Part shown: one piece after another, positions 1 to 7,334 of the stretch | How the letters are laid out: every line of letters begins with the position of its first letter | How positions within the stretch are numbered: the stretch's first letter is position 1 | Assembly (NCBI GenBank): GCA_019245455.1 | Contig: JAFARM010000331.1 | Location: forward strand, 1-7,334 | From: Sphingomonadaceae bacterium | Lineage (GTDB): Bacteria; Pseudomonadota; Alphaproteobacteria; Sphingomonadales; Sphingomonadaceae | Direction of reading: 5' to 3' | DNA: 7,334 nucleotides | Notes under the pieces: generated by a model | What the model was told of the DNA's origin: nothing | Seen by the model: only the letters and a program-made list of their open reading frames with translations | Database searches by the model: none | Program-made: the position numbers and the translations under genes

Positions 1-351
1 CGGTGGTCGCCGCAGCACTACCGCGAGGACGTCGGGCGGCACAATGCGCTCGATAAGCTGGTCGGCGCGGCGGCGCTCGCGGGGGTTGAGACGGCGGAGG
101 CGATGCTGCTGCTGACCAGCCGCGTGTCGGTCGAGATGGTGCAGAAGGCGAGCGTGCTCGGCTGCCCGGTGGTGGTCGCGGTGTCGGCCCCGACGACACT
201 GGCGGTGGCGACGGCAGCCGCGGCGGGGCTGACGCTGGTCGCGGTCGCGCGCGCGGACGGGTTCGAGGTGTTCACGGGAGCCGAGCGGGTGGCGTGGCCC
301 GATGCCGAGTGTCCTCCCCGCGAACGCGGGGACCCATCTTCCGCCGTCTGA
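1..351 (+). CDS. fdhD: FdhD, formate dehydrogenase accessory sulfurtransferase (3' part only)
   Basis: FdhD passes sulfur from a cysteine desulfurase to the molybdenum cofactor of formate dehydrogenase and is needed for that enzyme's activity; it acts in the cytoplasm. The gene enters from the left edge in frame 1, so only its last 116 codons are visible. The family signature REDVGRHNALDKLVG lies at about residues 8-22 of the visible part. It is followed by LLLTSRVSVEMVQKA and a GCPVVVAVSAPTTLAV segment, both typical of the FdhD C-terminal half. The sulfur-carrying cysteine loop of the family lies upstream, outside the window. The usual C-terminal end (FEVFTGAERV here) is followed by about 19 extra residues, of which the last 13 are encoded by an intergenic palindromic repeat. 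No formate dehydrogenase subunit is visible. Identity is secure; whether the extension is functional is unknown. Confidence 0.93.
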   Translation, partial: RWSPQHYREDVGRHNALDKLVGAAALAGVETAEAMLLLTSRVSVEMVQKASVLGCPVVVAVSAPTTLAVATAAAAGLTLVAVARADGFEVFTGAERVAWPDAECPPRERGDPSSAV

Positions 352-419
352 CCCTATGGCGACCGCCGGTGCCCCCCTTCGGAAGTCAGGAGATGGGTCC
401 CCGCGTTCGCGGGGATGAC
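311..419. repeat. Mirror-image pair of intergenic palindromic repeats
   Basis: Bases 311-339 and the reverse complement of 391-419 match at 28 of 29 positions. Each copy carries its own palindrome (CCCCGCGAACGCGGGG, at 316-331 and 399-414). The copies point toward each other across a 51-base spacer, so the whole can fold as one long hairpin or two short ones. This motif, with GTCATCCCCGCGAACGCGGGG as its core, resembles REP-like elements scattered in many proteobacterial genomes; that is recalled, not searched. The left copy overlaps the last codons and stop region of fdhD. Confidence 0.85.
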
Positions 420-453
420 GATGGGTGGGAGGCGTCGACTGCCCCACCCCCGA

Positions 454-475
454 CCCCTCCCCTGAAGGGGAGGGG
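454..475. terminator. Perfect G/C hairpin between fdhD and ppa, possible bidirectional terminator
   Basis: CCCCTCCCCT (454-463) and AGGGGAGGGG (466-475) form a perfect 10-bp stem around a 2-base GA gap. The hairpin begins 5 bases beyond the ppa stop codon and lies downstream of fdhD, so it is well placed to end or protect both transcripts. There is no T-tract on either side, so it is not a classical intrinsic terminator. It may instead be a dispersed repeat or a 3'-end RNA-stabilising hairpin. Confidence 0.5.
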
Positions 476-480
476 AGGTC

Positions 481-1020
481 TTACCGTCCCGCCGCGATGC
501 GGCCGCGGTTGATCGCGTCCTCCAGCAGCGCGGCCGCCCCATTCGCGTCCTTCCACGCGCCGACCGCGACCCACTTGCCCTTTTCCAGGTCCTTGTAGTG
601 CTCGAAAAAGTGGGCGATCTGCTCCTTCAGGCTCGGCGGCAGGTCGTCGGGCGACTGGACGTTCGAGTAGAAGGGGTGGAGCGCGTCGACGGGCACCGCG
701 ACCAATTTTTCGTCGCCGCCGCTCTCGTCCTCCATGACCAAGGCGCCGATCGGGCGGACGCGGCAGACGGCGCCGGGCACCAGCGGCGTCTGGCCGACGA
801 CGAGCACGTCGATCGGGTCGCCGTCGGCCGACAGCGTGTGCGGCACGAAGCCGTAGTTGCCCGGATAGAACATCGCCGTGTGGAGGAAGCGGTCGACGAA
901 CAGCGCGCCCGAGTTCTTGTCCATCTCGTACTTCACCGGCTCACCGCCCATCGGCACCTCGATGATGGCGTGGATGTCCCACGGCGGCGCGCGGCCGATC
1001 GAAATCTTGGCGAGGTCCAT
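481..1020 (-). CDS. ppa: Inorganic pyrophosphatase, family I
   Basis: This soluble cytoplasmic enzyme hydrolyses pyrophosphate to two phosphates, pulling nucleic-acid, protein and lipid biosynthesis forward. The product is 179 aa, the normal size for bacterial family I. The signature DGDPIDV is at residues 66-72. The catalytic set known from the E. coli enzyme is present with a constant +1 offset: E21, K30, E32, R44, D66, D68, D71, D98, D103, K105, Y142 and K143. The start at 1020 ([10 protein letters not shown]) is supported by a TAGGAGA ribosome binding site. The same reading frame stays open far upstream through the antisense of the thiolase gene, but that part has no homology-like character and is rejected. 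The gene is convergent with fdhD and divergent from the thiolase gene, separated from it by 63 bp that must hold both promoters. Confidence 0.97.
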
Positions 1021-1024
1021 ATCG

Positions 1025-1031
1025 TCTCCTA
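1025..1031 (-). promoter_or_regulatory. Ribosome binding site of ppa
   Basis: The minus strand reads TAGGAGA here, a good Shine-Dalgarno match about 4-6 bases ahead of the ATG at 1020. It fixes the ppa start and argues against the long upstream extension of the same frame. Confidence 0.8.
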
Positions 1032-1071
1032 TGTGCCGGGCGAGCGAATAGCCGCGTAACGCCCGCGCGTG

Positions 1072-1076
1072 AAGGA
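1072..1076 (+). promoter_or_regulatory. Ribosome binding site of the thiolase gene
   Basis: AAGGA lies 7 bases before the ATG at 1084. It falls inside the codons that would follow a GTG start at 1069, so it favours the ATG as the true start. Confidence 0.75.
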
Positions 1077-1083
1077 TCACCTC

Positions 1084-2265
1084 ATGGCCGACCCCGTCGT
1101 CATCCTGTCCTATGCCCGCACGCCGATGGGCGGCTTCCAGGGGGCGCTGAGCGGCGTGCCCGCAACCGCGCTCGGCGCGACGGCGGTGAGGGCGGCAGTC
1201 GAGCGCGCCGGCGTCGCCGGGGACGCGGTCGACCAGATCGTCATGGGCTGCGTCCTTCCCGCCGGGCTCGGCCAGGCCCCGGCGCGGCAGGCGGCGGTCG
1301 GCGCGGGGCTGCCGCTCGGCGTCACCGCGACGACGGTCAACAAGATGTGCGGTTCGGGGATGCAGGCGGCGATCATGGCGCACGACGCGCTCGCCGCAGG
1401 GGCGGTCGACATCGTCGTCGCCGGCGGCATGGAGTCGATGTCGAACGCGCCCTACCTGCTCGCCAAGCACCGCGGCGGCGCGCGCATCGGCCACGACGTG
1501 ATCAAGGACTCGATGTATCTCGACGGGCTGGAGGACGCCTACGACCCCGGCAAATTGATGGGCAGCTTCGCCGAGGACAGCGCCCGCGATTACCAGTTCA
1601 CGCGCGAGGCGCAGGATGCCTATGCCCTCGAATCGCTGAAGCGGGCGACGGCGGCGATCGAGGGCGGCGCGTTCGACCGCGAGGTCGTCCCCGTCGCCGT
1701 CCCCGGCAAGGGCGAACCGGTCACCGTCGCCAAGGACGAGCAGCCGGGCAAGGCGCGGCCGGAGAAGATCCCGACGCTGAAACCCGCCTTCGCGCACGAC
1801 GGGACCGTCACCGCCGCCAACGCCAGCTCGATCAGCGACGGGGCGGCGGCGCTGGTCCTGACGCGCGAGTCGGTGGCGCTGGCCAAGGGCCTGACCCCGG
1901 TCGCGCGCATCGTCGCCCACGCCGCCCACGCGCACGAGCCGGCGAAGTTCACCACCGCGCCCGTGCCGGCAATCCAGAAGGTGCTCGACCGCGCCGGCTG
2001 GTCGGTCGCCGACGTCGACCTGTTCGAGGTCAACGAGGCGTTCGCCGTCGTCGCGATGATCGCGATGCGCGACCTCGGCATCCCGCATGGCAAGCTCAAC
2101 ATCCACGGCGGTGCGACGGCGCTCGGCCACCCGATCGGCGCGTCGGGCGCGCGGATCATGGCGACGCTGATCGCCGCATTGGAACGCACCGGCGGCCGGC
2201 GGGGGGTGGCGGCGCTGTGCATCGGCGGCGGCGAGGCGACGGCGGTGGCGGTGGAGCGGGTCTGA
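1084..2265 (+). CDS. Thiolase, acetyl-CoA C-acetyltransferase type
   Basis: The enzyme condenses two acetyl-CoA to acetoacetyl-CoA, or runs the reverse cleavage, feeding polyhydroxybutyrate, ketone-body or amino-acid/fatty-acid metabolism in the cytoplasm. The product from ATG 1084 is 393 aa, the classic thiolase length. The triad is complete: nucleophile Cys89 in NKMCGSGM, His349 in [11 protein letters not shown] and Cys379 in CIGGGEATA. These positions almost equal those of the Zoogloea PhaA enzyme (89, 348, 378). NEAFAVVA, the other conserved active-site motif, is just upstream of the His motif. A GTG at 1069 would add five residues but the AAGGA site supports ATG 1084. No phaB, phaC or CoA-transferase gene is adjacent, so substrate preference (biosynthetic or degradative) cannot be read from context. 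The stop codon abuts a large palindromic element. Confidence 0.95.
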
Positions 2266-2425
2266 CCCTCTCCCGCTTGCGGGAGAGGGCGACTCGCGCC
2301 GCTGCAGCGGCGCGGCGGGGTGAAGGTGTCCGGCCGGACGTCGTCGACCCGCCGAGCCCTGACACCCTCACCCCGGGCCGCGCCTGCAGGCGCGTCTCTC
2401 GCCCTCTCCCGCAAGCGGGAGAGGG
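2266..2425. repeat. Mirror-image double-hairpin element filling the thiolase/ino1 gap
   Basis: Two arms of about 65 bases, 2266-2330 and 2361-2425, are near reverse complements. Each arm has an outer hairpin (CCCTCTCCCGC, 2-base loop, GCGGGAGAGGG at 2266-2289 and 2402-2425) and an inner perfect palindrome centred on CTGCAG (18 bases at 2296-2313, 16 bases at 2379-2394). The inner palindromes differ in stem sequence but each stays self-complementary. The arms are joined by a 30-base centre. The element starts at the base after the thiolase stop and ends one base before the ino1 stop. It resembles a REP/BIME-type mobile repeat and may act as a bidirectional 3'-end hairpin or terminator. It lacks T-tracts. 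Confidence 0.88.
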
Positions 2426-2426
2426 A

Positions 2427-3518
2427 CTAAGCCGCTTTGATGAACGCCTCGACCGCGGCGGCGGCGAGGTCGTCGGTCATCTGCACCGGCGGATGCTTGC
2501 AGAAGAAGGCGCTCGCCGCGTCGATCGGTCCGCCGAGGCCCCGGTCGCGGGCGAGCTTGGCGCAGCGGACCATGTCGATCGCGACGCCGGCCGAGTTCGG
2601 GCTGTCCTCGACCGACAAACGGACCTCGAGGTTCATCGGCACGCCGCCGAAAAGCCGGCCCTCCAGCCGCATGAACGCGACCTTGTTGTCGTTCTGCCAG
2701 GCGACATAGTCGGACGGGCCGATGTGGATGTTCTCGTCCTCCAGCCGCGTCTCGGCGACGGCTTGGACGGCTTCGGTCTTGCTGATCTTCTTCGACTTGA
2801 GGCGGGCGCGATTGCTCATGTTGAGGAAGTCGGTGTTGCCGCCGGTATTGATCTGGTACGTCCGGTCGAGCGTCGCACCGCGCTTGGCGAACAGGTCGGT
2901 CAGCACGCGGTGGACGATCGTCGCGCCGATCTGCGCCTTGATGTCGTCGCCGACGATCGGGACGTTGGCCGCGGTGAAGCGCGCCGCCCATGCGGGATCG
3001 CTGGCGATGAACACGGGGATGTTGTTGACGAACGCCACCCCCGCGGCGAGCGCGCATTCGGCGTAGAACTCGGTCGCCTGCTGGCTGCCGACGGGGAGGT
3101 AGTTCATCATCACGTCCGTGCGCGTCTCGCGGAGCCGGCGGATCACGGCGTCGCGGTCGGGTTCGGGGTGATCGGCGACGAGGAAGGTGCGGTCGGCGGG
3201 CGCGTCGGCCATGTGCTCGGCGACCCCGTCCATCACCGGTCCCATGGCGACGACCGCGCCGGTGCGCTCGACGCGGCCGCAGAACACCGCCGTGCAGTTG
3301 GGCCGGGCGAAGATCGCGTCGGCGACGTCGCGCCCGACCTTGCGGCGGTCGACGTCCCACGCGGCGACGACGCGGATGTCGCGCGGGCGGTAGCCGCCGA
3401 TTTCGCTGTGCAGCAGCCCGGCGCGGTCGTTGGCTCCGTCGCGGTAATATTGCAGCCCCTGGACGAAGCTCGACGCGCAGTTGCCGACGCCGACCAGGGC
3501 GACGTTGATCCCGCTCAT
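2427..3518 (-). CDS. ino1: Inositol-3-phosphate (1L-myo-inositol-1-phosphate) synthase, actinobacterial type
   Basis: The enzyme converts glucose-6-phosphate to myo-inositol phosphate using bound NAD; it is cytoplasmic and the committed step of inositol synthesis. The product is 363 aa, close to the short actinobacterial and archaeal Ino1 form rather than the roughly 500-aa eukaryotic form. Visible motifs are the Rossmann loop VGVGNCASS (residues 9-17), NYLPVGSQQATEFYAE (139-154), NNIPVFIASDP (165-175), VGDDIKAQIGAT (189-200), INTGGNTDFLNM (223-234), SKKISKTEA (242-250, catalytic lysines) and VEDSPNSAGVAIDMVR (303-318). The start is set by AGGAGG at 3526-3531, 7 bases ahead. The ATG shares an ATGA with the stop of the upstream glycosidase-like gene, so translation is probably coupled. 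It is the last gene of a three-gene leftward operon. No inositol monophosphatase gene is in the window. Confidence 0.95.
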   Translation of the reverse strand: MSGINVALVGVGNCASSFVQGLQYYRDGANDRAGLLHSEIGGYRPRDIRVVAAWDVDRRKVGRDVADAIFARPNCTAVFCGRVERTGAVVAMGPVMDGVAEHMADAPADRTFLVADHPEPDRDAVIRRLRETRTDVMMNYLPVGSQQATEFYAECALAAGVAFVNNIPVFIASDPAWAARFTAANVPIVGDDIKAQIGATIVHRVLTDLFAKRGATLDRTYQINTGGNTDFLNMSNRARLKSKKISKTEAVQAVAETRLEDENIHIGPSDYVAWQNDNKVAFMRLEGRLFGGVPMNLEVRLSVEDSPNSAGVAIDMVRCAKLARDRGLGGPIDAASAFFCKHPPVQMTDDLAAAAVEAFIKAA

Positions 3519-4459
3519 GCCGCAGCCTCCTGCTGGACCGCTTGGGGCAGCCACACCGCGCGAGCGGCGGAGGGCGGCGCATAGCGGTCGATCATCCACG
3601 CGCAGAAGTCGGCGAACGCCTGCGGCTCGACGGCCGGGCTGGTGTGGTGCGGCGCGAGGCCCAAGTGCTGCGGCGTGAAGCAGAAGGTGACGGTCACGTC
3701 GAACTCGGCGAGCGCCTCCATCTGCCGGTCGAACCAGTCGAGTGCGCCGTCGCGAAAGCTGTCCGCCCAGCTGAGGCCGGTGCGGAGCTTCTTCACGCCG
3801 AGGTCGCGCATGATCCGCACCGCGTCATCGAGCCGGGGATCGTGGAAGTGGAACCACTGCATCAGCCCCATCCGGTCGGCGACGCGGGCATAGTCGGCGA
3901 GCGCCGGCTTTGGCGTGCCGTCCTCGCGGATCAGCCCCATGTAGAAGTGGCGGTAGTAGCTCGACCCCTCCGCCTCGCGGTGGCGCGTCTCCGCCCCCCA
4001 TGCCATCGGCAGGTCGAACAGGCTGTACCAGTAGATGCGTGGGGTCCGCCCGATCAGCAGCTCGGCGGTGCGATTGAGGCCGAAGACCTGCACCTCCTCC
4101 GCGCCGAAGCTGCCGACGCCGACTTCGGTGACCCACACCGGCTTGGTCGTCACCGCCTCGATCTCGGCGATCTTGTCGGGCCAGGCGTGGATCGGCCACA
4201 GGTTCCAGTCGAGCGGGAAGCCGTGGACGGCGACGGCGTCGACGTGCGCCAGCGCGCCGTGACCCTCGATGCGCTTCAGCCAGTGCGGGTCGATCGGGCT
4301 CATGCCGCCGAGCACGCGCGTCACCGCCGGGTTGACGGCGCGGATGGCGCTGCCGGCGCGGATCACGGTATCGGCATAGATCGCCCAGTCGGGATCGAGC
4401 GCGGGGTCCCAGTGGCTCTTGTTGTTGGGCTCGTTCCAGATCATCGCCGCTTCGATCAT
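3515..4459 (-). CDS. Glycoside-hydrolase-like (clan A / beta-xylosidase-like) protein, apparently circularly permuted
   Basis: The 314-aa product has retaining-glycosidase hallmarks: IWNEPN at residues 7-12 with candidate acid/base Glu10, and VWVTEVGVG at 108-116 with candidate nucleophile Glu112. In between are VLGG (49-52) and VDAVAVHGFP (73-82), followed by IYWYSLFDL (142-150). This order matches beta-4 to beta-8 of a GH39/GH5-like TIM barrel. After the GTPKPAL segment (181-187), residues 200-293 look like beta-1 to beta-3: a LGVKKLRTGLSW strand (220-231), WFDRQMEALAEFDVTVTFCF (242-261) and AFADFCAWMIDRYAP (281-295). Those normally precede WNEP. No signal peptide is seen, so it is probably cytoplasmic, and a synthetic or sugar-modifying role is possible. 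The start at 4459 has AAGGGA (4465-4470) ahead and an ATGA overlap with the methyltransferase stop. Its 3' end overlaps ino1 the same way. Substrate is unknown. Confidence 0.8.
   Translation of the reverse strand: MIEAAMIWNEPNNKSHWDPALDPDWAIYADTVIRAGSAIRAVNPAVTRVLGGMSPIDPHWLKRIEGHGALAHVDAVAVHGFPLDWNLWPIHAWPDKIAEIEAVTTKPVWVTEVGVGSFGAEEVQVFGLNRTAELLIGRTPRIYWYSLFDLPMAWGAETRHREAEGSSYYRHFYMGLIREDGTPKPALADYARVADRMGLMQWFHFHDPRLDDAVRIMRDLGVKKLRTGLSWADSFRDGALDWFDRQMEALAEFDVTVTFCFTPQHLGLAPHHTSPAVEPQAFADFCAWMIDRYAPPSAARAVWLPQAVQQEAAA
3526..3531 (-). promoter_or_regulatory. Strong ribosome binding site of ino1 inside the upstream gene
   Basis: The minus strand reads AGGAGG, a full consensus Shine-Dalgarno, 7 bases before the ino1 ATG. 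It lies within the last codons of the glycosidase-like gene. Its strength together with the ATGA overlap suggests Ino1 is translated at least as well as the genes before it. Confidence 0.85.
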
Positions 4460-5268
4460 TGCGGTCCCTTCGCTGGATAGACCGCCGCCGGGCCGTATTC
4501 CGCGAACGGCACCGGCGCGACGCGGCAGAGATAGACGTCGCCCTCGGCGGTATCCTCGACGGTGAAGCCCGCCGCGCGGAGCATTGCGCGGGTGCCCGCC
4601 GGGTTGGGTGCCCACCAGTTCGACCAGTCGCCGGCGAAGCGGTGCTCGATGAAGTGCATCCGGGGGTAGCGCGGATCGGCGAAATAGGCGGGCGGCTCGA
4701 TCGTGCCCGGCAGGTAGAACGGGTGGTCGTGCGGCACGTCGATCTCGTCGCCCGCACCCTGCTGCAGCGTCTGGAACAGCATCAGGTTTCCCGCCACGTG
4801 CTCGCGGATCAGGTCCAAGGCGAGCAGCGGGTGGCGCAGGTGGTAGAACACGCCCATGAAGACGACGAGGTCGAAGCGTTCGCCGAGCGCTGCCACATCG
4901 TACACCGACAGGGAAGCGAACTCGACCTCGCCGCCCCAGCCGAGCGCGTCCGCCGCCAGCCGCGCCTGTGCGAGGTAGCGGGGATCGCTGTCGATGCCGA
5001 GGACGCGCGCGGCCCCACGCCGCTTCATCTCGAGCGCGTAGAAGCCGGCGTTGCAGCCGATGTCGAGAACGCTCACCCCCGTCACGTCGGGCAGGGCGGC
5101 GGCGAAGCGGGCGAACTTCTCGCGCGGATAATCGCCGAGGAAATGGTCGGGAGCGGTCGCAACGCCGCCCAGATCAATGTTGTGGAACCACGGCCCGAGC
5201 GCCTCGATCCGCGCGCGGAGCGCGTCGCTGCCGTCAACGTCGGCGATGCGTGCAGCGGACCCGATCAA
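4456..5268 (-). CDS. CmoB-like SAM-dependent methyltransferase (possibly TIGR04290 family)
   Basis: From the proposed TTG start the product is 270 aa. The class I methyltransferase fold is clear: motif I VLDIGCNAGF (67-76), acidic loop GIDSDPRYL (91-99), and FMGVFYHLRHPLLAL (137-151), which resembles the tRNA-modifying CmoB subgroup. The N-terminal FHNIDLGG (28-35) and the LGDYPREKF stretch (44-52) mark a specific subfamily; I believe it is the one named TIGR04290, from memory only. It probably methylates a small molecule or glycan intermediate rather than tRNA, because its neighbours are sugar and inositol enzymes. It is the first gene of the leftward operon and overlaps the glycosidase-like gene by ATGA. 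The start is uncertain. TTG 5268 has GGGAAGGG close upstream; the only in-frame ATG, at 5430, would run into the divergent gene and add 54 low-quality residues. Confidence 0.85.
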   Translation of the reverse strand: MIGSAARIADVDGSDALRARIEALGPWFHNIDLGGVATAPDHFLGDYPREKFARFAAALPDVTGVSVLDIGCNAGFYALEMKRRGAARVLGIDSDPRYLAQARLAADALGWGGEVEFASLSVYDVAALGERFDLVVFMGVFYHLRHPLLALDLIREHVAGNLMLFQTLQQGAGDEIDVPHDHPFYLPGTIEPPAYFADPRYPRMHFIEHRFAGDWSNWWAPNPAGTRAMLRAAGFTVEDTAEGDVYLCRVAPVPFAEYGPAAVYPAKGPQ

Positions 5269-5408
5269 TCGACCCTTCCCACGTCTGCTCCCGGCAATTC
5301 CGCGGCTCCTTGTTGCCAGGCGAGCAGCACGCGTTGACGAATCCAGGCACTTGCGAGGTACAAAGCTCGCATGAACGGAATGGTTCCACCCCGTAACGGG
5401 ACGCTCCG
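5269..5408. other. Divergent intergenic region, probable two-way promoter zone
   Basis: This 140-base gap separates the leftward methyltransferase operon from the rightward glycosyltransferase operon. It must carry promoters for both, unless transcription reads in from elsewhere. It has a TTGACG box and two short dyads (GGAA-N3-TTCC at 5377-5387, CCCGT-A-ACGGG at 5390-5400). The left limit depends on the uncertain methyltransferase start. Confidence 0.5.
5334..5364 (+). promoter_or_regulatory. Candidate sigma-70 promoter for the glycosyltransferase operon
   Basis: TTGACG (5334-5339) is one base from the consensus -35 box. The best -10 candidate, GTACAA or TACAAA at 5358-5364, is 18-19 bases away and poor. 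It would give a leader of about 40 bases. Only the -35 is convincing. Confidence 0.3.
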
Positions 5409-6281
5409 ATGAGCGTGCGCATGGCGGCATGGACAGCGGCGATGCGGGCGGGGCGCTATGCCGACGCCTGGGACCTTGCGGCGCGGACGCTCGCCGAGCG
5501 CGATCCCGCCACGCGCGACGATCCGCGCGTCGACTATCACCGTCGCTGGGTGTGGGACGGGCGGCCGCTGGCGGGGCGCGAGGTGCTGGTCCGCTGCTAT
5601 CACGGGCTTGGCGACACGATCATGTTCGCGCGCTTCCTGCCGGCGCTGATGGAGCTTGCCACGTCGGTCACGGTGGAGGTGCAGCCGCGGCTGATCGACC
5701 TGATGGTGGGGGTCGCAGCGGGTGCGCGGCTGGTGCCGTTCGATGTCGCGCGGCCGCTGCCGCCGGCCGTCGATGTCGGCATCACCGAGCTCGACTTCGC
5801 CCTGCGCCTGCCGCCGGCGGCCGCGCCGCCACCCTATCTCGCCGCCGCGCCCGCCGATCTTCCCGCCGGAACGGTGGCGCTGTGCTACGGCGCGGGCGAC
5901 TGGGACGGCGATCGCTCGCTGCCGCCCGCGCTGCTCGAACCATTGTGCCGGTTGCGGCCCTGCGTCACGCTGATGCCCGAACCGACGGCGCTGCCGGTGC
6001 TCAACCCGGGCGGCTGCCCGTTCGACATGGCGGCGACGGCGGCGCTGGTGGCCGGCGCTGGCCTCGTCGTCACCGTCGACACGATGATCGCCCATCTCGC
6101 CGGCGCGCTGGGGGTGCCGACGTGGCTGCTGCTGAAGGCCGAGCCCGACTGGCGCTGGCCGCTGGCGGGGGCGGACAGCGACTGGTATCCGGCGATGCGC
6201 CTCTACCACCAGCCGTCGCCCGGCGACTGGGCGGGCGCGGTCGCCGCCGTCACCCGCGACCTTCTGGAGCTGCGCCGATGA
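5409..6281 (+). CDS. Glycosyltransferase family 9 / heptosyltransferase-like protein
   Basis: The 290-aa product has CYHGLGDTIMFARFLPAL at residues 63-80, the GLGD-type donor-site loop of GT9-like enzymes. The C-terminal TVDTMIAHLAGALGVPTWLLL (222-242) is the nucleotide-sugar-binding half. The end, KAEPDWRWPL then SDWYPAMRLYHQ (243-252, 257-268), matches the last segment of TPR-linked GT9-like proteins. The first 40 residues (RAGRYADAWDLAARTL) look like a single TPR-type helix pair, so the protein is a short version of TPR-glycosyltransferase fusions. Probable role: transfer of a sugar in surface-polysaccharide or glycolipid assembly at the cytoplasmic face. No membrane segment is obvious. 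ATG 5409 is chosen with a weak GGGA ahead; ATG 5421 is also possible. The stop overlaps the next start by ATGA. Substrate unknown. Confidence 0.8.
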   Translation: MSVRMAAWTAAMRAGRYADAWDLAARTLAERDPATRDDPRVDYHRRWVWDGRPLAGREVLVRCYHGLGDTIMFARFLPALMELATSVTVEVQPRLIDLMVGVAAGARLVPFDVARPLPPAVDVGITELDFALRLPPAAAPPPYLAAAPADLPAGTVALCYGAGDWDGDRSLPPALLEPLCRLRPCVTLMPEPTALPVLNPGGCPFDMAATAALVAGAGLVVTVDTMIAHLAGALGVPTWLLLKAEPDWRWPLAGADSDWYPAMRLYHQPSPGDWAGAVAAVTRDLLELRR

Positions 6282-6685
6282 CCCCCCTGCCGATGCCGAT
6301 GGTCCCGGTCAGCTGGGGCGAGCTGATCGACAAGGTGACCATCCTGGAGATCAAGCGCGCCCGCATCGCCCGGCCGGAAGCGCGGGCCAATGTCGAAGCC
6401 GAGTACCGTGCGCTCAGCGCCATCGCCGCTGCCGCGCTCGACCTGCCCGGCGTGCCGCCGCTCGCCGACGCGCTGCGGGCGGTCAACGCGGCGCTGTGGG
6501 ACATCGAGGACGCGATCCGGGAGGAGGAAGCCGCTGGCCGCTTCGGCCCCGAGTTCATCCGCCTGGCGCGCGCCGTCTACACCACCAACGACGAGCGGGC
6601 GGCGATCAAGCGGCGGATCAACGACCGGCTCGGTTCGGCGCTGGTCGAGGAAAAGTCCTACGCCGGGATCACGGCCGCGCGTTGA
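6278..6685 (+). CDS. Small conserved protein, DUF6165 type
   Basis: This 135-aa soluble protein has no known function. It begins with VPVSWGELIDKVTILEIKRARI (residues 9-30) and contains LWDIEDAIREEEA (73-85), FIRLARAVYTTNDERAAIKRRIN (93-115) and a final LVEEKSY (122-128). This is the pattern I recall for DUF6165, a family often next to glycosyltransferase genes. It is predicted mostly helical and rich in charged residues, with no membrane segment or enzyme motif. The start ATG shares an ATGA with the stop of the glycosyltransferase-like gene, so the two are very likely co-translated and may work together. Its 3' end overlaps the convergent histidine phosphatase gene by 17 bp. The family name is from memory; the reading frame itself is secure. 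Confidence 0.85.
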   Translation: MTPLPMPMVPVSWGELIDKVTILEIKRARIARPEARANVEAEYRALSAIAAAALDLPGVPPLADALRAVNAALWDIEDAIREEEAAGRFGPEFIRLARAVYTTNDERAAIKRRINDRLGSALVEEKSYAGITAAR

Positions 6686-7244
6686 GGCCGACGAGGCGCG
6701 CGCCGCCGTCCCACAGCTCGATCGTCGTCAGCGACGCGGGGTCGCAGTCGAAGGCGAAGACCCGGTCATAGCCGAGGCCCAGCACGTCGGCGACGACGCC
6801 GCGGATGATGTCGGCGTGGCTGACGAACAGCGTCGGCCCGGCGCCTGCCCGCCGGATCGCGCCCCACGCGCGCGCCGTCGCCGCCGCCATCGTCTCGCCC
6901 GTTGGCGTCGCAGCGGTCGCGCGTGCCGTGTTCCACGCCTGCCACGCGGGATCGTTGGCGAGGTCGGCAAAACTGCGCCCGCTCCAGCCGCCGAAGTCGA
7001 TCTCGTCGAGACCATCGTCGATCGTTACCGTCAACCCGTGCCTGTCGGCGACGATCCCCGCCGTCTGCGTCGCGCGGTGCCGGGGGCTGCTGACGACCGC
7101 GGCGAGCGGCACGGCGGCAAGGCGGGCGGCAAGGCGCGTGGCCTGCTCGACGCCCTCCTCGTCGAGCCCGATCGCCGACCGGCCGCTCAGCACCCGCCCC
7201 ACCTCGGCATGGCGTGCATGGCGGGCAAGGAAGACGGTGCTCAC
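6669..7244 (-). CDS. Histidine phosphatase family protein (phosphoglycerate-mutase-like)
   Basis: Members remove phosphate from small molecules or proteins through a phosphohistidine intermediate. The 191-aa product shows ARHAR at residues 7-11 with nucleophile His9 and Arg8 (RHA rather than the commoner RHG, a frequent variant). It also has VVSSPRHRATQTA (50-62), LDEIDFGGWSG (79-89) with candidate proton donor Glu81, PTGETM (114-119) and LFVSHADIIRG (139-149) with the second catalytic His143. This pattern resembles alpha-ribazole phosphatase/CobC-like and broad-specificity phosphatases; no cobalamin gene is nearby, so the substrate is open. The GTG at 7244 places the RHA motif at the usual residue 8-10. 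A TTG at 7307 would add 21 atypical residues. The ribosome binding site is weak (GGA). It is convergent with the DUF6165-type gene and overlaps it by 17 bp. Confidence 0.9.
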   Translation of the reverse strand: MSTVFLARHARHAEVGRVLSGRSAIGLDEEGVEQATRLAARLAAVPLAAVVSSPRHRATQTAGIVADRHGLTVTIDDGLDEIDFGGWSGRSFADLANDPAWQAWNTARATAATPTGETMAAATARAWGAIRRAGAGPTLFVSHADIIRGVVADVLGLGYDRVFAFDCDPASLTTIELWDGGARLVGLNARP

Positions 7245-7334
7245 GGGCAATCCATCGGCATGGAAGGGCAACCGATTCGGGCCGCCAACCGTTCCGCATC
7301 CGAACAAAATGACATTCCCGCGACGGAACGACGG
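7245..7334. other. Upstream region of the histidine phosphatase, window edge
   Basis: These 90 bases are less GC-rich than the genes and probably hold the phosphatase promoter. The minus strand has GGAAC, 16 bases, CGGTT (7295 to 7270), a weak match to an alphaproteobacterial general-stress (EcfG) promoter. A rightward frame opens at ATG 7309 and runs off the edge after eight codons without a good ribosome binding site; a divergent gene there cannot be judged. Confidence 0.35.

Follow-up and report, generated by a model that had tools for sequence, protein, structure and literature searches.

The stretch of DNA analysed here (the window) comprises 7,334 nucleotides from a Sphingomonadaceae bacterium. 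It carries a gene for a glycosidase-like protein whose barrel halves appear in swapped order, together with five neighbouring genes. The features are as follows:

2427..3518, minus strand: inositol-3-phosphate synthase-like gene (PF01658, E 2e-36; TIGR03450 at 444 bits, below its cutoff of 638)
3515..3518, minus strand: ATGA overlap between the glycosidase stop and the inositol-3-phosphate synthase start, read from the sequence
3515..4459, minus strand: putative circularly permuted glycosidase-type (beta/alpha)8 protein of 314 residues (MIEAAMIWNEP...), order beta4-beta8 and then beta1-beta3 (HMM, model and loci)
3578..3868, minus strand: beta1 to beta3/alpha3, residues 198-294, the first half in normal-order relatives (80.4 bits, profile 1-99; model strands 198-200, 224-230 and 254-260)
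3875..4459, minus strand: beta4 to beta8/alpha8, residues 1-195, the second half in normal-order relatives
4124..4126, minus strand: codon of E112 (VTEVG), predicted nucleophile (Glu in 135 of 135 aligned rows; aligns with the Glu of PslG STEWG)
4430..4432, minus strand: codon of E10 (WNEPN), predicted acid/base (Glu in 135 of 135 aligned rows; aligns with the Glu of PslG WNEP)
4456..4459, minus strand: ATGA overlap between the methyltransferase stop and the glycosidase start, read from the sequence
4456..5250, minus strand: TIGR04290 family methyltransferase, start approximate (335.4 bits, cutoff 300)
5409..6281, plus strand: GT9-like protein (PF01075, 21.9 bits, just below the cutoff of 22; at least 28 of 99 neighbourhoods, mostly beside the methyltransferase)
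6278..6685, plus strand: DUF6165 protein, paired with the GT9-like gene (PF19662, 40.6 bits, cutoff 27; at least 24 of 99 neighbourhoods)
6669..7307, minus strand: histidine phosphatase (PF00300, E 4e-43; at least 77 of 99 neighbourhoods; part of the conserved cluster elsewhere)

The reading frame lies on the minus strand, and its 314 residues, with WNEP from residue 8, agree with the original prediction. Both of its ends are four-base ATGA overlaps, so the limits of the gene match its neighbours exactly. All 81 sequences (the window and 80 loci) have an A after the start codon, giving xTGA at the start, and the frame closing at this TGA is open for at least 200 codons in 70 of the 80 loci. 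If the gene were a fragment, the true N-terminal beta1-beta3 would have been lost through a wrong start, a frameshift or an assembly error, and the C-terminal part would be unrelated. The glycosidase frame is indeed open far upstream in the window (552 codons from stop to stop), and the nearest longer start would give 366 residues. However, the upstream part of this frame contains no beta1-beta3 match, the sole match in the window being the downstream one, and the start and stop both lie in ATGA overlaps. In 15 of 81 sequences, an in-frame stop occurs 25 codons or fewer upstream of WNEPN, in one of them directly before the start. Each of the 81 sequences has a single beta1-beta3 half, which lies downstream in the same ORF, and the 120 listed relatives (the best of 8000 scored) are all 299-337 residues long. 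The overlaps and the order kept in 80 of 80 loci led us to reject a wrong start or a frameshift, and we regard a fragment as practically out of the question. The earlier claim that no half was lost by a wrong start thus holds. The accompanying description of the upstream DNA as a methyltransferase gene in the same frame, encoding no barrel strands, was correct as to the strands, but the methyltransferase lies in another frame with a four-base overlap.

The first homologue with the normal strand order came from a genome search (genome G265, locus L010) and has both halves in one ORF fused to an NAD epimerase. A normal-order HMM was built from its relatives, with 66 of 121 proteins (P0123-P0243), namely those spanning the whole query domain. 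Against this HMM, the native window protein gives two matches that share no profile positions, residues 5-186 with 137.1 bits (profile 105-281) and residues 198-294 with 80.4 bits (profile 1-99), while the best of 200 shuffles of the protein reaches 7.2 bits. When all 314 rotations of the protein are scored, the best single match peaks at rotations 195-197 with 212.8 bits and drops on both sides. Profile-profile comparison of the native permuted family with the normal-order family aligns 179 columns; among the native profile and eight rotations, rotation 197 is best, with 283 columns and a score of 491 versus 313, in rotated alignments that cover residues up to 300. The arrangement proposed originally, two swapped partial matches for the native sequence and one contiguous match for the rearranged one, is therefore seen with both methods. 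The same picture is obtained from the other side: the normal-order protein P0239 (313 residues) gives one continuous match in G441 and in G265, but two swapped matches of 33-44% identity in 12 of 12 permuted genomes. Counterpart halves have the motifs LRTGxSWAD, LGGMSPxDPxW and HGFP in common. The beta1 to beta8 order of clan GH-A is absent from the protein, which runs through beta4-8 and then beta1-3, and the sequence comparisons show that the permuted protein consists of homologous halves in swapped order.

Known families capture the protein only in part. PF11790 (Glyco_hydro_cc) is the only Pfam family listed at E 1, in a single match of 29.3 bits (cutoff 21) that covers positions 67-186 of its 237, so that the whole profile is not found in order, and the NCBIfam scan lists no family at E 1. 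PslG of Pseudomonas aeruginosa (PDB 4zn2, 5bx9 and 9g17) is the nearest solved relative by sequence profile (E 4e-7). The first PDB search found it in two swapped pieces of low significance (E 0.07; 15.2 and 3.1 bits). PslG also matches the permuted profile in swapped pieces, rather than end to end, and the normal-order profile contiguously. GH39 is represented by weak local matches of the permuted protein to beta-xylosidases in the PDB.

The structure predicted for the window protein has eight strands in a single (beta/alpha)8 barrel (pLDDT 89.2, pTM 0.87), computed from a shallow alignment (Neff 1.8), and the conserved loop 156-167 has pLDDT below 50. In the model, beta1 is a short strand at 198-200 (GLMQW), beta2 spans 224-230, beta3 spans 254-260, and helix alpha3 spans 279-293. 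The three segments named originally as beta1 to beta3 are all present (LRTGLSW at 225-231, VTVTFCF at 255-261 and DFCAWMIDRYAP at 284-295), but they correspond to beta2, beta3 and alpha3, and the actual beta1 had gone unnamed. The new termini had likewise been placed in the beta3/beta4 loop next to the active site. In the model they lie between alpha3 and beta4 on the opposite face, away from the active site, because they are at the start of strand 2-7 (beta4) and the catalytic E10 follows the other end of this strand. Residues 200-295 form strands and helices of the predicted barrel, and on this ground we rejected a separate C-terminal domain. The claim of one barrel rather than two is also borne out at the gene level: the window and each of 80 loci contain a single beta1-beta3 half, and the beta4-beta8 half is likewise found once per locus with a real score; second matches exist in 30 loci, and the ten listed of these score below 0 bits. 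The model thus predicts a closed single barrel.

TIM barrels have eightfold pseudo-symmetry, and we considered whether the resemblance reflects nothing more, in which case any rotation would align similarly. The sequence scores, however, peak at a single rotation, and each half matches its own counterpart with common motifs. Structure was compared by two sequential alignments, one with the permuted model and one with the normal-order model. PslG aligns with residues 1-195 of the permuted model (to 223 in one entry), compared with 281 aligned residues of the normal-order model. Since the HMM and profile-profile rotation scans both have a single optimum, we rejected a symmetry artefact, an explanation that we find barely credible. 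In the Foldseek search with the permuted model, the top ranks are taken by other barrels, led by a reductase (E 2.8e-4), and glycosidases (GH10, mannanase and glucuronidase entries) start at rank 15, several as partial alignments; none of the 50 structural-alignment rows is a GH39 or GH5 entry.

In clan GH-A (the 4/7 superfamily), the acid/base Glu follows beta4 as part of an Asn-Glu pair, and the nucleophile Glu follows beta7, with strands numbered by homology. The model of the window protein predicts two Glu residues at the ends of the same strands, with E10 after strand 2-7 (beta4) and E112 closing strand 108-113 (beta7). E10, E112 and the Asn preceding E10 are invariant in 135 of 135 permuted rows, an alignment that covers 135 of the 241 permuted proteins (P0002-P0122 and P0244-P0363). 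The catalytic Glu pair of PslG aligns with these residues, and the available part of PMC9075953 reports that PslG requires E165 and E276 for activity. In the normal-order alignment (34 of 120 listed relatives), the nucleophile Glu is present in 34 of 34 rows and the acid/base Glu in 31, with Lys in the other 3; parts of the wider family may therefore not be ordinary hydrolases. The lost acid/base Glu, together with the covalent fusion of the counterpart to an epimerase, would suit a permuted barrel that serves as a binding or scaffold subunit without catalysis. We consider this very unlikely, given the invariance of both Glu residues and the Asn in the permuted rows. The active site is instead suggestive of retaining chemistry, with E10 as the acid/base and E112 as the nucleophile.

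The swapped order is kept across the permuted family as sampled here. The window protein and 120 listed relatives (the best of 8000 scored) all have a spacing of 218-219 between WNEPN and RTGLSW (121 of 121). In the window and in 80 of 80 loci, one ORF holds both halves, with beta1-beta3 after beta4-beta8. The expectation that homologues share the order was thus confirmed, and none of the relatives examined has a normal N-terminal beta1-beta3 of the kind that could have been lost here; the order is also kept in L102, a relative with 62% identity. Screening 84,980 species by one genome each yielded 497 candidate stretches, of which 473 encode a relative, and 80 of these 473 loci were kept for locus analyses. 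Plasmid records extend the range to Sinorhizobium, Rhizobium, Roseomonas, Paracoccus, Azospirillum and Bradyrhizobium. The relatives are annotated as beta-xylosidase or glycosyl hydrolase.

Across three genome searches (299, 385 and 398 genomes, partly identical), the permuted order was found in 18 genomes and the normal order in 7 (G265, G312, G327, G441, G444, G537 and G382), none having both at a comparable score. Weak matches in G155, G037 and G114 and a second one in G553 (71.8 bits, normal-order) belong to a different kind of relative, either partial or in the normal order. In a tree of 90 selected rows (20 permuted and 70 normal), all 20 permuted rows lie on one side of a branch, and the stem of this clade is long (1.7; the tree is unrooted and made by a quick method). 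With PslG and other clan GH-A enzymes as the outgroup, the sequences indicate that the normal order is ancestral. The permutation presumably arose by tandem duplication followed by trimming, in which the old ends would have been joined near residue 197 and the new ends opened between alpha3 and beta4. None of the sequences encountered in this analysis was a tandem-duplicated intermediate.

The permuted gene is located in a conserved gene cluster. In Sphingobium, Sinorhizobium meliloti pSymB, Azospirillum and Bradyrhizobium, it occurs with four consecutive glycosyltransferases, one or two NAD epimerases, a histidine phosphatase, the TIGR04290 methyltransferase and inositol-3-phosphate synthase. 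A UDP-glucuronic acid decarboxylase family protein is present in three of these four clusters, and a zinc dehydrogenase and a Gfo/Idh oxidoreductase in two. Across 99 neighbourhoods (80 of the 473 loci and 19 others that differ in length, with L003 and L096 from one genome), the methyltransferase is found in at least 95, the phosphatase in 77, the zinc dehydrogenase in 70, the epimerases in 69 and 68, GT4 in 67 and the synthase in 44; these counts are lower bounds because of the way the loci were sampled. In the window, the GT9-like and DUF6165 genes sit between the phosphatase and the methyltransferase on the opposite strand. Contig C378 of the same genome encodes an orthologue of the cluster's second epimerase (66%), which is directly preceded by a further epimerase, and the initial part of a transferase (75% over 95 residues). 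The best family matches of the cluster enzymes, all below their cutoffs, are scyllo-inosose dehydrogenase, inositol 2-dehydrogenase and the MshA inositol-phosphate glycosyltransferase, and they point to cyclitols. No polysaccharide exporter is annotated in the cluster stretches read. GGAAC-N15-18-CGTT, a stress-promoter pattern, is absent from the window, and it occurs in 9 of 63 divergent intergenic regions versus 0.35 in shuffles. The literature search on TIGR04290 found no mention of this family. Nothing on the gene cluster was found in the literature searched either, including the available part of the stress-regulon work (PMC8877191).

The normal-order barrel occurs in related clusters as a domain of an epimerase. 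Rhizobium etli, Tistrella and a Geminicoccaceae strain also have the two epimerases and the four transferases, but here the second epimerase has an N-terminal normal-order barrel; no free barrel gene is annotated in the stretches read from these three. The annotation of Xanthomonas sacchari is similar, and the two-piece match there begins upstream of the annotated start. These fusions, annotated as CDP-paratose 2-epimerase or NAD-dependent epimerase, resemble the permuted protein in having a homologous barrel, both catalytic motifs and mostly the same neighbours. They differ in the beta1-beta8 order and in that the barrel is a domain of a fusion of ~680 residues, whereas the permuted protein is free. 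The fused barrel usually stands in place of the free permuted gene in related clusters.

This replacement is the common picture and not the sole one, and the two forms may perform different steps, because Rhizobium sp. CB3090 carries both. Its plasmid pCB3090_1 has a complete-looking cluster with a fused barrel (69% to R. etli) and, ~15 kb away, a permuted gene (82% to S. meliloti) beside the synthase and phosphatase. We accordingly rejected the reading that the two forms never co-occur. That the permuted gene and the fused barrel act at different pathway steps would fit this arrangement, in which the fusion lies among the transferases, and also the fusion-only stretch read from R. etli, which contains neither inositol-phosphate synthase nor phosphatase. 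Elsewhere, however, the forms mostly exclude each other, as in the 18 permuted and 7 normal-order genomes, and two barrel places occur in only 1 of 149 plasmid records. We treat different steps as a serious but less favoured possibility. A related question is whether the permuted gene is a recent excision of the barrel from a fusion of the same cluster kind. The clusters of S. meliloti and R. etli correspond gene for gene, with 59-77% identity between the two species for ten R. etli genes, and the free epimerase of S. meliloti starts where the fused barrel of R. etli ends. Against such an excision, which we consider unlikely, the barrels fused in these clusters lie deep among the normal-order rows, away from the point where the permuted clade attaches, in the unrooted, quickly made tree. 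Many other normal-order rows are also epimerase fusions by Pfam annotation, and an older excision is possible.

Taken together, the protein is probably a permuted clan GH-A type glycosidase that forms one normal barrel, likely a retaining beta-glycosidase (E10 and E112) acting on the glycan of its own cluster. The chain, with beta4-beta8 ahead of beta1-beta3, is predicted to close as one normal (beta/alpha)8 barrel. The enzyme would be located inside the cell, since the chain begins directly with beta4 and leaves no place for a signal peptide. It may take part in assembling a glycan begun on inositol, by trimming or by transfer. This is suggested by the inositol-phosphate synthase, the MshA-like glycosyltransferase, the cyclitol-dehydrogenase-like enzymes, the three further glycosyltransferases, the UDP-glucuronate-decarboxylase-like enzyme and the methyltransferase of the cluster, together with the lack of an annotated polysaccharide exporter in the stretches read. 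A joint biosynthetic role is further supported by the fusion of the normal-order counterpart to an epimerase. We note that the inositol-linked product rests on family matches below cutoff and that the synthase occurs in at least 44 of 99 neighbourhoods.

The annotation of the relatives as beta-xylosidase or glycosyl hydrolase and the weak profile similarity to PDB beta-xylosidases (6uqj, E 0.11), which the normal-order profile also has, may instead suggest a permuted catabolic beta-xylosidase that frees xylose from scavenged oligosaccharides. We find this unlikely, as there is no signal peptide, the neighbours are glycosyltransferases, NAD epimerases, a methyltransferase and inositol-phosphate synthase, and the counterpart in related clusters is fused to an NAD epimerase. 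The best reading of the sequences is a retaining glycosidase or transglycosidase that would act intracellularly on the cluster product.

Among known systems, GH39 beta-xylosidases and GH1 enzymes have the normal order, and the sequence similarity of the permuted protein to them is marginal. GH70 and MalS are alpha-glucan enzymes of a clan other than GH-A, transaldolase is a TIM barrel, and the beta-glucosidases that appear in a list of natural permutants are presumably GH3 enzymes. According to the parts of the sources available, PslG is similar in being a glycosidase encoded in a polysaccharide-making cluster, but it has the normal order, is larger, and is found mainly at the inner membrane with some in the periplasm (PMC9075953). 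GH70 glucansucrases and MalS resemble our protein in the natural circular permutation of a barrel catalytic domain, according to the available text of PMC9732880 and PMC10223318. Natural or proposed permutation among TIM barrels also concerns transaldolases and the pair of thiaminase I and phosphonopyruvate hydrolase, none of them glycosidases; the same partly available source lists beta-glucanases and unspecified beta-glucosidases as natural permutants, and its reference list indicates that the Fibrobacter beta-glucanase is a jellyroll (PMC2395249). Our literature search on permutation with clan GH-A, GH39, GH5 or TIM barrel gave no clan GH-A case among the matches listed, in sources that mostly exclude subscription papers and include, in part, PMC2395249 with its unspecified beta-glucosidases. 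The proteins themselves are already in databases under names such as beta-xylosidase.

We tentatively propose, as a claim somewhat more doubtful than secure, that this is the first naturally permuted clan GH-A family, founded once, present in hundreds of genomes and serving the same inositol-linked glycan step as the epimerase-fused normal-order barrel. If true, one reaction would be served by one catalytic barrel in two wirings, permuted when free and not permuted when fused. The permuted form, its normal-order counterpart and both gene clusters are available, in one plasmid even together, so natural relatives, rather than engineered ones, can be used to test how chain order affects folding, stability and catalysis. 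A family labelled beta-xylosidase is recognised by Pfam through just half a profile, and the analysis draws attention to a sugar pathway that is widely conserved yet uncharacterised, in Sphingomonas, rhizobia, Azospirillum and Roseomonas.

Residues 156-167 of P0002, the permuted glycosidase-type barrel protein of the window (about 3959-3994), form a loop that is rich in invariant residues (TRHxEAEGS) and has low confidence in the predicted model. This loop is perhaps a lid above the active site. Members of the related barrel family with normal strand order show variation at the predicted acid/base residue: in P0178, P0184, and P0192, WNEP is replaced by WNKP, which places a lysine at this position, and the nucleophile is retained.

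The normal-order and permuted forms share one cluster on a plasmid of Rhizobium sp. CB3090 (L159), the sole record in which we saw both:

11932-13917, normal-order barrel-epimerase fusion
28568-29452, free permuted barrel

A TIGR04295 B12-binding radical SAM protein is inserted between the epimerase and the transferases in two clusters with a free permuted gene (L117 and L118) and two of the fusion kind (L147 and L148), perhaps indicating sugar C-methylation or rearrangement in these species.

Among the 80 loci with permuted-barrel relatives (L015-L094), the gap between the barrel gene and the zinc dehydrogenase gene is 24-50 bases in the five tightest. No plus-strand inositol-phosphate synthase was found between these two genes in the 36 loci containing both, and in these loci the synthase may be located elsewhere. 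The left end of the window and its intergenic DNA contain the following features, the repeats being identified by eye:

1-351, last part of an ORF, which we take to resemble the formate dehydrogenase accessory protein FdhD
300-420 and 2265-2430, palindromic intergenic repeats of types CCCCGCGAACGCGGGG and CTCTCCCGC...GCGGGAGAG

At permuted-gene loci, a general-stress-type promoter pattern (GGAAC-N15-18-CGTT) was found in 9 of 63 divergent epimerase-phosphatase regions, versus 0.35 expected from shuffles. Manganese catalase or DUF1003 genes lie near the clusters in L115, L116, and L117, and their proximity hints at a stress-linked use of these clusters.
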